From positions 89,292 through 153,291 of the forward strand of contig JAGADF010000016.1 in NCBI GenBank assembly GCA_017613735.1: a stretch of DNA of 64,000 bases. Reading direction: 5' to 3'. This document shows, in pieces, positions 1 to 64,000 of the stretch. The position numbers were made by a program, and so were the translations under genes. Origin of the DNA: Clostridia bacterium (GTDB lineage: Bacteria > Bacillota > Clostridia > Oscillospirales > Acutalibacteraceae). The notes beneath the pieces are model-generated. The model was not told the DNA's origin, searched no databases, and worked only from the letters and a program-made list of their open reading frames with translations. Position 1 is the stretch's first letter. Each line of letters opens with the position of its first letter.

Positions 1-405
1 GCCTATCATAGCCGTAATCTCGGGCGAGCAATCGGGGTCAACCGACATAACGGTAGCGACTACCGAGCAGTCGTTTCTTAAATCCTTCGGGAAAAGCGGA
101 CGGATGGGTCTGTCGATGCAGCGGGAAGTGAGAATAGCCTTCTCGCTCGGTCTTGACTCTCTTCTCTGGAACGAGCCGGGAATCTTACCGACGGAATACA
201 TTTTCTCTTCATAGTCGACTGAAAGCGGGAAGAAATCCACGCCCTCTCTCGGCTTAGCGGATGCGGTTACGTTACAAAGAACCTCTGTCTCGCCGTAACG
301 CGCAAGAATGGATGCGTTTGCAAGGCCCGCCATCTTACCCGTTTCAAGAGTAAGCTTTCTGCCTGCAAGCTCTGTTTCCCAGACCTTAAAATTCTTGAAA
401 AACAT
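1..405 (-). CDS. pnp: Polyribonucleotide nucleotidyltransferase (PNPase), N-terminal part
   Basis: Partial gene: the reading frame starts at ATG 405-403 and runs off the left edge, giving the first 135 residues. The translation starts [18 protein letters not shown] and contains [27 protein letters not shown] and DRPIRPLF, typical of the first RNase PH-like domain of PNPase. The enzyme degrades RNA 3'-to-5' by phosphorolysis and usually acts as a trimer in the degradosome. An AGAGG ribosome site sits 9 bases before the start. It lies downstream of rpsO in the same direction, the classic rpsO-pnp pair, so it is probably cotranscribed. Identity is near certain; the C-terminal half lies outside the window. 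Confidence 0.96.
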
Positions 406-559
406 AGTTTTTTACCTCTTTCTTCTTTTATTTTTCACCGAGGCAAAAACCTGTTTAGCAATAAACAGAACTCTCAAAAACCGACGTTCAAAAACTCTGT
501 TTACCGCTAAAACCTGTGTTTTTGCCCCGAAAAATTACGTTTCTAAAAAGCAAATCAAG

Positions 560-582
560 GCAAGCAGATATACTCTGCTTGC
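560..582 (-). terminator. Stem-loop between rpsO and pnp
   Basis: GCAAGCAG and CTGCTTGC form an 8-bp perfect stem with a 7-base loop, 11 bases after the rpsO stop. The downstream sequence on the minus strand is only mildly T-rich, so it may be a leaky terminator or an RNA-processing hairpin rather than a full stop. In E. coli the rpsO-pnp spacer is an RNase III site; equivalence here is inference. Confidence 0.5.
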
Positions 583-593
583 CCCGAAATAAC

Positions 594-857
594 TTATTTA
601 CGGATACCCAATTCAGCGATTATCTTACGGTATCTCTCGATGTCAACCTTCTGGAGATATGCGAGAAGGTTTCTTCTGTGACCGACCATCTTAAGAAGTC
701 CTCTTCTTGAGTGGTGATCCTTCGGATTAGCCTTGAAATGCTCGTTAAGGTCGTTGATTCTCTTTGTGAGAACCGCAATCTGAACCTCGGGAGAACCCGT
801 GTCGCCTTCGTGAGTGGCGTACTTGGCCATTATGGCCTGCTTTTCTTCTTTTGTCAT
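594..857 (-). CDS. rpsO: 30S ribosomal protein S15
   Basis: 87-residue S15. [27 protein letters not shown] and the RRNLLAYL block are hallmarks of the family, and the length matches the usual 87-89. S15 binds 16S rRNA early in assembly of the small-subunit platform. I chose ATG 857 because AATGAGGTG is a good ribosome site directly before it. A GTG three codons upstream would sit inside that ribosome site. A near-consensus promoter lies about 105 bases upstream with a roughly 100-base leader, room for the autoregulation by S15 known in other bacteria. It is probably cotranscribed with pnp. Confidence 0.97.
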
Positions 858-962
858 TTTTTTCACCTCATTAATTATTCAACGAGATTTCACAGAAAAA
901 GGCAGGTGAACACTGCTTTGCAGTTTACTCCTTAACCCGAGAAATCCGTCGTTAGCGAAAGA

Positions 963-991
963 ATTGTATCACAATAAACCCTGTTTGTCAA
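963..991 (-). promoter_or_regulatory. SigA-type promoter of rpsO-pnp
   Basis: On the minus strand TTGACA (986-991) is followed after 17 bases by TACAAT (963-968), nearly a perfect housekeeping promoter. Transcription would start near 956, leaving a leader of about 100 bases before rpsO. The leader holds a small hairpin (ACTGC/GCAGT around 912-924). Confidence 0.85.
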
Positions 992-1105
992 ATGAATTTT
1001 AGGTTATTTTTTCATTAATTTTTACCCTATACAAGAGGTTGAAAAACAGCCGTTGAGATACACTAAATATAGATTATTATAATACTTTTATTATTGCACG
1101 ATTTG

Positions 1106-1114
1106 TGATACAAT
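1106..1114 (+). promoter_or_regulatory. Extended -10 element before the macro-domain gene
   Basis: TGATACAAT is an extended -10 (TGn + TACAAT) with no clear -35. A start site near 1121 would place the upstream in-frame GTG (1105) outside the transcript and supports ATG 1144 as the true start. Confidence 0.5.
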
Positions 1115-1143
1115 ATTCATATCATAAAAAAGCAGGTGAAAAA

Positions 1144-2187
1144 ATGCCTTTACAGATTATCAGAGCGGACATAACAAAATTAAACTGCGACGCGATTGTA
1201 AACGCCGCAAATTCAACCCTGCTCGGCGGCGGCGGAGTCGACGGAGCGATTCACCGCGCGGCGGGTCCCGAACTGCTTGAGGAATGCAGAACGCTCGGCG
1301 GCTGCAAAACGGGCGAAGCGAAAATAACAAAGGGCTATAATCTGCCCGCGAAATACGTTATTCATACCGTAGGTCCCGTCTGGCAGGGCGGAAACCGCAA
1401 CGAAAAAGAGCTGCTCGAAAGCTGCTATGACAATTCCTTAAGACTCGCAAGGGAGCACAAATGCGAAAGCGTCGCCTTTCCGCTGATTTCCGCGGGAGTT
1501 TACGGTTACCCGAAAAAAGAGGCGTTTGACATAGCCGTAAAACGCTCCGCCGAATTCTTAAGAGACAACGATATGACGGTTTATATCGTCGTTTTTGACA
1601 AAGAGGCGTTTCTTGAAAGCAGCAGGCTTTTTTCGGACATAAAGCAGTATATTGACGACAATTACGCGCTTGCCCACCGCGACGAGCGTTCGGTTGAATT
1701 ACAAAGACGCGGCATGGCAAAGGAAGCTATGGCGGATTTTGCCCGTCCCCCTGCCGCAAAGCCGAAAAAATCAGCCGGCGGTAAAATCAAATCCTTAAAA
1801 TCCATTCTTCCCGATTTTACAACCGCAAACGAAATTCCCGTAATCGTTGACGAAAGCTTTTCGCAAATGCTTCTGCGCAAAATTGACGAAAAAGGAATGA
1901 CCGACAGCGAATGTTATAAAAAGGCGAATATCGACAGACGCCTGTTTTCAAAAATAAGAAGCGACGTTCACTATAAACCGAGCAAGCCGACCGCGGTTGC
2001 GTTCGCAATAGCGCTTGAACTCGACCTTGAGGAAACGGAAGAGTTGCTTTTAAAGGCGGGCTTTGCTCTTTCGCACAGCATTAAGTTTGACATCATCGTC
2101 GAGTATTTCATTAAAAACAGAATCTACGATATTTTTAAAATCAACGAAGCCCTGTTCGCCTTTGACCAGAGCTTACTGGGCGGATAA
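1144..2187 (+). CDS. Macro domain protein (O-acetyl-ADP-ribose deacetylase type) with C-terminal HTH-like domain
   Basis: 347 residues. Residues 1-170 are a macro domain: D9 in the first strand, NAAN at 20-23, the GGGGVDG loop at 28-34, HTVGPVW, and [10 protein letters not shown] near 120. These proteins bind ADP-ribose and often hydrolyse O-acetyl-ADP-ribose or ADP-ribosyl ester links. After a low-complexity linker, residues about 235-345 form an all-helical region resembling an XRE helix-turn-helix ([29 protein letters not shown] pattern), which could bind nucleic acid. The start is ATG 1144, preceded by AGGTG. The next gene downstream encodes a vWA protein in the same direction. The macro assignment is firm; the C-terminal assignment is moderate and the substrate unknown. 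Confidence 0.88.
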
Positions 2188-2226
2188 TTGTCGCCTGCAA
2201 AGCGACCAAAAAATCAGCAAACCTCC

Positions 2227-2232
2227 TATAAT
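2227..2232 (+). promoter_or_regulatory. Possible -10 box before the vWA gene
   Basis: A perfect TATAAT lies 48 bases before the vWA start, but no convincing -35 sits 16-18 bases upstream. It may give the vWA gene its own promoter besides read-through from the macro gene. Confidence 0.35.
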
Positions 2233-2279
2233 GTGAATTGCAAACAGAAAAAGCGTTCACATTTAAGGAGGTTTTTATT

Positions 2280-3053
2280 ATGAAGAAAAACGAAAAAATG
2301 AACGGTAAAACAGTTCACTGCGGCGGAATCAAATCACCGGAAACGCTCAAAACCGTTATTCCCAAGGAGCTTGTCCCGAAAGAAATCAAAAATGCAAAAC
2401 CTGCCGAAAAGCACATGCCCGTAACCGAGCTCGTTTTCATTCTTGACCGCTCGGGCTCAATGTCGGGGCTCGAAAGCGACACGATAGGCGGTTTCAACGG
2501 TATGATTAAGGAGCAGAAAGCAAAAGAGGGCGAATGCTTCGTCACGACAATCCTTTTTGACCACGAAAGACTGACTCTTCACGACAGACTGCCGCTCGCA
2601 AAGGTTAAAAAAATGACCGAAAAAGACTATCAGGTGCGCGGCTGCACGGCTCTTCTTGACGCTATCGGCACAAGCATTATTCACATTGATAACATTCACC
2701 GCTATGCGCGTGACGAGGACGTTCCCGACAACACTGTTTTTGTTATCATCACCGACGGGCTTGAAAACGCGAGCAAGGAGTTTTCTTACGAAAAAATCAA
2801 AAAAATGATTGAACAGAAGAAAAAGGGCTTCGGCTGGGAGTTCCTGTTTGTCGGCGCAAATATGGACGCGGTCGAAACCGCCGCGCACATGGGCATCGAC
2901 GAGGACAGGGCGGTAAATTACCACGCCGACGAAACGGGAACAAAGGTTGTTTACAAAAACATTTCAAATGCGGTTGCCTGCGTAAGAGATTGCGTTCCGC
3001 TTGCCAGAAACTGGTCGGAGGAAATTGACAGGGATTATAAAAAGAGAAAGTAA
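2280..3053 (+). CDS. von Willebrand factor type A (vWA) domain protein
   Basis: 257 residues. The metal-ion-dependent adhesion site is complete: DRSGS at residues 56-60, a later threonine in RGCTALLDAIG, and an aspartate in ITDGLENAS. No signal peptide or membrane segment is seen, so it is probably a cytoplasmic vWA protein that binds partners through Mg2+. ATG 2280 follows a perfect AAGGAGG at 7-base spacing; in-frame codons further upstream lack a ribosome site. It lies about 90 bases after the macro-domain gene and ends before a strong bidirectional terminator, so the two likely form a small unit. Macro and vWA proteins have been reported together in tellurite-resistance (Ter)-type stress systems, but no TerD-like gene is visible here. 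The exact function is unknown. Confidence 0.85.
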   Translation: MKKNEKMNGKTVHCGGIKSPETLKTVIPKELVPKEIKNAKPAEKHMPVTELVFILDRSGSMSGLESDTIGGFNGMIKEQKAKEGECFVTTILFDHERLTLHDRLPLAKVKKMTEKDYQVRGCTALLDAIGTSIIHIDNIHRYARDEDVPDNTVFVIITDGLENASKEFSYEKIKKMIEQKKKGFGWEFLFVGANMDAVETAAHMGIDEDRAVNYHADETGTKVVYKNISNAVACVRDCVPLARNWSEEIDRDYKKRK

Positions 3054-3065
3054 AAGGGCAATAAA

Positions 3066-3091
3066 AAAGCGAGCGGTTTTCCGCTCGCTTT
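3066..3091. terminator. Bidirectional terminator between vWA gene and metY
   Basis: AAAGCGAGCGG-TTTT-CCGCTCGCTTT is a strong hairpin flanked by A- and T-rich tracts on both sides, so it can end both the rightward vWA transcript and the leftward metY transcript. Confidence 0.9.
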
Positions 3092-3104
3092 AATTTTGAT
3101 TTAA

Positions 3105-4388
3105 TTATACCTGCTCAAGAGCCTGTTTAATGTCGTTGATAAGGTCTTCCCTGTCCTCGATTCCGCAGGAAACTCGGATTAAGCCCGCGGGGATTCCCGC
3201 CGCCGCAAGCTGTTCGTCGGTAAGCTGACGGTGAGTCGAGGTCGCGGGGTTAAGACAGCAGCTTCTCGCGTCGGCAACGTGGGTTTCAATCGCCATAAGA
3301 CGAAGCGATTTCATAAATTTCTCCGCCGCTTTTCTTCCGCCCTCGATTTCAAACGAAACTACGCCGCAGCCGCCGTCGGGCATATATTTTTTCGCAAGCT
3401 CATAGTATTTATCACCCTCAAGATGCGGGAAAGAGACGCTTTTTACCTTTTCGTGCCCCTTTAAAAACCGGGCGACCGCAAGTCCGTTTTCACAGTGACG
3501 CGGCATTCTGACGTGAAGGGATTCGAGACCGAGATTAAGATAAAAAGCATTCTGCGGCGACTGAATACAGCCGAAATCGCGCATTAACTGAGCCGTGCAC
3601 TTGGTAATGAACGCGCCCTCAAGACCGAATTTTTCGGCGTATGTTATACCGTGATAGGAGTCATCGGGAGTAGTAAGTCCGGGGAACTTGTCCTTATGAG
3701 CGAACCAGTCAAATTTGCCCGAATCAACTATTGCGCCGCCTACGCCTACGCCGTGACCGTCCATATATTTCGTAGTCGAATGGGTGACAATGTCCGCGCC
3801 CCATTCAATAGGTCTGCAGTTAACGGGAGTCGGGAAAGTATTGTCGATAATCAGCGGAACGCCGTGGGAATGAGCGGCTTTTGCGAATTTTTCAATGTCA
3901 AGCACCGTAAGCGCGGGATTCGCGATTGTCTCGCCGAAAACAGCCCTTGTGTTTTCTCTGAAAGCGGCGTTAAGCTCATCCTCGGTGCAGTCGGGGCTGA
4001 CAAAGGTTACGTCAATGCCCATCTTTTTCATCGTTACGGCGATAAGATTAAACGTGCCGCCGTAAATCGACGCGGACGAAACGATATGAGAGCCCGTCTC
4101 GCAGATATTGAAAAGAGCAAAAAAGTTAGCCGCCTGACCGGACGAGGTAAGCATTCCCGCCGTGCCGCCCTCAAGCTCGGCAATTTTAGCCGCGACAAAG
4201 TCGTTAGTGGGATTCTGAAGACGGGTGTAGAAATAACCGCTCGCTTCAAGGTCAAAAAGCTTGCCCATATCCTCGCTCGTGTCATACTTGAAAGTGGTCG
4301 ATTGAATAATCGGAACCTGTCTGGGCTCGCCGTTTTTCGGCGTATAGCCGCCCTGAACGCATTTTGTATTTATTTTGTAATCACTCAT
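3105..4388 (-). CDS. metY: O-acetylhomoserine aminocarboxypropyltransferase (O-acetylhomoserine sulfhydrylase)
   Basis: 427-residue PLP enzyme of the Cys/Met metabolism family. It converts O-acetylhomoserine plus sulfide to homocysteine. Seen: YTRLQNPTNDFVAAKIAELEGG near the N-terminus, the cofactor region SSGQAANFF and SASIYGGTFNL, and the HSTTKYMDGHG block with the PLP lysine at about K207. The length (about 427) fits MetY rather than the shorter cystathionine enzymes. ATG 4388 is preceded by GGGAGG; the longer in-frame TTG start would consume that site. It has its own promoter, divergent from the downstream transporter. No T-box or S-box riboswitch is recognisable in the 150-base divergent spacer. 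Confidence 0.93.
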   Translation of the reverse strand: MSDYKINTKCVQGGYTPKNGEPRQVPIIQSTTFKYDTSEDMGKLFDLEASGYFYTRLQNPTNDFVAAKIAELEGGTAGMLTSSGQAANFFALFNICETGSHIVSSASIYGGTFNLIAVTMKKMGIDVTFVSPDCTEDELNAAFRENTRAVFGETIANPALTVLDIEKFAKAAHSHGVPLIIDNTFPTPVNCRPIEWGADIVTHSTTKYMDGHGVGVGGAIVDSGKFDWFAHKDKFPGLTTPDDSYHGITYAEKFGLEGAFITKCTAQLMRDFGCIQSPQNAFYLNLGLESLHVRMPRHCENGLAVARFLKGHEKVKSVSFPHLEGDKYYELAKKYMPDGGCGVVSFEIEGGRKAAEKFMKSLRLMAIETHVADARSCCLNPATSTHRQLTDEQLAAAGIPAGLIRVSCGIEDREDLINDIKQALEQV

Positions 4389-4419
4389 AACAGTTCCTCC
4401 CAAAATAAAATTTAAAAGA

Positions 4420-4448
4420 ATTATATCAAATTATTTGAACATTTGCAA
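4420..4448 (-). promoter_or_regulatory. SigA-type promoter of metY
   Basis: Minus strand TTGCAA (4443-4448), 17-base spacer, TATAAT (4420-4425). The predicted start lies about 25 bases before the metY start codon, leaving no room for a riboswitch leader. Confidence 0.8.
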
Positions 4449-4482
4449 TAAACCGGAGGGTAAAAAATGTAGCAAATGCCAC

Positions 4483-4511
4483 TTGAATTTGATTTTTTTA
4501 TTTTTTATAAT
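4483..4511 (+). promoter_or_regulatory. SigA-type promoter of the GPH symporter gene
   Basis: TTGAAT (4483-4488), 17-base spacer, perfect TATAAT (4506-4511), about 30 bases before the start codon. It diverges from the metY promoter. Confidence 0.8.
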
Positions 4512-4541
4512 TGAATTGATTATTTATCGGGATGTGAAACA

Positions 4542-5981
4542 ATGACTAAATACATTTCTCCGCGTGAAAAACGTAATTTCTATTTTGGCTTAAGCGGTCA
4601 GAATCTTGTTTATTCGCTCATAGGAAGCTCTTTTTTCTCGTTCTTTATGACCGATATTGCGATTTTTCCACCGCTGACGGTTACGGTACTTGTTCTTATA
4701 ATGAAAATCTGGGACGGTATAAACGACCCTATTGTCGGCTCGTGGATTGATCGCCATACGTTTAAAAACGGCGAAAAGCTCCGCCCGTTTTTGCGTTACA
4801 CTCCCCTGCCCGTCGGTATTTTTACAGTGCTTATGTTCATTGTTTTTCCGTCGGACAAATTGTGGGTAAAAGTCGCCTATTTTATGATTATGTATATCTG
4901 CTGGGACCTTGCCTACACATTCCAGGATGTTTCGATGTGGGGCATTACAGCCTGTGTTTCGCCCGACTCAAACGAGCGTGACGTCTTTGTTCAGTGGGCA
5001 AGAACCATCGGCTCGTGCGTATTCGCCGTAGGCTCCGCGGGAATTCCCATGGCGCTTGAAATGGTGGCGAATATGCTCGGCAGGTCGCTGGCGTTTATGA
5101 CGGTTGTATTCGCGGTTATCTTCGGACTCGGCGGCGCGATGATGGCAATACGCTGCAAAGAAGCTCAGGAGAGAATTCACCCCGAGCCCGAAAAAAGACA
5201 GCAGACGCTTTGGGAAAGCTTTAAAATCGTATTTTCAAACAGAATGCTTATGCTCGTCACCCTTTCCAATCTTCTCGGCGCGGTAGGCTTCGGCGGCAGT
5301 ATGGTTGTATATTTCTTCAAATACGAGATTCCCGCGAATTTTCTCGGCGAAAACAGTATTATCGGCGCGCTGGGACTTACCACGATTTACGGCATTATCA
5401 CGGGCGTTCCGGGAACTCTCGGAATGTTCTTTGCCGACAAACTTAAAAAGTGGTGCAAAAGCTACGTCAACGCGCTTATACTTATGCAGGCGCTCAACTT
5501 AATTGTCAGAATCATAGCCTTTTTCATCGGCTTTGAGGGCAACAGACTTTGGCTTGCGCTTATAATTATAGGTCTCGGCAATATTCCCATGGGCGCGAAT
5601 TCCATAGCGCAGACCTCAATTTTCTGCGACAGTATCGACTATATGGAATATAAGACGGGAAAACGCACCGAGGGCATCACCTTTTCAATCCAGACCTCGT
5701 TTACAAAGATTTCCAGCGGCATCACCTTAGGGCTTACGACGCTTGCGCTTCACCTTCTTCACTACCACGCGATTGAAGACGCGCCGAACGCCGTCTATGT
5801 CGGCACCCAGTCCGCCGCCTTTGACAGCTGGATATGGCCGCTGATAATTCTGACTCCCGCTCTCGCAAGCCTTTTATACATTATTCCGCTTCTGTTCATC
5901 CGCTACACTCCCGAGGAGCGCAAAAAGGTTGAAACCGAGCTTAAACGCCGAAGAGAAGAAGCAAAAACAATTGATATTTAG
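4542..5981 (+). CDS. GPH-family sugar:cation symporter (MFS-like)
   Basis: 479-residue membrane protein with about 12 hydrophobic segments. The N-terminus (FYFGLSGQNLVYSLIGSSFFSFFMTD) and KIWDGINDPIVGSWIDR match the glycoside-pentoside-hexuronide:cation symporter family (melibiose carrier type); the Asp-rich WDGINDP helix is the typical cation/sugar site. The central loop EAQERIHPEPEKRQQTLWESFK is cytoplasmic. It likely imports a sugar or glycoside with Na+ or H+; the substrate cannot be read from sequence. The next gene starts 11 bases later, so the two are coupled, with no sugar hydrolase alongside. The start ATG 4542 has only a weak ribosome site (GGGATG). Confidence 0.88.
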   Translation: MTKYISPREKRNFYFGLSGQNLVYSLIGSSFFSFFMTDIAIFPPLTVTVLVLIMKIWDGINDPIVGSWIDRHTFKNGEKLRPFLRYTPLPVGIFTVLMFIVFPSDKLWVKVAYFMIMYICWDLAYTFQDVSMWGITACVSPDSNERDVFVQWARTIGSCVFAVGSAGIPMALEMVANMLGRSLAFMTVVFAVIFGLGGAMMAIRCKEAQERIHPEPEKRQQTLWESFKIVFSNRMLMLVTLSNLLGAVGFGGSMVVYFFKYEIPANFLGENSIIGALGLTTIYGIITGVPGTLGMFFADKLKKWCKSYVNALILMQALNLIVRIIAFFIGFEGNRLWLALIIIGLGNIPMGANSIAQTSIFCDSIDYMEYKTGKRTEGITFSIQTSFTKISSGITLGLTTLALHLLHYHAIEDAPNAVYVGTQSAAFDSWIWPLIILTPALASLLYIIPLLFIRYTPEERKKVETELKRRREEAKTIDI

Positions 5982-5992
5982 GATTTGATTTT

Positions 5993-7069
5993 ATGAAAAA
6001 GTACAACATTTCACACTCGTATTCCGTCGACCTCTGGGACGAGGGAGTATGCGACGGCAAAGGCTTCGGCATAAGCTGGATTTACGCCTGCCTTAATCCG
6101 ATAAGGCAAAAGGTCGAAAGAGGGCTTAACCTTACCCAGACTAATTTTCAGCTTTCGCCGTATTTTATACTTTATTTCGATTTGCTTGAAAAAAGCGAAC
6201 GCTTTACGGACAGTATTATCGAAACCGCGCGTCAGCCCTTGTCCTATTCGGCGGTTTCGGCTCTTCTTGAAAACCCGATTAATCCCGACGGCGACTGGTT
6301 TTCGTTTGCGCGGCTGACCGAAAAATACGGTCTCGTCCCCCTCCACGCAATGCTCGGAACGGGAATTCACGAGCACAGGACGGACGTTCTTACGCTTCTG
6401 AAAAACCGTCTTTTGCTTTTCGCGAGCGAATTAAGGCGCGCGGGCGAAAGCGATTTCGAAAAAATTAAGAAAGCCGCCCTTGAGGACGTTAAAAACATTC
6501 TCAACGAACAGCTCGGCGTTCCGCCCGAAAGCTTTAACTGGAACTATAATGACAAAAATGGAGACGAATACCATCTCGAAAACGTGACGCCCACCGATTT
6601 TTACCGTGATTTCTGCGAAACGGACGTCAACGCCTATACGGTTGTCGCCGACGAAAGAGTCAGAAAAAACGAAAACTCCGGCACGGCGTATCTTCCGATT
6701 GACGTAATCAAAATGCTCTGTAAAAAACAGCTTGAAAGCGGCGAACAGGTTGTTGTCTGCGCCGATACGCGCCAGCAGTCAAACCGGATGCTCGGCATTC
6801 TCGACACCGATTTCTGCGACAATGAAACTGTTTTCGGAAGCGACAGGTCAATGTCAAAGACGGATTCGTTCGATTATAAACGGATTTCGCCCTGCGACTT
6901 TATCTCGCTTGACGGGGTTCAGATTGAAAACGGGCTTCCCGTCCGTTTCAAGGCGCAGGATTCGGCAGGCGCGCTCACGGGTGCGGACGGTCACTACACA
7001 ATGAACGAAAAATGGTTTGACGAATATGTTTTCTATGCTGTGATAAACAATAAGTTTTTATCGAAATAA
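5993..7069 (+). CDS. Bleomycin hydrolase/aminopeptidase C-like protein lacking catalytic residues (predicted pseudoenzyme)
   Basis: 358 residues with clear PepC (peptidase C1B) character along the chain: WIYACLNPIRQK, LSPYFILYFDLLEKSERF, the ALLENPINPDGDWFSFARLTEKYG stretch, LGVPPESFNW, TPTDFYRDF, and NEKWFDEYVFYAVINNKFL near the end. The active site is gone. The GRCW motif reads GISW, with Ser28 (codon 6074-6076) at the nucleophile; the oxyanion Gln position aligns to Gly; the catalytic His aligns to Asp302; the Asn of ENSWG aligns to Asp323 in QDSAG. About 40 N-terminal residues and the C-terminal arm that enters the active site are also missing. The frame is open and codon use matches its neighbours, so it looks maintained. 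It follows the GPH symporter by 11 bases. Confidence 0.8.
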   Translation: MKKYNISHSYSVDLWDEGVCDGKGFGISWIYACLNPIRQKVERGLNLTQTNFQLSPYFILYFDLLEKSERFTDSIIETARQPLSYSAVSALLENPINPDGDWFSFARLTEKYGLVPLHAMLGTGIHEHRTDVLTLLKNRLLLFASELRRAGESDFEKIKKAALEDVKNILNEQLGVPPESFNWNYNDKNGDEYHLENVTPTDFYRDFCETDVNAYTVVADERVRKNENSGTAYLPIDVIKMLCKKQLESGEQVVVCADTRQQSNRMLGILDTDFCDNETVFGSDRSMSKTDSFDYKRISPCDFISLDGVQIENGLPVRFKAQDSAGALTGADGHYTMNEKWFDEYVFYAVINNKFLSK

Positions 7070-7072
7070 AAG

Positions 7073-7096
7073 AACCTCCCGCAAGGGAGGTTTTTT
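7073..7096. terminator. Terminator after the PepC-like gene
   Basis: ACCTCCC-GCAA-GGGAGGT stem followed by TTTTTT on the plus strand. It sits at the 3' end of the leftward gene at 7095-7544 as well, with a shorter T-tract on that side. Confidence 0.88.
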
Positions 7097-7544
7097 ACAG
7101 ATATTTTCTTATATCGTCCGTCAGGTGAAGTTCAATATTGACAAGCCTTTCGGCAATATCCTTTGATTTTTCGTCAGCCGAAGAATACTGATTTATATAC
7201 CTGCTTAAAGACTTGACGCCCATATTGCAGCCGTCCGTCATAAGGTCGGCTATGGTTTTGTCCGACGGGTCGGCAAGCAGCTTCGCATTTGTTTTCATCC
7301 AGCTCATGCTCTTTGCGACGGGATTCGGGTTTTTGCCGCTGTCCGAGTGTCTGTCAAGAAGCTCGCCCACCTCAACGCCGAGCTTCTGGTGCTCGGTTTT
7401 GCATTTTGAAAGCAAATCGTGAAACGTCTGATTCTTTACGTTATCAAGAACGTCGTCAATGGACTCGACGCCCATTTTTATTCCTGCGTCACATTCTCTT
7501 AAAAGCTTGACGGTATCGCCGTCAGAGCCGACAAAATCCTGCAT
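7095..7544 (-). CDS. Small all-helical protein of unknown function
   Basis: 149 residues, no signal peptide or membrane helix. Predicted from pattern to be four amphipathic helices (LLRECDAGIKMGVESIDDVLD, FHDLLSKCKTEHQKLGVEVGELLD, NPNPVAKSMSWMKTNAKLL, GVKSLSRYINQYS). The repeated pattern and the E/H placement (CKTEHQKLG) recall ferritin-like DUF2383-type bundles, but I cannot assign it firmly and do not infer metal binding. ATG 7544 has AAGGTGG 7 bases upstream. The start codon lies inside a near-perfect 16-base inverted repeat whose partner is just upstream, with the ribosome site in the loop, suggesting translational or operator control. It is monocistronic, between two other transcription units. 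Confidence 0.7.
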   Translation of the reverse strand: MQDFVGSDGDTVKLLRECDAGIKMGVESIDDVLDNVKNQTFHDLLSKCKTEHQKLGVEVGELLDRHSDSGKNPNPVAKSMSWMKTNAKLLADPSDKTIADLMTDGCNMGVKSLSRYINQYSSADEKSKDIAERLVNIELHLTDDIRKYL

Positions 7545-7590
7545 ATACTTACCACCTTTTTATAGTCTGGCTTTAGTGTATGCAGGATTT
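7534..7590. repeat. 16-base inverted repeat around a start codon
   Basis: Arms 7534-7549 and 7575-7590 match at 15 of 16 positions when one is reversed and complemented, separated by 25 bases. In the minus-strand mRNA the 3' arm contains the AUG of the downstream gene and the loop contains its AAGGTGG ribosome site. It could be an RNA switch hiding the start codon, or a protein operator if transcription starts between the arms. Confidence 0.75.
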
Positions 7591-7634
7591 GTTTTTTTAT
7601 TCGTTATTAAATTAATCCGCGTGAACCGATTTAA

Positions 7635-8924
7635 TTATTTGTTCGGAACAAGCTTTTCCTTGCCGCCCATATAAGGACGAAGGGCGACGGGAATATCGAC
7701 GCTGCCGTCCTCATTGAGGTTGTTTTCAAGGAAAGCGATAAGCATTCTCGGAGGCGCGACAACGGTATTGTTGAGCGTATGGGCAAGATACTTTTTGCCG
7801 TCCTCGCCGCTGACGCGGATTTTAAGACGTCTTGCCTGCGCGTCGCCGAGATTCGAGCAGGAACCTACCTCGAAATACTTCTTCTGTCTCGGGCTCCACG
7901 CCTCAACGTCAAGAGATTTGACCTTTAAGTCCGCAAGGTCGCCCGAACAGCATTCAAGCGTTCTTACGGGAATGTCGAGCGAGCGGAAAAGGTCAACCGT
8001 GTTCTGCCAGAGCTTGTCAAACCAGTAGGGGCTGTCCTCGGGCTTACAGATAACTATCATTTCCTGCTTTTCGAACTGGTGAATTCTGTAAACTCCCCTC
8101 TCCTCTATTCCGTGAGCGCCCTTTTCCTTGCGGAAGCACGGCGAATAGCTCGTAAGAGTGAGCGGAAGAGTCTTTTCGTCGTTGATTGTGTCAATGAATT
8201 TACCTATCATCGAGTGTTCGCTCGTGCCGATAAGATAAAGGTCCTCGCCTTCAATTTTATACATCATAGAGCTCATCTCGTCAAAGCTCATAACGCCCGT
8301 AACGACTTCGCTTCTAATCATAAACGGAGGAACGCAGTATGTGAAACCGCGGTCAATCATAAAGTCTCTCGCATAGGAGATAACCGCCGAATGAAGACGG
8401 GCGATATCGCCGACAAGATAGTAAAATCCGTTGCCCGCAACCTTTCTCGCAGAATCGAGGTCAATACCCGCGAAGGACTCCATAATATCGGTGTGATAAG
8501 GAATTTCAAAATCGGGAACAACCGGCTCGCCGAACTTTTCAATCTCAACGTTTTCGCTGTCGTCCTTGCCTATGGGAACGGACGGGTCGATAATGTTGGG
8601 AATCGTCATCATAATCTTCTTTATCTTTTCGGCGAGTTCTTCCTCAGTCTTTTCAAGGGCTGCAAGCCTGTCCGCCGCTTCGGTTACCTGCTTTTTGACC
8701 TGCTCGGCCTCGTCGCGCTTACCCTGAGCCATAAGAGCGCCTATTTCCTTGGAAATCTTGTTTCTGTTCGCTCGAAGAGCGTCGGCGTCCTGAAGCGCCT
8801 GACGGTACTGCTTATCAAGCTCAATAACCTCGTCAACAAGCGGGAGCTTTCTGTCCTGGAACTTGTTTCTGATGTTCTGTTTAACAATTTCGGGATTTTC
8901 TCTCAAAAACTTAATGTCAATCAT
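7635..8924 (-). CDS. serS: Seryl-tRNA synthetase
   Basis: 429-residue class II synthetase that charges tRNA-Ser. The N-terminal 110 residues form the long coiled-coil arm that grips the tRNA (QYRQALQDADALRANRNKISKEIG). Class II motif 2 is FRKEKGAHG...YRIHQFEKQEM. Motif 3 reads TLNNTVVAPPRMLIAFLENN, with the class II arginine kept but NNTVVAPPR in place of the common NGSGLAVGR. ATG 8924 follows AAGGAG. It starts 12 bases after the parB stop and is likely the last gene of the parA-parB-serS unit. The variant motif 3 may mark a clade-specific SerRS type. Confidence 0.94.
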   Translation of the reverse strand: MIDIKFLRENPEIVKQNIRNKFQDRKLPLVDEVIELDKQYRQALQDADALRANRNKISKEIGALMAQGKRDEAEQVKKQVTEAADRLAALEKTEEELAEKIKKIMMTIPNIIDPSVPIGKDDSENVEIEKFGEPVVPDFEIPYHTDIMESFAGIDLDSARKVAGNGFYYLVGDIARLHSAVISYARDFMIDRGFTYCVPPFMIRSEVVTGVMSFDEMSSMMYKIEGEDLYLIGTSEHSMIGKFIDTINDEKTLPLTLTSYSPCFRKEKGAHGIEERGVYRIHQFEKQEMIVICKPEDSPYWFDKLWQNTVDLFRSLDIPVRTLECCSGDLADLKVKSLDVEAWSPRQKKYFEVGSCSNLGDAQARRLKIRVSGEDGKKYLAHTLNNTVVAPPRMLIAFLENNLNEDGSVDIPVALRPYMGGKEKLVPNK

Positions 8925-8936
8925 TTTTATTTCTCC

Positions 8937-9797
8937 TTATTCCTTACCGATTTCATTTGCTATTTTCTTTAAGTCCTCTTTGTCAAAGAACTCTATTTCA
9001 AGCTTTCCGCCTCCGCCGGGAACAGCGTGAACCTTAACCCGTCTGCCGAGCGTTTCGGAAAGCGACAGCTCAACCTCGTCGAAATATACGTCGCGTTTAC
9101 CGCTCTTTTTAGTCTTTCTCGGCTTTTTCGCGCTCTTTTGCTTAGCCATTCTCTCGATATCGCGAACCGTAGCCTTATCTTTAATTATAAGCGAAGCGGC
9201 ATAACGCATATCCTCTTCGTTTTCAAAGCCTAAAAGCGCTCTCGCGTGACCTTCGGAAATCTTACCGCCGGCGACCGTATCGCGTATGTCGTCGGGAAGT
9301 TTTAAAAGCCTTAAGGCGTTAGCTACCGCAGGTCTTGATTTGCCGACTCTGTAAGCCGCCTCCTCCTGTGTTAAGCCGAAGTTTTCAATAAGCTCATAAA
9401 GTCCCTGCGCCTGTTCTATCGGGTTTAAATCCTCTCTCTGAAGATTTTCTATAAGAGCGATTGCCGCCGTTTCGTCGTCGCTTAAATCCCTTACGGTAAC
9501 GGGAACTTCCTTAAGCCCCGCCATTTTCGCCGCACGCCAGCGACGTTCGCCCGCTACAATCTGGTAACTGCCGTCCTTTCTCGGGCGTACAAGAAGCGGC
9601 TGTAACACGCCGTACTGAGAAATGCTTTCGGCAAGCTCCGAAAGAGAGCCCTCGTCAAATGCCTTTCGGGGCTGAGTGCGGTTAGGCTCAATGTCGTCAA
9701 TATTCAGCGTGATGGCGCTGTTGCCCGTTTCAAGCGCGGTATTGTCAAGGAAAAGGCTGTCAAAGCCTCTGCCGAGTCCGCCTTTTTTTACTGCCAT
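8937..9797 (-). CDS. parB: Chromosome-partitioning protein ParB/Spo0J
   Basis: 286 residues. ParB N-terminal CTPase domain with GERRWRAAKMAG and ENLQREDLNPIEQAQG, then the HTH segment TQEEAAYRVGKSRPAVANALRLLKLP, then a C-terminal dimerisation region. The N-terminus MAVKKGGLGRGFDSLF is typical of Spo0J. It loads at parS as a CTP-gated clamp, recruits SMC and works with ParA/Soj to organise the origin. Two parS sites are present nearby. ATG 9797 follows AGGAGG; parA ends 12 bases upstream. Identity is firm. Confidence 0.96.
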   Translation of the reverse strand: MAVKKGGLGRGFDSLFLDNTALETGNSAITLNIDDIEPNRTQPRKAFDEGSLSELAESISQYGVLQPLLVRPRKDGSYQIVAGERRWRAAKMAGLKEVPVTVRDLSDDETAAIALIENLQREDLNPIEQAQGLYELIENFGLTQEEAAYRVGKSRPAVANALRLLKLPDDIRDTVAGGKISEGHARALLGFENEEDMRYAASLIIKDKATVRDIERMAKQKSAKKPRKTKKSGKRDVYFDEVELSLSETLGRRVKVHAVPGGGGKLEIEFFDKEDLKKIANEIGKE

Positions 9798-9809
9798 AGT
9801 TACCTCCTG

Positions 9810-10580
9810 CTAACTTCTTTCGCTCTTTTTGATAAATTCTTTCGCAAATTCCTCATAAGCCTTCGCGCCCTTTGAGGAACGGTCGTAATACATAACCGGC
9901 TCGCCGAATGACGGAGCCTCGGAAAGCCTTACGTTCTTTGGAATAGCGGTCGAATAGACCTTCTGCGGAAACGCCCTTTTGACCTCTGAAGCAACCTGCT
10001 GAGTCAGGTTGAGCCTGCTGTCGTACATTGTGAACAGAACGCCCTCCATTTCAATATGGGGGTTGTAAAGGCGTTTTACTTGTCGGACAGTCGAAATCAG
10101 CTGGGCAAGCCCCTCAAGCGAATAGTATTCGCACTGCATCGGAACAAGGAAGGTGTCCGAAGCGCAAAGCGCGTTAATGGTAATAATTCCCAATGACGGC
10201 GGGCAGTCAAGAAAGATATAGTCGTAATCCGCCCAGACCTCAAGAAGCGCTTTCTTTAAAAGGCTTTCACGGTTTTCAATCGCTATCATTTCAACCTCTG
10301 CGCCCGCAAGATTCATATCCGACGGCAGCAGAGAAACATTCTTGAATTTCGTGACAACGGTGCATTCTTTCGCCGACGCGCCGTTTATAAGCATATCATA
10401 GGTCGAAGCGGAAATATTTCTCTTATTCACGCCGAAGCCGCTTGTGGAATTGCCCTGCGGGTCAATGTCGACAAGAAGCGCTTTCTTTCCCAGCGCGCCG
10501 ACTGCGGCGGCAAGGTTTACGGCTGTAGTGGTCTTTCCCACCCCGCCCTTCTGATTTATTATAGAAACAATTTTTGCCAT
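9810..10580 (-). CDS. parA: Chromosome-partitioning ATPase ParA/Soj
   Basis: 256 residues. The deviant Walker A KGGVGKTT is at residues 11-18, with DIDPQGNSTSGFG (Walker A') and the FLDCPPSLG Walker B region. The protein dimerises on ATP, binds DNA nonspecifically, and in Firmicutes also modulates DnaA. No N-terminal HTH is present, so it is the chromosomal Soj type. ATG 10580 follows GAGGTG; an extended -10 lies about 25 bases upstream and a parS site is about 110 bases upstream. It heads the parA-parB-serS unit. Confidence 0.96.
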   Translation of the reverse strand: MAKIVSIINQKGGVGKTTTAVNLAAAVGALGKKALLVDIDPQGNSTSGFGVNKRNISASTYDMLINGASAKECTVVTKFKNVSLLPSDMNLAGAEVEMIAIENRESLLKKALLEVWADYDYIFLDCPPSLGIITINALCASDTFLVPMQCEYYSLEGLAQLISTVRQVKRLYNPHIEMEGVLFTMYDSRLNLTQQVASEVKRAFPQKVYSTAIPKNVRLSEAPSFGEPVMYYDRSSKGAKAYEEFAKEFIKKSERS

Positions 10581-10601
10581 GTTTTCACCTCAACATTACA
10601 G

Positions 10602-10610
10602 AGTATACCA
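10602..10610 (-). promoter_or_regulatory. Extended -10 promoter of parA-parB-serS
   Basis: Minus strand TGGTATACT (TGn + TATACT), with an AT-rich upstream stretch but no good -35. The start would lie about 15 bases before the parA ribosome site. Confidence 0.6.
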
Positions 10611-10689
10611 TAATAATATAAAAAATAAAAGTGATTTTTTCATTTTTCGGTCCGATTTTTCGTTCTGCGGCAAAAAAATACGCAAAATA

Positions 10690-10705
10690 CGTTTCACGTG
10701 AAACA
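10690..10705. other. parS: parS centromere site 1
   Basis: CGTTTCACGTGAAACA matches the Firmicute parS consensus TGTTTCACGTGAAACA at 15 of 16 positions, with the 14-base palindromic core intact. It lies between the noc terminator and the parA promoter, a common site for one parS copy. Confidence 0.92.
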
Positions 10706-10710
10706 TTTAT

Positions 10711-10754
10711 ATAAAAAGCAAAGCAAAAGCGCCCACTATAGCAGTGAGCGCTTT
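10711..10754 (-). terminator. Terminator of noc
   Basis: On the minus strand a 12-bp stem (arms 10743-10754 and 10726-10737, one G-U pair) with a 5-base loop is followed by TGCTTTGCTTTTT. It ends the leftward noc transcript just before parS. Confidence 0.85.
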
Positions 10755-10841
10755 CGCTTGTGGATGTGGGGTGTGAAAGAGAAGGATATGGGTGCGGGAA
10801 AACCCGCTATATTAAGCCCTTTCGGGCGTAATACCGATTTG

Positions 10842-11669
10842 TCAGCCTGCGGTTTTTGCCGTAAACCCCGCCTGCTTCGGTATGCGGACGACGTACTCTA
10901 TATATTCGTCCGTCTCGCTTTTCGCCGAATCCGCGTCAATACCCGCTCTGCGGATAGCGTCAACGGCGTGATTCAGGGTGTTTATAAAGATTCTTATGTC
11001 ACGGAAACTCTTTTTGACCGTCCCTTGCGGCTCCTCGGTGCGTTTATTCATCTGAAAAATCAGTCTTTCGCTTTCTTCGACGTTAAGGTGCCGGTCAATT
11101 ATTATAGATAACGCGCGCTCGCGCAGGTCGTCGGTTTCAAGCCTTAAAAGCGCTCTCGCGTGCCTTTCGGTAAGCCCCGCCTTCGATATTTCGTAACGCA
11201 GCTGTTCGTTGAGTTTCAGAAGTCTCAGTTTGTTTGAAAGCGTCGGCTGAGCCTTGCCCAGTTTTCTTCCGATTTCTTCCTGACTCATTCCGTATACATT
11301 CAGCAGTTTATCGAGAGCAAGCGCCTCTTCAAAAAACGAAAGGTCGCTTCTCTGTATGTTCTCAAGCACGGAAAGAATTGTAGACTGTTCCTCGTCCGCG
11401 TCAATTATTATAGCGGGAACCTTTGTCATACCTATTAATCTTGCCGCGCGAAGCCGTCTTTCGCCGGAAATCAGTTCGTATTCACCGCTTTCGAGCTTTC
11501 TTACGGTGAGCGGCTGTATAATTCCGTTAGCTCTTATGCTCTGCGCAAGCTCTTCAAGCTCGTCAAAATCAAAATGCTTTCTCGGCTGGTTGGGATTGGG
11601 TTTGATTCTGCTCTGCGGCAAAAGCATTACGGTCTCCCCTACCGTCGGTTTTAACTGTGACTTAAACAA
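10842..11669 (-). CDS. noc: Nucleoid occlusion protein Noc (ParB paralogue)
   Basis: 275 residues, a second ParB-family protein: GERRLRAARLIG, ENIQRSDLSFFEEALAL, and the HTH segment MSQEEIGRKLGKAQPTLSNKLRLL. The order rsmG-noc-parA-parB is that of Bacillus, where Noc binds its own sites and the membrane to keep FtsZ off the nucleoid. The N-terminus is short and amphipathic (MFKSQLKPTVGETV). The start is a TTG at 11669 backed by GGAGGTG 7 bases upstream. The C-terminus is longer than usual. I saw no TATTTCCCGGGAAATA-type Noc site in the window. Noc rather than a third ParB is inferred from gene order. Confidence 0.88.
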   Translation of the reverse strand: MFKSQLKPTVGETVMLLPQSRIKPNPNQPRKHFDFDELEELAQSIRANGIIQPLTVRKLESGEYELISGERRLRAARLIGMTKVPAIIIDADEEQSTILSVLENIQRSDLSFFEEALALDKLLNVYGMSQEEIGRKLGKAQPTLSNKLRLLKLNEQLRYEISKAGLTERHARALLRLETDDLRERALSIIIDRHLNVEESERLIFQMNKRTEEPQGTVKKSFRDIRIFINTLNHAVDAIRRAGIDADSAKSETDEYIEYVVRIPKQAGFTAKTAG

Positions 11670-11782
11670 AAAATTTCACCTCCGTGGCTTGTCCTTACAA
11701 ATAAAGGTTAGCACACAAAGGTGAAAAAATAAAGCATTTTCGATTGTCATAAATCCTTATATATCAAGGGTTTTCGGCATTA

Positions 11783-12493
11783 TCAGAGCGGTTTTGACGC
11801 GATTTTTGACGAAGCGCGCGGATACCTTGTCGGAGTTTGCGATATTTTTTTAATTCTCACTATCGTTCGCTCTCCCCTGCCGAAAAGCTCAAAGCCGTCA
11901 GAGGCTGTAATTTCGCCGCCGAGAGTTTTAACCGCGTTTTCGGACTGACTTATTTCCTCATCCGCCATATCGCCCTTCATGGCGATAAATTCACCGCCCG
12001 TTTTAACAAACGGCAGACAGTATTCGGAAAGTACGGGCAACGCCGCAACCGCCCTCGCTACGGCAAAATCGTACTTTTCACGGTACTTCCCGTCCTGACC
12101 GCCCTGCTCAGCGCGAAGATGAACGGTTTTAGCCGTCAAATCAAGCTCTTTTAATACATTTTCAAGAAAAACAAGCCTTTTGTTAAGGCTGTCAAGCAAA
12201 GTAAGATTAATATCAGGTCTTGCGATAAGCAACGCAACGCCGGGAAAACCCGCGCCCGTTCCAACGTCTATAACGCTTGCATTTTCGGGAATGTCAACGA
12301 ATTTAAGCACCGAAAGGCTGTCAGCGAAATGCTTTATAACTATTTCGTCAGGCTCGGTTATTGCCGTCAGATTCATTACTTTGTTCGTTTCGATAAGCAT
12401 TTCGGCGTATTTATCGAAACGCGAAAGCGCTTTTTCATCAAGGGAAATCCCGAAGAAATCCGCTTTTTCCTTTAATAAAGAGGTGTTAATCAT
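11783..12493 (-). CDS. rsmG: 16S rRNA (guanine527-N7)-methyltransferase
   Basis: 236 residues. SAM-binding motif VIDVGTGAGFPGVALLIA, then LLDSLNKRLVFLENVLKEL and the catalytic region YDFAVARAVAALPVLSEYCLPFVKTGG, all diagnostic for RsmG (GidB). It methylates G527 in the 530 loop of 16S rRNA. I chose ATG 12493, one base after the mnmG stop, because AAGGAGGG lies just before it inside the end of mnmG. Translational coupling with mnmG is likely. The C-terminal 18 residues (PTRYPRASSKIASKPL) are typical of the family. Confidence 0.95.
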   Translation of the reverse strand: MINTSLLKEKADFFGISLDEKALSRFDKYAEMLIETNKVMNLTAITEPDEIVIKHFADSLSVLKFVDIPENASVIDVGTGAGFPGVALLIARPDINLTLLDSLNKRLVFLENVLKELDLTAKTVHLRAEQGGQDGKYREKYDFAVARAVAALPVLSEYCLPFVKTGGEFIAMKGDMADEEISQSENAVKTLGGEITASDGFELFGRGERTIVRIKKISQTPTRYPRASSKIASKPL

Positions 12494-12494
12494 A

Positions 12495-14366
12495 TCAGAC
12501 GCCCTCCTTCGCAAGAAAAATGAGAAGGACGGAGATGTCCGCGGGCGTAACTCCCGAAATACGGCTCGCCTGCCCTACCGACTGGGGACGCGCCTTCGTC
12601 AGCTTTTCCCTCGCCTCAAGCCTGAGTCCGTCGATTGCGTTAAAATCAACGCTTTCGGGGATTTTCTTAACCTCAAGGCGGTGCATTTCCTCAACCTGAG
12701 CCTGCTGTCTTTTAATATAGCCGTCGTACTTTAATTCAATTTCAACCTGTTCGAAAACGTCCTCGGGCAAATCGGGACGGGTTTTGTCAAAAGGTTTAAG
12801 CAATTCGTAATTAAGCTGGGGCCTGCGGATTAATTCCGAAAGCCGCGCGCCCGTTTTAAGCGCCGATGTTTCACGTGAAACAAGGAATTCCTGAAGCTCC
12901 TCGGACGGCGGAAGCACAGTATTTTCAACCCTTTCGAGTTCTTCGGCTATCATTTTTTTCTTTTCGAGAAGGCGGTTATGCTTCTCTTCGCTGACGAGCC
13001 CGACTTCATAGCCTTTTTCGGTCAGGCGAAGGTCGGCGTTGTCCTGTCTTAAAAGAAGTCTGTATTCGCTTCTCGAGGTCATCATTCTGTAAGGGTCCAT
13101 ACAGCCCTTTGTTACAAGGTCGTCTATAAGCGTGCCTATATAAGAGGTTTCTCTGCCGAGAACAAACGGCTCTTTGCCCTGAACCTCCCTCGCGGCGTTG
13201 ATTCCCGCGATAAGTCCCTGCGCCGCGGCTTCCTCATAACCGCTTGAACCGTTGAACTGTCCCGCGCCGAAAAGTCCCCTGAAATCAAGAAATTCAAGGC
13301 TTTGCGAAAGCGCGAGCGGGTCTACGCAGTCATACTCTATGGCGTAAGCAGTACGCATTATTTCAACGTTTTCAAGACCGGGAATCGTTCTTAAAAACTT
13401 AAGCTGAACGTCCTCGGGAAGAGACGAAGACATGCCCTGAAGATACATTTCCTCCGTATCCTCGCCGCAGGGCTCAATAAAGAGCTGGTGTCTCTGTTTT
13501 TCGGGAAAACGGACTATTTTATCTTCAATGCTCGGACAGTAACGCGGTCCGACGCCGCTTATTTTACCGCTGTAGAGCGGTGAGCGGTGAAGATTTTCAA
13601 GAATTATGTTCTTCGTATCGTCATTCGTATATGTAATATGGCAGGCAACCTTATTTTTCGGTTTTTCTTCGCTGTCAAAGGAAAAAGCAACCGTTTTTTC
13701 GTCGCCCTCCTGCAATTCCGTTTTTGAAAAATCTATAGTTCTGCTGTTAACTCTTGCGGGAGTGCCCGTCTTAAAGCGGCGAAGCGGAATACCAAGTTTT
13801 ACAAGGGCTTTTGAGAGTTCCGTCGCGGGGAACATTCCGTCAGGTCCGCTTTCGTATGAAACGTCGCCGATAAAGATTCTTCCGCCGAGGAAAGTGCCCG
13901 TTGCGAGAATTACGCACTGCGCGGTATAAACCGCCTCCAGACGGGTTTTAAGCGTCCACAGTCCATTGTCATCCCTATATAAATCAACAATTTCGCACTG
14001 TCTTAAGTCAAGGTTTTCCTGCTTTTCGACGGCGTGCTTCATATATTCGCAGTATTTTCTGCGGTCAATCTGCGCTCTGAGCGAATGAACCGCGGGGCCT
14101 TTTCCGAGATTTAACATTCTTGACTGAATACTCGTCTTGTCCGCCGCAACGCCCATTTCGCCGCCGAGAGCGTCGATTTCACGGACAAGATGTCCCTTTG
14201 AGGTGCCGCCGATTGACGGGTTGCAGGGCATATTGCCGACAGAGTCAAGATTAATCGCAAACATTACGGTTTTACAGCCGAGGCGCGCCGAACCAAGCCC
14301 TGCCTCAATTCCGGCATGGCCTGCGCCGATAACGGCAACGTCATAATGTTTTGCAAAATACTCCAT
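12495..14366 (-). CDS. mnmG: tRNA uridine-5-carboxymethylaminomethyl modification enzyme, FAD subunit
   Basis: 623 residues, usual length for MnmG (GidA). The FAD motif VIGAGHAGIEAGLGSARLG is at residues 10-28; also seen are MPCNPSIGGTSKGHLVREIDALGG, KTGTPARVNSRTIDF, YCPSIEDKI and the C-terminal VTPADISVLLIFL. With MnmE it installs cmnm5U at the wobble position of certain tRNAs. The start ATG 14366 is one base after the mnmE stop, with only a short AGGT ribosome site, implying coupling to mnmE. A perfect parS site lies inside the gene. Its partner gene mnmE is frameshifted in this sequence. Confidence 0.96.
   Translation of the reverse strand: MEYFAKHYDVAVIGAGHAGIEAGLGSARLGCKTVMFAINLDSVGNMPCNPSIGGTSKGHLVREIDALGGEMGVAADKTSIQSRMLNLGKGPAVHSLRAQIDRRKYCEYMKHAVEKQENLDLRQCEIVDLYRDDNGLWTLKTRLEAVYTAQCVILATGTFLGGRIFIGDVSYESGPDGMFPATELSKALVKLGIPLRRFKTGTPARVNSRTIDFSKTELQEGDEKTVAFSFDSEEKPKNKVACHITYTNDDTKNIILENLHRSPLYSGKISGVGPRYCPSIEDKIVRFPEKQRHQLFIEPCGEDTEEMYLQGMSSSLPEDVQLKFLRTIPGLENVEIMRTAYAIEYDCVDPLALSQSLEFLDFRGLFGAGQFNGSSGYEEAAAQGLIAGINAAREVQGKEPFVLGRETSYIGTLIDDLVTKGCMDPYRMMTSRSEYRLLLRQDNADLRLTEKGYEVGLVSEEKHNRLLEKKKMIAEELERVENTVLPPSEELQEFLVSRETSALKTGARLSELIRRPQLNYELLKPFDKTRPDLPEDVFEQVEIELKYDGYIKRQQAQVEEMHRLEVKKIPESVDFNAIDGLRLEAREKLTKARPQSVGQASRISGVTPADISVLLIFLAKEGV
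12867..12882. other. parS: parS centromere site 2 (inside mnmG)
   Basis: TGTTTCACGTGAAACA is a perfect 16-base match to the Firmicute parS consensus. It sits in the coding sequence of mnmG, so it is under double constraint as protein code and ParB loading site. It is about 2.2 kb from the first site and 6-7 kb from dnaA. Confidence 0.95.
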
Positions 14367-14367
14367 A

Positions 14368-15731
14368 TTATTTACCTACGCAGAAACGCGAAAATATTTC
14401 GTTTATAACCGAATCCGACGCCTTTTCGCCCGTGAGAACGAGAAGGGAGTCGATAGCCGAATCGACCGTGACGTTGACCGCATCAAGCGTGACGCCGTTT
14501 TTAAGGTCGTTTTCAGCCTGAATAATATCTCTTAAAGCCTGCTCGCAGCAGCTTTTCTGCCTCGCATTTATAAGAGAGGCGACCGACGGGTCAAAATCGG
14601 CTGTCTCGAGAGCTTTTTCGATAATGTCACAGAGCTTTTGTCTGTCGTCGGGATTTTTTGCGCTGATTTCAACCAAGTTTTCAAAGTTTTGTATAATTAA
14701 ATTCTTCTGCGCCTTTTGCTCAAGGTCGGCTTTGTTGAGAATTGCAACACATTTCTTGTTTTTTACAAGGGAGACAATCTCTTCATCCTCTTGTGTAAAA
14801 GGTCGGGACAAATCGAAAACCGCGAGGGCAAAATCTGCGCTTTCAAGCCATTTTTTCGCCTTATCGACGCCGATTTTTTCAACCTCGTCCTCCGAGGAAC
14901 GAAGTCCGGCGGTATCTGCAAGGCGAAGGGTTGCCGCGCCGATAACCGCGGTTTCTTCAACGATATCACGGGTTGTGCCCTCGACCGCGGTGACGATTGA
15001 CCTGTCCTCGCCGAGAAGCATATTCATCAGAGTCGATTTTCCGACATTCGGCTTTCCTACAATCGCGGTACGCACTCCGCCTATAACCGCCTTTCCCGTA
15101 TCGAAACGCGATATAAGATTTTCAAGCTCCTTTTCGGCGGTGTTAAGATTTTCAACTAATTCGCCGCTTGTAAGCTCTTCAATTTCATCGTCGGGGTAGT
15201 CCACCCACGCCGCAAGCGAAGCCGAGGCGGAAATGAGAATACCGTTGATTTCGGCTATTTTTTTACTCAGCGCGCCCTCAAGAGTGTTGTAAGCCGCCTT
15301 CGTTTCCTGCTCGGAATGAGAGGAAATGATGTTCATAACCGATTCTGCGCTCGTCAAATCCATTTTACCGTTGAGGAAGGCTCTTTTTGTGAATTCGCCC
15401 GCAGGGCGGGGAGAGCGCCCGCAGAAAGCACGCTGCGAAGCACCTCACGCGTTACAAAAAGCCCGCCGTGACAGTTAAGCTCAACAACGTCTTCGCCCGT
15501 ATAGCTTTTCGGAGCTTTAAAAACAAGAGCCACAACCTCGTCGACGGGTTCGCCGTCCTCGCTCTTAACGGAGCCGAGCAACGCCGAATAGCCCCTTAAA
15601 TCCTTAAGGAGCCTGCCGTTTTTCGATATAAACACCTTGTCTGCGATTTCAACGGCGTTTTCGCCCGAAATACGCACGATACCTATTCCGCCGGGTGAAA
15701 GACCGGTCGAAATTGCGGCAACAGTCGACAT
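14368..15731 (-). pseudogene. mnmE: tRNA modification GTPase MnmE, split by a single-base frameshift
   Basis: Two reading frames together make a full MnmE of about 454 residues. The first (15731 to 15354) encodes the N-terminal tetrahydrofolate-binding domain (STGLSPGGIGIVRISG, PKSYTGEDVVELNCHGG) and loses the family frame after VLSAGA. The second frame picks up GEFTKRAFLNGKMDLTSAES and continues with the G domain (GKPNVGKST, NKAD) and the C-terminal FCVGK. Restoring one base near 15401 (CTGCGGG to CTGCCGGG) gives GALPALPGEFTKRAFLNG, which aligns without gap to the family GARLAEPGEFTKRAFLNG. It is either a recent mutation, a sequencing error in a GC-rich patch, or recoded. Start ATG 15731, ribosome site AAAGGTG. 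Confidence 0.88.
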
Positions 15732-15744
15732 TACATCACCTTTA

Positions 15745-15780
15745 TCAATAAAACAAAAAGGGGAGTCGAAACTCCCCTTA
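15745..15780 (-). terminator. Terminator of the rpmH-rnpA-yidD-yidC-jag unit
   Basis: Minus strand AAGGGGAGT-TTCG-ACTCCCCTT followed by TTTTGTTTTATTG. A stable UUCG tetraloop hairpin 5 bases after the jag stop, separating it from mnmE. Confidence 0.92.
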
Positions 15781-15783
15781 AAA

Positions 15784-16725
15784 TCATTCTTCCGTTGAAT
15801 CCTGCTCTACTTCGATTTTGCCGTACAGAGACGAGCCTTCAAAATCGCTCTTGGGAGCTCTTGCGGGAGCGTCCGCAACCTTGGCAGCAGGGGAGTCGTT
15901 CCTTCTGCGGCGGTCGTTTCTCTGATATGACTGGCGGCTGGCTTTAACCGAACCGTCGGGAGCAATTGTAACTCTTCTTTCAAGGTCATTGCCCGTTGAA
16001 TACGAGGTAGCACCGTTGATTTCCTGAACCGCGGTATGAATAACTCTTCTCTCATACGGGTTCATAGGCTCAAGCGTAACGCTTCTGCCCGATTTAACCG
16101 CCTTAATGGCATTTCTTCTTGCGAGCACGCGTAAAGCGTCCTCACGTTTTTCGCGGTAATCGCCTACGTTGACGCTGACTCTCTTATAGCTGCCCTTGCC
16201 GTGGTTCGCAACCATTCTTGTAAGATACTGAAGAGCGTCGAGAGTTTCGCCGCGTCTGCCGATTACGAGACCGTAATCGTCGCCGCAATTAACCTCGAAG
16301 TTAATTTCCTCATCGTTTGCGGTGACCTCGATTTCACAGCTTTCCATGCCGATACCGAGAATCATCGCCTTTAAATATTCCTTCGCGTCGTCATATTCGT
16401 TTGTAGGCTTCATTTCAACCGCTTCAAAGGGCTTTGAAATTTCAACAACAACTTCCTTGACGGGCTTGGGTTTATTCTCTTTTTTATTGTTTTTCTTATT
16501 ATTTTCTCTTTTTTCCTGTCTGGGTTTTCTTTCAGGCTCGTCCTCAGCTTCATAGCTGACCTTGACTTCGGCTTCATTACCGCCGAAAAGACCTAAAATC
16601 TTTTTTGTAGGGGTTTTGAGGATTTCAATCTTAACCTCAACCTCTTCGGGAGCGCCGAGTTTTTCCTTTGCCGCTTTTGTAGCCGCGTCAACGGTTGCGC
16701 CCGTTCCGATTGCTTCTTTCAACAT
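15784..16725 (-). CDS. jag: RNA-binding protein Jag/KhpB (SpoIIIJ-associated)
   Basis: 313 residues. Jag_N domain at residues 1-55 (EAIGTGATVDAATKAAKEKLG, KILGLFGG), a lysine/glutamate-rich linker (about 65-95), a KH domain with CGDDYGLVIGRRGETLDALQYLTRMV, and an R3H domain (ARRNAIKAVKSGRSVTLEPMNPYERRVIHTAV). It binds RNA and helps control cell elongation and division. It follows yidC by 15 bases, the conserved yidC-jag pair. A 55-residue basic tail after R3H (NDRRRRNDSPAAK) is longer than in Bacillus. Start ATG 16725 with GAGG spaced somewhat far upstream. Confidence 0.94.
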   Translation of the reverse strand: MLKEAIGTGATVDAATKAAKEKLGAPEEVEVKIEILKTPTKKILGLFGGNEAEVKVSYEAEDEPERKPRQEKRENNKKNNKKENKPKPVKEVVVEISKPFEAVEMKPTNEYDDAKEYLKAMILGIGMESCEIEVTANDEEINFEVNCGDDYGLVIGRRGETLDALQYLTRMVANHGKGSYKRVSVNVGDYREKREDALRVLARRNAIKAVKSGRSVTLEPMNPYERRVIHTAVQEINGATSYSTGNDLERRVTIAPDGSVKASRQSYQRNDRRRRNDSPAAKVADAPARAPKSDFEGSSLYGKIEVEQDSTEE

Positions 16726-16740
16726 ATCAATATTTACCTC

Positions 16741-17718
16741 TTAATCTTTTTGTGACGCCTCAAGCGCCTTTTTCATGCTCGCTTCCTTTGAGCGACGGTA
16801 AACCGTCTCGTCAACCATAAGGCGCGAGAGAACCTTGTTCGGACTGTGGGTATAATTGAGAATAAACATCTGAATAAGCGAAATAATGCTCGAAAGAATC
16901 ATATATACGCTGACATTCGTCGGAAGAATGAACGCAAACCAAATCATCATGGCAGGGGACATAAACATCATACAGCCTGACGACGGGTTTTTAGCCATTT
17001 CGGGATTCGTCTTCTTCTGACGCAGGAACATATAAACGCTCTGGACAAGCGTGATTACAAGCAATATCGCGGGGATAATCCAGTACTTGTCGACGGATTT
17101 AAAGTTCGGAGTTACCGTAAGGTCAATGCCGAAAAGGTTGAAGTTATCGGCAAAATGGTTGATTTTATGCGCAATTTCGGGCGTAACGCCGCTGACTGAC
17201 TCAAGGTCAATCTTATCAAGGTATTTGATTACGTCGATTTCACCCTGAAACGCAGCCGCGCCGCTGCTTGCCTTTTTGGTAACAGCCTGAGTCGCTTCCT
17301 GAGCAAAAGGAGCAACAGCCTCTTTAAGATTCGCTACAACATCCTTTGAAATACGAAGAATGTTTGAAAGAGGCGAGTAGTTAGCTGCGAAATAAACGCC
17401 CATCATAATAGGAAGCTGAATAAGCATAGGCACGCAGCCTGCCGAGGCGGCTCCGTAACCCTCCTGAGAATAGAGGTTCTGAAGCTCCTGATTCATCTTC
17501 TGCTGATTACCGGCGTATTTTTCACGGATTCTGTCTGCTTTTGGCTTTAAGCGAAGCTGTTTCGCCTGATTCTTCTGCATTGATATCTGCGAGGGCAGAA
17601 GAATGAGCTTAACAAGAATAACAAGTATTAAAAGCGAAAGCAGATAGTTATCGGTTATGGCATAAAATGCGGATAAGACAAGTCCGAACGGGACCGCAAG
17701 CCATTCTCTGAATTTCAT
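16741..17718 (-). CDS. yidC: Membrane protein insertase YidC/SpoIIIJ
   Basis: 325 residues. Five hydrophobic segments, the cytoplasmic hairpin MQKNQAKQLRLKPKADRIREKYAGN, and the YSQEGYGAASAGCVPMLIQLPIMMGVYF segment are characteristic. YidC inserts small membrane proteins and aids Sec-dependent insertion. No lipobox cysteine is present at the N-terminus, unlike Bacillus SpoIIIJ. The loop between segments 2 and 3 (about 130-205) is enlarged. Start ATG 17718 after GGAGAG, 13 bases downstream of yidD. Part of the rpmH-rnpA-yidD-yidC-jag unit. Confidence 0.95.
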   Translation of the reverse strand: MKFREWLAVPFGLVLSAFYAITDNYLLSLLILVILVKLILLPSQISMQKNQAKQLRLKPKADRIREKYAGNQQKMNQELQNLYSQEGYGAASAGCVPMLIQLPIMMGVYFAANYSPLSNILRISKDVVANLKEAVAPFAQEATQAVTKKASSGAAAFQGEIDVIKYLDKIDLESVSGVTPEIAHKINHFADNFNLFGIDLTVTPNFKSVDKYWIIPAILLVITLVQSVYMFLRQKKTNPEMAKNPSSGCMMFMSPAMMIWFAFILPTNVSVYMILSSIISLIQMFILNYTHSPNKVLSRLMVDETVYRRSKEASMKKALEASQKD

Positions 17719-17731
17719 TGGTTTCTCTCCG

Positions 17732-17959
17732 TCAACGTTTAATCTTCTTCTCGGGCACCGGGTCGTACCCGCCGCTTGTCAGCGGACTGCAGCGTATAAG
17801 CCGCCAGAGAGTAAGCATTAAGCCCTTAAAAAAGCCGAATCGCTCAAACGCCGTGACGGCATAGCTTGAGCAGGTCGGGTAAAATTTGCACCTGGCGGGC
17901 AGGTGAGGGGAAATATGTCTCTGGTAAAACTTAATCAGCTTTATAAAAACTTGAGTCAT
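17732..17959 (-). CDS. yidD: Membrane protein insertion efficiency factor YidD
   Basis: 75 residues. KFYQRHISPHLPARCKFYPTCSSYAVTAFERFG with conserved cysteines, and the SPLTSGGYDPVP tail, are diagnostic. It is a small amphipathic membrane-associated protein that assists YidC-dependent insertion. It overlaps the 3' end of rnpA by 29 bases in another frame; its ribosome site (GGAG) is inside rnpA. The overlap suggests translational coupling. Length fits the family (70-85). Confidence 0.95.
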   Translation of the reverse strand: MTQVFIKLIKFYQRHISPHLPARCKFYPTCSSYAVTAFERFGFFKGLMLTLWRLIRCSPLTSGGYDPVPEKKIKR

Positions 17960-18293
17960 TTTTTATTACTCCGGCTGACAAAAACTGTTTTCTCATTATC
18001 CCACAAAGTTCGGTTGACTTTGTGTACTTTGTTTTTCCGCGGGCAACGAAAATAATGTCATAGCCGCCCTCAATTTCATTCCTGAGAGCCGAAAATGCCG
18101 CGCGGATAACCCTTTTTGACCGATTTCTTTCAACCGCGTTACCGATTTTTTTACTCGTCGTGATACCTATACGACAAATACCCGCACGGTTTTTCATTAC
18201 GTAGACGACCAGTGCAGGATTTGTATAGACCTTGCCGCGCGCATAAATGCGGCGAAACTCAGAGTTAGACTTTAATGTAACGGTATCGGTCAC
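17931..18293 (-). CDS. rnpA: Ribonuclease P protein component
   Basis: 120 residues. The RNR-type motif RIGITTSKKIGNAVERNRSKRVIRAAF is the family signature, preceded by NSEFRRIYARGKVY. It supports RNase P RNA in 5' maturation of tRNAs. The start is GTG 18293 with GAGGGA upstream; this lies 12 bases after the rpmH stop. The C-terminal 29 bases overlap yidD. Standard origin-proximal gene order. Confidence 0.95.
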   Translation of the reverse strand: MTDTVTLKSNSEFRRIYARGKVYTNPALVVYVMKNRAGICRIGITTSKKIGNAVERNRSKRVIRAAFSALRNEIEGGYDIIFVARGKTKYTKSTELCGIMRKQFLSAGVIKNDSSFYKAD

Positions 18294-18305
18294 TTTAATC
18301 CCTCA

Positions 18306-18440
18306 TTAATAAGAGAGCTGTTTTCTGCCCTTTGCTCTGCGGCGGGCAAGAACCTTTCTGCCGTTTCTGTCGGACATTCTTTTGCGGAAGCCGTGTTCCA
18401 TCTTGCGATGGCGCTTCTTGGGCTGGTATGTTCTCTTCAT
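18306..18440 (-). CDS. rpmH: 50S ribosomal protein L34
   Basis: 44 residues, translated by eye: it begins [20 protein letters not shown] and ends [12 protein letters not shown]. The protein is Lys/Arg-rich and sits on 23S rRNA near the exit tunnel. Start ATG 18440 follows GGGAGGAAAAGTG. Its promoter lies about 100 bases upstream and it leads the leftward rnpA-yidD-yidC-jag unit. The rpmH-dnaA divergent arrangement marks the replication origin in most Firmicutes. Confidence 0.97.
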
Positions 18441-18535
18441 CACTTTTCCTCCCTGAAAACTATATTATACCTGCACGAACTGTTTTGCAGGATTTTTGCA
18501 TACTGACACAGTATAAAATTACACTGTGAGAATGT

Positions 18536-18565
18536 ATTATATAACAAAAAAGCCGTTTCTGTCAA
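18536..18565 (-). promoter_or_regulatory. SigA-type promoter of rpmH
   Basis: Minus strand TTGACA (18560-18565), 18-base spacer, TATAAT (18536-18541). A leader of about 85 bases follows, containing a CACAGT.../ACACTGTG hairpin around 18505-18528. A second TATAAT nearer the gene (18464-18469) lacks a -35. Confidence 0.75.
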
Positions 18566-18851
18566 TGATTTTATTTAAGGTAAAAGCGGCTCTTTCAGCC
18601 AAAACACAACTTTTGTGACAAAAGAGGGGAGTATCACAAGATATTGTATAAAGAAACGAAAAAAATATTTTGAGGTTTTAAACATTTTTTAATAAAAATG
18701 TCAATTATAGGTATTATTTATTTAATATAATTATATATTAATTTAAATTTACCTATTGTAATACGGCGCAAATAATGATATAATGAAACGAATGTTTAAA
18801 TAAGTAAAAAGTTTTGAACAATTTTTGAATAGAAAAGGAAGGATGTTGAAA
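18566..18851. other. oriC: Upstream part of oriC (rpmH-dnaA spacer)
   Basis: A strongly AT-rich spacer upstream of dnaA, including an almost GC-free run at about 18710-18750. I found no TTATCCACA or one-mismatch copy. Instead TTTTAAACA occurs at 18676-18684 and TTTTGAACA at 18812-18820, with a weaker inverted copy at 18793-18801. The same motif recurs three times between dnaA and dnaN. I infer this to be the upstream (incAB-like) DnaA-binding part of a bipartite origin. The dnaA promoter lies within it. Confidence 0.6.
18756..18784 (+). promoter_or_regulatory. SigA-type promoter of dnaA
   Basis: TTGTAA (18756-18761), 17-base spacer, extended TGA-TATAAT (18776-18784). The TTTTGAACA copy at 18812-18820 falls about 25 bases downstream of the predicted start site, where a bound DnaA could repress its own gene. 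Confidence 0.75.
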
Positions 18852-20165
18852 ATGGATTCCTTTATGGAAATCTGGCGGGAAGTGCTTGACTACTGTTCTC
18901 AAAAGCTTAACGAAACCGCCTTTAACCTCTGGCTCGCTCCGTTAAAACCCGTCAGCTTCGAAAACGATATGGTGACGCTTTTTATCAACGACGAGTTCAA
19001 GCGCGGAATAATTTATGAAAAGTATCAGAACCTCTTATCCGAGGCTTTTGAAAAAAAGGTCGGCTTTGACGTAAAAATATATATTACGACCGATGAAAGC
19101 AAGCTGAACGAAAATACTTCATCCCCGGCGGAAAAAAACTTTTCGTTAAAAGAAATTATCAACGACTTCGCTTCATTCGTTGTCGGCCCGTCGAATAAAT
19201 TTGCTTACGCAGCCGCTAAAAACGTAGCTTCAAATCCCGGAAGATTTTACAATCCTCTTTTCATTTACGGACGAAGCGGTCTGGGTAAAACCCATCTTCT
19301 CAACGCAATCTGCCTTGAGGTTGAAAAGTATTACCCGAATGCGAATATTATTTACACAACGAGTGAGAACTTTACAAACGAGCTTGTTTTCTATCTTCAG
19401 ACACAGAATACTCAGGCTTTCCGTAATAAATACCGTACCTGCGACGTGCTTTTAATAGACGATATTCAGTTCATCGCGGGTAAAACACAGACGGAGGAAG
19501 AATTCTTTCACACCTTCAATACCCTTTATGAGAACGGTAAACAGGTTGTATTGACTTCCGATAAGCCGCCTAAGGAAATTCAAAGCCTTGAGGACAGACT
19601 GCGTTCTCGCTTCGAAAACGGTCTTTTAGCGGACATTCAGCCGCCCGATTACGAAACGAGAATGGCTATTATAAAAAATAAGGCTAAATATTTCGACCTT
19701 GAGCTTTCAAACGAAATTGTGGATTATATCGCCGATAAAATCAAAAACAACGTCAGACAGCTTGAGGGAGCGGTTAAAAAGATAAACGCCCTCTGTCAGA
19801 TGCATGGGACGGAACCGACGATAGAAATCGCCTCGGAAGCCATTAAGGACATTCTTAATAATTCAAGACCCGTTGAAGCGACGATTGAAATGATTATTGA
19901 CCAGACCGGAAGAACCTTCGGCGTAACGCCTGAAAACATCCGTTCCGAAAGACGTGACGCTTCCATTGTCAACGCCCGTCAGGTCGCGATGTATATTATG
20001 AGAGAAATCGCCGATATGTCGCTTATAGACATAGGAAAGGTCTTCGGCGGAAAAACCCATTCAACCGTCAAGCATTCAATTGACGAGGTTGAAAAGAAGA
20101 TGGCCTCAAATTCTTCGTTCAAATCAAACGTCCTTGATTTAATTAAAAATATTCAGGAGTTATAA
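18852..20165 (+). CDS. dnaA: Chromosomal replication initiator DnaA
   Basis: 437 residues. Domain I at 1-80 (IWREVLDYCSQKLNETAFNLWLAPL), short linker, AAA+ ATPase with Walker A YGRSGLGKTHLLNAI, Walker B VLLIDDIQFIAGK and the sensor/arginine-finger region ENGLLADIQPPDYETRMAII, then the DNA-binding domain IV. The signature loop reads FGGKTHSTV (399-406) where E. coli has GGRDHTTV; Thr402 replaces Asp433, a base-contacting residue. ATG 18852 is 9 bases after AAGGAAGG; an upstream ATG would abut that site. It opens the rightward dnaA-dnaN-S4-recF-remB-gyrB-gyrA series. Confidence 0.97.
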   Translation: MDSFMEIWREVLDYCSQKLNETAFNLWLAPLKPVSFENDMVTLFINDEFKRGIIYEKYQNLLSEAFEKKVGFDVKIYITTDESKLNENTSSPAEKNFSLKEIINDFASFVVGPSNKFAYAAAKNVASNPGRFYNPLFIYGRSGLGKTHLLNAICLEVEKYYPNANIIYTTSENFTNELVFYLQTQNTQAFRNKYRTCDVLLIDDIQFIAGKTQTEEEFFHTFNTLYENGKQVVLTSDKPPKEIQSLEDRLRSRFENGLLADIQPPDYETRMAIIKNKAKYFDLELSNEIVDYIADKIKNNVRQLEGAVKKINALCQMHGTEPTIEIASEAIKDILNNSRPVEATIEMIIDQTGRTFGVTPENIRSERRDASIVNARQVAMYIMREIADMSLIDIGKVFGGKTHSTVKHSIDEVEKKMASNSSFKSNVLDLIKNIQEL

Positions 20166-20388
20166 ACAAGTTTTTATTTTTAAACATCGAGTTTTGAACA
20201 TACACTTTTTTATGTATATTCGTTAAACATCCGTGAAAAAGTTTTGAAAGTAAAAATTTGCCTCTGAATTGTTTAATATTAACTGTTTTTCCTGTTTTAA
20301 ACAATTTAGACAGCCCCTACTAATACAACTATTTTTATTAATTATTTTTTTATAAAAAACAAAAAAATTTTTAAAGGAGATAAACAGT
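20166..20388. other. oriC: Downstream part of oriC: probable unwinding region between dnaA and dnaN
   Basis: TTTTAAACA at 20178-20186, TTTTGAACA at 20192-20200 and TTTTAAACA at 20295-20303, all on the plus strand, with weaker copies at 20221 and 20242. After the last copy come a short GC patch (CAGCCCC, 20311-20317), a CTA-CTA-ATA-CAA-CTA run from 20317, and a 45-base AT tract. Box, GC cluster, CTA-type triplets (DnaA-trio) and AT tract is the order described for the basal unwinding system of Bacillus. I infer this is where strands open. Confidence 0.65.
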
Positions 20389-21498
20389 ATGAAATTCACT
20401 TGCAATACACTCGCATTAAATGAGGCCTGCCAGAACGTTCAGAGAGCGGCTTCTTCAAAAACAACTCTTCCCTCAATAGAAGGCATTCTTCTTAAAGCCG
20501 AAGGCAATTCGCTTACTCTTACGGGTTATGACCTTGAGGTAGGTATTGTAACAAGCATAGAAGCAAGAGTTGAAGAAAGCGGAGCAATTATTATCAACGC
20601 AAGATATCTTTGCGATATTATCAGAAATCTTCCGTCAGATATCTGCTCAATTTCATCTGACGAGAGACAGACCTGTAAAATTATTTCGGGTGACACGGAA
20701 TACAGCATTATGGGTATTTCGGCTGCTGAGTATCCGGAGCTTCCGTCCGTTTCGGGAGGATTCCCGATTGTTCTTAAGGGCGATATTTTAAAGGATATGA
20801 TAAGAAAGACTTATTTCGCCGCTGCCGATAACGACGCATCAAAAGCGGTTCATACCGGCGTAAAGTTTGAAATAAGAAAGGGATTAATCCGTCTTATCGC
20901 GGTTGACGGCTTCCGTCTTGCAATAAGAAACGAGAGCTTTGATTATGACGGCGAAGAAAAGGATTTTGTAGTACCGAAGAAAACTCTTACAGAGGTTATC
21001 AAGCTTATTCCCGACGGCGATATTACGGTATCAATGGGAGTTGCAAAGAGACATATTCTTTTTGAAATAGGTAATTACAGTATAATTTCACGTCTTCTTG
21101 ACGGTGATTTTCTTGATTATAAATCGGCTGTTCCGTCTCAGAATACAACGACGGTAAGAGCTAATCTCAGAAAGCTTATTGAATCAGTTGAACGTGTTTC
21201 GCTTATTATTGCCGACAGGAATAAAAGCCCCATTCGCTGCATTTTCGATAACGATTTAATCCGCGTTTCTTCTTCAACGACCTTAGGTCTCGCCAACGAT
21301 AAAATGGCGGCAAAGGTTGAGGGAAATAAGGTTGAAATCGGCTTTAACAACAAGTTTTTGCTTGACGCGCTTAAGGTTTGCGACAGCGACGAGGTTCTTA
21401 TTAAGTTAAACGGCCCAGTTCAGCCTATTATCATTGTTCCCAATGAAGGCGACAGCTTCTTATTCCTTGTTCTTCCCATAAGACTTAAGAAGGATTAA
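20389..21498 (+). CDS. dnaN: DNA polymerase III beta sliding clamp
   Basis: 369 residues, the usual length. MKFTCNTLALNEACQNVQRAASSKTTLPSIEGILL, GYDLEVGI, DGFRLAIR and the closing LPIRLKKD (family LPMRL/V) are clear clamp features. The ring holds Pol III on DNA. Start ATG 20389 with AAAGGAGATAAACAGT upstream. It follows the dnaA-dnaN spacer that forms part of oriC, and is followed 2 bases later by the S4-domain gene. Confidence 0.97.
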   Translation: MKFTCNTLALNEACQNVQRAASSKTTLPSIEGILLKAEGNSLTLTGYDLEVGIVTSIEARVEESGAIIINARYLCDIIRNLPSDICSISSDERQTCKIISGDTEYSIMGISAAEYPELPSVSGGFPIVLKGDILKDMIRKTYFAAADNDASKAVHTGVKFEIRKGLIRLIAVDGFRLAIRNESFDYDGEEKDFVVPKKTLTEVIKLIPDGDITVSMGVAKRHILFEIGNYSIISRLLDGDFLDYKSAVPSQNTTTVRANLRKLIESVERVSLIIADRNKSPIRCIFDNDLIRVSSSTTLGLANDKMAAKVEGNKVEIGFNNKFLLDALKVCDSDEVLIKLNGPVQPIIIVPNEGDSFLFLVLPIRLKKD

Positions 21499-21500
21499 AA

Positions 21501-21749
21501 ATGAAAGTCTTAAAAGCAAAAATTGCCGAAAAGAAAAATAAACAAATTAAAATAAAAACCGATTTTATACGTCTTGATTCGGCTCTTAAGCTTGCGGATT
21601 TGGTCCAGAGCGGAGGGCATGCGAAAACCGTAATTCAGGACGGCGAAGTTAAGGTAAACGGTGAAATATGCCCTTCCAGAGGAAAAAAGCTTCGGGCAGG
21701 GGATAAATTCGAATTTGATTTATACGTTGTTGAGGTAGTAAACGAGTGA
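21501..21749 (+). CDS. yaaA: S4-domain RNA-binding protein YaaA
   Basis: 82 residues with a single S4 motif: IRLDSALKLADLVQSGGHAKTVIQDGEVKVNGE. The dnaN-yaaA-recF order is that of Bacillus subtilis, where the equivalent S4 protein lies in the same place. It likely binds structured RNA, perhaps rRNA; the exact role is unsettled. Start ATG 21501 after AAGGA at the end of dnaN; the stop overlaps the recF start (GTGA). Confidence 0.9.
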   Translation: MKVLKAKIAEKKNKQIKIKTDFIRLDSALKLADLVQSGGHAKTVIQDGEVKVNGEICPSRGKKLRAGDKFEFDLYVVEVVNE

Positions 21750-22836
21750 TAGTCAACCGTCTGACATTAAAAAATTACAGAAATATCAAGGATTTAATTC
21801 TTGAGCCGTCGAACGGGATTAATATCATTTTCGGCGAAAACGCTCAGGGAAAAACAAATCTCATTGAAGCACTGTGGCTTTTTACGGGTTGTAAGAGTTT
21901 CAGGACCTCAAAGGATTCGGAACTTGTAAGCTTTAATGAAAGCTTTTCGGTTGCCGAGCTTGAATTTTTTTCATTCGAAAGACAGCAGACGGCAAAAATC
22001 ATCAACGAAAAGAAAAGAAGAGCGATTCTTAACGGCGTTGAACTCAGTTCACCCTCAAAACTTATAGGCGAATTTACAACCGTTGTTTTTTCACCCGTAC
22101 ATTTATCTCTTATTAAGGACGGCCCCGCGGCAAGAAGGCGTTTTATAGACGTGGCTCTTTGTCAGCTGAAGCCGAGATATGCGGCGTTTTTACAGAAATA
22201 CAATAAGGCGCTTTCGCAGAGGAATTTTTTACTGAAGGACGTCCAGTATCACTCGGAGCTGCTTGACACTCTTGACGTCTGGGACGAAAGACTGTGTCAG
22301 CTTGCAACGGCTGTTATAAAAGAACGACTTGAATATATTAAAATGCTCACTCCAGCCGCGAAAGAGGTTTATAAAGGGCTTTCCGACGGCAAGGAAGAGA
22401 TGGGTATTATCTATTCAAGCGAAGCGGATTTTTCAAAAATGAGCGAGGATGAAATATATTTCACCTTAAAAGAGCTTATAAAGAAAAACCGAAAGGAAGA
22501 TATAATCCAGAAAGCAACCTCAACGGGACCTCACAGGGACGATATTGAAATAACCGTAAACGGACTTTCGGCAAGGTCTTTCGGCTCGCAGGGGCAGCAG
22601 CGTTCCTGCGCGATAGCCCTAAAACTCGGCGAAGCCGAAATAGTAAGCTCGTTTACGGGCGAAAAGCCCGTCGCGCTTCTTGACGACGTTATGAGCGAGC
22701 TTGACGAGAGCAGGCAGGATTATATTTTAAATAAGATAAGGGACTGGCAGGTTTTTATCACCTGCTGCGACGAAAATCAGGTGTTGAGGCTTTGCGAGGG
22801 CAAAACCTTTGAAATGAAGGACGGCAGGCTTTTATA

Positions 22837-22837
<1 letters not shown>
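21746..22837 (+). CDS. recF: DNA replication and repair protein RecF
   Basis: 363 residues. Walker A FGENAQGKTNLIEALW near residue 30, the ABC signature SFGSQGQQRSCAIALKLGEAEI, and Walker B PVALLDDVMSELDESRQDYIL. RecF loads RecA at gaps with RecO and RecR. Start GTG 21746 overlaps the yaaA stop by 4 bases; the stop overlaps the remB ATG (TAATG). Tight coupling on both sides. Confidence 0.96.
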
Positions 22838-25073
<2,236 letters not shown>

Positions 25074-25090
25074 GAAAGGGGGAGAGTATT

Positions 25091-27613
25091 TTGGCAGAAC
25101 AGCAGGTTAATTACGATAACCAGAAAATTATTGATGTTGAAATCAGTGATGAAATAAGAAAAGCGTTCCTTGACTATTCAATGAGCGTTATTGTATCGCG
25201 TGCGTTGCCGGATGTCCGCGACGGTCTCAAACCCGTTCACAGACGTATTCTTTACGCTATGTATAAGAATAATCTCTACCCGACAAATCCCTACCGCAAG
25301 TGCGCGACTACGGTCGGCGACGTTTTAGGTCATTATCATCCTCACGGCGACGCATCCGTTTACGACGCGATGGTACGTCTTGCGCAGACCTTCTCGCAGA
25401 GGCATATTTTAGTCGACGGTCACGGCAACTTCGGTTCCGTTGACGGCGACCCGCCCGCGGCGTACAGGTACACAGAATCCCGTCTTTCAAAGACCGCTAT
25501 GAAGCTGCTTGAGGACATTAAAAAGGATACGGTTGACTGGATTCCGAACTTTGACGATACCGAAAACGAGCCGACGGTTCTTCCCGCGCGCTTCCCGAAT
25601 CTTCTTGTAAACGGAACGACGGGCATAGCCGTAGGTATGGCGACGAATATTCCGCCTCACAATATGCGCGAGGTTGTCGAGGGTATGTGCTGCGTTATAG
25701 ACAATCCCGACGCGACTCTTGACGATATTATGCATTATATCAAGGGCCCCGATTTCCCGACGGCAGGTCTTGTTATGGGAACAAGGGGAATCCGCGAGGC
25801 TTACGCTACGGGCAGAGGTAAAATCTATGTCCGCGCGAGAGCTGAAATAGTCGAGTCAAAGGGAGACCGTTTCAAGATTATTGTTACGGAAATACCCTAT
25901 GCGGTCAACAAGGCGAGACTTATTCAGCGAATTGCCGAGCTCGTCAAGGACAAGAGGATTGAAGGAATAGCCGATATTCAGGACTATTCCGACAAGAAGG
26001 GCATGCACATTGAGATTACCGTAAAACGCGACGCCAACGCGCAGGTAGTTTTAAACCAGCTCTATTCAATGACCGATATGCAGGTTACTTTCGGCGCGAT
26101 TCTTCTGGCGCTTGACGACGGTGTGCCGAAGATTATGACTCTTCGCGACATTCTTGACAAATATATCGACTTCCAGAGGGATATAATAAAGAGAAGAACT
26201 CAGTTCGACCTGACCAAGGCGCAGGAAAGAGCCCATATTTTAGAGGGACTTGCGCGCGCAATCGACATTGTTGACGATATTATTGCCACAATCCGCGCCT
26301 GCAAGGGCGGGCAAGCCGAAGCGAAAATCGCCATTATGGAGAAATTCGATTTCGACGACCCGCAGGCGAGCGCAATTGTCGCTTACCGTCTCGGACAGCT
26401 CGCAGGTCTTGAAATAGAAAAGATTATCAATGAATTAGACGAGCTTCACGAAAGAATAGCGGATTTAAGCGATATTCTTGCGAATGAAAAGAGAATCGAC
26501 GAGATAATCAAGGAAGAGTCGAGAGAAATCGCGGAAAAATTCGGCGACGAGAGAAGAACCGGAATCGCGGCTGTAAGCGGCGAGGTCGATATCGAGGACC
26601 TTATTCCCGAAGAAACCTGCGTTTACACAATGACCACAATGGGTTATATCAAACGCCAGCCCGTTGACACATATAAGGCCCAGAACCGCGGCGGCAAGGG
26701 CATTAAGGGTATGACAAGGCGCGAGGAGGACGTTGCCTCGACAATGTTCACCTGTTCGAGCCACGATTACATTATGTTCTTTACCACAAAGGGCAGGGCA
26801 TATCGCCTTAAGGGCTATGAAATCCCCGAAAGCAGCCGTACGGGCAAGGGAATGAATATTGTAAACCTTCTTCCCGTTGAAACCGACGAAAAGGTAACGG
26901 CTATGATTCGCGTTCCCGAGTTCGGAACCGAGGAAGCGTATCTTTGTATGGTTACGAAGAAGGGCGTTATTAAGAGAACTGACCTTGACGCGTATAAGAA
27001 TATACGCAAGACGGGTATCAACGCGATTAATCTTGACGAGGACGACGACCTCGCCTGGGTTAAGCTTACCGACGGTAACAGCGAGCTTCTTGTCGCGACA
27101 AGAAACGGTATGTCAATCCGCTTTAACGAAAAGGACGCGAGAGCCATAGGCAGAACCGCAAGAGGTATGAAAGCCATTAAGCTCAAGGGCGACGACGAAG
27201 TTGTCGGAATGTGCGTTCTTGACGAAACAAAGCAGGTTCTTACCGTAAGCACCACGGGCTTCGGAAGAAGAAGCAACATTTCCGATTACCGTCTTCAGTC
27301 GAGAGCGGGCTCGGGGATAATCAACTATAAGACCGATAAGAACGGCAAGGTTGCCGCGGTGGCGATGGTTGACGACAACGATGACGTTATTATGATTTCG
27401 GCTGACGGAATTATTATAAGAATGAAAGCGACCGATATCAGCTGTTTCTCGCGCACCTCAAAGGGCGTGCGCGTAATGCGTACCGAGGAAGGCGTTGCGA
27501 CAGTTGCGGTTACGGCGAGAATTGAAGAGGATGAATACGAGGAAAACGGCGAAGAGGGGACTTCGACCGAAGAAATAAACGAGGGTGCGACAGAGGGAGC
27601 AACCGATGAATAA
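25091..27613 (+). CDS. gyrA: DNA gyrase subunit A
   Basis: 840 residues. [22 protein letters not shown], the catalytic tyrosine in [11 protein letters not shown], and a C-terminal beta-pinwheel with the GyrA box QNRGGKG mark it as gyrase rather than topoisomerase IV. In the quinolone region the sequence is [10 protein letters not shown], so the E. coli Ser83 position is naturally alanine while Asp87 is kept. The start is TTG 25091 backed by GGGGGAG. The acidic C-terminal tail ([12 protein letters not shown]) is usual. It overlaps the next gene by 8 bases. Confidence 0.97.
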
Positions 27614-28628
27614 TTATCCATATTACAATCCTTACGGAGGGTATAATCCTCAGCAGTATCAGGAGCAGTACCGAAAAATCCAGCAGCAGAATAACGAAAA
27701 GCGGCAGTTCAGAAAAAGAAGTATGCTTGTCGCTCTTGGCATTATTCTGTTTCTGGTGATAAGCTACGGAATCTCATTTATTATTTACGCCGACAAAAGA
27801 CTCGGGAAATTATATCTCGACAACACTTCGTTTTCGCTTTGCTTTGATATCATAACGACCGTAGTTTCAATGTTCGGCGCGTACCTTATCATAAGGGCGC
27901 TTATTGACAGAAAGCATACCGCTTTTATACCGCTGGGTTTGCCCGAAAACAAAAAGCGCGCGTTTTTGCTTGTTCCTTTCGGAATACTTGCCTGTATTTC
28001 GGGCAGCTACGCGACTTATTATATGGACAGCGCGCTCGAGAGCATTTTCAACGTAACCTTTACCCAGCCCGAAATCAGCGAGCCGAAAACACCGATAGAG
28101 CTTGGTTTCTATTTAATGGCAAGCGTGCTTGTGCCCTGTATTTTTGAAGAAATCGCATTAAGAGCGGGCGCGCTTGAGGCTTTGAGAAAATACGGCGACT
28201 GGTTCGCCATAATCGCTTCCGCATTCGTTTTCGCCATTCTTCACGGCAATATGGTTCAGACTCCGTTTGCATTTGTCGCGGGTGTAGCGATAGGTTATAT
28301 CTACGTCGTTACGGGCAGTATCTGGCCCGGCGTTGCGATTCATTTCATTAATAATTTAGCTTCGTGCTCAAGTGAAATCGGAACGGTTTTCGGAATCAGC
28401 GACGCGGTTATAGAAAGCTTTTACGGTATTTATCTCGCCGTATTCGTTGTAGCGGGAACGGTTTGCTTTATAATTTATCTTTTCGATAAAAACAGACCGA
28501 AGCTCAATAAGGACACGTCAACGCTGACCCTTTCGCAGAAGATAACGGGATTTATAATTAACGTGCCTATGATTGCGAGCATTCTTTATATGGGCTTTAT
28601 AACGTCTATGTATATCGAACGGAAATGA
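27606..28628 (+). CDS. CPBP-family intramembrane protease
   Basis: 340 residues, about eight hydrophobic segments. The three CPBP/Abi motifs are present: [14 protein letters not shown] (EExxR), FAILHGN (FxxxH) and HFINNLAS (HxxxN). The N-terminal 40 residues are Asn/Tyr/Gln-rich ([18 protein letters not shown]) and cytoplasmic. Members are glutamic-type intramembrane proteases related to CAAX prenyl endopeptidases; bacterial substrates are mostly unknown. ATG 27606 lies inside the end of gyrA with GAGGGAG upstream, so translation is coupled to gyrA. Confidence 0.88.
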
Positions 28629-29092
28629 CGTCAATGAACGAAAAAGAACTGATGGAAAAGGCTGTTTCCCTTGCGAAGGAATGCCTTGAGGAAGACGAGG
28701 TTCCCGTCGGCGCAGTTGTTGTACGCAACGGGGAAATAGTCGGCGAGGGAAGAAACCGCCGTGAAAAGGGAAAAAACGCCCTTTATCATGCGGAAATTGA
28801 GGCTATAGACAACGCCTGCAAAAAATTGGGCGGCTGGAGGCTTTGGGAGTGCGAAATGTACGTCACTCTTGAGCCGTGCCCTATGTGCGCGGGCGCAATA
28901 ATAAATTCAAGAATAAAAAAGGTCACCTTCGGCGCGTATGACAGGAAGAACGGCGCGTGCGGGTCGGTAATTGACCTTTTTTCTCTTCCGTTCAATCACA
29001 AGCCCGAAATGAACGGCGGATTTATGGAAGAGGAATGCGCAAAAATTCTTTCCGATTTCTTTTCGGAATTAAGGAGTAAGAAAAATGAGTGA
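28625..29092 (+). CDS. tadA: tRNA-specific adenosine deaminase
   Basis: 155 residues. Zinc deaminase motifs HAEIEAI and PCPMCAGAI are intact, and the EDEVPVGAVVV and NSRIKKVTFGAYD segments are typical of TadA. It converts A34 to inosine in tRNA-Arg(ACG). It starts at ATG 28625, overlapping the previous stop (ATGA); a second ATG three codons on is also possible, and neither has a strong ribosome site. It overlaps the next gene by 8 bases. Confidence 0.93.
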   Translation: MTSMNEKELMEKAVSLAKECLEEDEVPVGAVVVRNGEIVGEGRNRREKGKNALYHAEIEAIDNACKKLGGWRLWECEMYVTLEPCPMCAGAIINSRIKKVTFGAYDRKNGACGSVIDLFSLPFNHKPEMNGGFMEEECAKILSDFFSELRSKKNE

Positions 29093-29906
29093 AAACTGTA
29101 ACGGCAGATGCGAGGACTGCGCTTCGAAATGCGAGCAGAAGGACTTCAGAGAGCCGTTTAACGAGAAATCAAGCGTTAAAAAGGTAATAGGCGTAGTCAG
29201 CGGCAAAGGCGGCGTAGGTAAATCGCTCGTCACGTCGCTTCTCGCGGTAGCCGCCAATAAAAGCGGCAAAAAAACCGCCGTGCTTGACGCCGATATCACC
29301 GGCCCGTCAATCCCGAAATCTTTCGGCATTACGGAAAAAGCCATGGGAACGGACGACGGTCTTTTCCCGAACAGAAGTAAAAACGGAATTGAGATTATGT
29401 CCGTAAATCTTCTGCTTGAGGATGACGAGGCGCCTGTTGTATGGAGAGGTCCCGTTATTTCGGGCGTTGTCAAGCAATTCTGGCACGAGGTTATCTGGGG
29501 CGACCTTGATTATATGTTTATTGATATGCCTCCCGGAACGGGCGACGTTCCGCTTACGGTTTTCCAGTCGATTCCGCTTGACGGCATTATCATCGTCACC
29601 ACTCCGCAGGATTTGGTTTCAATGATAGTCAAAAAGGCATACAATATGGCTAAGCTTATGAATATTCCCGTGCTCGGAATAGTCGAAAATATGAGCTATG
29701 TTGAGTGCCCCGACTGCGGAAAGAAAATCTATGTTTTCGGCGAGGGCAAGAGCGAAAAAACAGCCGAAGAGCTTGGATTACCGCTTCTGGCTCAGCTGCC
29801 GATAAACACCTCTGTCGCCGAGCTTGTTGACAGGGGAGAGGTTGAGGACGTAGATACTCTTGACCTGTTTATCGCATTAAGAAAAATCGAAGAAATACTC
29901 GGTTAA
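29085..29906 (+). CDS. mrp: Mrp/NBP35-family P-loop ATPase, predicted Fe-S cluster carrier
   Basis: 273 residues. Deviant Walker A SGKGGVGKS, DADITGPSIPKSFG, and DMPPGTGD. The N-terminus carries four cysteines (CNGRCEDCASKC) as in the NBP35/Mrp group and the central CPDC pair that holds a bridging cluster. It probably assembles or delivers Fe-S clusters. It overlaps tadA by 8 bases and is the last gene before a strong terminator. Confidence 0.92.
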   Translation: MSENCNGRCEDCASKCEQKDFREPFNEKSSVKKVIGVVSGKGGVGKSLVTSLLAVAANKSGKKTAVLDADITGPSIPKSFGITEKAMGTDDGLFPNRSKNGIEIMSVNLLLEDDEAPVVWRGPVISGVVKQFWHEVIWGDLDYMFIDMPPGTGDVPLTVFQSIPLDGIIIVTTPQDLVSMIVKKAYNMAKLMNIPVLGIVENMSYVECPDCGKKIYVFGEGKSEKTAEELGLPLLAQLPINTSVAELVDRGEVEDVDTLDLFIALRKIEEILG

Positions 29907-29916
29907 GAGTAAAAAA

Positions 29917-29952
29917 GAAACGGGCTGACAGGAGACTGTCAGCCCGTTTTAA
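29917..29952. terminator. Bidirectional terminator after mrp
   Basis: AACGGGCTGACAG-GAGA-CTGTCAGCCCGTT, a 13-bp perfect stem with A/T tracts on both sides. It ends the rightward gyrase-mrp series and the leftward galE series. Confidence 0.92.
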
Positions 29953-29961
29953 TTATGTTAT

Positions 29962-30399
29962 TTACTGCTTGTCGAAATAATCTTTTCCAGAACAGATAAA
30001 GTATGTGCGGATGTAGTTGTCGGTTGAAAGAAAGACGATTTCGTTTGTTTCCTCGATATAGAAAACTCTGTCGCCGTCGCCCTCGTCGGACTCAACCTTT
30101 GTGAGAGCGTTCGGGTTGTTTATAACGTCGTTCGCCTTCTGAAGATATTCCTCGGCAGTTTTACAGTATGTATCCGTTCCGTGCTTTTTAAAGTGGTCTT
30201 TAAGCTTTTCTTTGGACTTGAAAGTGTATTGCGCGGTCTGCGCCTGTTCGGTCGAAACGGTTGTTTTCGCCGCCTTTTCGGTGGTTTTTGTGTCCGTATC
30301 GGTATGACCGAAAATCGCAGGGAAAAAGCATAAAAGAACACCGACAATTATTAACGGAAGCGATATTGCCGCCGCGTTTTTCTTTTTGTTTTCACTCAT
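29962..30399 (-). CDS. Membrane-anchored protein with possible BECR-fold (colicin/RelE-like) domain
   Basis: 145 residues: short basic N-terminus, one membrane helix (SLPLIIVGVLLCFFPAIF, residues 13-30), a Thr/Lys/Ala linker, then a compact domain. The domain pattern FKSKEKLKDHFKKHG, AEEYLQKAN, NEIVFLSTDNYIRTYF, DYF resembles Barnase-EndoU-colicin E5/D-RelE (BECR) nuclease-like modules seen in polymorphic toxins and phage proteins. No cysteine suited to lipidation precedes the domain. It lies 8 bases after galE at the end of the leftward train. No immunity partner is visible, so a toxin role is doubtful; treat the domain call as tentative. Confidence 0.6.
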   Translation of the reverse strand: MSENKKKNAAAISLPLIIVGVLLCFFPAIFGHTDTDTKTTEKAAKTTVSTEQAQTAQYTFKSKEKLKDHFKKHGTDTYCKTAEEYLQKANDVINNPNALTKVESDEGDGDRVFYIEETNEIVFLSTDNYIRTYFICSGKDYFDKQ

Positions 30400-30407
30400 A
30401 ATCCGTT

Positions 30408-31424
30408 TCAGTCCTCAAAGCCGTTGGGATTATTCTTCTGCCAGCGCCAGGAATCCATACACATATCGTCGATATTTTTTTCGGCAACCCAGCCGAGTTT
30501 TACTCTTGCCTTTGTGGGATTCGAATAAAGCCGCGCAAGGTCGCCCGCTCTTCGCGGACCTATCTTGTAATTGAGCTTGAAACCGCAGGCTTTTTCAAAC
30601 GCCTCGATTATCTGGAGAACGCTGTAACCGTTGCCCGTACCGAGATTGTAAACCTCGACGCGGTTTGATTTGAAGCTGTCCTCAAGCGCCTTGAGATGGC
30701 CTTTCGCAAGGTCGACAACGTGTATGTAGTCGCGTATGCAGGTGCCGTCGGGAGTGTCATAGTCGTTGCCGAAAACCGTAAGGCAGGGCAGCTTGCCGAC
30801 CGCGACCTGAGTGACATAGGGCAGAAGATTGTTCGGAATGCCGTTCGGATTTTCGCCGATTCTTCCGCTTTCGTGTGCGCCGATGGGGTTAAAGTAACGA
30901 AGCAGGGTAACGCTCCATTCATTGTCGGCGGTATATAAATCCTTGAGAATAATCTCAATCATATATTTCGTCGTGCCGTAGGGATTTGTCGTGCCGCCGG
31001 TCTTCATTTCCTCGTTAAGAGGGGATTCGTTTTCGGTGCCGTAAACCGTAGCCGAGGAGCTGAAAACTATATTTTTACATCCGTTTTCGCGCATAACCTC
31101 GCAAAGGGTGATTGTGCCGCCGATATTATTGTCGTAATATTCGAGCGGTTTGTAAACGCTTTCGCCGACAGCCTTCAGTCCCGCGAAATGAATTACGGCG
31201 TCGATTTTATCTTCCTTAAAAATTTTATCAAGCTTCTCCCTGTCGCGGATATCGCATTCGAAGAACTTAAAATCCTTCCCCGTGATTTCCTTAACCCTGT
31301 CAAGAGAGGCTTTTTTACTGTTAAAGAGGTTGTCTACGACCGTTATGTCGTAGCCCGCGTTAAGAAGCTCAATGCAGGTGTGAGAGCCGATATATCCGGC
31401 GCCGCCGGTTACGAGAATTCTCAT
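30408..31424 (-). CDS. galE: UDP-glucose 4-epimerase
   Basis: 338 residues of the extended SDR family. N-terminal GGAGYIGSH, the SSATVYG serine and YGTTKYMIE (YxxxK) catalytic motif, NPIGAHESGRIGE, and the terminal LGWVAEKNIDDMCMDSWRWQ region are GalE-specific. It interconverts UDP-glucose and UDP-galactose for envelope glycans and galactose use. Start ATG 31424 after AAGGAG, 24 bases downstream of the SpoIID-fusion gene. galU, which makes UDP-glucose, is elsewhere in the window at about 49 kb. Confidence 0.95.
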   Translation of the reverse strand: MRILVTGGAGYIGSHTCIELLNAGYDITVVDNLFNSKKASLDRVKEITGKDFKFFECDIRDREKLDKIFKEDKIDAVIHFAGLKAVGESVYKPLEYYDNNIGGTITLCEVMRENGCKNIVFSSSATVYGTENESPLNEEMKTGGTTNPYGTTKYMIEIILKDLYTADNEWSVTLLRYFNPIGAHESGRIGENPNGIPNNLLPYVTQVAVGKLPCLTVFGNDYDTPDGTCIRDYIHVVDLAKGHLKALEDSFKSNRVEVYNLGTGNGYSVLQIIEAFEKACGFKLNYKIGPRRAGDLARLYSNPTKARVKLGWVAEKNIDDMCMDSWRWQKNNPNGFED

Positions 31425-31448
31425 AAAATTACTCCTTGATATAAACGC

Positions 31449-33614
31449 TTAATCCTGCTTTTTGGTTGTGGATTCCGTTGTGGATTCGTTTTCGGACTCG
31501 GAGGGCTTTTCGGTTGAGGAAGCTTCCTCGGTTTCCTCTTCCTCGTCTTCAACGCCTATAAGCTCCGCGCCCTTATAGAAGTAAGCAAGAATGTCGTCAT
31601 AGGTTGCGTTTTCGCGTCTTGCCATTCTGATAGCTCCGCGCTGCGAAAGACCTACGCCGCTGCCGAAGCCGTAGCAGGTGAATACAAACTCCTTGTTTGT
31701 CGCGTTATAGGAAACGTCGAAGCACACGGAGGTAATCCTGTTTTCGCTGTTGGAGTTTACCATCTGGGCAAAATCGTAGCCGCTGATAATCTCTTTGCCG
31801 ACAGTGATTTTTTCTACATAGCCCGAATCGCCGTCAAACGCCTTGTCCTGAGATTCAATTTTAATCCAGGTTTTCGGGTCGTTTGAAACCTCGGCGAGAT
31901 TTTCGGAGGTTGCCTTATATACAATACTGCTCAGCTCGGTTGAAGAAATTGTAACGTCGTATTTGTAGTCGTCGGTTCTCTTGTCCGAGTCGACGTCAAC
32001 CGATACAAGATAGGGAAGGTCAACGCCGTAAACGCTTTCGGCGGAAGCGGTCTTGCCCGCGGAATAACGGGTGAACGGGGCGGCGATAACGTATTTTTCA
32101 AACGCAAGATATTCGCCGTAAACCGCGTCGACAGCCTGCTTGACCTCGGCGTCGGCCGTATTGGCAATCTCGACGTCGGAAATGTCGAAATCGTTATCTC
32201 TGTACTTGAGGTTGGTGAACATGACAACCGCCATAGCTTTAAGGGCTTCCTCGTTCCAGTCGTCCTCGTCGTTAATGGCGTTCTGGACTATAAGCGCAAG
32301 AGCGTCTCTGGCGTCCATTTCCTCGCCGTTTCTTGTGAACTTGTCGGGAGCGTTATCGCTCATTCTTACCTGATGCTCTTCCTTGCCCTTTATAAGGTCG
32401 ACAATGTGAACCATAAGATTTTTAATCTCTGCGGGTTCAACGACTTCCTTTTCGGTGGTTGTAACCGTCGTGGGCTGGGTTGAAGGCTCGGTCGTAGGCT
32501 CTTTTTTGCCTCTGCCGTCAAGAATCTTGAATACTATGCCCGCGCCGAGGCACAGGACGAGAATTATAATTAAAGTAATGAGAATTATTTTAACGGTTTT
32601 CTTTTCGGCGACCTTTTCGTGAACAATATTGTCCGTGCCTATTGCGTTTTCGGAGAGCACGCCGTAAGCGTTCTGACCGAGAAGGGTAATCGCCTCTTCG
32701 GTTGCGGCGGTGACGAGGCTTTCGTCCTCTTCGCCGTCCTCGGCATAAAAGCGCCTTGCAATCGCTTTTTCGCCGTCTGTTATGGAAATGCAGACACCTC
32801 TGCCGTTATCGTCGTCAAACGGGTCGGAAATTACCGCGCCAAGCTCTGTGTGGGAAAGATTCTTTGCGGCGCGCGCAAGCTGAACCGAATAGGAAACGAC
32901 GTCTATATCGCCTCTGTCCTCGACATGGGGAGCGAAAACGAAAAGGTCATCGCTGCCTTCGATTCTTTTTATTACGGCGTCGATTATCTCCTCCTGCTTA
33001 TTTGCGCAGAATGCGACGGAGGCGTTAGCTTCCTTAAGAAGATTAACGCTTCTTACAAGCGGGTCGGAGAATACGGCCTTTTCCTTTTTCGGAGCGGGGG
33101 GCGCGTCCTCGTTTACCGGCTCGCCGAAAAGCCCTACAAGATAGGGAATGATTTCATTGTTTAAAAGCGCGTCAACGCGATTCTTGTCAAGGGGAAGCAT
33201 AATAAACAGCTTCGAGCCCTTCTGAACGGAAAACGCGGAGAACATACCGTCGACCGACGGGAATATCTTTGCGCCTTCGGGGAAGAGCGAATGCGAAGTG
33301 ATTTTCTTTTCGTCAAGGTCGCTGTTATCGCTTACCATTGCTCTGATAGTTGCGTCCTCGTCAAGAATGTAGCCCATGGCGGGGAGCAGTTTCTTTTTGA
33401 TTTTGTTGTAAATCGGTTTTTCGACCGCAACAACCGTAAGAGCTTCATTTTTGAGACTTTCCGCAAGAGGCGCAAGCATCTCCGCAGGTTCGGAGAAATC
33501 CTCAAACTCAATCTCATTTGAGGCAAAGCCGTGAAGCGCGTCGGCAATTTTTGCCTCAAGCTTTCTCTGCGACAAATCCCTTTCGGAGCAGAGAGAAAAC
33601 ATTCTGATTCTCAT
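31449..33614 (-). CDS. CinA-like domain, membrane helix and SpoIID/LytB domain fusion
   Basis: 721 residues in three parts. Residues 1-165 resemble the CinA molybdopterin-type domain (LFPEGAKIFP...SAFSVQKGSKLFIMLP...NNEIIPYL) but lack the TGGLGPTxDD motif. Residues 185-320 follow the PncC/CinA-C pattern (LGAVISDPFDD, GVCISITDG, TAATEEAITLL) but lack AESCTGG. A membrane helix at 341-365 is followed by a Thr-rich linker and a SpoIID-like domain (YSAGKTASAESVYGVDLPYLVSV, GFGSGVGLSQRGA at 649-661) and an acidic/Ser-Thr tail. SpoIID proteins cleave glycan strands. Orientation predicts the CinA-like half inside and SpoIID outside. It lies between a sortase gene and galE. ATG start, ribosome site AAAGG. 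Confidence 0.78.
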   Translation of the reverse strand: MRIRMFSLCSERDLSQRKLEAKIADALHGFASNEIEFEDFSEPAEMLAPLAESLKNEALTVVAVEKPIYNKIKKKLLPAMGYILDEDATIRAMVSDNSDLDEKKITSHSLFPEGAKIFPSVDGMFSAFSVQKGSKLFIMLPLDKNRVDALLNNEIIPYLVGLFGEPVNEDAPPAPKKEKAVFSDPLVRSVNLLKEANASVAFCANKQEEIIDAVIKRIEGSDDLFVFAPHVEDRGDIDVVSYSVQLARAAKNLSHTELGAVISDPFDDDNGRGVCISITDGEKAIARRFYAEDGEEDESLVTAATEEAITLLGQNAYGVLSENAIGTDNIVHEKVAEKKTVKIILITLIIILVLCLGAGIVFKILDGRGKKEPTTEPSTQPTTVTTTEKEVVEPAEIKNLMVHIVDLIKGKEEHQVRMSDNAPDKFTRNGEEMDARDALALIVQNAINDEDDWNEEALKAMAVVMFTNLKYRDNDFDISDVEIANTADAEVKQAVDAVYGEYLAFEKYVIAAPFTRYSAGKTASAESVYGVDLPYLVSVDVDSDKRTDDYKYDVTISSTELSSIVYKATSENLAEVSNDPKTWIKIESQDKAFDGDSGYVEKITVGKEIISGYDFAQMVNSNSENRITSVCFDVSYNATNKEFVFTCYGFGSGVGLSQRGAIRMARRENATYDDILAYFYKGAELIGVEDEEEETEEASSTEKPSESENESTTESTTKKQD

Positions 33615-33684
33615 TATCTTTTATTCCTTTCGTATGTGACGGACACGCCGTCTCTATATATTCGGGTTTCGCCCGATTTTTACA

Positions 33685-35319
33685 TTATGACGGATACCAC
33701 TTTTCGGCGTCTTCAAAGGGATTGTCAACGCCCTTGGTTTCATACCATTTTGCGGGGTATCTCGGATTATCGTTCACCGTGACCTTGCCGTGAGACGTCG
33801 GATTTTCACCGGGACGGACCATTCTTGCAAGAACTACAAGGCGCGCGTCCTCAAACTCATAGGTACAGGTCGAAAGAGTAAGCAGCTTGTCGCCGGGTTC
33901 GATATCGACGCCCGTTGTGTAGAGCTTTCTTTCGTCGACTGCCTGAATATAGCTTTCGAACGCTTCATCGCTGGTAAGGTGATTGAAAATGAAATTGAAA
34001 AGATAGCCGTTGTCGTCCTCAGCCTTGCTGTTTGAAATGAAAACGGCGTAAATCTTGAAATTGTAGTCGCCGTAAAGGGTTGAAAGTGTGATAACGGGCG
34101 CGTTTTCAAAGCCTTCGGGCTTCTGGTACTTTGAAAGCTCGGCAAACATAAGGCCGTCTTTCATATGGTGACCGTAGATAATCGTATTCATGCTCAGATT
34201 TCTTATGTTGTCGCGGAAATCCATAAACGGACATCCGTAACGGCTGTACTGGCCGTAGAAATCCTGCTTAAGATACTTTTCGTTGTTTTCCGCCTTGACG
34301 ACCTGAACGTTAATCTGCGTGTTGGGAATACTAAGCCACGCAACAAACTCGGGGTTAAGCGCGTAAAGACGGGCGTATTTTATATTCATACCGCCGGGGA
34401 ATTCGACGTCGGGATATTCCTTCTTGATTTTTTTCCATTCGTCCTGCGTTTCGGCTTCGTTTTTTGTTTCGACTATATATTTTTCGAGCTCGCCTGTCTG
34501 CTTGATATTTCTCTGGCGCTGAATATACAGAGAGCCGAAGAAGCACGCGCAACCGATAATCGTAAGAACCGAAAGCACGCTTACGGTTTTACGAAGCTTT
34601 TCTTTAGCCGAATCGCGTTTGTTCGGGAAGGTGTTATATAAAAACTTGTTAAGACCTTTTCTTTCTTTTATATCGGCGGTGCGGTCGAAAGCGACCATTG
34701 AAATACTGTTGACGTCTTCGGAGTCGGCGGATTCGAGAGCCGATTCGATTTCTCTGATTCCGGCGTTGCTGAGCACGGTTTCCTCCGCGCCGGAACGCTT
34801 TATTACGGGCGCGTTTTCGTTATTCGCAAGTTCGTCAAGCTCTGCCGCGGAAGAGGATTTTTTAATGCCCTTCTTCTTTTCGAGCTTCATATTTTTCTTG
34901 CGCTGTTTCTTAGCCGCCTTTTCTTCTTTTTTTGTTTCCTTTTCAAGATTTTTCGCGCTGCGCTTTCTTGAAAATTCAGCCTCTTTTTCGGAGAGCTTTT
35001 TTTCAAGCTCTTCTTCTTTCTGCGCTTTCTTCGCTTCCTTAGACGAAGCGGGGGGAGAGGGCAGTTTTTCATTTATAATCTTTCTCGAAGGCGCACTGAC
35101 CTTAACGGGAATCTCGCTTTCCTCCTCGTCGTCCTCAAGCAGCTTATAGATATTGTCTATTGCCGCTTCGGTTTCGGGGTCGCGCTTTTTCCCGCTGTTC
35201 ATCAGCTCGTCGAAGAGGGAAACGCCGTCGCTTCCGTCGTCGTCAAGCCGAAGCTCACGCCTTAAATCCTCAAAGGATTCGGCGCGGTATGTGTTTTTAT
35301 TGTTCTCTTCGGGATTCAT
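33685..35319 (-). CDS. Class B sortase-like transpeptidase with long cytoplasmic arm
   Basis: 544 residues. The C-terminal sortase domain (about 315-520) has the catalytic triad: His in IIYGHHM (H384), Cys in LLTLSTC (C485), Arg in DARLVVLAR (R493); DNGYLFN and the spacing fit class B. A membrane helix is at 246-265. Unusually, about 245 residues precede it on the cytoplasmic side, with an acidic N-third and a Lys/Glu coiled-coil-like stretch (92-155). I chose ATG 35319 (GAGGTAAACAG before it) 4 bases after the upstream sortase stop; a longer in-frame start inside that gene has no support. No LPxTG/NPxTN substrate was seen in the window. Confidence 0.86.
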   Translation of the reverse strand: MNPEENNKNTYRAESFEDLRRELRLDDDGSDGVSLFDELMNSGKKRDPETEAAIDNIYKLLEDDEEESEIPVKVSAPSRKIINEKLPSPPASSKEAKKAQKEEELEKKLSEKEAEFSRKRSAKNLEKETKKEEKAAKKQRKKNMKLEKKKGIKKSSSAAELDELANNENAPVIKRSGAEETVLSNAGIREIESALESADSEDVNSISMVAFDRTADIKERKGLNKFLYNTFPNKRDSAKEKLRKTVSVLSVLTIIGCACFFGSLYIQRQRNIKQTGELEKYIVETKNEAETQDEWKKIKKEYPDVEFPGGMNIKYARLYALNPEFVAWLSIPNTQINVQVVKAENNEKYLKQDFYGQYSRYGCPFMDFRDNIRNLSMNTIIYGHHMKDGLMFAELSKYQKPEGFENAPVITLSTLYGDYNFKIYAVFISNSKAEDDNGYLFNFIFNHLTSDEAFESYIQAVDERKLYTTGVDIEPGDKLLTLSTCTYEFEDARLVVLARMVRPGENPTSHGKVTVNDNPRYPAKWYETKGVDNPFEDAEKWYPS

Positions 35320-35323
35320 CTGT

Positions 35324-36352
35324 TTACCTCGTGGCAATCGGTTCCCATCTGTCGTCGTTGGCATAGGGGTTTTCAAGCTTGTTTTTAGTATACCAGATTT
35401 GCGGGAATTTAGCATTTGAGTTGGCTGTTGCCTGAGTTACGTCAACCTTGTCGCTCTCGCCGTCTCTGACAGCGCGCGCAACGATAACGCACCTGCCGTC
35501 CGCGCGTCTTGACGAGGAAAAGTCAAGCATTTTGGTACAGGTTGAAAGAATTAAAAGCTTATCCGAGGGCATGACGTCGACCGTCGTATTGATAAGCGAG
35601 CGCTTTGTAAGCTCGCTGAGGAAAGCCTTGTAATTCTCGCCCTGAAGATAGGGATAGATATAGTTGAAAAGGTAACCGTTGTCTTCATTTTCGGAAGCCG
35701 TAGTGATGAAAACGGAGAATACCTTCCATTTCTGCTTTTTAAGAATAGTGTCAAATTCGATTACGGGAGCCTTTTTGTAGAAGTCAAGCTGTTCGTAGTT
35801 CTCAAGAGGGGAGAACATTGTTCCGTCATAAAAATTGTGACCGTAGATAATAAAGCTTGTGTCGTCGCCCGCAATATCGTTACGGCAGTCAAGATAAATG
35901 CTGCCGCGTTCGGAGTAATTTCTGTAAAAATCGTACTGAAGATACGCGCTGTTGTTTTCGCACTGAACGACGGGGAAGTCTATTGTGGTTTCGGGAACCT
36001 TAATCCAGCCTACAAGGTGGTCGTTAGCCGCGTAAGCCGCCTTGTATTCGTCAAGAATGCCCGCGGGGAAAGAGACGCCGTCATAGTTTTTATTGAACGC
36101 GCCTTCGTTTACGTCGAATGTTGTAAGCTCCGCCAGTTCAAGAGCTTCCTTTTTGCTTTTCTGAATATCGGCAAAGGTGACCGCCGTGTAAATACCCGTA
36201 GCTACAATTACAAGAGCGAGAATGACAAGAACGGCGTTAAGAATAATGTTCTTCGCCTTTTTCTTCATCTGTTTTCTGTTTTCGTAATAAGCCTCCGCCT
36301 GCTCGGGCGTAACGTGAATGTTGCCCTGGGCGTCGAGATAATCGTGAGTCAT
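35324..36352 (-). CDS. srtB: Class B sortase
   Basis: 342 residues: cytoplasmic N-terminus of about 33 residues, one membrane helix (35-57), then the sortase domain. Catalytic residues: H172 in IIYGHNF, C272 in LLILSTC, R287 in DGRCVIVARA. DNGYLFNYIYPYL and the long loop before the cysteine suit class B enzymes, which link proteins or pilins to the peptidoglycan cross-bridge. Its start overlaps the pncC stop by one base, so translation is coupled. A second sortase follows 4 bases later. Confidence 0.9.
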   Translation of the reverse strand: MTHDYLDAQGNIHVTPEQAEAYYENRKQMKKKAKNIILNAVLVILALVIVATGIYTAVTFADIQKSKKEALELAELTTFDVNEGAFNKNYDGVSFPAGILDEYKAAYAANDHLVGWIKVPETTIDFPVVQCENNSAYLQYDFYRNYSERGSIYLDCRNDIAGDDTSFIIYGHNFYDGTMFSPLENYEQLDFYKKAPVIEFDTILKKQKWKVFSVFITTASENEDNGYLFNYIYPYLQGENYKAFLSELTKRSLINTTVDVMPSDKLLILSTCTKMLDFSSSRRADGRCVIVARAVRDGESDKVDVTQATANSNAKFPQIWYTKNKLENPYANDDRWEPIATR

Positions 36353-36840
36353 CAGCCTTCACCCTCAATTAAATCTGTAATCATTTGTAATGCAAGGTCC
36401 GCCGCGCGTTCGCGGTTGAGCATTCTTGCGCCCTGCTGACCGGTGAGGTTCGGTCTGAAGGATTCGACCGAAACGCCGCTCATATCCGATACAGCGACTA
36501 TTATAACCTTTTCGTCGTCGGAAAGACCTTCGACGGGGGAGGCGTAACCGGTAATGCCTACGCCTATGTCCGCGCCGGTTTTCTTGCGTATGCCGTCCGC
36601 CATTTCCTTTGCGGTTTTTACGCTGACGGCGGTAAAGCGCTCGAGCGTTTCGCTCTTTACGCCGACAAGGTGTCTTTTAACCCTGTCCGAATAGCAGACA
36701 ACGCCGCATTCGAATACCTTTGAAGCGCCGTCGACGTCGGTTATTTTTTTTGCGAGGAGTCCGCCCGTGCAGCTTTCCGCAAGGGCGATTTTGAGTTTCT
36801 TTTGAGTAAGGAGTTTAACGGCTTTTTCCTCAAGTTTCAT
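36352..36840 (-). CDS. pncC: CinA C-terminal family protein, nicotinamide-nucleotide amidase PncC
   Basis: 162 residues, stand-alone CinA-C domain: KIALAESCTGGLLAKKIT with the catalytic serine, VVCYSDRVKRHLVGV, GADIGVGITGYASP. It hydrolyses nicotinamide mononucleotide to nicotinate mononucleotide in NAD salvage. Start ATG 36840, three bases after thiI, with GAGG inside the thiI end. An apparently degenerate CinA relative is fused to SpoIID two genes downstream in the same series. Confidence 0.9.
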   Translation of the reverse strand: MKLEEKAVKLLTQKKLKIALAESCTGGLLAKKITDVDGASKVFECGVVCYSDRVKRHLVGVKSETLERFTAVSVKTAKEMADGIRKKTGADIGVGITGYASPVEGLSDDEKVIIVAVSDMSGVSVESFRPNLTGQQGARMLNRERAADLALQMITDLIEGEG

Positions 36841-36843
36841 TTT

Positions 36844-38013
36844 TTAAACCTCGATTTCCAGAATTTTGGTATTGGATAGCGCCGAAGAAATAAGCCCCTC
36901 AACGTCAAGCGCCGTTTCGGCATCCTCAAGCATTTTTACCGTCGGGCGCGTGCGGGGATGCTTTGGTGTGAAAACCGTACAGCAATCCTCGAAGGGTTGA
37001 ATTGATATATCAAAGGTTTCAATTTTTCTTGAAACCGAAATGATTTCGTCCTTGTCCATGCCTATAAGGGGACGGAATACGGGAAGAGTCGTTACCGCGT
37101 CCGTACAGCCAAGGGCATAAATTGTCTGGCTTGCGACCTGACCTACGCTTTCGCCCGTTATGAGCGCGGCGCAGTTATCGTTTATGGCAAGTCTGTCCGC
37201 GATTCTCATCATAAAGCGCCTCATAATCAGGGTGAAAAGAGGCTCGGGACAGCTTTTTCTTATCTGCTGCTGAATTTCGGTAAAATTAACCGTGATAAGG
37301 TGAATGTGACCGCTGTATTTTGCGACCTGCCTGAGCAGGGCGTGCACCTTTTCCTCCGCCTGAACGGAGGTATACGGCGGTGAAGCGAAATGAACGGCGG
37401 TGAGCTGAATGCCCCTTTTCGCCATCATATAACCGGCTACGGGACTGTCGATACCGCCGGAGATAAGAAGAGCCGCTTTACCGCCCGTGCCGACGGGCAT
37501 CCCGCCCGCGCCCTTTGTCTGGTCGGCGTGAATAAAAGCGTTTTCGTCGCGTATTTCAACCGTAACGGTTACGTCGGGATTGTGGACGTCGACGGTAAGA
37601 TGACTGAACTTTTCAAGCAGTTTGCCGCCTAAAAGAGCCGATATTTCGGGCGATTTAAAGGGGAAAGCCTTGTCGCTTCTCTTTGCGTTGACCTTAAAGG
37701 TGTCCGCGCCGTCAAGAATTTCCTTAAGATAAACGGGGGCGCATTCGAGAATGACGTCCATATCCTTTTCGACCGAAGCCGAGCGGGTGTATGCGGCGAT
37801 GCCGAAAACCCTGCCTACCGCGTCGGCGGCGGAGTCCATATCGCATTCGCCGACGGGGATAATCATAATCGTTGACTGCGATTTTTTATATTCAAACTCG
37901 CCGAAAGAACGCAGCCGCCTTTTGATATTCTTAATAAGAATGTCCTCAAAGCTTGAACGGTTAAGTCCTTTTAAGGCGAGCTCGCCGTTTTTTACAAGAA
38001 TGATTTCTTCCAT
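36844..38013 (-). CDS. thiI: tRNA 4-thiouridine synthase
   Basis: 389 residues. N-terminal ferredoxin-like/THUMP region (GELALKGLNRSSFEDILIKNIKRRL), then the PP-loop LLISGGIDSPVAGYMMAKRG and ITGESVGQVASQT. It activates U8 of tRNA with ATP for sulfur transfer. The C-terminal rhodanese domain of E. coli ThiI is missing, as is usual in Firmicutes. The paired cysteine desulfurase lies 12 bases upstream, the normal sulfur donor arrangement (nifS-thiI). Confidence 0.95.
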   Translation of the reverse strand: MEEIILVKNGELALKGLNRSSFEDILIKNIKRRLRSFGEFEYKKSQSTIMIIPVGECDMDSAADAVGRVFGIAAYTRSASVEKDMDVILECAPVYLKEILDGADTFKVNAKRSDKAFPFKSPEISALLGGKLLEKFSHLTVDVHNPDVTVTVEIRDENAFIHADQTKGAGGMPVGTGGKAALLISGGIDSPVAGYMMAKRGIQLTAVHFASPPYTSVQAEEKVHALLRQVAKYSGHIHLITVNFTEIQQQIRKSCPEPLFTLIMRRFMMRIADRLAINDNCAALITGESVGQVASQTIYALGCTDAVTTLPVFRPLIGMDKDEIISVSRKIETFDISIQPFEDCCTVFTPKHPRTRPTVKMLEDAETALDVEGLISSALSNTKILEIEV

Positions 38014-38025
38014 TATTTCTCCCGT

Positions 38026-39144
38026 TTATCTGACTTTAGCGACGGTCTTTATCAACCCGTCGCGCAGAAGGTCGATTTCTTCTTTTACAGTATATCTTGA
38101 AAGGCTGATTCTCACTGCCGTGTCAATCCGTTCCGAATCAAGCCCCATTGAAACAAGGGTTTCGCTTCTGTGCCCTCTGCTGCAGGCGGAGCCTGCCGAA
38201 ATGCAGACGCCCATATCGCTTAATGAATTGACGCAAACCTGAGACGGAACGCCGTCGATTGAGATATTAAGAATATAGGGCAGGGCGTCTTCGGGCGAAT
38301 TGAAATGAACGCCGTCTGTTTCTGAAAGTTCGCTTCTGAGATATGAATTGAGCTGCTTTACATATTCGTAATGCGGCATAATTTCCTTCGCTTCGTTTAT
38401 CGCCGCGCCGAAAGCCGCTATTGCGGGCACGTTCTGAGTGCCCGAAAACAGACCGTTTTCCTGACCGCCGCCGAGAAGCACCGGCTTTAATCTTACGCCG
38501 TTTGCAACGTAAAGAAGCCCCGCGCCCTTAACGGCATGAATTTTATGAGCCGAGGCGGTAATCAAATCCGCGCAAGAGGCTTTTATCGGGATTTTGCCGA
38601 ATGCCTGAACCGCGTCAATGTGAATAAGAGCAGGCGATTTTTTACGCCTTACTATCTGTCTTATTTCTTCAAACGGAAGAACGGAGCCGGTTTCGTTATT
38701 GACCGCCATAAGCGAAACAAGGGCGGTTTTTTCGTCAATCGCGTCCGCAAACTGCGCGGCGGTGACGACGCCGTTTTTGTCGGGCTTAAGACGGATGACC
38801 TCAAAGCCCTTTTCCTCGAGATAATCCATACACCTTGCGACGCTCGGATGCTCGAATGCGGTTGTAACGATTTTTCGGAGATTTTTGTTTTTTTCATTCA
38901 CCGCGCCTAAAACGGCGGTGTTGTTTGCGGCGGTTCCGCTCGGCGAGAAATAAATGTTCTTTTCTTCGCAGAGAAGAAAATCAGCCGCGCTTTTACGGGC
39001 TTTGTCGGTTACCGCTTTCGCCTCAAGTCCCGAAACGTGAAGCGAGGACGGGTTTCCCCAGAAGGATGAGCAGGCTTCGTTCATTTCGTCAAGAGCCTGT
39101 TTACAGGGCTTTGTGGTCGCACTGTTGTCGAGATATGCTCTCAC
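38026..39144 (-). CDS. nifS: Cysteine desulfurase (NifS/IscS family)
   Basis: 372 residues of the class V aminotransferase fold. YLDNSATTKP at the start, HPSV, IDAVQAFGK, PLP lysine in SAHKIHAVKGAG, and the active cysteine in SAGSACSRGH. It removes sulfur from cysteine as a persulfide; placed directly before thiI, it most likely feeds tRNA thiolation. Start GTG 39144 is supported by AAGGAGG. A good promoter lies about 60 bases upstream and leads the eight-gene leftward train. Confidence 0.93.
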   Translation of the reverse strand: MRAYLDNSATTKPCKQALDEMNEACSSFWGNPSSLHVSGLEAKAVTDKARKSAADFLLCEEKNIYFSPSGTAANNTAVLGAVNEKNKNLRKIVTTAFEHPSVARCMDYLEEKGFEVIRLKPDKNGVVTAAQFADAIDEKTALVSLMAVNNETGSVLPFEEIRQIVRRKKSPALIHIDAVQAFGKIPIKASCADLITASAHKIHAVKGAGLLYVANGVRLKPVLLGGGQENGLFSGTQNVPAIAAFGAAINEAKEIMPHYEYVKQLNSYLRSELSETDGVHFNSPEDALPYILNISIDGVPSQVCVNSLSDMGVCISAGSACSRGHRSETLVSMGLDSERIDTAVRISLSRYTVKEEIDLLRDGLIKTVAKVR

Positions 39145-39200
39145 GCCGCATCCTCCTTTTTTATACCGAAGCTTTTTGCTCGCAAAATTACGTATTATAC

Positions 39201-39229
39201 ATTATATAATATATTTAATTAATTTTCAA
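39201..39229 (-). promoter_or_regulatory. SigA-type promoter of the nifS-thiI-pncC-sortase-galE train
   Basis: Minus strand TTGAAA (39224-39229), 17-base spacer, TATAAT (39201-39206). It lies in a very AT-rich spacer between divergent nifS and ypeB. Confidence 0.75.
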
Positions 39230-39311
39230 TTATATATATTAAAAAATCCGTATAAAATCCAAAAAAAACAGAAGAATAAATTAGGAAATATGACCGAAGG
39301 AAGGAATTAAA

Positions 39312-40646
39312 ATGCAAAGAAGAAAAAGAATAAGAAAAGTCTCGCTGTTTCTTGCCGTGATACTTGTTTTTTCGCTTATCGCGGCAACCTCGGCGCTCAG
39401 GGCGAATCAGCTCGAAAGGGAAAAGCGCGCGTTTCTTCAGCAGTCGGTATGCGAGCTCGACGAATACGTCGCGTCGATAGATTCGACTCTGTCAAAGGGC
39501 GTTTACGCTACGACTCCGCCTATGATACTGTCGCTTTCCACCGAGCTGTGGCGGCTGTCAAACGGGGCGAAAATAATGCTTTCGCAAATTCCGGACGAAA
39601 ACGTCGATATGTCCGAAACGAACAAGTTCCTTTCTCAGCTGGGCGAGCTGATGATGAGCTTTAACCGCCGTGCCGCAAACGGCAAAGAGCTTTCGGAAAA
39701 GGACGTTCTTCTTTTAAAGGAGCTTTCGGAGTATGCCGGCGCGCTTCACAAATCCGTTTCGGCTCTGCGTGACGGCGTGTTTGACGGAACGGTGGAGCTT
39801 ATTAAGGAAAGGGGAAATATAACCTCTTCAAAAAGCGACGTTACCCCGCTTGCATCTTCGCTCGAAAACACAAAAAAGGCGGTAACGGACTTTCCGTCGC
39901 TGATTTACGACGGCCCGTTCTCAGACCATCTTGATAAGAAGGCGGCGGCTTTTCTCAACGGAAAAGAGGAAATTTCGAAAGCCGACGCGAAAAAGAAATG
40001 CGCCGAATATATGTCGGTCGACGAGGAAAAAGTCGATTTTTTAACCGACGAGGACGGAACGGTTTCCTCCTATGTATTTTCGGCGGACAACGCGACCTGC
40101 GCCGTGACAAAAAAGGGCGGGTATCTTTCTTATATCATCTCTCCCGAATATGCGGGCGAGAAAGTCCTCGACTTCGACGAGGCTAAGAAAAACGCGGTAA
40201 AATACCTTAAAAAAATCGGATATGGGAATATGAAGGACACCTATCATTCCGAAAGCGACGGAGTATGCACAATCAATTTCGCCTATGAAAAGGACTCCGT
40301 CAGGTGTTATCCAGATTTAATCAAGGTCAGCGTTTCAATGTCGGACGGCAAAATCCTCTCCGTCGACGCGAGAAACTATCTTTTAAGCCACCGCGAAAGA
40401 AGCTTTGACGGAACCGACTTTTCGGTATTCGCCGAAGCGGAAAAGAAGATAAGTCCGCTCCTTCACGTAAGAAACAGTCGCTTCGCGGTTATTCCCACGC
40501 CCTCGGGCGACGAAAAGCTCTGCTGTGAATTTCACTGTGCCGACGACGGCGGGCAGGAGGTTCTTGTGTATATTGACGTCAGGACGCTCAACGAGGCAGA
40601 CATTTTACTGCTTCTGTATTCGGACAACGGAGTCCTTACGAAATAA
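39312..40646 (+). CDS. ypeB: Spore germination protein YpeB
   Basis: 444 residues. N-terminal membrane helix (SLFLAVILVFSLIAATSAL, about 11-29), then a long helical region and PepSY-type repeats (SKADAKKKCAEYMSV..., DFDEAKKNAVKYLKKIGY...). FPSLIYDGPFSDH is a YpeB signature. In Bacillus it is made in the forespore and stabilises the cortex lytic enzyme SleB. SleB is not adjacent here. Start ATG 39312 follows AAGGAAGGAATTAAA. Expression is expected in the forespore, but I did not identify a SigG promoter with confidence. Confidence 0.9.
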   Translation: MQRRKRIRKVSLFLAVILVFSLIAATSALRANQLEREKRAFLQQSVCELDEYVASIDSTLSKGVYATTPPMILSLSTELWRLSNGAKIMLSQIPDENVDMSETNKFLSQLGELMMSFNRRAANGKELSEKDVLLLKELSEYAGALHKSVSALRDGVFDGTVELIKERGNITSSKSDVTPLASSLENTKKAVTDFPSLIYDGPFSDHLDKKAAAFLNGKEEISKADAKKKCAEYMSVDEEKVDFLTDEDGTVSSYVFSADNATCAVTKKGGYLSYIISPEYAGEKVLDFDEAKKNAVKYLKKIGYGNMKDTYHSESDGVCTINFAYEKDSVRCYPDLIKVSVSMSDGKILSVDARNYLLSHRERSFDGTDFSVFAEAEKKISPLLHVRNSRFAVIPTPSGDEKLCCEFHCADDGGQEVLVYIDVRTLNEADILLLLYSDNGVLTK

Positions 40647-40648
40647 AG

Positions 40649-40678
40649 AATCGGGTATCAAAACGATACCCGATTTTC
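40649..40678. terminator. Bidirectional terminator after ypeB
   Basis: ATCGGGTATC-AAAAC-GATACCCGAT followed by TTTTCATTT, with AAAGA on the other side. It serves ypeB and the convergent small gene. Confidence 0.9.
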
Positions 40679-40680
40679 AT

Positions 40681-40941
40681 TTACTTAATTATCATTGTCA
40701 GCGCCGCGCCGACTCCCGCCGCCGCGGTGAGCTTTGCGGCTAAAAGAAGACCGCTTTTTCTTTTTAATGCCTTTGTTTTCGGCACGGTCTGTTCGTTTCT
40801 TATTAAATCCTGCGCGCTTGAAACCAGCCTTTTTTCACTCACGGTACAGTATTCGGGTTTAATAAAAAACATCGCTTTTTCGAAATAGTCGCTGCCCGTA
40901 TCGTGAATTTCAAGCACCTGACGGTTAACTCCCTTTGACAT
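40681..40941 (-). CDS. Small protein with C-terminal membrane helix, unknown function
   Basis: 86 residues. The N-terminal half reads EIHDTGSDYFEKAMFFIKPE, then a basic segment (KTKALKRKSG) and one C-terminal helix (LLLAAKLTAAAGVGAALTMIIK) suggesting tail anchoring. The YFEKAxFFIKPE motif seems familiar from short Clostridia proteins of unknown role, but I cannot name it. Start ATG 40941 with GGGAGG. Monocistronic, convergent with ypeB. Confidence 0.7.
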   Translation of the reverse strand: MSKGVNRQVLEIHDTGSDYFEKAMFFIKPEYCTVSEKRLVSSAQDLIRNEQTVPKTKALKRKSGLLLAAKLTAAAGVGAALTMIIK

Positions 40942-41339
40942 TTAATTACCTCCCGTTTTTTCTCCTTAGTATTGTGGATTATTACGGGGATTTTATTCAG
41001 TAAATTTTGTCAACTGTGAATTATTACAAAAATTTTTTGCTCATTAATTATACGATTTGTAATATAATCTTTTCACCATTAATGTTCAAAACCCTGTTCA
41101 AAATGTTAATAACTCGGGGCAAATTATGCCTTTTTTCAAGAGTTTTTAACATTTTCGACCGAATTTTCGAAAATTCGCAACTTATTGAAATCGAATACAG
41201 TTAGTTATAGAGGCTTTACTTTTATTACAGGGAGTATCATAAAATCTGCTTGACAACGGCAAAATTATTGTGCAAAATAACATCGTAAATAATACATATT
41301 TTTTTATGCGAATATTTGTGTATTTTTCGGGGTAAAAAA
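40942..41339. other. 398-base AT-rich spacer with paired TTTTGAACA sites and an 18-base palindrome
   Basis: No gene seen. TGTTCAAAA (reverse of TTTTGAACA) occurs at 41083-41091 and 41095-41103, 12 bases apart. The same motif flanks dnaA, so this may be a secondary DnaA-binding cluster. CGAATTTTCGAAAATTCG at 41160-41177 is a perfect palindrome and a likely operator. A promoter for the next gene lies at 41250. Confidence 0.55.
41250..41278 (+). promoter_or_regulatory. SigA-type promoter of the 8-oxoguanine glycosylase gene
   Basis: TTGACA (41250-41255), 17-base spacer, CAAAAT (41273-41278). The -35 is perfect and the -10 weak. Confidence 0.6.
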
Positions 41340-42167
41340 ATGAAAAAAGTACTTGACAGAGAAAAAATCACAATAAAATGTCCCGCCTGCTTCGACCTTG
41401 CGCTCTGCCTTGACTGCGGTCAGGCTTTTCGCTGGGAGAAGGAGGAAAACGGCTGGCGCGGCGTGATTTCGGGCAGGGAATACCTGCTTAATCAGGTCGG
41501 AAATACGCTTGAGGTATCGGTTTCGACGGACGACGGGTCAATACATATTCTTAAGGACTATTTCGATTTTAACAGAGATTACGACGCCGTTCTGGAATCG
41601 CTTAACGCCGACAGATATTTTTCGCAGGCGGCGAAGGAATACTACGGAATCAGAATTCTCCGTCAGCAGGGCTGGGAGGCGCTGTGTTCCTTCATCATTT
41701 CGCAGAACAACAACATTCCGAGAATAAAGGGGATTATTTCAAGGCTCTGCGAATCATTCGGCGAAAAAATCAACGACGGAGCGTACTCTTTCCCGTCCGC
41801 CGAAAGACTCGCGGGACTTGAGGTTTCGGATCTGGCTCCGCTGAGAAGCGGCTTTCGCGCGAAATACATTATTGACGCCGCGAAAAAGGTTTCGTCGGGT
41901 GAGGTCGATTTGAAAAAAATACAGACAATGCCCATTGACGAGGCGAGGCAAGCGCTTATGAGCATAAAGGGAGTCGGGCCGAAGGTTGCCGAATGCACGC
42001 TTCTTTACGGCTTTAACCGTCTTGACGCTTTTCCGGTGGACGTATGGGTTAAACGCATTCTCAGAGAGCTTTATCCCGACGGACTGCCCGTCTGTTTTTC
42101 GCCCTATGAGGGCATAGCGCAGCAGTATCTTTTTCACTGGCGCCGAAATACCGACACGAAAAAATAA
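41340..42167 (+). CDS. ogg: 8-oxoguanine DNA glycosylase (OGG1 family)
   Basis: 275 residues. N-terminal DCGQAFRWEKEENGWRG domain typical of OGG1, then the HhH-GPD fold: SQNNNIPRIKGII with the Schiff-base lysine, helix-hairpin-helix IKGVGPKVAECTLLYG, and catalytic aspartate in FPVDVWVKRIL. It removes 8-oxoG and nicks the strand. I chose ATG 41340 after GGGG; an upstream TTG lacks a ribosome site. Its 3' end is followed by an inverted repeat that reaches into the spoIIE leader. Confidence 0.9.
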   Translation: MKKVLDREKITIKCPACFDLALCLDCGQAFRWEKEENGWRGVISGREYLLNQVGNTLEVSVSTDDGSIHILKDYFDFNRDYDAVLESLNADRYFSQAAKEYYGIRILRQQGWEALCSFIISQNNNIPRIKGIISRLCESFGEKINDGAYSFPSAERLAGLEVSDLAPLRSGFRAKYIIDAAKKVSSGEVDLKKIQTMPIDEARQALMSIKGVGPKVAECTLLYGFNRLDAFPVDVWVKRILRELYPDGLPVCFSPYEGIAQQYLFHWRRNTDTKK

Positions 42168-42206
42168 AAAACAACAGAATTTTACAGCAGAATAAGACCG
42201 GTTTTT

Positions 42207-42255
42207 CACCGCGCCGGAAGTATTATTGTTTTTGGACAAATACTTCGGCGTGGTG
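42207..42255 (+). repeat. Long inverted repeat before spoIIE
   Basis: Arms 42207-42224 and 42239-42255 pair almost completely (one G-U pair and one bulged G) around a 14-base loop. The 3' arm ends in the GGTG that acts as the spoIIE ribosome site, and ATTTTTATG follows. It may end ogg transcription, hide the spoIIE ribosome site, or both. Confidence 0.7.
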
Positions 42256-42261
42256 ATTTTT

Positions 42262-44562
42262 ATGACAGGACAAAAAGAAACGGTAACCGACAAAATTACA
42301 TTAAACCCCGTATTAAAGGCAATTCTGTTCCAGGCTGCGGCGGTCGCGGCGGGCTTTGCCTTTGCGTATTCGGGCAGACAAACCTCGTTTTCGCCGCTCG
42401 GCGTCGCGGCGGTAAGCGCATCCGACGGGAAATATAAAATCAGCGTTTGCGTCGGCTCGGCTCTGGGCTACGTAATGTTCTGCGACAGTCTGAACGCGCT
42501 AAGATACATAGCGGCGATTCTTTGCGCCTTCGTTATGTCAAAGCTTCTTCAGTCGTTTGATTTCGGCTCGTCGCCGGTTGTTCTCGGCGCAATCGGCGGC
42601 TTCTGCGTATTAGCGACGGGCGCGGCAATGGTATTTACCGGTTCTTTTTCTTCGGGACAGTTGCTTTTCGCGTTTACGGAGGGGCTCTGCTCGTTCTGCG
42701 CGGGTTTTATTATGACGGTCGTCTTTTCGCTTTTCCGCCGGAGAAAGACCGTAAAAAGTCTGTCGCTGCGGGAATACGTTTCCTTTTCGTTTTTTACGGC
42801 TATTGTTTTATGGTCGCTTTACGGGTTTTCCTTTCCGTCGTTTTCACCCGTCGTTCTTATTGCGTTTTACCTTGTTCTCTCGCTGACGGAGCTTTTTTCG
42901 GGACTCGGCTCCGTGGTGCTCGGCTGTGTTTACTGCGTCGTGTTTTCGGCTCTGTCGGAGGGTGTGACGATACCGCTGAGCCTTGCGCTCGGCTCGGTCG
43001 CGGTGACGGTCGCGTTTTTTATGTCGACCGATTCGCGTTTTCGGGCGGTTTATCTTCTTGTCGCCTGCGCTCTCGCTTATCTTTTAGGCTTGCCGAAAGA
43101 AAACTCCTTTATATTTGAGGCTGTGACGGCGGCTGTTCTTTTTTCGCTGACGCCTAAAAAATATATCAGAAGCGTTACGGATTATCTTTCGGGCGCGTAC
43201 GAGCCTATGTTTGCCAATGAGATAAAAAACGGGTTGAGCGCGCGGCTTCATATGGCTTCAAGCGCGGTTGACGAAATAAGCGCGGCGGTAAGAACCGTCT
43301 GTTCGGGGCTGGACAGGCAGCTGCCGTCCGCAAGAAATGAGGTCTTTTCGCGGGTTACAGGCACGCTTTGCAGCGGCTGCGCGAATTACAGATATTGCTG
43401 GCAGGAGGACAGAGAAAAAACCGTCGCCGTTTTCGACGCGCTTTTTATGAGGCTTAAAAACAACGAACACCTTGACGTACAGAATATGCCGATTGAGGCG
43501 AAAAACAGGTGTATCAAGGCGTTTCAGCTTTCTCAGGCCTTTAACGGGAGCTTCGGGGATTACAGCGTGGAAAGCGTGTGCCAGCGCCAGAAAAACGAAA
43601 TGCGCCTCTCGGTCGCAGAGCAATTCTGTTCGGTAGGCGACATTATAGACGACGTCGCATTAAGTCTTGAGGAAAGCTGCGTAATAGATACGTCTTTAAG
43701 CGAAAAGGTCCGCGCCGCCTGCTTTTCCGCAGGAATCAATCCCGCGAGGGTTATCTGTAAATATAACGAAAACGGCCGACTTGAAATGGAGATAGAATGC
43801 GAACAGATTCCGGCTAAGCTTTTGTGTAACGATTTGAAAGAAAAGCTTGAGAAGCTTTGTTTAAGAAAGCTCGAACAGCCCGTTATCATCAGCGGCGAAG
43901 CGGGGGACTATATCACCGTTTGCGAGAAGCACAACTTTCTCGTTGAGGTCGGGACAAGCCAGATAACCTGTAACGGCGAAAAGCTGTGCGGCGACAGCGT
44001 TGAGCACTTTTACGACGGCAGGGGAAAGTTTGACGTCGTTCTTGCCGACGGAATGGGAACCGGCGCGAGGGCGGCTCTTGACAGCGCGATGGCGCGCGGA
44101 CTGACGGGAAAGCTTCTGAAAAAGGGCATTTCACCCGACGGGACGGTAAGGCTTGTCAATTCCGCGCTGATGGTCAAATCGCCCGAGGAAAGCATGTCGT
44201 CGCTTGATATTATGCAGGTTGATATGTTCTCGGGAAAAACCGAGTTTTTCAAGGCGGGCGCGGCTTCGTCGTTTGTTAAGCACAAGGGCAGGATTCAGGA
44301 GATAAGAAAGCCCGCCCTGCCTCTCGGAATTCTTCACAACGTCGAGCTCGCTTCAATGAAAGGCAGCGTTTCGTGCGGGGATATTGCGGTTATGATGTCC
44401 GACGGAGTTGCCGATTGCGGCGAAAAAGTCATAAGGGAAATAATAAGAAAAAATGCGTCCGCTCCGAGCGAAAAGCTTGCCGAAATCCTGACCGGTACGG
44501 CGGCAAAATCCGTCGGAAACAGGCACGACGACCTGACGGCGGTCGTATGTAAATTCCGTTAA
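42262..44562 (+). CDS. spoIIE: Stage II sporulation protein E (SpoIIE), PP2C phosphatase
   Basis: 766 residues. About ten hydrophobic segments in the first 310 residues, a central regulatory region with a Cys-rich patch (GTLCSGCANYRYCWQED), then a PP2C-type phosphatase domain (about 560-766) with VVLADGMGTGARA, MMSDGVAD and NRHDDLTAVV. In sporulation it dephosphorylates SpoIIAA at the polar septum to activate SigF in the forespore. I chose ATG 42262 with GGTGA 8 bases before it; the longer TTG-started frame lies inside the hairpin loop. Its presence shows a spore former. Confidence 0.94.
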   Translation: MTGQKETVTDKITLNPVLKAILFQAAAVAAGFAFAYSGRQTSFSPLGVAAVSASDGKYKISVCVGSALGYVMFCDSLNALRYIAAILCAFVMSKLLQSFDFGSSPVVLGAIGGFCVLATGAAMVFTGSFSSGQLLFAFTEGLCSFCAGFIMTVVFSLFRRRKTVKSLSLREYVSFSFFTAIVLWSLYGFSFPSFSPVVLIAFYLVLSLTELFSGLGSVVLGCVYCVVFSALSEGVTIPLSLALGSVAVTVAFFMSTDSRFRAVYLLVACALAYLLGLPKENSFIFEAVTAAVLFSLTPKKYIRSVTDYLSGAYEPMFANEIKNGLSARLHMASSAVDEISAAVRTVCSGLDRQLPSARNEVFSRVTGTLCSGCANYRYCWQEDREKTVAVFDALFMRLKNNEHLDVQNMPIEAKNRCIKAFQLSQAFNGSFGDYSVESVCQRQKNEMRLSVAEQFCSVGDIIDDVALSLEESCVIDTSLSEKVRAACFSAGINPARVICKYNENGRLEMEIECEQIPAKLLCNDLKEKLEKLCLRKLEQPVIISGEAGDYITVCEKHNFLVEVGTSQITCNGEKLCGDSVEHFYDGRGKFDVVLADGMGTGARAALDSAMARGLTGKLLKKGISPDGTVRLVNSALMVKSPEESMSSLDIMQVDMFSGKTEFFKAGAASSFVKHKGRIQEIRKPALPLGILHNVELASMKGSVSCGDIAVMMSDGVADCGEKVIREIIRKNASAPSEKLAEILTGTAAKSVGNRHDDLTAVVCKFR

Positions 44563-44667
44563 TAATTTGTTATTATTCCTGACTGCTTTATAACGGCGTT
44601 AATTTTACCGTTTGTATTTCAGCTGAACGCATTTAAAAGATGAAAATAACCGAAATAATACGGCAAT

Positions 44668-44705
44668 AAAAAACTGCTTCCGATTTTTCGGAAGCAGTTT
44701 TATTT
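44668..44705. terminator. Bidirectional terminator after spoIIE
   Basis: AAAACTGCTTCCGA-TTTT-TCGGAAGCAGTTTT flanked by A and T tracts, between convergent spoIIE and the antiporter gene. Confidence 0.92.
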
Positions 44706-44721
44706 TTATAAAATTTGTTTT

Positions 44722-45807
44722 TTATTTAAACACGACCGTTACGGCTATGTAGCCAAGGTAACCCGCAAGCATAACGACGCCCTGCCAGCGTCTGAATTTC
44801 TTTGAAATAATGGTCGGGAAAATCGCAACCGCGATTGCGCAAAGACAGACAACCATATCGACCGTAACGGATGAAACCGAAACTGCGAGAGCCCCGTTTC
44901 CTCTGCTCATGGAGATAAACGAGCAGATAGGAAGAATGAGCGTAAGGTCAATGATATTCGCGCCTAAAATATTGCCGACCGAAAGCGCGCCTTCCTTCTT
45001 GCGAAGGGCGGTGATTGTTGTAACAAACTCGGGCAGAGACGTGCCGATTGCGACCGCGAATACGCTTATAATTCTCTGCGGGACGTGAAGGTCTTCTGCG
45101 AGCGAGGTTCCGGCGTTGACAAGTATTTCCGCGCCGATAACGGTTCCCGCCGCGCCGACAATGAACATTGTTACATTCTTAAACCAGTCCTTGCCCGTAG
45201 CGGTTTCCTTTGTGGGAACAATATCGTCCTCAAACTGAATCGCTACCGACGACGGGCTCGGTTCAATCTGTTTGTCCTTGTTTTTCATCGTTATAAAATT
45301 CTCGATGAAGAAGACGATGAAGATTATCATAAGAGCCGCGGTTCCGTAAACCGACAGCGAATAGTATTCCTGCTGTTCGCCCTCAAAGGTAAGCAGATTT
45401 CTCGCGGTAAAAATACAGCCCAGGACGAGCGAAACGGACGCGCCGAACATAAGAAGCGATTTCGGGGTAAATTCCTTGCGGCTGACCGCAAAGGGCATAC
45501 ACACAATGAACACGCCGAGAATCATAGCCGTGTTCGCCGTGACCGAGCCTATGGCGTTGCCCGCCGCCATATCGACGTTGCCGCGTAAAGTCGCGGCGAT
45601 GGAAACAATCATCTCGGGAAGAGTGGTCGCGATTGAGACAATCGTTGCGCCGATTACGAATTTGGGAACGCCGAGCACCTCCGCAATCCAGCTTGCCGAG
45701 TCGACAAACCAGTCGCCGCCCTTGATGATGAGCGCAAGTCCGGCAACAAAGAACGCTGCGGTAATCCACGTCGGGGCAGTATTGAAAAAGTCAACAATAA
45801 AATCCAT
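44722..45807 (-). CDS. CaCA-family calcium/sodium antiporter
   Basis: 361 residues with about ten membrane segments. Two inverted alpha repeats are clear: GATIVSIATTLPEMIVSIAATLRGNVDMAAGNAIGSVTANTAMILG and AVAIGTSLPEFVTTITALRKKEGALSVGNILGANIIDLTLILP; the TLPE and SLPE glutamates bind the cation. The fold matches YrbG/NCX-type K+-independent exchangers. The acidic loop between halves (EPSPSSVAIQFEDDIVPTKE) is cytoplasmic. I took ATG 45807 over the GTG three codons upstream because GGTGA then serves as ribosome site. It has its own promoter. Confidence 0.92.
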   Translation of the reverse strand: MDFIVDFFNTAPTWITAAFFVAGLALIIKGGDWFVDSASWIAEVLGVPKFVIGATIVSIATTLPEMIVSIAATLRGNVDMAAGNAIGSVTANTAMILGVFIVCMPFAVSRKEFTPKSLLMFGASVSLVLGCIFTARNLLTFEGEQQEYYSLSVYGTAALMIIFIVFFIENFITMKNKDKQIEPSPSSVAIQFEDDIVPTKETATGKDWFKNVTMFIVGAAGTVIGAEILVNAGTSLAEDLHVPQRIISVFAVAIGTSLPEFVTTITALRKKEGALSVGNILGANIIDLTLILPICSFISMSRGNGALAVSVSSVTVDMVVCLCAIAVAIFPTIISKKFRRWQGVVMLAGYLGYIAVTVVFK

Positions 45808-45839
45808 TTTTTTCACCGTCTCCTAAAAGTTTAAAAATG

Positions 45840-45868
45840 ATTTTACTCCCAAAAAAACAGTTTGTCAA
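45840..45868 (-). promoter_or_regulatory. SigA-type promoter of the antiporter gene
   Basis: Minus strand TTGACA (45863-45868), 17-base spacer, TAAAAT (45840-45845); about 30 bases before the start codon. Confidence 0.8.
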
Positions 45869-45962
45869 CAAAGAACCCGTCGGGCTTTACAACAGTTTGA
45901 CGAAGAATGTGACAAAAGAGACACAGAAGTGTGAACAAAATGTGAACAATTTTGTTAATAAG

Positions 45963-45991
45963 TTGACGGTCTATAATTGTTTTAATATACT
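45963..45991 (+). promoter_or_regulatory. SigA-type promoter of the small ORF/dockerin region
   Basis: TTGACG (45963-45968), 17-base spacer, TATACT (45986-45991). The transcript would begin near 45998 with a palindrome ATACAGAATTCTGTAT and then a GGGCG/CGCCC hairpin (46018-46032). Confidence 0.75.
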
Positions 45992-46024
45992 TATATCATA
46001 CAGAATTCTGTATCAGAGGGCGTA

Positions 46025-46285
46025 TTGCGCCCTGAACGAAATGTAACGGATGAACAGATTACAGCCGGCACAAAGACTTATCTCATCAGAGACTGGATCG
46101 CTCCTTATACGGGCGGCGCGGTTACGGTAAATTACACCGATATAGTTACCGCGGTTCGTGAAATGAACACGGCTATTCGCGTTAACAATCCCGCCGACGG
46201 ACTTACCGTTACGGTTGAGCTTATTCTTACCGACGCGGATTCGGGCAAAACCTACAAGGCGGCTGAATACACATACAATTATTAA
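46025..46285 (+). CDS. Short open frame of unknown nature, possibly a gene remnant
   Basis: 86 codons from TTG 46025, with AGAGGG just upstream, but that site is inside a hairpin. The product (TYLIRDWIAPYTGGAVTVNYTDIVTAVREMN..., VTVELILTDADSGKTYKAAEYTYNY) looks like a soluble beta-rich domain without signal peptide, as if the C-terminal end of a larger secreted protein. Codon use matches neighbours and a good promoter lies upstream. It precedes a dockerin protein gene by 100 bases. It could be a real short gene or the 3' remnant of a lost one; I cannot name it. Confidence 0.4.
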   Translation: MRPERNVTDEQITAGTKTYLIRDWIAPYTGGAVTVNYTDIVTAVREMNTAIRVNNPADGLTVTVELILTDADSGKTYKAAEYTYNY

Positions 46286-46332
46286 TTAGTTCCTTCAAAC
46301 TCTTTGTCCTTACGGGCAAAGAATCACACAAA

Positions 46333-46366
46333 AGAATCCCCCTTAGCAAAAGCCGAGGGGGATTCT
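46333..46366 (+). other. Strong hairpin before the dockerin gene
   Basis: AGAATCCCCCT and AGGGGGATTCT pair around TTAGCAAAAGCCG. No T-run follows; instead AAAACGAGGTG (the next ribosome site) comes within 15 bases. A second hairpin (TCTTTGTCC/GGGCAAAGA, 46300-46321) precedes it. Either a weak terminator of the small frame or a leader structure. Confidence 0.55.
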
Positions 46367-46384
46367 GAAAAACGAGGTGACCAT

Positions 46385-47866
46385 ATGGCGACATTCAGAA
46401 AAACTACGGCGGTATTGACGGCGGTTGTTCTTCTGTGCGCGAGCGTATTTACGCTTTTTGCCTATGCTTCAACGGCGAATTTGCGCTATTTCGAACGCGG
46501 CATCCTTACGGACGGCACGAATACGGCGTACTACATTATCGACAAGGATAATAAGACGCTTTACCTTACGGGCGACGGAGTGACAAACGCAAGTACGCCC
46601 GACTATCCGAATGCCGAAAGCGGTCCGTTTGCAGGCAGAACAGACGTTACCTGTATCACAATAGAAGAAGACGTTGCGAGAGTCGGCGACTATGTTTTCG
46701 CTAATATGAAGAGCGTCGATACGCTCGAGGTTCAGTCGAACCTGCTTTCAAGCGAAAGCAATATGTCTTCAAAGGCAATGAGCGGCTGTACGGCCCTGCG
46801 GCATATCCGCGGTAACAACTCGTTCCTTTCAACCGATATTTTGCTTCAGGTTGTCAGGGGAGCTTTGGATATCGCTTCGGGCAACTGGGTTCAGCTTGCG
46901 CTTAAAGGATTTAATATTATCAGGGACGGTATCAGCGAGGATTCGCTTCCGAACGAGGTTGTTCACGCTATGGTCAACGATTACATTATGACCGGCGAAG
47001 AAATATTCCTCGGCGACCTTGATACGGCGGTTGCCGCGTGTCAGGCGAGAGAGCAGGAAATCTGTTACTGGGAAAACGCTTATCATCATGAGTATGTCTG
47101 GCACGTCTCTTCTCCCGAAACCTGTACCTCGGACGGTGAAAAGATGTATGTCTGTTCGCAATGCGGTTCGTTTTATGTCGAACGTTTCGGCTCGCCGCTC
47201 GGTCACGACTATGAAACGGAAGTCCTTTATGAGAATTCCTGCACAAAGGAAGGAATTCTCAAGTGCGTATGTTCGCGCTGCTCGGATATTCAGTTTACCG
47301 CAATTCCCGCAAAGGGGCATACCGACGGCAACTACAAAATGACGGTTGTTCCTACCCGCGCTTCAAACGGTACTGTTGAATGTCATTGCGCGGATTGCGA
47401 TACGGTTACAAAGACGGTTAACGTAAGCTATACAAACGTTACCTATATAAGATATAAGGTAGGGGTTAATCCTTCGGCAAATACGGTTTCGGAATTAATT
47501 CCTGCGCTGACATCGGAGGACTATGCGCTGTTTGCCGTAAAGGACGGCGCGGTAATGGACGACGGCGAAAAGGTCGGTACGGGCAGCATTATTTACTATA
47601 CGCATCCCGCTTCTTCAAAGGTTATCGCCGTTGATACGGTTGTGCTTTACGGAGATGTTGACGGCGACGGAATTATCGGCGCGGACGACTATGCGAAGAT
47701 AAACAGTTACGTTATGGGCGACGCCGGTCTGTTCCCCGACGGTAATGTTTTCAAAAGGGCTGCCGACCTTAATCATGACGGTGTGATTGACGCGTTTGAC
47801 CTGGCTTTGCTTGATTTGCAGCTCTCTTCTTCAAAGCTTCTCGACCAGACCGTTCCTCAGTATTGA
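46385..47866 (+). CDS. Secreted protein with cysteine-pair repeats and a C-terminal type I dockerin
   Basis: 493 residues. Signal peptide at the N-terminus (TTAVLTAVVLLCASVFTLFAYAS, about 7-29). The middle has a region resembling leucine-rich surface repeats (CITIEEDVARVGDYVFANM) and then paired CxxC motifs (YVCSQCG, CVCSRCS, CHCADC). The C-terminus holds two calcium-binding dockerin segments, GDVDGDGIIGADDYAKIN and ADLNHDGVIDAFDLALLDLQL. Dockerins plug into cohesin-bearing scaffoldins, so this protein probably joins a cellulosome-like or surface complex. No catalytic domain is recognised. ATG 46385 follows GAGGTGACC; the longer frame upstream has no signal peptide at its start. Confidence 0.83.
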   Translation: MATFRKTTAVLTAVVLLCASVFTLFAYASTANLRYFERGILTDGTNTAYYIIDKDNKTLYLTGDGVTNASTPDYPNAESGPFAGRTDVTCITIEEDVARVGDYVFANMKSVDTLEVQSNLLSSESNMSSKAMSGCTALRHIRGNNSFLSTDILLQVVRGALDIASGNWVQLALKGFNIIRDGISEDSLPNEVVHAMVNDYIMTGEEIFLGDLDTAVAACQAREQEICYWENAYHHEYVWHVSSPETCTSDGEKMYVCSQCGSFYVERFGSPLGHDYETEVLYENSCTKEGILKCVCSRCSDIQFTAIPAKGHTDGNYKMTVVPTRASNGTVECHCADCDTVTKTVNVSYTNVTYIRYKVGVNPSANTVSELIPALTSEDYALFAVKDGAVMDDGEKVGTGSIIYYTHPASSKVIAVDTVVLYGDVDGDGIIGADDYAKINSYVMGDAGLFPDGNVFKRAADLNHDGVIDAFDLALLDLQLSSSKLLDQTVPQY

Positions 47867-47882
47867 TTTTTTAATTTTTCTT

Positions 47883-47916
47883 ATCTCCCCTGTCTTCGGG
47901 CAGGGGAGATTTTTAT
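47883..47916 (+). terminator. Terminator after the dockerin gene
   Basis: ATCTCCCCTG-TCTTCGGG-CAGGGGAGAT followed by TTTTTATA. Confidence 0.92.
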
Positions 47917-47923
47917 ATTACTG

Positions 47924-47952
47924 TTGAAAAAAACTGTTAAATGGGGTACAAT
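47924..47952 (+). promoter_or_regulatory. SigA-type promoter of the RING membrane protein gene
   Basis: TTGAAA (47924-47929), 17-base spacer, TACAAT (47947-47952), about 37 bases before the start codon. Confidence 0.8.
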
Positions 47953-47988
47953 ATGAAATGTTATACTATTAATATATAAGGTGATATT

Positions 47989-48933
47989 TTGGATTATAAA
48001 GGTGTTGAGTGTCCTGTCTGTAAAAACAGGTTCACCGAAAATGACGATATTGTTGTCTGTCCCGAATGCGGCACGCCCCATCACAGGGAATGCTGGTTTT
48101 CGGTTTCTCATTGCGCAAATGAGGACAGGCACGCTGAAGGCTTCGTATTTGAAATACCCGCGAGAAAAAAGCTTGAAGAGGTTGCAGAGCAGCTTCTGAA
48201 TATTCCCGAAAAAACCGAAGAAGCGGAAAGCGGCGAAACGCCTCCCGTTATTTCCGCGCCGATTTTAGGCGGAATGGGACAAATGGGAATTGATTTCGGC
48301 GAAAACGCCTCGATAGCGGACATACCGATTAACGAAGCGGCGGCGTTTGTCGGCGAGGGTCCGTCCTCGTCAAAGCTTCTTTTCAAGATGACGCTGATTG
48401 ATAAATTCAAGAGTCTGCGCTTTAATTTTGTGACATTCCTTTTCCCGTATCTTTGGTTCTTCTACAGAAAAATGTATAAGACGGGAATACTCGTAATTGC
48501 CCTTATGCTTACTGTTGCGGCGGTGTTTACAAACGCGAATACCCTTAATTATTCTTTTTCGGCGGCAAATCTTGAAATGAAGCGCATTCAGGGCGAAATA
48601 TCGGTTGAGCAATACAATGCGGCGATACTTGAGCTTCAGGAAAAAGGCACGGGCAACAGCTATTTCTATGAAACGGCGCCTCAGGTTTTAAACCTTGTAA
48701 TCCGCTTTTTCTTTGCCTTTATGGCAAACAAATTCTATCTTGAGCATATGAAAAAACAGGTTATGAAAACCCGCGAAGAATGCTCGTCGATGGAAGAATA
48801 TATGGCGGCGCTAAGAAGGAAGGGCGGGAAATCCGTCGGAGCCGCAATTCTTTCGGTGGTTATTTATGCGGCGTGCGTTTTCACGCTGTATGCGGTTCTT
48901 GGCAGCATATACCATATTAATATCGGATTTTAA
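47989..48933 (+). CDS. Prokaryotic RING-finger (Prok-RING_1-like) membrane protein
   Basis: 314 residues. The N-terminus is a RING-like zinc site: C8PVC11, C24PEC27, H31/H32 and C35, followed by HC at 41-42 (pattern CPVC-x12-CPECGTPHHRECW). A linker leads to a membrane region (FVTFLFPYLWFFYRKMYKTGILVIALML and two later helices) resembling DUF2628. Bacterial proteins of this layout are of unknown role; RING folds mediate protein contacts and, in eukaryotes, ubiquitin transfer, but no ubiquitin-like partner is seen here. The start is TTG 47989 with AAGGTGA. It is followed 23 bases later by galU. Confidence 0.8.
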   Translation: MDYKGVECPVCKNRFTENDDIVVCPECGTPHHRECWFSVSHCANEDRHAEGFVFEIPARKKLEEVAEQLLNIPEKTEEAESGETPPVISAPILGGMGQMGIDFGENASIADIPINEAAAFVGEGPSSSKLLFKMTLIDKFKSLRFNFVTFLFPYLWFFYRKMYKTGILVIALMLTVAAVFTNANTLNYSFSAANLEMKRIQGEISVEQYNAAILELQEKGTGNSYFYETAPQVLNLVIRFFFAFMANKFYLEHMKKQVMKTREECSSMEEYMAALRRKGGKSVGAAILSVVIYAACVFTLYAVLGSIYHINIGF

Positions 48934-48956
48934 TAACGGGAAAGGAGTTTTACCGT

Positions 48957-49832
48957 ATGAAAATAAGAAAAGCAATAATTCCCGCGGCAGGGCTCGGCAC
49001 GAGAGTTCTTCCCGCGTCAAAGGCAGTTCCCAAGGAAATGCTCAATATTGTTGATAAGCCTGCGATTCAGTATATTGTCGAAGAGGCGGTTCAGGCGGGC
49101 ATTACCGATATTCTTATTATTACAAATCGCGGCAAGGGCGTAATGGAGGACCATTTCGACCATGCCTTTGAGCTTGAGGCTAACCTGAAGAACAACCCTT
49201 CAAAGGTTGACATTTACAATTCCGTCAAATCCGTCGCCGAGCTTGCGAACGTATATTTCATCCGTCAGAAGGAAACGAAAGGGCTTGCCCACGCGATTTC
49301 CTGCGCAAGAAGCTTTGTCGGCGACGAGCCGTTTGCGGTTCTTTACGGCGACGACGTTATTGTTTCGGAGGACCCGGTTATCGGTCAGCTTTGCAGAGCT
49401 TATGAAAAATACGGCTGCGGCTGCGTAGGCGTCAAGGAAGTTCCGAGAGAGGATGTTCCGAAGTACTGCACTCTCGACGTTACTGCGCTTGAAGAAAACA
49501 TAATGCAGGTTCATAATATTATTGAAAAGCCTACGCCCGAGGAGATTATTTCCTGCTATTCGATTCTGGGCAGAACGGTTCTTCCGCCCGAAATTTTCGA
49601 TTTGATTGAGCAGACTCCGCCCGATAAAAAATCCGGCGAGGTATATCTTACCGATTCGATGGTTATGCTTGCCAAGCAGGGAAAGCTCAATGCGGTTGAC
49701 TTTTACGGAACGCGCTACGATATGGGAAACAAGCTCGGCATTATGAAAGCCAACTGTGAGATTGCTCTTAGCCATCCCGAGATAGGCGAGGATTTCAGAG
49801 CGTATCTTAAAGAGCTTGCGAAAACGCTTTAA
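48957..49832 (+). CDS. galU: UTP-glucose-1-phosphate uridylyltransferase
   Basis: 291 residues. IRKAIIPAAGLGTRVLPASKAVPKEML at the N-terminus is the nucleotide-binding signature, with IVDKPAIQYIVEEAV and FAVLYGDDVIV following. It makes UDP-glucose for envelope glycans and supplies GalE. Start ATG 48957 with AAGGAG. It may be cotranscribed with the RING protein gene and ends at a strong terminator. Confidence 0.95.
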   Translation: MKIRKAIIPAAGLGTRVLPASKAVPKEMLNIVDKPAIQYIVEEAVQAGITDILIITNRGKGVMEDHFDHAFELEANLKNNPSKVDIYNSVKSVAELANVYFIRQKETKGLAHAISCARSFVGDEPFAVLYGDDVIVSEDPVIGQLCRAYEKYGCGCVGVKEVPREDVPKYCTLDVTALEENIMQVHNIIEKPTPEEIISCYSILGRTVLPPEIFDLIEQTPPDKKSGEVYLTDSMVMLAKQGKLNAVDFYGTRYDMGNKLGIMKANCEIALSHPEIGEDFRAYLKELAKTL

Positions 49833-49850
49833 TAATAAATGCAAAAAAAT

Positions 49851-49890
49851 AAAGGAGAGTGTTCTTAAAAACACTCTCCTTTTAAATTTT
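49851..49890. terminator. Bidirectional terminator after galU
   Basis: AAAGGAGAGTGTT-CTTAAAA-AACACTCTCCTTT, followed by TTAAATTTTTTT; A-rich on the left side. Serves galU and the convergent lipoprotein gene. Confidence 0.9.
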
Positions 49891-49894
49891 TTTA

Positions 49895-50932
49895 TTACGG
49901 AGCCGCCGTTGTGGTTTCCTCGGGGAAGTCGTAATTGAGGTAACCTACCGCGCGCCAGCACATTGTAACCGAGTTACCCTCGCGGTAATAACAGTCGTCG
50001 GCAAGATAGTCAAGACGTGTAACCGGACGGAAAGTCTTGAGCGGCGAATACAAACCGCGTACCTTCTCGAGCGATTCGGTAAAGGCGCTTGCCATTGCGC
50101 TGTCCCTGAAACGGATTGTGGCTACCATTACCATTTTGCCGGGGATTGCGCCGCTGTTTACAAGCTTGAAGCCCGTAAGCCACCAGTGGTCGGTTGCGGG
50201 ACGTCTGAAATAGCGGGTGGCGTCAGTGCGCGGATTCTTCGAGTAAAGCTCCATTGACATATTAAGAAGATGCTGGTCGTCCGCCGAGGTATAAAGCTGG
50301 GTGTCTGCGCCAAGAGGCTTGTTGTAAATACCGATTTCGGCGCCGTCAAGAACGGGGCTGTAATTGCCTTTCCAGAACTGAAGTCTCCAGCTTTCGCCGC
50401 CCCAGTCAAAGTCAACGGTAAATGTGAGATAATGCATATTCAGCAGGAATGCGCCAAGGTCATAGTGAGGCGCGAAACCGCCTTTACGCTGCCAGGAGTC
50501 AACCTCGGAATAGAAGCAGTCTTCCTCAGGGTCATAAGCGTAGCCGAAAGCCGTAAGAAGCTTGCCTACGTCGATTTTTGTTCCGCCGTTTGTCGTGTTC
50601 GTAAGATTCGGGTCGATTGAAGGCGGAAGAGTCTGGGTAATCGGGTCGGTAATTCCGGGAACCGTAAAGGACGGTACGGAAACCGATGAATTTGTCGTGC
50701 TTCTCTGTGATGTTGACGCGGGAGCAGTTGTCGTTGCGAAATCGTCAAACTCGCCGGTTGTAGATTCCGTAGGAGCGACCGTAGTTACGGTTGCGGGGTA
50801 CTCGGTAACCGAGAACGGATCCACCGTAGAGCCTGTGGGGTTTTCATTCTTGCCCTTACAGGACGAGAAAACCGTTATAACGATTGAAAGCAGGCAGATT
50901 ACCGCGATAAAACGCATTATTTTATTGTTCAC
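49895..50932 (-). CDS. Lipoprotein with DUF4474-like domain
   Basis: 345 residues. Lipoprotein signal peptide with a plausible lipobox ending in Cys25 (VFSSC), a Thr/Ser/Pro-rich spacer (about 30-115) that may be O-glycosylated or span the wall, then a folded domain (YDPEEDCFYSEVDSWQRKGG, DWGGESWRLQFWKGNY, GAEIGIYNKP) that I recognise as DUF4474-like. The role is unknown; the conserved Trp/Asp-rich core suggests ligand or wall binding. Start GTG 50932 is backed by GGAGGTG. Own promoter; divergent from ahcY. Confidence 0.78.
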   Translation of the reverse strand: MNNKIMRFIAVICLLSIVITVFSSCKGKNENPTGSTVDPFSVTEYPATVTTVAPTESTTGEFDDFATTTAPASTSQRSTTNSSVSVPSFTVPGITDPITQTLPPSIDPNLTNTTNGGTKIDVGKLLTAFGYAYDPEEDCFYSEVDSWQRKGGFAPHYDLGAFLLNMHYLTFTVDFDWGGESWRLQFWKGNYSPVLDGAEIGIYNKPLGADTQLYTSADDQHLLNMSMELYSKNPRTDATRYFRRPATDHWWLTGFKLVNSGAIPGKMVMVATIRFRDSAMASAFTESLEKVRGLYSPLKTFRPVTRLDYLADDCYYREGNSVTMCWRAVGYLNYDFPEETTTAAP

Positions 50933-50970
50933 AGCAATACACCTCCGTTTGCATAAACTTATACAACTAC

Positions 50971-50999
50971 ATTGTATATAATTATAACGCTTTTGTCAA
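50971..50999 (-). promoter_or_regulatory. SigA-type promoter of the lipoprotein gene
   Basis: Minus strand TTGACA (50994-50999), 17-base spacer, TACAAT (50971-50976). Almost consensus. Confidence 0.88.
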
Positions 51000-51018
51000 C
51001 CGAGAACACCGACAATAT

Positions 51019-51047
51019 TTGCATTATGAGTTATTATGTGGTAAAAT
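51019..51047 (+). promoter_or_regulatory. SigA-type promoter of ahcY
   Basis: TTGCAT (51019-51024), 17-base spacer, TAAAAT (51042-51047); about 38 bases before the start. No SAH-riboswitch room. Confidence 0.7.
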
Positions 51048-51085
51048 GTATATCTATAATTATGTTTAATTAAGGTGCAGAATTT

Positions 51086-52330
51086 ATGAATAAGATAAGA
51101 GATATTAATCTGTATGAATCCGGCGAAAGAAAAATAGAATGGGTAAGGCAGAATATGCCGATTCTCCGCAGTATTGAGGAGGAATTTTCCTCCGTTAAGC
51201 CGCTTAAGGGAATACGCGTCGCGCTTTCAATTCACCTTGAAGCGAAGACGGCTTATCTTTGCAAGGTGCTTTCGTCCATGGGCGCGGAAATGTTCGTTAC
51301 GGGCAGCAACCCGCTTTCGACTCAGGACGACGTTGCGGCGGCTCTTGTAAAGGCGGGGTTAAACGTATTTGCCTGGTACGCAGCTACCAAGGAAGAATAC
51401 ACCGACCATTTAAGGTGCGTTATTTCCGCTTCGCCCAATATCATTATTGACGACGGCGGCGACCTCGTAAATCTTATACACAACGAATACCCCGAGCTTA
51501 TCGGTAACGTAATCGGCGGCTGCGAGGAGACTACGACGGGCATAATCCGCCTTGTTTCAATGCACCGAGAAAAGAAACTCCGTTTCCCGATGGTTGCGGT
51601 AAACAACGCCGACTGCAAGCACCTTTTTGACAACCGTTACGGCACGGGACAGTCGGTCTGGGACGGAATTAACCGTACGACTAACCTTATAGTCGCGGGT
51701 AAAACCGTCGTCGTTGCGGGTTACGGCTGGTGCGGAAAGGGAGTAGCCATGCGCGCAAAGGGCTTCGGCGCGAAGGTTATTGTTACCGAGATAGACCCGA
51801 TTAAGGCTATGGAAGCCGTTATGGACGGCTTTGACGTTATGCCTATGACCGAGGCGGCGAAAAAGGGCGATTTCTTTGTTACCGTTACGGGCTGCAAGGA
51901 CGTTATAACCGCCGAAGCGTTTAAGAATATGAAGGACGGCGCAATTCTCTGTAACGCGGGACATTTCAACGTGGAAATAAATCTTCCCGAGCTTGAGGAA
52001 ATGTCGGTTCGTTCCTTTGAACAGAGGAATAATATTATGGGCTATGAAATGCCCGACGGCAGAATTATAAACGTTCTCGCCGAGGGAAGGCTCGTTAACC
52101 TTGCCGCGGGCGACGGTCATCCGGCGGAAATAATGGATATGTCGTTTGCGATTCAGGCTCTTTCTGCGAAATACCTTGTTGAGCACAGGGGTGAAATCGA
52201 AACGGGCGTTATTGATGTTCCGAAGGAAATAGATTACGAGGTTGCAAACAGAAAGCTTCGTTTCTGGAATAAAAAAATCGACGTACTTTCCCCTGAACAG
52301 GAAAAATACGTCAACAGCTGGAACGTCTGA
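51086..52330 (+). CDS. ahcY: S-adenosylhomocysteine hydrolase
   Basis: 414 residues. GYGWCGKGVAMRAKGFGAKVIVTEIDP is the NAD-binding segment, with NNADCKHLFDNRYGTGQS and GHFNVEIN typical of SAHH. It splits S-adenosylhomocysteine to adenosine and homocysteine, recycling the methyl-donor product. The shorter length and lack of the 40-residue insert suit the archaeal/thermophile-type subgroup. Start ATG 51086 with AAGGTG. It ends back-to-back with the convergent UDG gene with no spacer. Confidence 0.94.
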   Translation: MNKIRDINLYESGERKIEWVRQNMPILRSIEEEFSSVKPLKGIRVALSIHLEAKTAYLCKVLSSMGAEMFVTGSNPLSTQDDVAAALVKAGLNVFAWYAATKEEYTDHLRCVISASPNIIIDDGGDLVNLIHNEYPELIGNVIGGCEETTTGIIRLVSMHREKKLRFPMVAVNNADCKHLFDNRYGTGQSVWDGINRTTNLIVAGKTVVVAGYGWCGKGVAMRAKGFGAKVIVTEIDPIKAMEAVMDGFDVMPMTEAAKKGDFFVTVTGCKDVITAEAFKNMKDGAILCNAGHFNVEINLPELEEMSVRSFEQRNNIMGYEMPDGRIINVLAEGRLVNLAAGDGHPAEIMDMSFAIQALSAKYLVEHRGEIETGVIDVPKEIDYEVANRKLRFWNKKIDVLSPEQEKYVNSWNV

Positions 52331-52897
52331 TTACCCGGCGGTTATTTTATCATAAAGTTCCCTGACCTTTTTAAGGTCTTCAACCGTAGCGGGCTTTAAG
52401 TTTATGTTTCTTAATACCGCCGCGGGATGATAAACGGCGGTAAGGTACATTTTACCGTGGCGGAAAAATTCGCCGTGCTGTCTTGAAATGGAAAAGTCCT
52501 TTCCTATTACTTCCTGAGCGGCGATTCTTCCCACGCAGACTATTATCAGCGGCCGCATTATCTCGAGCTGACCTTTAAGCCAGCCGGCGCACGCGCGCTG
52601 TTCATAGGGCGAAGGGTCTCTGTTTTCGGGCGGACGGCATTTTACGGTGTTCGCGATATATATATTGGTATTGCGTGAGAGTCCTACGCTTTCGCACATC
52701 TCGTCAAGAAGCTTTCCGCTTCTGCCGACGAAGGGCTTGCCCTGCAAATCCTCGTTGGCGCCGGGGGCTTCGCCGATAAAAACGATTTTCGCATTATCGT
52801 TTCCGTCGCCGAAAACGACGTTTGTACGGCTCTTGCCGAGTTCGCACGCTTTACATTTAAGACATTCGTTTTTCAATACGGACAGTTTTTCGTTCAT
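52331..52897 (-). CDS. Family 4 (Fe-S) uracil-DNA glycosylase
   Basis: 188 residues. Cluster ligands in CLKCKACELG near the N-terminus and CRPPENRDPSPYEQRAC, motif A GEAPGANEDLQGKPFVGRSG and the later HPAAVLRN motif. These enzymes remove uracil from DNA using an auxiliary [4Fe-4S] cluster. Start ATG 52897 with AGGAAG. Its stop touches the ahcY stop, so the transcripts converge without a visible terminator. Confidence 0.92.
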   Translation of the reverse strand: MNEKLSVLKNECLKCKACELGKSRTNVVFGDGNDNAKIVFIGEAPGANEDLQGKPFVGRSGKLLDEMCESVGLSRNTNIYIANTVKCRPPENRDPSPYEQRACAGWLKGQLEIMRPLIIVCVGRIAAQEVIGKDFSISRQHGEFFRHGKMYLTAVYHPAAVLRNINLKPATVEDLKKVRELYDKITAG

Positions 52898-53005
52898 AAA
52901 AACACTTCCTTTTGAAAAAATTTTAACATAAAATCAAACTTTTTTGCAACAGTTTTGCAAAATTAATCCTCTTATATAGTGTAAGGGAAAAACGGAGGTA
53001 CCGGT

Positions 53006-53515
53006 ATGGCAAGTACTCTTGAAAAAGCGAAGCAGGGCGATGCGCAGGCCTTTGCAGAGCTTTACGGTATGTATGCAAAGGATTTTTACCGTTTTGCGCT
53101 GTGTATGCTCAAAGTCCGCGAGGACGCCGAGGACGCGGTTCAGGACGCGGCATTATCCGTCTACAAGCATATCCTCAACATTAAAAAAGACGACGCATTC
53201 AAGGCATATTTTTTTACTGTGCTCGCCAATGAATGCAGGGCAAGGCTCAAAAAACGCGAAATCCAGAAAACGGTTCCGCTTGACGACTTTGTGCCCGCGC
53301 TTGCCGACGCGTCGGCTGAAAACCTCTCGCTTTCCCTCGAACTGCAGCAGGCGGTATCAAAGCTGAAGGATGAGGAACGCACTATAGTTCTTCTTTCCGC
53401 GCTTGCCGGCTTCAAATCCGGTCAGATTGCCGATATAACGGGGCTTACGAGCGGAGGCGTCCGTTCAAAGCTCAGCCGCAGTCTCAGATTATTAAGAGAG
53501 GAGCTATCAAAATGA
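53006..53515 (+). CDS. ECF-type RNA polymerase sigma factor
   Basis: 169 residues. Region 2 (AFAELYGMYAKDFYRFALCMLKVREDAEDAVQDAALSVYKHI) and region 4 (LKDEERTIVLLSALAGFKSGQIADITGLTSGGVRSKLSRSLRLLREEL). It directs polymerase to a small regulon, likely including itself. ATG 53006 with ACGGAGG. Its stop overlaps the next gene (ATGA), and that gene encodes a membrane protein with a cytoplasmic N-terminus, a layout typical of a sigma/anti-sigma pair. The upstream spacer has repeats TTTTGCAA that might be its promoter, not proven. Confidence 0.9.
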   Translation: MASTLEKAKQGDAQAFAELYGMYAKDFYRFALCMLKVREDAEDAVQDAALSVYKHILNIKKDDAFKAYFFTVLANECRARLKKREIQKTVPLDDFVPALADASAENLSLSLELQQAVSKLKDEERTIVLLSALAGFKSGQIADITGLTSGGVRSKLSRSLRLLREELSK

Positions 53516-55959
53516 AGAAAAAAGACAGAGATTTACTTGAAAATATAAAGACCTCGCTTAATACGGTCAGCGAAAACGAAAAGCTTCCCGAATCCTTAAG
53601 TCAGGACAGTATTCTGTCTCTTGTTGAGGGTAAGGAGCAGTCGAAAAAGAACAATATGTCGGGTAAACAGAAAAGGGCTACCGCGTTCGCGACTGTTGCG
53701 GCGGTGTTTGTGCTTTGCGTTTGCGTTTTCTTCGCTCACAGGGCGGCCAAAAATCCCGCGGCGGTTGTTCCCACGCCTAAAACCACTGCGGTTCAGGACA
53801 ACACCTACGGTGACGCACCGCTCTATAAATCCGATTATGAAGCCATTGAACAGCGTTTTGTAAAGTACGCTAAAAAGATTGCCGCCGAGCAAAAGATTAT
53901 GTACGGTCTTGACGGTGTAACCGGTGCTGTTGACGGATTTTCCAAAAACGCAGAAAAGAGCACGGTGTCCGAGGCTAACGGAGCAAAGCAAAATGAAACC
54001 TCAGCTCCCGTTACTGACGGCGAGCCCACCGCCGAAGGCGGAAGGGGCGGCGCAGGCGAGGACGACAATTCCTTCTCAAGCACCAACGTTCAGGTTGAGG
54101 GCGTAGACGAGGCAGATATAGTCAAGACGGACGGCAAATATCTTTATGTAACGTCAAACGATTTCGATTATATCAAGAACTCCAAGGGTGAAAAGACGAA
54201 CATCTCCAACGAAGGCGCGGTAAAGATTGTCGATATCAAAAATCCCGCCGAAATGAAGGTTGTTTCTTCGGTTCTTCCCAAGACAAAGGGCCAGAGCATT
54301 GCGGTCCGCGAAATTTATGTAAACGGCAATAATCTTATTCTTATATGCAACGTCCGCAAGCTTGACGAGAACGGAAACTATTATTGGTATTATTATGACA
54401 ATAATACACTGGTCGTTGTTTACGACATTTCCGACAGAGCCGAGCCTAAGGAAAAGGGCAGATACGAGCAGACGGGCAGTTATCTTTCATCCCGCCTTAT
54501 AGGCAACCGCGTATACGTTTTCTCGAACTATGACGTCAACGTCTATGACGAGGAAACAAAGGTAAGGGAAAACTGTATTCCCAAGTGCGGCGAAAACGGC
54601 AAGCTCGCGCGTATTCCCGCCGAAGATATCGCGGTAATGCGTTCGACCGACCGTACCTCATATCTTGTAATCGGTTCGATTAATTTCTACGGCGACGAGC
54701 TTTCGCCTACCTCAAAGGCGGTTCTCGGCGGCGGCGAGGAGAGCTACTGCACGGCGGACACTCTCTATATCTCCAATTCCGTTTACGATTACGAGCTTTA
54801 CACCCAGCAGCAGCTGACCGACGAGGAAATCACGGTCGATATGGGCAGAACGGAAATTTTCTCCTTCCTTCTCAACGAGGGCAGAATTGAATATAAGAAT
54901 TACGGAACAGTCAGCGGCGTTGTCAACGACCAGTTCTCAATGGACGAACACAACGGCTATTTCAGAATCGCAACGACTGTCGGCTGGAACGGTTACAGCA
55001 TCGTTACGGTGCTTGACAAAAACCTCAAGCGCGTAGGCGAGCTTACAAAGATAGCCGAGGGCGAGCAGATTTATTCGGTAAGATTTATGGGCGACACGGC
55101 TTACGTAGTAACCTTTGAAAACACCGACCCGCTCCACGTAATCGACCTGAGCAATCCCAAGGAACCTAAGATTTTAGGCCAGCTTGAGATACCCGGTTTT
55201 TCGAGCTATCTTCACCCCGTAAGCGATAAGTACATTCTCGGTATCGGTCAGGACAGAAACGAAGAGGGCGAGATGACAACCGAATACGAAAACACAAAGC
55301 TTTCGGTATTCGATATAAGCGACCCGATGAATCCGACTGAGGTCAGCACCCTTGTCCTTGACGGTTATTCCGCCGCTCAGGACAATCACAAGGCATTCGT
55401 AGTTCTTCCCGACGGCTCGTATATGATACCGCTCAACCTCTACTATTACGGCGAGGGCGAGGGCTTCAGAGATATCAGCAGGTCGTTCCGCTTCCTCATC
55501 GACGAAAACGGACAGATTATATCGGGCAACAGCTACTATAACGAGCGCGTTGTCGATATTTACGAAATCCCCGTTGACGAAAAAGAGGAAGAGACGACAA
55601 CCGAAGCCGAAGAAGTCGATTACGACGAATACGAGGAGACTTACTACGAAAACGATTATTACAACACTCATTACACCTATTATAATGATATAAGAAGAAT
55701 CGTTTACGCTAATTCGGTCGTTTATAATATTGGCGATTACTATATCGAAGCGTTTGACCTCGAAAGTGCCGAAAGGCTCGGCGAGGTTCAGGTAACCGAC
55801 AGCAAAAAGTTCTTTGACAGGGATATGGTTTATTATTACAGCCCTGTTTACGAGTATAACGGAGCGGAGATTCCCACGGAATCGGAAGTAACGGATACAA
55901 CCGAAGAGGTTGAGACCTCTCTTGCGGAAACTACAACGGTTGCTGTCACCAACGGCTGA
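53512..55959 (+). CDS. Membrane-anchored beta-propeller protein, candidate anti-sigma sensor
   Basis: 815 residues. Cytoplasmic N-terminus of about 58 residues (DLLENIKTSLNTVSENEKLPESL), a membrane helix (ATAFATVAAVFVLCVCVFFAH, about 57-77), then a large outside part recognised as the bacterial beta-propeller family (VQVEGVDEADIVKTDGKYLYV, GAVKIVDIKNPAEMKVVSSV, DISDRAEPKEKGRYEQTGSYLSSRLIGNRVYVFSNYDV). A Tyr/Glu/Asp-rich loop (DYDEYEETYYENDYYN) and a Thr-rich C-terminus follow. It starts 4 bases inside the sigma gene, so the N-terminal tail probably holds the sigma factor while the propeller senses an outside signal. The sensor role is inference. Confidence 0.82.
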   Translation: MKKKDRDLLENIKTSLNTVSENEKLPESLSQDSILSLVEGKEQSKKNNMSGKQKRATAFATVAAVFVLCVCVFFAHRAAKNPAAVVPTPKTTAVQDNTYGDAPLYKSDYEAIEQRFVKYAKKIAAEQKIMYGLDGVTGAVDGFSKNAEKSTVSEANGAKQNETSAPVTDGEPTAEGGRGGAGEDDNSFSSTNVQVEGVDEADIVKTDGKYLYVTSNDFDYIKNSKGEKTNISNEGAVKIVDIKNPAEMKVVSSVLPKTKGQSIAVREIYVNGNNLILICNVRKLDENGNYYWYYYDNNTLVVVYDISDRAEPKEKGRYEQTGSYLSSRLIGNRVYVFSNYDVNVYDEETKVRENCIPKCGENGKLARIPAEDIAVMRSTDRTSYLVIGSINFYGDELSPTSKAVLGGGEESYCTADTLYISNSVYDYELYTQQQLTDEEITVDMGRTEIFSFLLNEGRIEYKNYGTVSGVVNDQFSMDEHNGYFRIATTVGWNGYSIVTVLDKNLKRVGELTKIAEGEQIYSVRFMGDTAYVVTFENTDPLHVIDLSNPKEPKILGQLEIPGFSSYLHPVSDKYILGIGQDRNEEGEMTTEYENTKLSVFDISDPMNPTEVSTLVLDGYSAAQDNHKAFVVLPDGSYMIPLNLYYYGEGEGFRDISRSFRFLIDENGQIISGNSYYNERVVDIYEIPVDEKEEETTTEAEEVDYDEYEETYYENDYYNTHYTYYNDIRRIVYANSVVYNIGDYYIEAFDLESAERLGEVQVTDSKKFFDRDMVYYYSPVYEYNGAEIPTESEVTDTTEEVETSLAETTTVAVTNG

Positions 55960-55973
55960 ATAAAAACAATAAG

Positions 55974-56005
55974 GAACACTGTTCTCTGAACAGTGTTCTT
56001 TTTTT
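55974..56005 (+). terminator. Terminator after the propeller gene
   Basis: GAACACTGTTC-TCT-GAACAGTGTTC followed by TTTTTTT. Confidence 0.93.
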
Positions 56006-56015
56006 GTGAAAAAAG

Positions 56016-56045
56016 TTGCGTCGGAGAGTGGTTTTGGTGTATAAT
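56016..56045 (+). promoter_or_regulatory. SigA-type promoter of nadB-nadC-rpe
   Basis: TTGCGT (56016-56021), 18-base spacer, TATAAT (56040-56045). No clear NiaR/NrtR palindrome seen beside it. Confidence 0.65.
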
Positions 56046-56085
56046 ATATAATTAATATAGGTATGTCCGTTTTCAGAGGCGAAAT

Positions 56086-57537
56086 ATGGAACAGAAATAT
56101 GACGTATTGATAATCGGCTGCGGCGTCGGCGGCCTTTATACAGCGCTTAATCTTCCCGATGACCTTAAGGTGCTTATGGTCACAAAGTCGGAAGAGACGA
56201 AATCAAACTCCTCTCTTGCTCAGGGCGGGGTTGCGGCTGTGCTGAGCTTTGAGGACGACAGCTTTGACCTTCATATCGAGGACACGCTTATTGCGGGCAA
56301 ACAGATTAACGATATTGACGCGGTCAGAATGCTCGTCAGCGAAGGTCCGGACGACGTAAGAAAGATAATGGAGCTCGGCGTTGATTTTGATAAAAATCCC
56401 GACGGCACTCCGCAGAAAACGCTTGAGGGCGGCCATTCGAGGCGCAGGATTGTTCACCATAAGGACACGACGGGCGCGGAAATCGTCAACAAGCTTCTTT
56501 TACGGGTTAAGGAAAAGAAGAATGTCACTCTTGAGGACAATACAATGGCGATAAGCCTTACAAGAGTGTCTCACGGTTTCAGAGCCGACTTTATTCAGAA
56601 CGGCAAATACGTAAGCGCGTTCGCGTCCTATTGCGTGCTCGCAACGGGCGGTATAGGCAGGGTTTACAAATACACGACGAATCCGTCCGTCGCTACGGGC
56701 GACGGAATCCGTCTGGCTTATGAGCTCGGCGCGACGATAAAGGATTTGCATTTCGTTCAGTTCCATCCGACCGCGTTTAATTCCGAGGGCAGGGAGCAGT
56801 TCCTTATAAGCGAAGCGGTAAGAGGCGAGGGCGCGTACCTTCTCAATTGTAACAGGGAGCGCTTTATGCACCGCTATGACGAAAGGCTTGAACTCGCCCC
56901 GCGCGACGTTGTTTCAAATGCGATAATTATGGAAAGCCGCCGTACGGGCAGCAACAATTTCTATCTCGATATCACCTATAAGGACGCTGGGTTTATTAAG
57001 AACAGATTTCCCGGAATTTATGCGGGCTGTCTTGAAAAGGGCGTCGATATGACAAAGGATTTAATCCCGATTTTCCCGTGTCAGCACTACCTTATGGGCG
57101 GCATTGACGTAAACCTTGATTCGAGAACGAGCATCGACCGCCTTTACGCTGTCGGCGAATGTTCTCATACGGGAGTTCACGGCGCGAACAGACTTGCGAG
57201 CAATTCCCTGCTTGAGGCTCTTGTATTCGGAAGGCACGCCGCCGAGGACATAGCGATAAGGAACAAAACCCACAAAAGCGTTGTCGTTACCGAGCATAAA
57301 GAGGATTATTCGGGCGCTCCGTTACCAAAGGGAATACGAACCGAAATACGCTCTATTATGCAGCGCGCGTATTTTGTAATGCCCGACCTTGCGGCTGTGC
57401 GCAGCGGCAGAAAACGGGTTGAAAGCATTTTAAAGAGATTAAAAACAGGCAAATTTGCCGTAACCGCCGACTACTGCGAAGCGTTAAGCCTTGCGACGGT
57501 CGCGTATATAATACTCAGGGAGGTTGACGAAGAATGA
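56086..57537 (+). CDS. nadB: L-aspartate oxidase
   Basis: 483 residues. N-terminal FAD motif IIGCGVGGLYTALNL, SNSSLAQGGVAAVLSFEDD, EGGHSRRRIVHHKDTTGAEI, and HYLMGGIDVNLDSRTSIDRLYAVGECSHTGVHGANRLASNSLLEALVFG are NadB-specific. It oxidises aspartate to iminoaspartate for quinolinate. Shorter than E. coli NadB (540), losing part of the C-terminal helical domain, as in many Firmicutes. Start ATG 56086 with AGAGGCGAAAT. nadC follows with a 4-base overlap. nadA is not in this window. Confidence 0.94.
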   Translation: MEQKYDVLIIGCGVGGLYTALNLPDDLKVLMVTKSEETKSNSSLAQGGVAAVLSFEDDSFDLHIEDTLIAGKQINDIDAVRMLVSEGPDDVRKIMELGVDFDKNPDGTPQKTLEGGHSRRRIVHHKDTTGAEIVNKLLLRVKEKKNVTLEDNTMAISLTRVSHGFRADFIQNGKYVSAFASYCVLATGGIGRVYKYTTNPSVATGDGIRLAYELGATIKDLHFVQFHPTAFNSEGREQFLISEAVRGEGAYLLNCNRERFMHRYDERLELAPRDVVSNAIIMESRRTGSNNFYLDITYKDAGFIKNRFPGIYAGCLEKGVDMTKDLIPIFPCQHYLMGGIDVNLDSRTSIDRLYAVGECSHTGVHGANRLASNSLLEALVFGRHAAEDIAIRNKTHKSVVVTEHKEDYSGAPLPKGIRTEIRSIMQRAYFVMPDLAAVRSGRKRVESILKRLKTGKFAVTADYCEALSLATVAYIILREVDEE

Positions 57538-58373
57538 TTTTACCGCTCATTTATGTTGACGATATTATTAAAAGGGCTCTTTCGGAGGACATTAACTACG
57601 TTGATGTCGCGACGGATTACCTTATCCCCGAAAACCAGAGAAACCGCGCGTACCTTGTCGCAAAAGAGGACGGAGTTATCTGCGGACTTGAAATAGCGAT
57701 GAGAGTATTTACGCTGCTCGACGATACCTTTACCTTTACGCTTCATTTCAGGGACGGAGACAGGGTGAAAAAGGGAGATAAAATCGCCGAATACGAGGGA
57801 AAAACCGTATTCCTTTTAAAGGGCGAAAGAACCGCGCTCAATCTTCTTCAGCAGCTTTCGGGAGTTGCTACGGCTACGGCGAAAGCGGTTGACGGCGTAA
57901 AGGGAACGAAGGCCCAGATTACCGATACGAGAAAAACCGTGCCTACTTTAAGGGCGCTTCAGAAATATGCCGTAACCTGCGGCGGAGGAAAAAACCACCG
58001 CTTTAACCTTTCGGACGCGGCTATGCTCAAGGACAACCATATTGACGCGGGCGGCGGAATCAGAAATGCGGTCGCCGCGTTAAAAGAAAAAATCGGTCAC
58101 ACGGTTAAAATCGAGGTTGAGACGAGAAATCTTGACGAGGTCAGGGAAGCTCTCGAAGCGGGAGCAGATATAATAATGCTTGACAATATGAGCGTTGAGG
58201 AAATGGCGGACGCCGTTAAGCTTATTGACGGCAGGGCTCTTTCCGAAGCGAGCGGCGGCATTACGAGCGAAAATGTCCGCGCGGTTGCCGAAACGGGAGT
58301 TGATATCATATCGCTCGGCGCGATTACCCACTCGGTAAAGGCTATGGATATTTCAATGAAAATGGTGAAATGA
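57534..58373 (+). CDS. nadC: Nicotinate-nucleotide pyrophosphorylase (carboxylating)
   Basis: 279 residues. LSEDINYVDVATDYLIPE, ERTALNLLQQLSGVATATA, TRKTVPTLRALQKYAVTCGGGKNHRFNLSDAAMLKDNH, and ASGGITSENVRAVAETGVDIISLGAITHS are diagnostic of NadC. It makes nicotinate mononucleotide from quinolinate and PRPP. Start ATG overlaps the nadB stop by 4 bases. rpe follows 1 base after. Confidence 0.95.
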   Translation: MILPLIYVDDIIKRALSEDINYVDVATDYLIPENQRNRAYLVAKEDGVICGLEIAMRVFTLLDDTFTFTLHFRDGDRVKKGDKIAEYEGKTVFLLKGERTALNLLQQLSGVATATAKAVDGVKGTKAQITDTRKTVPTLRALQKYAVTCGGGKNHRFNLSDAAMLKDNHIDAGGGIRNAVAALKEKIGHTVKIEVETRNLDEVREALEAGADIIMLDNMSVEEMADAVKLIDGRALSEASGGITSENVRAVAETGVDIISLGAITHSVKAMDISMKMVK

Positions 58374-58374
58374 T

Positions 58375-59052
58375 ATGAAAAAAATGCTTATTGCTCCGTC
58401 AATTCTTTCCTGTGATTACGGTAAAATGGCCGAAGAGCTTGAAAGAATAGAAAAATGCGGCGCGGACATAGTTCACGTCGACGTTATGGACGGTCATTTC
58501 GTGCCGAATATCACGCTCGGCGCGCCGGTTGTGAAATGCATAAGAAAATACAGTTCTCTGCCGTTTGACGTTCACCTTATGATTTCGGACCCGATTGACT
58601 ATATTGAGGATTTTGTCAATGCGGGCGCGGATTCTATTACAATTCATCTTGAATGTAATTCCGACATAGATAAAACCCTTTCCCTGATTAAGGAAAAGGG
58701 CTGCAAGGCGGCTGTTTCCGTTAAGCCGAAAACTCCCGCAAATGAAGTGTTCGGTTATCTTGACAAGGTTTCAATGGTGCTTGTTATGACTGTTGAACCC
58801 GGTTTCGGCGGGCAGTCGTTTATGGAAGATATGATGCCGAAGGTCAAGGCGATTAAAGAGGAGATTGACCGCAGGGGACTTGACGTGAGTATTCAGGTTG
58901 ACGGCGGCATAGGCGAAAAAACCATTTCCGTCGCCGCTGAAAACGGAGCCGATATCTTCGTTTCGGGCAACGCGCTTTTCAGGGCGGACGATATGGCGCT
59001 TCAGATTAAAAAGTTTAAGGCTCTTGCCGAAAAAAGCTATTGCGGTAAATAA
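58375..59052 (+). CDS. rpe: Ribulose-phosphate 3-epimerase
   Basis: 225-residue TIM barrel. LIAPSILSCDYGKMAEELERIEKCGADIVHVDVMDGHFVPNITLG and VLVMTVEPGFGGQSFMEDMMPKV are Rpe signatures; metal ligands H and D lie in HVDVMDGHF. It interconverts ribulose-5-P and xylulose-5-P. Start ATG 58375 immediately after nadC with GGTGA upstream. Its 3' end overlaps the convergent mecA-like gene by 38 bases. Confidence 0.95.
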   Translation: MKKMLIAPSILSCDYGKMAEELERIEKCGADIVHVDVMDGHFVPNITLGAPVVKCIRKYSSLPFDVHLMISDPIDYIEDFVNAGADSITIHLECNSDIDKTLSLIKEKGCKAAVSVKPKTPANEVFGYLDKVSMVLVMTVEPGFGGQSFMEDMMPKVKAIKEEIDRRGLDVSIQVDGGIGEKTISVAAENGADIFVSGNALFRADDMALQIKKFKALAEKSYCGK

Positions 59053-59569
59053 GAGTTCCGTGCTCTTCGACGCTTGAGGAAAATACGGGAGAATCGGGCA
59101 AAAGGGAAGCGTATTCCCTTATGTTTAATTGTAAAGTCGGTTTGAAACCTGCTTTCGGAACAAGAATAAGAGCGTAACCGCTTTTGTATCTGTAAAGGCT
59201 CGCCTCTCTCGATTTTCTTTCGGGTCGGCATTGTTCAACGAATGAGCACAGAGAGGAAAAATCCTTAAAATAGGCGTTTAAAAACGGACTTTCCTTTTTA
59301 ATTCTGAACTTTCCCGTTTTACCGTTTTTACCGAGGGTAAATTCGATTTTACAGCCCGCAAGCGAGCGGCTGACTTCGATTAACATTCTGTCTCTCGGGT
59401 CAATATCGCGCCCCAGCGAGTTTCTCGCCTCTTCAAGCAAGGTCCATATTACCCGACGGGTTTCGATATTCGAATAATCAAGCTCTTCAAACGAAATTCC
59501 AAGCTCTTTCATATCTTCGTCGGAGAGCAATATGTAAAAGCTGTTTTCGTTAACGCTTTCAATTTTCAT
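59015..59569 (-). CDS. mecA: MecA-like ClpC adaptor protein
   Basis: 184 residues. MKIESVNENSFYILLSDEDMKELGISFEELDYSNIETRRVIWTLLEEA matches the N-terminal MecA domain (IxVTLSxEDLxExNI pattern), and the C-terminal half (FSSLCSFVEQCRPE... SLYRYKSGYALILVPK) resembles the ClpC-binding domain. In Bacillus MecA delivers proteins to ClpCP and blocks competence. Shorter than the usual 210-220. ATG 59569 follows GGGGGTG; a longer frame upstream would cover that site. Convergent overlap of 38 bases with rpe. Confidence 0.8.
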   Translation of the reverse strand: MKIESVNENSFYILLSDEDMKELGISFEELDYSNIETRRVIWTLLEEARNSLGRDIDPRDRMLIEVSRSLAGCKIEFTLGKNGKTGKFRIKKESPFLNAYFKDFSSLCSFVEQCRPERKSREASLYRYKSGYALILVPKAGFKPTLQLNIREYASLLPDSPVFSSSVEEHGTLIYRNSFFRQEP

Positions 59570-59655
59570 TAAAACACCCCCGTGCGCCCCTATTTTTATA
59601 ATATTAAGCGTACAGGTCTTTAGCAACTGATTTTTTATGGAAAAGAGGGATATTC

Positions 59656-60723
59656 TTGGCAACCGATCGTGCTGCGATGCCGCAGGAGGTTAAGGACACA
59701 AGAAAATATTCGCTCGGCACGCTTCTTATGCTTGCGCCGCTTGTCGTTATGTCGACCTACTATTACGGCGAAAGGGCGTTGAGAATGACGCTGATTTCGG
59801 TATTGACAGCAGTTATTGCGGAGTATGTCGGCTCTGTTTTTGTTCGCAAAAAGGCGACTCTTGCCGACTTGAACGCGCTTTGCATAGGCGTTATGATACC
59901 GCTTCTTTTACCCGCAAGCAGTCCTTTATGGCTTCCGCTTGTAGGCGTTGTTTTCGCAATAGTTGCGGTCAAGCTTCCCTTCGGAAACGCGAGAAGCAAT
60001 ATGTTTGAGCCGGTAAGCGCGGCGATTGCTTTTCTGACAATATGCAGTAAGGCTTATATGTTCGGCTACCCGAAGGTAGGTGTCATTACTTATCAGAGCA
60101 CCATTCTTCAGCCCGATTATGTTGCGGGAACGTCGCTTGCGTCAATGCTTTATCAGAGCAATTCCATAGGCACTAACTTAATAAGCATGCTCGACCTTTG
60201 GATAGGCTCGTTTGTCGGGCCTATGGGCGCGACCTGCGGATTCGCTTTTCTCGCCATAATTATTTCAATGTTCTTTTCGAGAAGGGACGAGCTCTGGGCG
60301 ACGGGCAGCTTTATTCTCACCGCGGCTTTATACGCCTTCCTTTTCCCGAGAGTTCTCACGGGCAGAATCGTGTCGGTCGCTATGGAGCTGTCGGCGGGTA
60401 TGCTTGTATTCGCGGCGATATTCTTAATTACGAATCCCGCGATACTTCCGAAAACGAGAAACGGAAAGATTTTCTTCGGCGTTTTCGCTGCGCTTCTCAC
60501 AATGCTTATGCGCTCGTTCGGCGTTTTTGAAGAGGGCGTATGCTTCGCCGTTCTTATTACAAACGCATTAAGCGAGCAGTTTGATAAAATCCGCATTCCC
60601 TCGTTCAGGCGCAGACAGCCCGAAAAGGCTCCGCTTTCCGACGAGGAATTTGAAAGAATCACGGACGCTTCGTTCATAGACGTAGGCGAGGCTCCGAGCG
60701 CGGGAGGTGTCGGTAATGAATAA
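59656..60723 (+). CDS. rnfD: RnfD/NqrB-like membrane subunit
   Basis: 355 residues with about eight to ten membrane segments. It follows the RnfD pattern (DTRKYSLGTLLMLAPLVVMSTYYYGERAL, KLPFGNARSNMFEPVSAAIAFL, LFLITNPAILP-like C-terminal half). The GPMGATCG segment lines up with the threonine-bearing motif where FMN is covalently attached in RnfD, and the threonine is kept. RnfD normally works in a six-subunit ferredoxin:NAD+ oxidoreductase ion pump. Here only D, E and A homologues are found, in the standard order but without C, G and B. The start is TTG 59656 with GAGGG. Confidence 0.8.
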   Translation: MATDRAAMPQEVKDTRKYSLGTLLMLAPLVVMSTYYYGERALRMTLISVLTAVIAEYVGSVFVRKKATLADLNALCIGVMIPLLLPASSPLWLPLVGVVFAIVAVKLPFGNARSNMFEPVSAAIAFLTICSKAYMFGYPKVGVITYQSTILQPDYVAGTSLASMLYQSNSIGTNLISMLDLWIGSFVGPMGATCGFAFLAIIISMFFSRRDELWATGSFILTAALYAFLFPRVLTGRIVSVAMELSAGMLVFAAIFLITNPAILPKTRNGKIFFGVFAALLTMLMRSFGVFEEGVCFAVLITNALSEQFDKIRIPSFRRRQPEKAPLSDEEFERITDASFIDVGEAPSAGGVGNE

Positions 60724-61762
60724 CAGTTCCTTCGGCGAAACCTTCAGACGCGGAATAATAACAAATAATCCGTTGCTGTTTCAGATAATGGGCGTTTGTC
60801 CCGTTGTCGCGATAGCCCTTAGCGTTAAAACCGCGGCGGTCGTTGCGGTTATCAACGCGCTTGAGCTTATAATAATTGAGCTTTTAAGCTGTCTTTTATT
60901 CAAAAAACTGAAAAGACATTTCAGAGTGCTTATCTATGCGGTTCTCGGCTTTGCGATTAACCTTCCTCTGCTTGCCGCTATAAGCAGGCACCTGCCCGAC
61001 CTTACCGAAAGCATAGGCATTTTCCTTCCGCTTCTCGCGGTAAACTCCGTAATAGCGGTAAAATGCGAAACCTTTGCGGTCAAGAATACGGTCAGGGACA
61101 CGGTTTTTGATTCAATAGCGACCGCCATAGGCTACGGCATAGTCACCGTCGCCGTCGGCGCGGCGCGCGAGGCGCTCGGTTCGGGAACGATTTTCGGAAA
61201 GCCCATAGGACTTCCCTATACCGCCGAAGCTTTTCTCGCCCCGCTCGGAGGTTTTCTGATACTCGGTTTCTTTGCGGCGATAGTCAAGGGACTGACCGCC
61301 AAAAAGTATTCCGAAGAGGTTAACGCGTCAATGCTTGACACCTCGCAGATACGCATGCTCCACATAAAGCACCTTAAACAGCTTATCGATGAGAGCGGCG
61401 ACGACGATATATTCTTCGACGACTCCGTGCTTAACGACCTTGAGCCTAAGCAGTCGATTTTCAGAAGAAAACAGAAAACCGTCGCTCCCGAACAGACGAT
61501 AGTTATTCCCGAGGAGATTCAGAGTTTTTCCGAACCCGAGGAAAAGGAAGAGGAAAAAACTGTCGGCTATCAGCCGTTTGCGGATTTGTTAAAGACTCTT
61601 GAAAAACACGAGCCGGAAATCGTTGTCGAGGCGACCGAGCCCGAGCCCGACCCGCTTGAGCTTAACGAGGAGTGGGAGGTTCGGGACGAAGAGCTTCTCG
61701 AATCGGTTGAAGAAACCGAAAAAGCTTCCGACGAACAGCAGGACGGAGGTGACGGGCAGTGA
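60716..61762 (+). CDS. rnfE: RnfE/NqrD-like membrane subunit with acidic C-terminal tail
   Basis: 348 residues. The first 205 are RnfE-like: GIITNNPLLFQIMGVCPVVAIALSV (keeps one cluster cysteine), GIFLPLLAVNSVIAVKCETFAVKN where the second expected cysteine (NC) is Ser, and AREALGSGTIFG. After the last helix, about 140 extra residues form a charged cytoplasmic tail (LIDESGDDDIFFDDSV, EEKEEEKTVGYQPFADLLKTLEKHEP, ESVEETEKASDEQQ) not found in standard RnfE. I took ATG 60716 with GGGAGG 8 bases before it. It overlaps rnfD by 8 bases and the RnfA-like gene by 4. Confidence 0.8.
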   Translation: MNNSSFGETFRRGIITNNPLLFQIMGVCPVVAIALSVKTAAVVAVINALELIIIELLSCLLFKKLKRHFRVLIYAVLGFAINLPLLAAISRHLPDLTESIGIFLPLLAVNSVIAVKCETFAVKNTVRDTVFDSIATAIGYGIVTVAVGAAREALGSGTIFGKPIGLPYTAEAFLAPLGGFLILGFFAAIVKGLTAKKYSEEVNASMLDTSQIRMLHIKHLKQLIDESGDDDIFFDDSVLNDLEPKQSIFRRKQKTVAPEQTIVIPEEIQSFSEPEEKEEEKTVGYQPFADLLKTLEKHEPEIVVEATEPEPDPLELNEEWEVRDEELLESVEETEKASDEQQDGGDGQ

Positions 61763-62352
61763 GTTATTTCTTCTTTGATTTATTCTCCGCCGCTCTTTAT
61801 GCGTGTGTTATTCAGAATTTCATATTCACGGGCGGTTACGGCGCGAGCGAGGCTATAAGAATGTCCGCCAAGCCGAAAAACCTTTTCCCGCTGTCGATAT
61901 TTATTGTCTATTTTACGACGGTTACTTCGGTTATCTGCCGTATTCTTGAGCTGACGTCCTTTGTTTCGGGACTTGAGGCGCTTTATCATAATATGATTTT
62001 CTACGGCGTGCTGTGTATTCTCTATCTCGTTACTCTTGTTGTTGTTCTCGGCTTCCACGCGCCGAAAAGAGTTGTAAGAAGAGTCGGCATCGCCGCGTTC
62101 AACACCCTCGTTCTTTCGGTTCCGTTCATCAACTACCGCGCGGGCTTTAACCTTGTCGGCGCAATCGGTTCGGGCATAGGCGCGGGCATAGCCTTTGTGC
62201 TTGCGGTTTTGCTTATAAATACGGGACTTCAGAAGCTCGAACAGAACACGTCGATTCCGCGTCATTTCAAGGGCACTCCCGCGATATTTATCTATGTCGC
62301 GATTCTGTCGCTCGGCTTTATGGCGCTTACGGGCAAATCAATTTTTATTTAA
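61759..62352 (+). CDS. rnfA: RnfA/NqrE-like membrane subunit
   Basis: 197 residues, six membrane segments. QNFIFTGGYGAS aligns with NNFVLxxFLGxCPF of RnfA, replacing the cluster cysteine by Ser and dropping the CPF motif. GIAAFNTLVLS aligns with the PLITTNCAVLG segment with the second cysteine lost. GIGAGIAFVLAVLLINTGLQKLEQNTSIPRHFKGTPAIFIYVAILSLGFMALTG is RnfA-like at the C-terminus. The fold is clearly Rnf, the electron-transfer ligands are not. Start GTG 61759 overlaps rnfE by 4 bases. Confidence 0.78.
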   Translation: MSYFFFDLFSAALYACVIQNFIFTGGYGASEAIRMSAKPKNLFPLSIFIVYFTTVTSVICRILELTSFVSGLEALYHNMIFYGVLCILYLVTLVVVLGFHAPKRVVRRVGIAAFNTLVLSVPFINYRAGFNLVGAIGSGIGAGIAFVLAVLLINTGLQKLEQNTSIPRHFKGTPAIFIYVAILSLGFMALTGKSIFI

Positions 62353-62361
62353 GGATTTATA

Positions 62362-63531
62362 ATGGAAAACAACGAAAACAATCAGCAGAAAAGGCCTAAG
62401 AACAGGGCTGTATACAGCTTCAGGAAAAACTACCCCGGCTCGACCGGCGGCAGCGACTATTCCATCGGCGAAAGCCGCAGGCTCCAGAATCGCGCGCGCA
62501 GAAACAAGTTCGTTTTTGCGGCGGTATTGCTGATTATTTTCTGCCTGAGCTTTGTTGCGACGGCTACCGCCATAAAGCTTTCGAAACGTCCGGTCAAAGA
62601 GGCTCCCGAAAAAAGCGAGCTTTCCGTTAAAGCCGCGGCGACTCTCGGCGAAATGAAGGCGGTTTATTTTTCTTCCGATATATTTTCTTCCGAAACCGAG
62701 CTTGAAAATGCGATTAAAAAGCTCAGAAACGAACAGGCGGACACTGCTGTTATCGAATTTAAAACTCCCGACGGCGACCTGTGTTACGAAAGCTCTCTTC
62801 AGGCGGCTAAAAACGCGTATGCGACAAAAAACGCATACGGCTTTGTCAAGGAATATATTCAGCAGATTAAGGAGTCGAGCTTCCGCGTTATAGCGCTCGT
62901 GACCTGCTTTGAGGACAATAAGGCCTCTACGGTTATAAGCGACGCCGCTATTACAAATGAAAAGCTTGAGCTGTTTTCGGATTCGGAAACCTCGAGGAGC
63001 TGGCTTAATCCCTATTCGCAGGTTGCAAGGGAATATCTTACCGATATTATAAAAGAGTTGAACGAATACGGCGTTGACGGCTATCTTCTTACTCAGGTTA
63101 CTTTTCCCATGTCTCAGAACGCCGACGTTGCGGTTTACCGTGACGAAACCGCGGTTACGGACAGGAACACGGCTATAAAGAAGTTTATTTCCGAGGCAAT
63201 TGAAGCGGCGGGCGAGCGCGAGGTAATTATAGGCGTCAGCTTTGACGCTGCGTTCGGTTCGGATTTAAGCGGAGCAGGCGGAAACATTCTCGACAGCGAG
63301 GCGAGGTATTATTCGCCCGACCTTCGCGCCGCAAGTCAGACTCAGGACGTGCTCTTCGGCGACACGCTTTATTCGGGCGGTTCCTTCGCGCAGTACGATT
63401 TCGTAAAAACCTATATGGATTCTCTTAACGAGCTTCAGACCGAGAACGTATTCGTGCCGATTTGCGACAACGCCGAATACGCCACCGACGCATTAAAGGA
63501 CGCGGGCTGTAATACATATATTACTGATTAG
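62362..63531 (+). CDS. Membrane-anchored putative glycoside hydrolase (DUF4015-like)
   Basis: 389 residues. Basic cytoplasmic N-terminus, one membrane helix (FVFAAVLLIIFCLSFVATATAI, about 51-72), then an outer domain whose pattern (MKAVYFSSDIFSSETELENAIKKLRNEQADTAVIEFKTPDGDL, FRVIALVTCFED, YSQVAREYLTDIIKELNEYGVDGYLLTQVTFP) suits the DUF4015 TIM-barrel family of presumed glycoside hydrolases. Substrate unknown; perhaps wall or surface glycans. ATG 62362 with AAGGATTTATA, 9 bases after the RnfA-like gene, so it may be cotranscribed. Confidence 0.75.
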   Translation: MENNENNQQKRPKNRAVYSFRKNYPGSTGGSDYSIGESRRLQNRARRNKFVFAAVLLIIFCLSFVATATAIKLSKRPVKEAPEKSELSVKAAATLGEMKAVYFSSDIFSSETELENAIKKLRNEQADTAVIEFKTPDGDLCYESSLQAAKNAYATKNAYGFVKEYIQQIKESSFRVIALVTCFEDNKASTVISDAAITNEKLELFSDSETSRSWLNPYSQVAREYLTDIIKELNEYGVDGYLLTQVTFPMSQNADVAVYRDETAVTDRNTAIKKFISEAIEAAGEREVIIGVSFDAAFGSDLSGAGGNILDSEARYYSPDLRAASQTQDVLFGDTLYSGGSFAQYDFVKTYMDSLNELQTENVFVPICDNAEYATDALKDAGCNTYITD

Positions 63532-63535
63532 CGTT

Positions 63536-63624
63536 AAAAACCGATTCTGACTACATATTGTGGTGCTGAAAACCCAATCCACAATTTAAAAAATAAAAAA
63601 ACTTAAAAAAATCGGTTTTTTTTA
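63536..63624 (+). terminator. Long-range terminator hairpin before the tRNA cluster
   Basis: AAAAACCGATT (63536-63546) pairs with AATCGGTTTTT (63610-63620), enclosing a nested ATTGTGG/CCACAAT hairpin; TTTT follows. It is a branched, unusual terminator shape. Confidence 0.65.
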
Positions 63625-63653
63625 TTGACATAAATTAAAATATGTAGTATAGT
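63625..63653 (+). promoter_or_regulatory. SigA-type promoter of the tRNA cluster
   Basis: TTGACA (63625-63630), 17-base spacer, TATAGT (63648-63653), 29 bases before the first tRNA. Confidence 0.85.
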
Positions 63654-63682
63654 AATCAAGCCGCCAAAAACAGCGGCAACGT

Positions 63683-63758
63683 GGGAGCATAGCTCAGCTG
63701 GGAGAGCATCTGCCTTACAAGCAGAGGGTCACAGGTTCGAGCCCTGTTGTTCCCACCA
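63683..63758 (+). tRNA. tRNA-Val (anticodon TAC)
   Basis: 76 bases with encoded CCA. Acceptor GGGAGCA/TGTTCCC, D-arm GCTC...GAGC, anticodon loop CTTACAA, T-loop TTCGAGC. All invariant positions are normal. Confidence 0.96.
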
Positions 63759-63764
63759 TTGTAT

Positions 63765-63838
63765 GGCCTGGTAGTTCAGCTGGTTAGAACGCTAGCCTGT
63801 CACGCTAGAGGTCGTCGGTTCGAGCCCGATCCAGGTCG
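63765..63838 (+). tRNA. tRNA-Asp (anticodon GTC)
   Basis: 74 bases, CCA not encoded. Acceptor GGCCTGG/CCAGGTC with a G-T pair at position 2, anticodon loop CTGTCAC, T-loop TTCGAGC. The 3' CCA must be added by nucleotidyltransferase. Confidence 0.95.
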
Positions 63839-63844
63839 TTTTAC

Positions 63845-63920
63845 GCCTCTGTAGCTCCGTTGGTAGAGCAGGGGACTGAAAATCCCCGTGTCATTGGTTC
63901 GCTTCCGATCGGAGGCACCA
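63845..63920 (+). tRNA. tRNA-Phe (anticodon GAA), with two unusual loop bases
   Basis: 76 bases with encoded CCA. Acceptor GCCTCTG/CGGAGGC, anticodon loop CTGAAAA. The D-loop has C instead of the invariant A14 (63858), and the T-loop reads TTCGCTT, with C instead of the invariant A58 (63902). Stems are intact. Either a diverged copy or a clade-specific variant. Confidence 0.9.
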
Positions 63921-63925
63921 TATGT

Positions 63926-64000
63926 GCGGATGTAGCTCATCCGGTAGAGCGCCACCTTGCCAAGGTGGAGGTAGCGAGTTCGAGCCTCGTAATCCGCTCC
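63926..64000 (+). tRNA. tRNA-Gly (anticodon GCC), last base cut by window end
   Basis: 75 bases seen; the final A of CCA lies beyond the window. Acceptor GCGGATG/AATCCGC with a G7-A66 mismatch, anticodon loop TTGCCAA, T-loop TTCGAGC. Confidence 0.93.

Follow-up and report, generated by a model that had tools for sequence, protein, structure and literature searches.

We propose that in the window, by which we mean the whole stretch of 64,000 nucleotides that was analysed, the nonamer TTTTRAACA is the DnaA box, that the replication origin lies around dnaA, and that the DnaA residue equivalent to E. coli Asp433 tracks positions 5 and 6 of the box in a switch of specificity that could have proceeded stepwise. 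Based on the comparison of sequences, we give this joint reading a probability of about 0.8. The DnaA box is commonly regarded as close to universal.

The gene order at the locus is rpmH–dnaA–dnaN. Translation of the DNA upstream of dnaA shows a 44 amino acid, L34-like ORF (18309..18440, minus strand), which we take to be rpmH (ribosomal protein L34) from its likeness to the L34 sequence; rpmH usually lies next to a dnaA origin, on its upstream side. The dnaA gene (18852..20165, plus strand) encodes 437 amino acids if translation starts at 18852, though it may also start at the in-frame ATG at 18843, and is followed by dnaN, the gene of the DNA polymerase III beta subunit (20389..21498, plus strand). 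The cumulative GC skew of the window switches at 18–21 kb, in agreement with a replication start there. Elsewhere on the minus strand mnmE/trmE seems to be split into a TrmE_N ORF (15354–15731) and an MnmE helical/GTPase ORF (14368–15363); the two overlap in different frames, which reflects either a real frameshift or an assembly error.

Five TTTTRAACA nonamers lie on the plus strand, all where the sequence-only reading had placed them: TTTTAAACA in the upstream cluster (18676..18684), in the dnaA–dnaN spacer (20178..20186) and further along that spacer (20295..20303), and TTTTGAACA at 18812..18820 and again in the dnaA–dnaN spacer (20192..20200). The clusters flank dnaA, two boxes upstream and three downstream, as in a bipartite oriC, and these five are the only words of the form TTWTNNACA in 18530–18851 and 20166–20388. 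Both TTTTAAACA and TTTTGAACA stand three mismatches away from the canonical TTATCCACA, keep TT-T--ACA and fall outside the range of a canonical box taken at up to two mismatches. The earlier observation that the spacers flanking dnaA contain no copy of TTATCCACA, exact or with one mismatch, can be widened to two mismatches (18457–18851 and 20166–20388); the nearest one-mismatch copy is at 19718 on the minus strand, within dnaA.

One explanation of such words is chance in AT-rich DNA. The spacers flanking dnaA are indeed ~77% AT, and DNA of this kind should contain some copies of TTTTAAACA taken by itself (in the 17 Thr loci described below, 1.87 are expected and 18 seen). Yet an order-1 Markov simulation gives 0.24 expected TTTTRAACA on both strands of the spacers, and five were reached in none of 5000 runs; the rough value of 0.1 at 80% AT in the sequence-only reading was a little too low, while the rarity it pointed to stands. 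In an anagram control, one other word among the 2520 anagrams of TTTTGAACA, and one other among the 630 of TTTTAAACA, matches the count of the box, and in both cases it overlaps the box sequence. The nonamer might also have been no commoner here than elsewhere, but within the window's non-coding DNA (DNA outside ORFs of 100 codons) the 518 bp at dnaA hold five copies, compared with two in the remaining 5703 bp. The sister genome G033, whose DnaA is 86% identical, retains three of the five boxes (18812, 20192 and 20295); it is without those at 18676 and 20178 and has TTTTAGACA at the latter site. Since the relatives already contradict it, the nonamers recurring in four groups, chance is hardly credible.

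At 20295–20331 box, GC cluster and DnaA-trio stand in tandem on the plus strand, as in a basal unwinding system. The TTTTAAACA copy at 20295 is the putative first unwinding-site box and is followed by ATTTAGACA (20304..20312), a degenerate second box, and by the presumed strand-opening site (20313..20331), which consists of a GCCC cluster at 20313 and the DnaA-trio CTACTAATACAACTA (20317–20331). This block is also retained in the sister genome, and an unbiased count of 9-mers in the spacers of relatives brings the DnaA-trio to the surface as CTACTACTA/TAGTAGTAG in the Asn, His and Asp classes of residue 433. We suggest that the boxes at 18676, 18812, 20178 and 20192 would gather DnaA and that the DnaA-trio at 20317 and the two boxes before it (20295 and 20304) would make up the unwinding site. 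As part of the joint reading it is most probable that this is a split origin of the B. subtilis type around dnaA. In the available parts of the sources, B. subtilis has a bipartite oriC with a basal unwinding system of boxes 6/7 and DnaA-trios (PMC8287927; PMC10721633), and the two origins agree in their rpmH–dnaA–dnaN order, in having boxes clustered to either side of dnaA, and in a dnaA–dnaN spacer that carries tandem boxes, a GC cluster and a DnaA-trio; the window differs in its box, TTTTRAACA with three mismatches to TTATCCACA, and in a Thr for the Asp of the recognition helix. Upstream of dnaA a promoter-like TTGTAA-17-TATAAT (18756..18784, plus strand, 10/12 match) is weak evidence for a promoter, the region holding 5 such sites where shuffled sequence gives 3.0. 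Because the box at 18812 comes after this match, before the start codon, autoregulation of dnaA through it is plausible.

Another hypothesis is that the nonamers are sites of a different DNA-binding protein, which regulates dnaA. Small clusters are found upstream of other genes too, and three of them, distant from oriC, are seen again in G033, within aligned stretches that are 73–79% identical. They keep 3 of 4 exact boxes at G000 C14:34263–34362, 2 of 2 at C7:42451–42492 and 2 of 2 in a second, intergenic TTTTGAACA pair of the window, 12 bp apart on the minus strand (41083/41095; 41083..41103), and we consider them candidate DnaA regulatory or titration sites. The window's pair sits between YpeB-like and 8-oxoguanine glycosylase-like ORFs, near a TTTTTAACATTTTCGACC block that is also kept in G033; the C14 cluster (L044:1264–1363) holds four TTTTRAACA within 100 bp, two per strand, between divergent DUF2975 and helix-turn-helix ORFs. 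Against a different protein stand the facts that the nonamers retain both TT-T--ACA and the preceding G of Asp-type boxes, that one of them occupies the box position beside the DnaA-trio, and that no Asp-type box remains in the spacers. We regard this hypothesis as very improbable.

A genome-wide motif search, proposed as a check, did show an excess of TTTTRAACA (83 against 28 of the reversed word), but the excess is not diagnostic because every one of the genus's 39 genomes has more TTTTCAACA than its reverse. A reversed word makes a poor null, the ratios overlap between Thr/Gln and Asn genomes, and we rejected this enrichment as proof. The same genome has five TTATCCACA against 15 of its reverse, unclustered except for two that lie 471 bp apart within one long ORF. 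Canonical boxes at a true origin elsewhere would have spoken against the reading; what is found is a DnaA-trio and a skew switch at dnaA.

The window DnaA has the N-terminal, AAA+ ATPase and helix-turn-helix domains (PF11638, PF00308 and PF08299, all above cut-offs), and its residues 1–430 align with the B. subtilis DnaA of PDB 8BTG. In this alignment GGKTHSTV lies opposite GGRDHTTV and Thr402 faces the Asp; Thr402 (codon 20055..20057, plus strand) is therefore the equivalent of E. coli Asp433, as the sequence-only reading had it, at a position that is variable in relatives. According to the accessible parts of the literature, DnaA contacts bases through residues 399, 423, 432–435 and 438–439 (PMC5043019), its helix 434–451 reads TnCACA (PMC5742627), and Asp433, which is highly conserved, contacts box position 7 together with Leu438 (PMC8235120, the contact being cited there at second hand). 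Position 7 is unchanged in the boxes described here. The window DnaA is only 51–55% identical to those of 33 other species placed in its genus (g1), no higher than to other genera of the family, which indicates either that this essential protein evolves fast or that the genus is drawn very broadly.

In order to compare residue 433 with the box, 258 loci and 30 more from two chosen genera were reduced to 245, which come from the window's family, from its order and from some other named Clostridia; the best named relatives are Merdimmobilis, Bittarella, Massilioclostridium, Acutalibacter and Faecalibacterium, and they suggest a place in the Oscillospiraceae (Clostridia) of NCBI, to which Merdimmobilis is assigned. 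Seven residues are found at the 433 equivalent (Asp, His, Asn, Thr, Ser, Gln and Lys). Sorted by positions 5–6, the TTWTNNACA words of the spacers fall into three patterns across the 245 loci. Asp and His forms go with CC/CA (132 Asp loci: CA 182, CC 139, CG 4, GA 10, AA 52; 29 His loci: CA 25, CC 25, CG 1, GA 1, AA 7) and Asn forms with CA/CG (33 loci: CA 53, CG 17, CC 2, GA 11, AA 14). Thr, Gln, Ser and Lys forms go with GA/AA (17 Thr loci: GA 22, AA 19, CA 7, CC 1, CG 4; two Gln loci: GA 4, AA 5; two Ser loci: GA 3, AA 3; 26 Lys loci: GA 58, AA 46, CA 5, CC 1, CG 3, CT 19). When a locus is called only if it has at least two such words and one dinucleotide type leads, with residue classes that were defined after seeing the data, a purine at position 5 leads in 36 of the 39 called Thr/Gln/Ser/Lys loci (47 in total) against 8 of the 117 called Asp/His/Asn loci (194 in total); before the two chosen genera were added the figures were 17/20 against 8/117. 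The exceptions are three Thr loci that favour C at position 5, and eight Thr/Lys loci are uncallable. Some Lys loci of g81 (L211, L342, L343 and L344) carry TTATCTACA/TTTTCTACA, with two to four CT words per locus, and these words are a possible further box variant; Lys433 as a specialist for C5–T6, suggested by the four CT words of L211, was rejected, as most other g81 Lys loci have GA/AA with CT in the minority. In Asp433 spacers T at position 3 is the rule (TTTTCAACA 157, TTTTCCACA 120, TTATCCACA 19).

The same separation is seen inside the window's genus, for which 39 genomes were available and dnaA was found in 35. Its DnaA proteins are of two kinds, one with GGKT, NGKT or GGKQ before HST or HTT and one with the one-residue shorter FGRNHSTV. 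TTTTGAACA is present in 15/18 Thr/Gln loci against 4/16 Asn loci, and TTTTCAACA, which is identical to it in composition, in 5/18 against 15/16; GA minus CA per locus separates the two kinds (Mann–Whitney p 2e-5, uncorrected for kinship). An unbiased ranking of 9-mers in the 18 Thr/Gln loci puts GTTTTGAAC first and TTTTGAACA second. Per kb of spacer, TTTTGAACA reaches 1.7 in Thr/Gln loci of the genus, 2.1 in g68 Ser, 2.0 in g81 Lys and 3.5 in g104 Lys loci, against 0.27 with Asn, 0 with His and 0.07 with Asp; inside dnaA it stays at 0–0.05 in the six groups counted. The comparison of DnaA with box sequence across the clade, which had also been proposed, thus shows a box that changes with residue 433 both inside and outside the genus. 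The idea that initiator and boxes have drifted together gains support from, and is extended by, this association in 245 loci, from which a shared history may be read.

More distant Thr/Ser433 forms were sought with a DNA pattern for GG-(K/R)-(T/S)-H-(S/T)-T-(V/I), which misses helices without GG and Ser encoded as TCN; it matched in 9 of 398 genomes of the phylum, and the match is DnaA only at the window's own locus. A second pattern matched in 15 of 394 genomes of the order, 2 of the 15 loci being DnaA and both already in the set.

It may be argued that the boxes are real DnaA boxes and residue 433 is a passenger, positions 5–6 being set by 438/439 or by other changes in domain IV. This explanation fits the Thr and Gln forms, which always have His439 and nearly always Lys438, a context absent from all Asp, His and Asn loci of the set; for Thr and Gln, 433 is therefore inseparable from 438/439. 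A published contact of Asp433 with position 7 (PMC8235120, in the part available) also fits it. The Ser and Lys forms tell against it, since their box pattern persists with the neighbouring contact residues fixed (context counts for 432/438/439, made before the last two duplicate loci were dropped). With His438–His439, two Ser loci have GA 3 and CA 0, two Asp loci GA 0 and CA 5, and one Asn locus GA 1 and CA 3. With aliphatic 438 and Tyr439, 111 Asp loci have GA 7 against CA+CC 283, and 18 Lys loci still have GA 30 against CA+CC 6. With Lys432, 12 Asp loci stay with CC/CA (GA 2, CA+CC 26), and 27 Lys loci have GA 59 and CA+CC 7; Asp433 with Lys438 (L101) has CA 2 and CC 2. Residue 438 or 432 as sole determinant is unsupported by the L101 boxes, the GA of Lys433 with aliphatic 438, and the CC/CA of Lys432–Asp433. 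On our reading positions 5–6 would be set chiefly by residue 433, and we find the passenger explanation unlikely.

The box next to the DnaA-trio behaves somewhat differently. A recognisable DnaA-trio was found in 152 of 252 loci, with a box-like word at the fixed distance in 128. In this word C stands at position 6 in 37/68 Asp, 3/12 His, 2/24 Asn and 0/24 Thr/Gln/Lys loci, and at position 5 in 57/68, 6/12, 24/24 and 8/24, respectively; 10/24 Thr/Gln/Lys loci have a purine at position 5. From these counts C6 tracks Asp and His, and the unwinding-site box of the recoded lineages is loose at position 5, where the purine rule is carried by the other boxes. In Asn433 loci (for example L023, L025 and L043) the trio-adjacent box is often TTTTCGACA, with CG in 14 of the 24 anchored words; its complement TGTCGAAAA contains what we take to be the Spo0A box core, so a site shared by DnaA and Spo0A is possible.

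How many times the change took place was examined in a 67-row DnaA tree from which domain IV had been left out. The recoded rows fall in three separate positions, one for the window's genus, one for g81 and one for g68 together with g104, with Asn, His and Asp forms interspersed, and a single clade of all Thr/Gln/Ser/Lys rows is rejected (AU p 3.9e-6, for a group named post hoc). There was therefore more than one event; three is a reading of the tree, and the recoded forms have two or three independent origins. This is the weakest part of our case. An alternative is that unrelated protein and spacer changes in two or three lineages were multiplied by kinship. The tree needs at fewest five changes of residue class and has only three independent contrasts on starred branches, so a sign test cannot reach 0.05, and g68 and g104 lie inside one supported group of ten rows, which points the same way; on the other side, all lineages change in the same direction (the box follows the residue in 2.9 of 3 contrasts on average), and the neighbouring Asn forms have CA and differ again at position 6 (CA 53, CG 17, CC 2). 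We hold this alternative to be improbable, a little more so than a passenger role of 433. Calls of box type at single loci are noisy, the tree showing 15 shifts in box type and five in residue class.

In our preferred reading, with 433 as the determinant, DnaA would recognise the framework TT-T--ACA in the way it does elsewhere, with positions 5–6 left to residue 433. The path may have led from Asp (CC, CA) through Asn (CA, CG and some GA) to Thr, Ser, Gln or Lys (GA, AA). CA would be common to the Asp and Asn forms, and a little GA accompanies Asn (11 words in the 33 loci); where a box can be read by either of two forms, the protein and its sites could change one step at a time. On the tree the Asn forms stand closest to g81 (support 91, not starred), and a supported group unites them with g68 and g104, which fits this order without proving it.

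Departures from TTATCCACA are known in other lineages, and we compare them here with the sources as far as these are accessible. Epsilonproteobacterial boxes with the core TTCAC were footprinted, and their change was attributed to helix-5 of DnaA domain IV (PMC5043019); position 5 is likewise changed and specified, but Asp433–His434 are retained there and 435/438/439 held responsible, whereas here 433 varies and position 6 changes too. In mollicutes TT(A/T)TC(C/A)ACA equals the Asp-type boxes found here, and a phytoplasma candidate motif, TTAGGAACA, proposed from spacer counts at dnaA, has GAACA at positions 5–9 as in TTTTGAACA, with G at position 4 and no DnaA residue linked to it in the part seen (PMC3322544). 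The species-specific boxes of Ori-Finder, such as TTTTCCACA in Cyanobacteria/Chlamydiae and TGTTTCACG, proposed for Bradyrhizobiaceae, are also lineage-specific departures, and none in the excerpts combines a purine at position 5 with an A at position 6 or comes with a corresponding DnaA residue (PMC10225481; PMC2275245). The 12-mer boxes of Thermotoga maritima and their initiator are both far from those of E. coli, the boxes differing in length and core, whereas the window boxes keep TT-T--ACA (PMC4285127; PMC10316083). In the open-licence papers searched, TTTTCAACA is found in two and TTTTGAACA and TTTTAAACA in none, and among the matches listed, as far as their text is available, there is no code linking 433 and box.

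In this group of gut bacteria DnaA seems to follow a natural recognition code, which may have been reached by way of Asn forms. A wider reading, to which we give even odds, is that residue 433 is a natural specificity switch with three box classes, by which initiator and origin were recoded more than once via Asn forms whose boxes overlap those of both neighbouring classes: to Thr/Gln in the window's genus, to Lys in g81, and to Ser and Lys in g68/g104. If this is true, one residue would predict the box of an uncultured genome, and initiator–origin pairs that are mutually blind could coexist. If binding confirms it, an essential initiator can switch its specificity while keeping its origin, and this would explain why a search of this origin with TTATCCACA yields no boxes.
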